Part shown: positions 1 through 9,113 of the stretch, piece by piece
How the letters are laid out: each line of letters starts with the position of its first letter
Position numbering within the stretch: the first letter of the stretch is position 1
Source: an uncultured bacterium
GTDB taxonomy: Bacteria; Hydrogenedentota; Hydrogenedentia; Hydrogenedentales; CAILVY01
Reading direction: 5' to 3'
Length of the DNA stretch: 9,113 bases
NCBI GenBank assembly: GCA_937951485.1
Contig: CALEDJ010000044.1
Location: 1 to 9,113, forward strand
Translations under genes and position numbers: made by a program
Notes under the pieces: generated by a model
What the model was told of the DNA's origin: nothing
What the model saw: only the letters and a program-made list of their open reading frames with translations
Database searches by the model: none

Positions 1-509
1 CCGCCGAGGATTTCGATGCGTTTTCCGAAGCGGGACCCGATGCGGTTGCCGATGAGCATGCCGGTTATGGTGACGAGTCCGGTGACGACACCGATGATGA
101 CGACGGCGGACCAGATGTGGACGTCGAGCACGGCGAAACTGATGCCCACGGCGAGCGCGTCAATGCTGGTGGCGAAGGACAGGACAATGAGGCTCAGGCC
201 GCGCGTGGGGTCGGCGGTCTGGGATGTGTTTTCTTCGGATCGGAACGCGCCCGCGATGGCCCTGACGCCGATGAAGGAGAGCAGGCCGAAGGCCACCCAG
301 TGGTCCCAGGCCTTGATCCACTGCTCGAAGGACAAGCCCGCACCCCAGCCGATGATCGGCATGATCGTCTGGAACATGCCGAAATGGAATGCGAAGCGGA
401 AAATCTGCCGGGGAGACGTCCCGCCCAGCATCACGCTGGCGGCAATGGCCACGGCGAAGGTGTCCATCGCCAAACCCAGGGCGATGGCGACAATCATGGG
501 CAGACTCAT
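1..509 (-). CDS. mntP: MntP-type manganese efflux pump, 3' end cut by window edge
   Basis: Reading the minus strand from the ATG at 509-507 gives about 170 residues, open to the window edge. The protein is a run of hydrophobic helices with the MntP hallmarks: an acidic residue in helix 1 (AMDTFAVAIA, Asp16), the FHFGMFQTIMPIIGW block (residues 42-55), a second-half repeat with ATSIDALAVG (Asp117), and the closing IGNRIGSRFGKRIEILGG. Proteins of this family export Mn(II) across the inner membrane and protect against manganese excess; the two halves arise from an internal duplication, and the helix 1 and helix 4 aspartates are conserved. E. coli MntP has 188 residues, so roughly the last helix should lie beyond base 1. 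A GAGG Shine-Dalgarno core at 521-518 sits 8 bases before the ATG and supports this start. The gene is separated by 255 bases from the small anchored protein upstream and probably has its own promoter. The family call is firm; the metal is inferred from family. Confidence 0.93.
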   Translation of the reverse strand, partial: MSLPMIVAIALGLAMDTFAVAIAASVMLGGTSPRQIFRFAFHFGMFQTIMPIIGWGAGLSFEQWIKAWDHWVAFGLLSFIGVRAIAGAFRSEENTSQTADPTRGLSLIVLSFATSIDALAVGISFAVLDVHIWSAVVIIGVVTGLVTITGMLIGNRIGSRFGKRIEILG

Positions 510-557
510 TGCAGCAACCTCGGTGGTTGTGGTGAAGGAGACGGTGTTCAGGCAGTC

Positions 558-586
558 ATTTTAAGCAAAGACACGGTGGTTTCTAA
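558..586 (-). promoter_or_regulatory. Candidate promoter for mntP
   Basis: On the minus strand TTAGAA (586-581) and TAAAAT (563-558) are separated by 17 bases. The -10 box matches 5 of 6 consensus positions and the -35 only 3 of 6. A start near 551 would give a leader of about 40 bases, too short for a riboswitch. A second, weaker pair further up is TTGACC (611-606) with CTTTAG (588-583), also 17 bases apart. The rest of 510-764 holds no gene that I can support. Confidence 0.3.
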
Positions 587-764
587 AGGATATCATGTAC
601 CGCAGGGTCAACAGGCAAACAAGAAACCAACAGAACACACGGGGCGCAAGGGACGTGAAGCACCCTACGCTTGCTGAGGAAAATCCGGACAGAAGCTTGC
701 GGCGCCATGTGAATGCCATGTTTCCATGAACTGAACGCGGCCCGATGATCGTGTTCTTTGTTCC

Positions 765-1250
765 TCAGCGGATGCGCTGGACGGGCCGTCCCTGATAGAC
801 GAGTTGATCGCCCCGGATTTCACATGCGATAGTCTGGGTCTGGCCGAATGCGCTGACGGTTGCAGTCACCTGCCGGCCCGCCACGCGCCAGTTCCCCGTC
901 ACCTGCCCGACCATGGGATGCGTGGCGACCAATTGGCCGCCCGGCTCGAGAAAAATCTGGACCGTGCCGTAGGGGGTGTTCACCTGCCAGCCCGTGCCCG
1001 TCAGAGAATTGGCGTCGAACTGAAACGGCGCGGCATGTTGCGGCGGGGGCGTATATAAAGGCTGTTGCACCTGAGGCGGGGGGGCTTGCGGCGGGGGTGT
1101 CGGGAGCGCCGCAGGCGCGTCGTCGGGCGGTCTGGGGGTGGATGATTCCTGCGGCGCGGGCGGCGGCGCGCCTGCCAGACCGGCGATCAACGGCACCGCC
1201 AGCACCAACGCCAGCACTGCCGCAAAGACAATCAACACTTTCTTGTTCAT
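765..1250 (-). CDS. Small membrane-anchored protein with Pro-rich linker and C-terminal beta domain (paralogue B)
   Basis: This gene encodes 161 residues of unknown function. The N-terminus (MNKKVLIVF, then a hydrophobic stretch to about residue 27) is an uncleaved anchor or a signal peptide; no lipobox cysteine follows. Residues 28-76 form a proline-rich, presumably disordered linker. Residues 79-161 form a compact, strand-rich domain with the blocks LTGTGWQV, GGQLVATHP, VTGNWRVAG and IACEIRG. The same blocks occur in the same order in the protein encoded just upstream (1353-1784), so the two are tandem paralogues. The domain is thus likely held outside the inner membrane. The start is the ATG at 1250-1248, preceded at 9 bases by GGAAAGG (1266-1260); an in-frame ATG at 1325 gives an unlikely leader and no anchor at the N-terminus. 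The single Cys143 is conserved in the paralogue. The block pattern loosely recalls lipocalin-like or META-type small barrels, but I cannot assign a family. Confidence 0.8.
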   Translation of the reverse strand: MNKKVLIVFAAVLALVLAVPLIAGLAGAPPPAPQESSTPRPPDDAPAALPTPPPQAPPPQVQQPLYTPPPQHAAPFQFDANSLTGTGWQVNTPYGTVQIFLEPGGQLVATHPMVGQVTGNWRVAGRQVTATVSAFGQTQTIACEIRGDQLVYQGRPVQRIR

Positions 1251-1352
1251 GGTAAATTGCCTTTCCGGCGGATGTGTGGAAACATCGCTCCAGGCCGCGT
1301 CTGCACCGCGCCCGGCGCAGGACAACGCGTGGTTCGCGCTCGAACGCGGAAA

Positions 1353-1784
1353 TCAGCGAACCTTTTTGATTTCAACGTCGCCGGCAAAGATGCGCTCGCC
1401 GATGATGTCGCAGGCCACTTCGTTCTTCTTTCCCTGGAACTCCACCGACGCAATCAATTTTGCGCCCTCCACCCGCCAGTTGCCTGTCAGGGTGTCCGTG
1501 CCGATCATCTGGCGCGCGATGGGCGCGAACATCGCGGGCACGGTGGCCACGGCCTGCCCGCCGGAATTCAGCGTGATCGTGACGGCCACCGGCAATTCCT
1601 TGGTCTTGACTTCCCATGCGGTGCCGACGAGGTTGGTCGCATTCCACTTGGGCGGCTCCGGGGGCGGCTTTTGCACCGGCTGCGGCGACGCGCCGCCCAT
1701 GCCACCCGCCAGTTGGCCCGCAATCGGCACAATGACCAACACCGCCAACACGACGCCGAACCCAATCAGCAGTTTCTTGTTCAC
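1353..1784 (-). CDS. Small membrane-anchored protein with C-terminal beta domain (paralogue A)
   Basis: This gene encodes 143 residues of unknown function. It begins with NKKLLIGF and a hydrophobic helix to about residue 27, followed by a short Gly/Pro-rich linker (28-46) and a strand-rich domain (48-143). Conserved blocks shared with the downstream paralogue are LVGTAWEV, GGQAVATVP, LTGNWRVEG and VACDIIG, including the only cysteine (Cys125). I chose the GTG at 1784-1782: GAGGAGA (1800-1794) lies 9 bases upstream, the resulting N-terminus matches the paralogue residue for residue in its first four positions, and longer in-frame readings run into the palindromic repeat. The gene precedes paralogue B by 102 bases on the same strand, so co-transcription is plausible. 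Compared with B the linker is much shorter and the loop between the second and third blocks is about 9 residues longer. Periplasmic exposure is inferred from the anchor; the role is unknown. Confidence 0.8.
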   Translation of the reverse strand: MNKKLLIGFGVVLAVLVIVPIAGQLAGGMGGASPQPVQKPPPEPPKWNATNLVGTAWEVKTKELPVAVTITLNSGGQAVATVPAMFAPIARQMIGTDTLTGNWRVEGAKLIASVEFQGKKNEVACDIIGERIFAGDVEIKKVR

Positions 1785-1793
1785 TGCAAAGTG

Positions 1794-1800
1794 TCTCCTC
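1794..1800 (-). promoter_or_regulatory. Shine-Dalgarno site that fixes a GTG start
   Basis: GAGGAGA on the minus strand lies 9 bases before the GTG at 1784. It is the best ribosome-binding match near this gene and selects GTG over upstream in-frame ATG codons, which have no comparable site. Confidence 0.7.
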
Positions 1801-1856
1801 GCAACGGATGAGATTCCCGATGACGCCGCTTCACAACTCAAATGACGCGGACCCAT

Positions 1857-1886
1857 AGCGTACCCTCTTCGCGGGAATTGGGTCAA
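1857..1886 (-). promoter_or_regulatory. Candidate promoter for the two small anchored proteins
   Basis: TTGACC (1886-1881) and TACGCT (1862-1857) are 18 bases apart on the minus strand, between the palindromic element and the GTG start at 1784. The -35 box is good (5 of 6); the -10 box is poor (3 of 6). A start near 1850 would leave a leader of about 65 bases. Confidence 0.3.
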
Positions 1887-1894
1887 CTTCGTGA

Positions 1895-2016
1895 CAACCC
1901 CGGGCATTGGCGAAATGGGCGTTTCGGACCTCAGTTCCGTCAAGAGTCCCAGACATTTCGTGTTCTTAAACGCAAAAACAGTCCATTTCGCAAATGCCTC
2001 AACCCCGGGCATTGGC
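1895..2016. repeat. Palindromic intergenic element bounded by 17-base direct repeats
   Basis: The 17-mer CAACCCCGGGCATTGGC occurs exactly at 1895-1911 and again at 2000-2016. Overlapping and inside these copies is an inverted repeat: 1903-1918 and 1983-1998 are complementary at 15 of 16 positions. A second inverted pair, GCGTTT (1919-1924) with AAACGC (1968-1973), continues the stem inward across a 9-base bulge. A transcript of either strand could therefore fold into one long hairpin of about 96 bases. The element sits 15 bases beyond the hydrolase stop codon, between that gene and the small-protein pair. It encodes no protein I can support. It resembles a MITE or REP-like dispersed repeat, and it could also end hydrolase transcription, but it lacks a clear T-tract. 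Copy number elsewhere cannot be judged from this window. Confidence 0.7.
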
Positions 2017-2031
2017 CAACGGAACGATCCG

Positions 2032-2994
2032 TCAGCCGTTTCGCTTCAGGAACTCGATAAGAATGGGGTTGACGATATCCGGAACCTCGTAGTTGACCGT
2101 GTGACAGGCCCCGGCGACGGCGTGAAACTCGATGTGGGGTATGGCTTGAATGACTTGCGCATGATGGGCGTATGGCACCACATGGTCATGATCGCCCCAG
2201 ATGAGAAGGCCGGGATGCGGTTTCTGTCCGGCGCGCTCATATACCGGACGGAGCGTAAGCAGCGGATTGTGGCGCAGCGTGGACAGAAGCGCGCGCTTGT
2301 AGCCTTTGTACCGCATGGGTTCGGTGTAGAGCGCGACAAAGGCGGCGGCTTCGTCGGGATTACTCTGAAAAGGTTGCGCGATGTTGCGGATCAGAGTATG
2401 GTCGCCCATGAGTTTCAGCAGCCATTCGCCGAAGAGGGGCCATTGCACCGCGCGGTAACGCAGCGGCACATCCACAGGGAAACCCGCCGGCGCAATGAGC
2501 GCGTAGCGCCGCACACGCTCCGGATGCCGGTCGAGAAAGTGCATGGCGATCGCCCCGCCCATGGACAGCCCCACGAGATCCACCGGCCCGACCGCACCGA
2601 ACGCACCGAGCAGTTCAACGAGTTGCCGGTCAAAGAGGTCTGCGTCGTAGCGGATACGGGGACGGTCCGAATAGCCGCGTCCATAGAGGTCATAGCGCAG
2701 CACCCGGAGACCCGCGTCCGCCAACGCGTTTATCTGTCGGTCCCAGATGAACGCCCCCCCGGAAAAACCGTGCACCAGCACGACCACCGGCCCGTCTTCC
2801 GGCCCGGCCCATTCATAGTGCGTGACGCCATCGGACAGCCGGATGAAATGGCAGTCAGGCATTTTGGCGCGCAGCGCATCATCGAGCACAAGCGTCTCCA
2901 TATCCCCCACGACAAAGGGATACGCCCCCGCCACCGCCAGCAGCACGACGATCGCCGCCGCCATCCCGATCAGAATCTTCCCGCGCCCGCTCAT
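2032..2994 (-). CDS. Membrane-anchored alpha/beta-fold hydrolase
   Basis: This gene encodes 320 residues. An N-terminal hydrophobic segment (about 7-29) follows a short basic start and would anchor the enzyme in the inner membrane with the catalytic domain outside, or act as a signal peptide. The rest is a complete alpha/beta hydrolase of the fold-1 type: the oxyanion HGFSGG (75-80), the DLYGRGYSDRP loop (102-112), the nucleophile elbow GLSMGG with Ser144, the acid Asp270 in WGDHD, and His298 in the segment GACHTVNYE. The catalytic triad is intact. A lid region is likely at about residues 172-240. Such enzymes cleave esters, lactones or C-C bonds; the substrate cannot be told from sequence, though the loop motifs recall monoglyceride lipase and meta-cleavage product hydrolase relatives. 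The ATG start at 2994 has GGGGG about 5 bases upstream, and an extended -10 promoter lies close by. The palindromic element follows the stop codon. Confidence 0.9.
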   Translation of the reverse strand: MSGRGKILIGMAAAIVVLLAVAGAYPFVVGDMETLVLDDALRAKMPDCHFIRLSDGVTHYEWAGPEDGPVVVLVHGFSGGAFIWDRQINALADAGLRVLRYDLYGRGYSDRPRIRYDADLFDRQLVELLGAFGAVGPVDLVGLSMGGAIAMHFLDRHPERVRRYALIAPAGFPVDVPLRYRAVQWPLFGEWLLKLMGDHTLIRNIAQPFQSNPDEAAAFVALYTEPMRYKGYKRALLSTLRHNPLLTLRPVYERAGQKPHPGLLIWGDHDHVVPYAHHAQVIQAIPHIEFHAVAGACHTVNYEVPDIVNPILIEFLKRNG

Positions 2995-3023
2995 GATTTC
3001 CCCCGTGTTTTCGGTTGTGATGC

Positions 3024-3032
3024 ATCATAGCA
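3024..3032 (-). promoter_or_regulatory. Extended -10 promoter for the hydrolase
   Basis: TGCTATGAT on the minus strand (3032-3024) is an extended -10 element: a TG one base before a TATGAT hexamer that matches 5 of 6. There is no good -35 box at the proper distance, which is usual for extended -10 promoters. Transcription would begin near 3017, leaving a leader of about 22 bases with the ribosome-binding site. The same nine bases occur in the tRNA promoter. Confidence 0.5.
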
Positions 3033-3094
3033 CACCGCGGCGTCCCAAACGCGAGCGCCAAAAAAGCCCATGCCGCGAATGCCGGAGTCTCCCT

Positions 3095-3137
3095 GAAAAC
3101 AGACAACCGGCGGGCCGGTTTTCAGACCGGACCCGCC
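3095..3137 (-). terminator. Hairpin terminator downstream of the tRNA
   Basis: Read on the minus strand, GGCGGG (3137-3132), a bulged T, CCGGT (3130-3126), a 6-base loop, ACCGG (3119-3115) and CCCGCC (3114-3109) form an 11-pair stem directly after the tRNA. The following bases are T-rich (GGTTGTCTGTTTTC) but not a pure T-run. A competing hairpin uses the perfect 7-pair stem 3105-3111 with 3114-3120, which lies directly before that T-rich stretch. Either would release RNA polymerase after the tRNA and insulate the hydrolase gene. Confidence 0.5.
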
Positions 3138-3148
3138 GTGCATTGTTC

Positions 3149-3224
3149 TGGTAGCGGCGGACGGGATCGAACCGCCGACACGCGGATTATGATTCCGCTG
3201 CTCTACCAACTGAGCTACGCCGCC
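3149..3224 (-). tRNA. tRNA-Met (CAU), elongator type
   Basis: The minus strand folds into a complete 76-base cloverleaf: acceptor GGCGGCG paired with CGCCGCT, D-arm GCTC/GAGC, anticodon stem GCGGA/TCCGC around loop ATCATAA, a 5-base variable loop, T-arm GGCGG/CCGTC with loop TTCGATC, discriminator A and an encoded CCA (3151-3149). The anticodon is CAU at positions 34-36. The paired first base and the absence of the three G-C pairs next to the anticodon loop exclude an initiator tRNA. A tRNA-Ile that reads AUA after lysidine modification of C34 has the same anticodon and cannot be fully excluded. Oddities are a G1-U72 wobble at the acceptor end and a purine, A32, at the start of the anticodon loop. 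Confidence 0.93.
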
Positions 3225-3236
3225 TTGAGATTTATG

Positions 3237-3265
3237 ATCATAGCAGACGGACGATGTTTTGTCCA
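3237..3265 (-). promoter_or_regulatory. Promoter of the tRNA
   Basis: TGGACA (3265-3260) and TATGAT (3242-3237) are 17 bases apart on the minus strand, each matching consensus at 5 of 6 positions, and a TG one base before the -10 adds an extended element. The predicted start is near 3230, about six bases before the mature tRNA 5' end. This is the strongest promoter in the window, as suits a tRNA. Confidence 0.75.
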
Positions 3266-3374
3266 GTTTTTCGCGACGTTTGAGCCAAGCCCCACCCGTG
3301 GGTGCGCCGGGTTCGGCAGGATCAAACGTGCGGAGTGGATGGGGCGGGGCAGGGGCGTCATGCGCCTGTCGTGG

Positions 3375-3404
3375 TTGTGCGGCGCGGGAGGCGTTTCCTA
3401 TAAT
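3375..3404 (+). promoter_or_regulatory. Promoter of the Gfo/Idh/MocA gene
   Basis: A perfect TATAAT -10 box (3399-3404) is preceded at 18 bases by TTGTGC (3375-3380), which matches only the TTG half of the -35 consensus. Transcription would start near 3411, giving a leader of about 59 bases that contains a hairpin next to the ribosome-binding site. The gap 3225-3469 holds this promoter and the divergent tRNA promoter and no gene. Confidence 0.6.
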
Positions 3405-3437
3405 CGAAGCACAAGTGTTTAACCACAGGCGCGGATG

Positions 3438-3461
3438 CGGCGGCCAGTCCGCCGAAAGGAG
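3438..3461 (+). promoter_or_regulatory. Leader hairpin abutting the Shine-Dalgarno site
   Basis: CGGCGG (3438-3443) and CCGCCG (3449-3454) form a perfect 6-pair GC stem with a 5-base loop. The Shine-Dalgarno sequence AAAGGAG (3455-3461) begins at the next base and lies 8 bases before the ATG at 3470. The hairpin leaves the site unpaired, so it may keep the ribosome-binding site open or protect the 5' end. Confidence 0.45.
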
Positions 3462-3469
3462 AAGAAGCC

Positions 3470-4714
3470 ATGAGCAATTTCAAGTTGGGGTTTATCGGGG
3501 CGGGGTTCATCGCAAAATTCCAGGCCAGGGCGTTGAGGGGCGTGCGGGATGTCAGCCTGGCCGGGGTCCATGCGCTGAAGGGCGCGGAGGAACTCGCCGC
3601 GACCGCCAATGAGACAGGCGTAGGGCCGTGCAAGGTGTATCCAGACGTGGCGGAGTTGTGCAAGCATGTGGACGCCGTGGCGATTTTCGCGCCGAACTAC
3701 GCCCGCATCGAATTGATGGAACAAATCCGCGACGCGGTGAAGGCGGGTGCGGGACTCAAGGGCATCATCTGCGAGAAGCCCCTGGGCCGGACCGTGGCCG
3801 AAGCGCAGCGGCTGGTGGACATCGCCGGGGAAACGGGCCTGCCGACCGCCTATTTCGAGAACCAGATTCACATGAAGGGCATCCGCGCGCAGATGCAGCA
3901 GTTACTGCCGCAGCAGCGGGCCATGGGGCCGCTGGGGCTGGCGCGCAGCGCCGAGGAACACAGCGGACCGCATGAAGGCTGGTTCTGGGACCCCACGCGC
4001 CAGGGTGGCGGCGTGCTCTGCGACATGGGCTGCCACAGCATCGCCTGCTGCTGGTTCGTGCTGACGCCCGCCGGCAAGCCGGTGACTTTTCTGGAGCCGG
4101 TGGACGTGTCGGCGGAGACGGCCCTGCTCAAGTGGGGCCTGCCGCCATGGCGCAAGCGCCTGCTCGACCGCATGGGCGTGGACTATGGCAAGACGCCCGC
4201 CGAGGACTTCGCCACCGGCATCGTCTCCTTCCGCAACCCGGAGACCGGCCAGATCGTCAAAGGCCAATTCACCAATTCGTGGATGTACGACAAGCAGGGC
4301 CTGCGCCTCATGATGGACGGCCTGGGGCCGGGCTACGCCTTCGAGTTCAACTCGCTCCAGTCCTCGCTCCAAATCTTCATCGGCGATGACGCCGCCGAGG
4401 CGGTCGCCGACGCGGAAGCCGCGCTCGAAAAGTCCACCGCGTCCCGCGGCCTGCTCATCGTCGAGCCGAACGAAGCGGACCTTTACGGTTATGTGGACGA
4501 AATCGAAGACGCCGTCGCCGCATTCAAGCAGGGCAAAGACGGCTTCCTCAACTTCGCGTACGGCCTCGAAATCACCAAACTCTGCCAGGCCGCCTACATG
4601 GCCGCCGAACGCGGTGTCCGCATTGACCTGACCGATAAAAAGATTCAGAACGAATTGAAAACCTACACTTCCCTCATCGCCCAAGGGCGCGGCGCGGAAG
4701 TGCTGATGAAATAA
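3470..4714 (+). CDS. Gfo/Idh/MocA-family NAD(P)-dependent oxidoreductase
   Basis: This gene encodes 414 residues, a usual length for the family. The N-terminal Rossmann fold starts with GFIGAGFIAKF (7-17), the dinucleotide-binding glycine motif. CEKPLGRT (101-108) carries the family's Lys103 of the EKP signature, and GGGVLCDMGCHS (179-190) in the C-terminal beta-sheet domain supplies Asp185 and His189, which match the family's catalytic positions. There is no signal peptide or lipobox, so it should be cytoplasmic. Members oxidise or reduce sugars, inositols and related polyols with NAD or NADP; the substrate is not evident here and no sugar gene is adjacent. A good AAAGGAG site fixes the ATG start. 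Its own promoter upstream and a terminator downstream suggest a single-gene transcript. The C-terminal residues 330-414 are mainly helical and charged, as in other members of this group. Confidence 0.92.
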   Translation: MSNFKLGFIGAGFIAKFQARALRGVRDVSLAGVHALKGAEELAATANETGVGPCKVYPDVAELCKHVDAVAIFAPNYARIELMEQIRDAVKAGAGLKGIICEKPLGRTVAEAQRLVDIAGETGLPTAYFENQIHMKGIRAQMQQLLPQQRAMGPLGLARSAEEHSGPHEGWFWDPTRQGGGVLCDMGCHSIACCWFVLTPAGKPVTFLEPVDVSAETALLKWGLPPWRKRLLDRMGVDYGKTPAEDFATGIVSFRNPETGQIVKGQFTNSWMYDKQGLRLMMDGLGPGYAFEFNSLQSSLQIFIGDDAAEAVADAEAALEKSTASRGLLIVEPNEADLYGYVDEIEDAVAAFKQGKDGFLNFAYGLEITKLCQAAYMAAERGVRIDLTDKKIQNELKTYTSLIAQGRGAEVLMK

Positions 4715-4735
4715 GCGGCGGATTTTGCATTTGCA

Positions 4736-4769
4736 CAGTGCACGCAGCACTGCGGACCCCGCTTTTTTT
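4736..4769 (+). terminator. Intrinsic terminator after the oxidoreductase gene
   Basis: GCGG (4752-4755), loop ACC, and CCGC (4759-4762) are followed at once by seven T (4763-4769), the arrangement of a Rho-independent terminator. The stem is short, but an adjoining 6-pair hairpin, CAGTGC (4736-4741) with GCACTG (4747-4752), and an outer pairing of AGCGG (4714-4718) with CCGCT (4759-4763) can add to it. The element begins 21 bases after the stop codon. Confidence 0.6.
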
Positions 4770-4920
4770 CCTCGATGGCCTGCGTGCTGTGTTCCGTTGC
4801 GCTGTATATCATTTCAGCCACTTCACATGCTTTGGAGATGATGCGTATGGGGGTGGGGGCAGTGAGGACAAGAAAACATTGTAAAGCGCCAAGTATTGGT
4901 AGTGTTTTTCCGGGTTTTTC

Positions 4921-4949
4921 TGGTCAATTCCTCCCCTTTCTGGTATCCT
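4921..4949 (+). promoter_or_regulatory. Candidate promoter giving a leaderless AsmA-like transcript
   Basis: TGGTCA (4921-4926) and TATCCT (4944-4949) are 17 bases apart. A start seven to eight bases beyond the -10 box falls on or next to the A of the ATG at 4957. No purine-rich Shine-Dalgarno sequence precedes that ATG, which fits a leaderless message. Apart from this and the terminator, the gap 4715-4956 shows nothing definite. Confidence 0.4.
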
Positions 4950-4956
4950 GTAAGAC

Positions 4957-7900
4957 ATGGATACGACAAAAACAACCGAAAAGCGGCCGCGCTGGCGGCG
5001 ATGGGCAGTCGTGGCACTGGCGGTGGTGGTGCTGGTGGCCGGCGGCTGGCAGGGCGTGAAATGGATCGTCCGGGTGGATCGCTACCTGCCGATGATCACC
5101 GGGCTGGTGGAACGATACACAGGCTTGCCGGCGACGGTGGGCGGCGCAACGCTGCGGCTTTTGCCGTCGCCCCGCCTGACGGCGCGGGACATCGCAGTGG
5201 GCGCGGGCGATTTCCAGGCGACGGCGGCGCGGGCGGACGTGCAGGTGGATGTCTTCGGCCTGTTGCGGCGGCGGGTGGATGTGACCGGGGTGCAGTTGCG
5301 GGACGTGACGGTCACGCTGCCGGACAGCAACGACGCACTGCTGGAACGCATCAACGCGGTGCGCGAACACTTTGCCGGAAAAACCGACGGCGAGGACGCC
5401 GAAACGCCGGGACGTGCGTCCAGGGGCGAACGGGATGCGCTGCGTGTTGCGGGCTTCGCCATTCGGGTGGCCGAGGTGCGCGCGCGCGATGTGACGGTGC
5501 GTCGGGGCGACGTGGTGTGGCTGCGCGGCAACGCAATGGCGCGCGATGTTCTCGCGTCACGGATTCCGGCGGCGGTGGAAGCGGCGCTTCCGTTCCTGGG
5601 GGGCGACGCGGCGCTGACCGCGGGGGTGACGACGGACCTTTCGGGGGCATCGCCGCGCATTGACGGCACGGCATCCATCCGACAACTGGATATCGAGGAT
5701 TTGGCGGGGGACCCGCGTATCCCGCACACGCGGATCACGCTCGACGCCAAGGTCCAGGGCGCTGTGACCGAAGAAATCACCGTGGAACTCTCCGGCGATA
5801 TGCGCACGGCGGTTTCGGATGCGTTTTCCGGGCGCATCGGCGCGATGGCCGCGTACCGCGACGGCGTGCTGACGGTGCGCGACGCGCGCCTGGATTCCGC
5901 GGGACTGGAAGCGCTGGCCGAAGCGGAAATCGCGGCGGACGCCATGACGTTCCGCGTGCCCAAGGCCACCGCGTCCGGGGAAGGGTTGCAGGTCCTGCTG
6001 GCGATGATTCCGATGGCAGGCATGCGCCTCGTTCCCCGCTCGGACGCCCGCTTCGCCATCATGGATTTTCATATCGGCGCGCTGCCGTCGGGGACGCTGG
6101 GGGTGCTTTCGGGCGACATCGCGCTGGACGGGATAGACCTCACGCTGGCGGACGGTACTGCGGCGTTTCCCGCCATTGCGGGGCGCATCGGGGTAAAGGA
6201 CAACGCATTTCATATTCAGTCCCTGAAAAGCGAGGGCTTCGAGATTCGCGGCGCGATCAGCCCCGACCTCGACACCTTGACGGCGGCGGTGAAACTTTCG
6301 GGCGAGGCGGAACTCAGCCGCGAGAAACTCGCCATGTTCCTCCCGCTGGACAGCGTGAAGCGTCTGATCGGCGGCGTCACGCTCAAACGTCTCAGCGGTG
6401 TCTTCGGGCCGGGGCGGCCCATGCCGCCGGAGGATTTGGTCGCGGAGGCGACCCTACGAAACGTATCCGCCGCAATCATCCTGCCGGACCGGGCCGCGCC
6501 TTTGGAAATTGAGCAATTGCAGGGCGGGGTCGCGTTTCGCGAGGGCGCGGTGCATCTGGAAGGACTCAAGGCGCAAGGCATCGGCGTCAATGGAAAACTG
6601 CGCCCGGACCTCAAGACCGGCGCGGTGGCGGTGGACCTGTCGGCGGACCTCGATCTCGCCGCAGCGCTGGTGCAGGCCTTTCTGCCGGAGAATATGGTTT
6701 CGGGCGTAGCGGGCACGTTGTCCTGCAAGCGCATCGCCGCGACGATCGTCCCCGGCGAGGGGCTTCCGAAGGATTTGGCCATCGAAGGCGCAGTGCGCGA
6801 TGGGCGCGCGACCGTGCAAACCCCGGCATTCACCGACCGTCTTTCCGGCATTGCCGCCACGTTCACCAGCGATTTGCAGCGCGTCAGGGCGAAAATCAGC
6901 GCAACCTCCGAAACGACGGGCGTGTTGCAGTTTGACGGACAATACGTGCTGGCCGATCAATCGGTGCGCGGGGTCGTGATCGCCGACATCGCGCGCGCCG
7001 CGAAGCCCTTCCTGCCCGAAGGCGCGGCGACGGAATACGGCCTGCCGGTGCTGTCCGTCTATGGCGCCTCCAGTTTCGACGTGGAAGTGCGGCTGCCGCA
7101 GCCCGGCGCGCCGGAGGGATTTGTCCATGCCGTCCGACAGGGTTCGCCCGCGCTCGACGCGCGCGTCAATCTTGCGCTGAAGGATAATGCCATCGCCCCT
7201 GCGACCGTGCAGGCCACAGCGTCCTTCCCGACGGCGGCGCTGGCCAAGGCCCTGCCCGCACAGGTGATCGCGGAGGGCCCGGTGAATGTCGAGGCGTCGG
7301 TGGATTTCCCGGCCCAGTCGTTCCAGGCCGTCGCGGCGCTGAACGATGCGGTGGTGCGCATAGGTGATTACTTGCACAAACGCAAGGGCGTGCCGTTGCA
7401 GGTGCAGGCGCGCGGGGGGGCGCCCCAGAAGCCCTTTGCGCCGCAGTCCGTGCGAATCGGCATCAATGGTGAACAGATTGACGTGGACTTGCGCGGCGAC
7501 GCGCCCCGGATTCCGGAATTGGACCTTAATTTGCAGCCCTTGTCGGCGTTGTTGGTGGAAGGCGCGTCCGCGCGGGGCCGCGTGCGCGGTTCGGTGGACC
7601 TCACCCCGATGACGGTTTCCCTGCAACTGGAAAACGTGGGCTTGACGCTGTCGCCGGAAGTGGCCGTTGACAATGTGACCGGTCTGGTGTCGTACCGTCC
7701 CGATGCGATTCAACTCGACCATGTTCACATCCGGGGCGCGGACAGCGACTGCACCATCAACGCGGTCACACGCGATGGCATGTGGCACGCCACCGTGGAA
7801 GGCCCGAAACTCAACCTGAACGCCGTGGAGGCGATGTACCAGGCGGTGACGACCATGATGGCGGACAAGAACGGCGCCGGAACCGTTTCGCCGCGGCCCC

Positions 7901-9024
7901 GCGATGCGCCCGGCGAAATGACGGTATCCGCGCCCGGCGGCATGCCGGGCAAGGCCCGGGTGCAATTGCAGTCGGTCTATTACCGGCGAGGCCGGATGGA
8001 CGACGTGCGCGCTGACATTGATGTGACGCCCGAAGGCGTCAGAATCAGCAACCTCACGTTCAAACCCTATGCCGGCGATGTGACGGGGCGGGCCGAAATG
8101 ATTTACGGCAAGGACGGCGCGCCCGCCACCATCGTGACGAATCTGAAGTTGAACGCGATGGACTTGCGCTTTCTCGATGATGTCACCTTCGAGCAACCGC
8201 GCGGCATCACCGGTCTGGCAACCGGCGTGGTGGACATGCGTTTCCCCGCCGCCAGCGGCATGCCGCTGTACAGGGGACTTAACGGGACGATAGACATTAC
8301 GGCGGAAAAGGGCGGGTTGGGAAAACTGGGATACGCCACCAAAATCCTCGCCGTGCTGCGCACCACCGAAATCCTGCGGCTGAGCGTTCCCTCGCTGCGC
8401 GATGAAGGGTTGACCTTTCGTTCGGCCAAACTGAAACTCGACATGACCAATGGAACGATAAGGGTGCATGACGTTGCGTTAACCGAAAAGTCTTATGCCC
8501 TGGATGGGGCCGGGCTGGTGAACCTGCCCGGCGAAAGCATGGAGGTGGACCTCGGTTTCAATGTCCTGGAATCCGTCACGGGCATCGTGGACCGTGTGCC
8601 GCTGGTGGGCGACGCTGTGGGGATGCTGCGCGAAGGCATGGGGTTTCGCATCCGTATGAGGGGTTCTCCTTTTGACCCCAACGTTCGGCTGGACGCCGGG
8701 GTCATCCCCATCCGCAAGGATGAACGCCGCGAGGGCGTTGTCGGCACGGTGGTGGACGGCGTCGGCACGGTCGTGGAGGGCGTCACATCCCCCGTAGTGG
8801 GCGGTGTGACCGGCGTGGTCGGCGGCGTCGTAGGCGGGGTCGTGGGTGGCGTGCGGGGCGTGCTTGGTCGCGACCGCCGCGGCGGAAATGCCGCCGAGAA
8901 AGCCCCCGCAGAAGGGGAAGCACCGCCCGAGGGAGTGGAAGAAACGCCCGATGAATCCGTCTTGGAGGAAGAACCCGCGCCGACACCGCCCGCAGAATCC
9001 GAGCCCGCGCCTGAATCGCCATAA
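4957..9024 (+). CDS. AsmA-like envelope protein (YhdP/TamB-type) with glycine-zipper and acidic tail
   Basis: This gene encodes 1355 residues. After a basic N-terminus, one transmembrane helix (about 16-32) anchors the protein in the inner membrane. Next comes an AsmA-type start (residues 56-82, with the LRLLPSPRLTARDIAVG block) and then a very long region of alternating strand-like segments to about residue 960, the sort that builds the beta-groove of bridge-like lipid transfer proteins. A Pro/Gly linker (about 968-1000) precedes an AsmA-like C-terminal module (about 1005-1247) ending in VDRVPLVGDAVGML and RGSPFDPNVRL. Relatives YhdP, TamB and YdbH move phospholipids between inner and outer membrane; the same role is inferred here. 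Its length is close to YhdP and TamB (about 1260). The unusual part is the tail: a Gly/Val segment (1261-1304) with 4-residue glycine spacing, then an acidic Pro-rich end (1309-1355). The gene ends with tandem stops TAA TAG. The start has no Shine-Dalgarno match; the next ATG would lose the anchor. Confidence 0.9.
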   Translation: MDTTKTTEKRPRWRRWAVVALAVVVLVAGGWQGVKWIVRVDRYLPMITGLVERYTGLPATVGGATLRLLPSPRLTARDIAVGAGDFQATAARADVQVDVFGLLRRRVDVTGVQLRDVTVTLPDSNDALLERINAVREHFAGKTDGEDAETPGRASRGERDALRVAGFAIRVAEVRARDVTVRRGDVVWLRGNAMARDVLASRIPAAVEAALPFLGGDAALTAGVTTDLSGASPRIDGTASIRQLDIEDLAGDPRIPHTRITLDAKVQGAVTEEITVELSGDMRTAVSDAFSGRIGAMAAYRDGVLTVRDARLDSAGLEALAEAEIAADAMTFRVPKATASGEGLQVLLAMIPMAGMRLVPRSDARFAIMDFHIGALPSGTLGVLSGDIALDGIDLTLADGTAAFPAIAGRIGVKDNAFHIQSLKSEGFEIRGAISPDLDTLTAAVKLSGEAELSREKLAMFLPLDSVKRLIGGVTLKRLSGVFGPGRPMPPEDLVAEATLRNVSAAIILPDRAAPLEIEQLQGGVAFREGAVHLEGLKAQGIGVNGKLRPDLKTGAVAVDLSADLDLAAALVQAFLPENMVSGVAGTLSCKRIAATIVPGEGLPKDLAIEGAVRDGRATVQTPAFTDRLSGIAATFTSDLQRVRAKISATSETTGVLQFDGQYVLADQSVRGVVIADIARAAKPFLPEGAATEYGLPVLSVYGASSFDVEVRLPQPGAPEGFVHAVRQGSPALDARVNLALKDNAIAPATVQATASFPTAALAKALPAQVIAEGPVNVEASVDFPAQSFQAVAALNDAVVRIGDYLHKRKGVPLQVQARGGAPQKPFAPQSVRIGINGEQIDVDLRGDAPRIPELDLNLQPLSALLVEGASARGRVRGSVDLTPMTVSLQLENVGLTLSPEVAVDNVTGLVSYRPDAIQLDHVHIRGADSDCTINAVTRDGMWHATVEGPKLNLNAVEAMYQAVTTMMADKNGAGTVSPRPRDAPGEMTVSAPGGMPGKARVQLQSVYYRRGRMDDVRADIDVTPEGVRISNLTFKPYAGDVTGRAEMIYGKDGAPATIVTNLKLNAMDLRFLDDVTFEQPRGITGLATGVVDMRFPAASGMPLYRGLNGTIDITAEKGGLGKLGYATKILAVLRTTEILRLSVPSLRDEGLTFRSAKLKLDMTNGTIRVHDVALTEKSYALDGAGLVNLPGESMEVDLGFNVLESVTGIVDRVPLVGDAVGMLREGMGFRIRMRGSPFDPNVRLDAGVIPIRKDERREGVVGTVVDGVGTVVEGVTSPVVGGVTGVVGGVVGGVVGGVRGVLGRDRRGGNAAEKAPAEGEAPPEGVEETPDESVLEEEPAPTPPAESEPAPESP

Positions 9025-9092
9025 TAGAAATCACGTTACGTTATGGCGGAGTGACCTGCAGCGGGAAATGTTGTGTTCTTTCTACATCCCCC

Positions 9093-9105
9093 GGCGCTTC
9101 GCGCC
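9093..9105. repeat. Short hairpin in a C-rich tract after the AsmA-like gene
   Basis: GGCGC (9093-9097), loop TTC, and GCGCC (9101-9105) form a perfect 5-pair stem with C-runs on both sides (9088-9092 and 9107-9112). There is no T-run after it, so it is a weak terminator candidate at best. The sequence runs off the window, and it may be part of a longer intergenic repeat. Nothing else is visible in 9025-9113. Confidence 0.4.
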
Positions 9106-9113
9106 ACCCCCCT

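Follow-up and report, generated by a model that had tools for sequence, protein, structure and literature searches.

Positions 1901-2000 of the window, by which we mean the whole analysed stretch of 9,113 nucleotides, are very probably a copy of a non-autonomous MITE, which is presumably mobilised in trans and is flanked by a 5-bp target-site duplication. The combination of terminal inverted repeats, a duplication and dispersed copies, without covariation, a terminator or conservation linked to the neighbouring hydrolase gene, favours a MITE over a structured RNA, a REP or a terminator. Side-by-side comparison of the copies and their flanks showed that the 100-bp element runs from GA-GGCATTTGCG to CGCAAATGCC-TC and has 18-bp terminal inverted repeats (consensus GAGGCATTTGCGAAATGG), which are conserved across 57 copies. 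The copy in the window lies in consensus orientation on the + strand and covers model positions 1-100 of the covariance model (109.2 bits, E 3e-25; aligned with 56 other copies). According to the copy alignment, the left repeat CGGGCATTGGCGAAATGG (1901-1918, + strand) carries three changes against the consensus, and the right repeat (1983-2000, - strand) is identical to it. The inner part with the GCGTTT / AAACGC pair (1919-1973, + strand) is conserved in sequence; its pairing is retained in 75.7% of cells and shows no covariation.

The first-pass annotation had described this region as a single palindromic unit of 122 bases (1895-2016) framed by direct repeats. All the repeats it listed are present in the sequence: the exact 17-mer CAACCCCGGGCATTGGC occurs at 1895-1911 and 2000-2016 and extends to 20 bases at 95%, 15 of 16 positions match in the inverted repeat 1903-1918 / 1983-1998, and the nested inner pair is found at 1919-1924 and 1968-1973. 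The proposed boundaries did not hold, since the comparison of copies places the element at 1901-2000 with the 5-bp duplications outside. By simple arithmetic on approximately 1.8 million position pairs within 200 b, a window of this size should contain by chance approximately 1e-4 exact repeats of 17 bases and 0.02 inverted repeats of this kind. The palindrome at 1901-2000 represents more than chance, because the same unit recurs at at least 60 other loci of the genome.

In the own genome (4.55 Mb, 77 contigs), a query with positions 1860-2040 found 39 further places, which match approximately the same 98 bases over most of their length, and the covariance model, which was built from 57 copies, detected the 100-bp class at 61 or more places. 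Furthermore, end-like sites with up to three mismatches number 419 (213 + 206) compared to 83 (45 + 38) for the reversed pattern, from which we infer that there is room for well over 100 copies. A sister class of approximately 111 bp shares the ends but has a different interior; both classes are shorter than 500 bp and contain no open reading frame of their own. At one locus (L055), a 111-bp copy has inserted into a 100-bp copy, with duplication of TTGATG; hence, the two classes moved at different times and with almost the same signature. Of 69 element calls, 66 are intergenic, though gene calls, here a rough home-made approximation, cover approximately 81% of the loci. Pairwise identity among the copies ranges from 61 to 98%, which is consistent with repeated rounds of spread. 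The flanks differ between copies with the exception of three (L059, L070 and L072), which have homologous flanks on both sides, for example GTTGATTCCAAAGGTTACGCCAGTCGGCTGAAATGTT, and where the MITE consequently spread within a larger repeat. Some MITE copies themselves carry insertions of a second repeat family, which is approximately 160 bp long and has the inverted repeats AACCGTTCACGGGG / CCCCGTGAACGGTT (L049:2987-3249; L053, approximately 2850-3000; L054, approximately 60-140).

The length of the target-site duplication was obtained by comparing every left-flank position with every right-flank position in 42 copies. Matches were in excess at exactly five positions (31, 33, 28, 28 and 30, with approximately 11 expected by chance), which form a single diagonal; counted from the GGCAT/ATGCC core, it joins left -7..-3 to right +3..+7. 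One diagonal of five positions just outside GA...TC means a 5-bp duplication. Among 59 copies of approximately 100 bp, 20 have exact 5-bp duplications and 31 match in at least 4 of 5 bases, as against a mean of 1.8 and a maximum of 7 copies with such matches in 2000 shuffles. In the window, this register assigns AACCC at 1896-1900 as the left copy of the duplication, and the same flank comparison gives AACCC at 2001-2005 as the right one. If the element was inserted here, the empty site before insertion is expected to read ...CGTGACAACCCCGGGCATTGGCCAACGG... with a single AACCC. Taken together, of the options offered in the first-pass annotation, the non-autonomous mobile repeat was the right one, as the dispersed copies, the terminal inverted repeats and the duplication show.

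The earlier statement that the 17-mer is not a plain target-site duplication was half right. According to the comparison of the 42 flanks, 5 of the 17 repeated bases are indeed the duplication. The 17-mer is composed of one coincident C, the last base of the element, followed by AACCC and the 11 bases CGGGCATTGGC, which form the right flank (2006-2016, + strand) and equally the first 11 bases of the left end, which is atypical in this copy with its three differences from the consensus left end GAGGCATTTGC. This match between left end and right flank (11 of 12 positions) is unusual, the next best among 138 comparisons being 8 of 12. No general likeness between flanks and element ends was detected across the copies, and a target preference for end-like sequence was not found. 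Probably, the target by chance shared 8 of 11 bases with the element end, after which a conversion, or a template switch between two near-identical 11-mers approximately 105 b apart, would have equalised left end and flank. Such a conversion would have turned the 5-bp duplication into the 17-mer, and conversion or template switch is the simplest account of the 11-base match. For the 17-mer only, it may instead be proposed that a true target duplication of 16-17 bp was made and that the left end was lost on insertion, with the target supplying the first 11 bases. This would also explain why left end and flank agree over 11 bases, but the other copies fit 5 bp, and the target would still need 8 of 11 bases in common with the end, in exact register. 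As this resemblance is needed either way, the longer duplication is no simpler than conversion, and we consider it unlikely.

The hydrolase gene (- strand, 2032-2994) ends 32 b before the element begins, and one alternative is that the element acts as a structured RNA or intrinsic terminator of this gene, with the stem under selection for RNA pairing. The + strand does fold better than shuffled sequences (z -2.48), but the - strand, i.e. the sense of the hydrolase transcript, does not (z -0.13). Across 57 copies, 87% of the stem cells are paired, yet double changes occur as under independent change (9 cells versus 8.5 expected; covariation score 0.092 versus 0.091 after shuffling), which points to inverted repeats that are read by a protein rather than to a maintained RNA fold. 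RNAalifold returned no consensus pairs for the copies, the search of Rfam gave no match to the element, and no terminator-like site, i.e. a G+C-rich hairpin followed by a T run, was found. Moreover, most copies are located between genes in divergent or tandem order and only 6 between convergent genes, which argues against a terminator role, and in relatives, seven hydrolase homologues have no such element at their 3' end. Hence, an RNA or terminator function is highly improbable. Regarding the other genes of the window, 765-1250 and 1353-1784 (both - strand) encode adjoining small paralogous proteins (32% identity, E 3e-15) with an N-terminal hydrophobic stretch, for which no Pfam family match was obtained, and 4957-9024 (+ strand) encodes a large AsmA-like envelope protein of 1355 aa with a YhdP match (PF13116).

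The first-pass annotation had also considered a REP-type repeat, here taken as a REP or BIME moved by a RAYT (Y1) transposase. The element shares with those an intergenic position, the palindromic structure and the multicopy state. REPs are 20-40 nt long, whereas the element is 100 bp long, has true terminal inverted repeats and is flanked by a 5-bp duplication; to our knowledge, Y1 transposases leave no duplication. This assignment is therefore hardly conceivable.

The same ends occur in several Hydrogenedentota. The 16-base end was found with at most one mismatch in 12 of 60 genomes, with tens of sites in G000, G002 and G009, and the named records with these ends belong almost all to Candidatus Hydrogenedentota. 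The Hydrogenedentota relative G002 contains elements of approximately 130 bp with the same ends, many of them with perfect 5-bp duplications. In G009, one end of the elements is altered to GTGCCATTTGCGAAAAGG; four loci (L119, L120, L130 and L154) carry GTGCCATTTGCGAAAAGG on one side and GAGGCATTTGCGAAATGG on the other. Such unlike ends are a possible hint at end-specific binding of a transposase. In a further relative, G047, three contigs end and two begin approximately 140 b inside an end, which is how assemblies behave at a multicopy repeat. The flanks pair across these contigs and give the duplications of two copies, TATGT (C40 with C28) and CTATC (C82 with C97). Judged from these contig sequences, G047 carries a longer element with the same ends and the same duplication length, whose inner sequences next to the two ends are unlike each other. 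The middle of this element is absent from all assemblies searched, and no gene was read from it; as the autonomous partner, it is the best candidate. Three G002 contigs (C265, C249 and C215; L124, L159 and L180) likewise stop 141 b within one identical end, GAGGCATTTGCGAAATAGGTGTCAGCC..., and likely belong to a further long element with these ends. In the plasmids and phages searched, the element had no match; exact 16-mer matches in the inspected viral contigs had no paired end, were located within or close to phage-like genes and are probably due to chance.

The search for paired ends 0.3-4 kb apart at more than 100 loci yielded no partner with a transposase between its ends. In the own genome, no match was obtained to the DDE_Tnp_1, ISAzo13 and Tn3 transposase families, of which the ISAzo13 search likewise matched nothing in control genomes. 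An ISAzo13 gene beside an end (L128) has its own inverted repeats GGCGTTAATAAATAAAGGTA and is a separate insertion, and among the IS1634-like genes of G002, the one with both sides present has other ends, CCCAACTTCCGCAGTTA.

We propose that a longer element sharing these ends provides a DDE-type transposase, which would act in trans on the MITE. The MITE would have been cut or copied out and then inserted by a staggered cut 5 bp apart, the repair of which would have made the AACCC duplication. Against this reading stands that the ends could not be linked to any transposase, with the interior of the longer element in no genome searched, and the extra 11-base match at the 17-mer requires a separate event. 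As a tentative suggestion, with the balance rather against it, the MITEs and the longer element may form an undescribed IS family centred on Hydrogenedentota, with the ends GAGGCATTTGCGAAAT and a 5-bp duplication. The literature searched contained no study on MITEs or transposases in this phylum. With this analysis, a candidate RNA or regulatory element drops out of consideration, and an uncultured phylum gains a well-bounded MITE family, whose copies are ready markers of intergenic insertion history. Moreover, the known ends and duplication length offer a way to find the transposase with long reads.

Among the known systems, TIMEs make a 5-bp duplication as found here, and Tn3 repeats are approximately 38 bp long and begin with GGGG. 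The element also resembles the Tn3-derived miniature TIMEs (PMC4133298) in its small size and inverted repeats but differs in its 18-bp repeats beginning with GA, and no Tn3 transposase was found in four genomes carrying these ends. IS1634 and ISH3 are similar in duplication length (5-6 bp and 4-5 bp, respectively, compared to 5 bp here), whereas their ends begin with C (C-----YT and CRGT) and those of the present element with GA (PMC2266710). Prokaryotic MITEs are shorter than 500 bp, have terminal inverted repeats of 4-30 bp, lie between genes, contain no gene and occur in many copies, with direct repeats flanking the younger ones (PMC10969869). In contrast to them, flank base counts gave no AT-rich preference here, the end and inner sequences are the element's own, and the parent transposase was not found. 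In size, repeat length, flanking direct repeats, intergenic position, lack of genes and copy number the element agrees with them, and it belongs to a lineage-specific MITE family, which is new in its sequence and ordinary in its kind.
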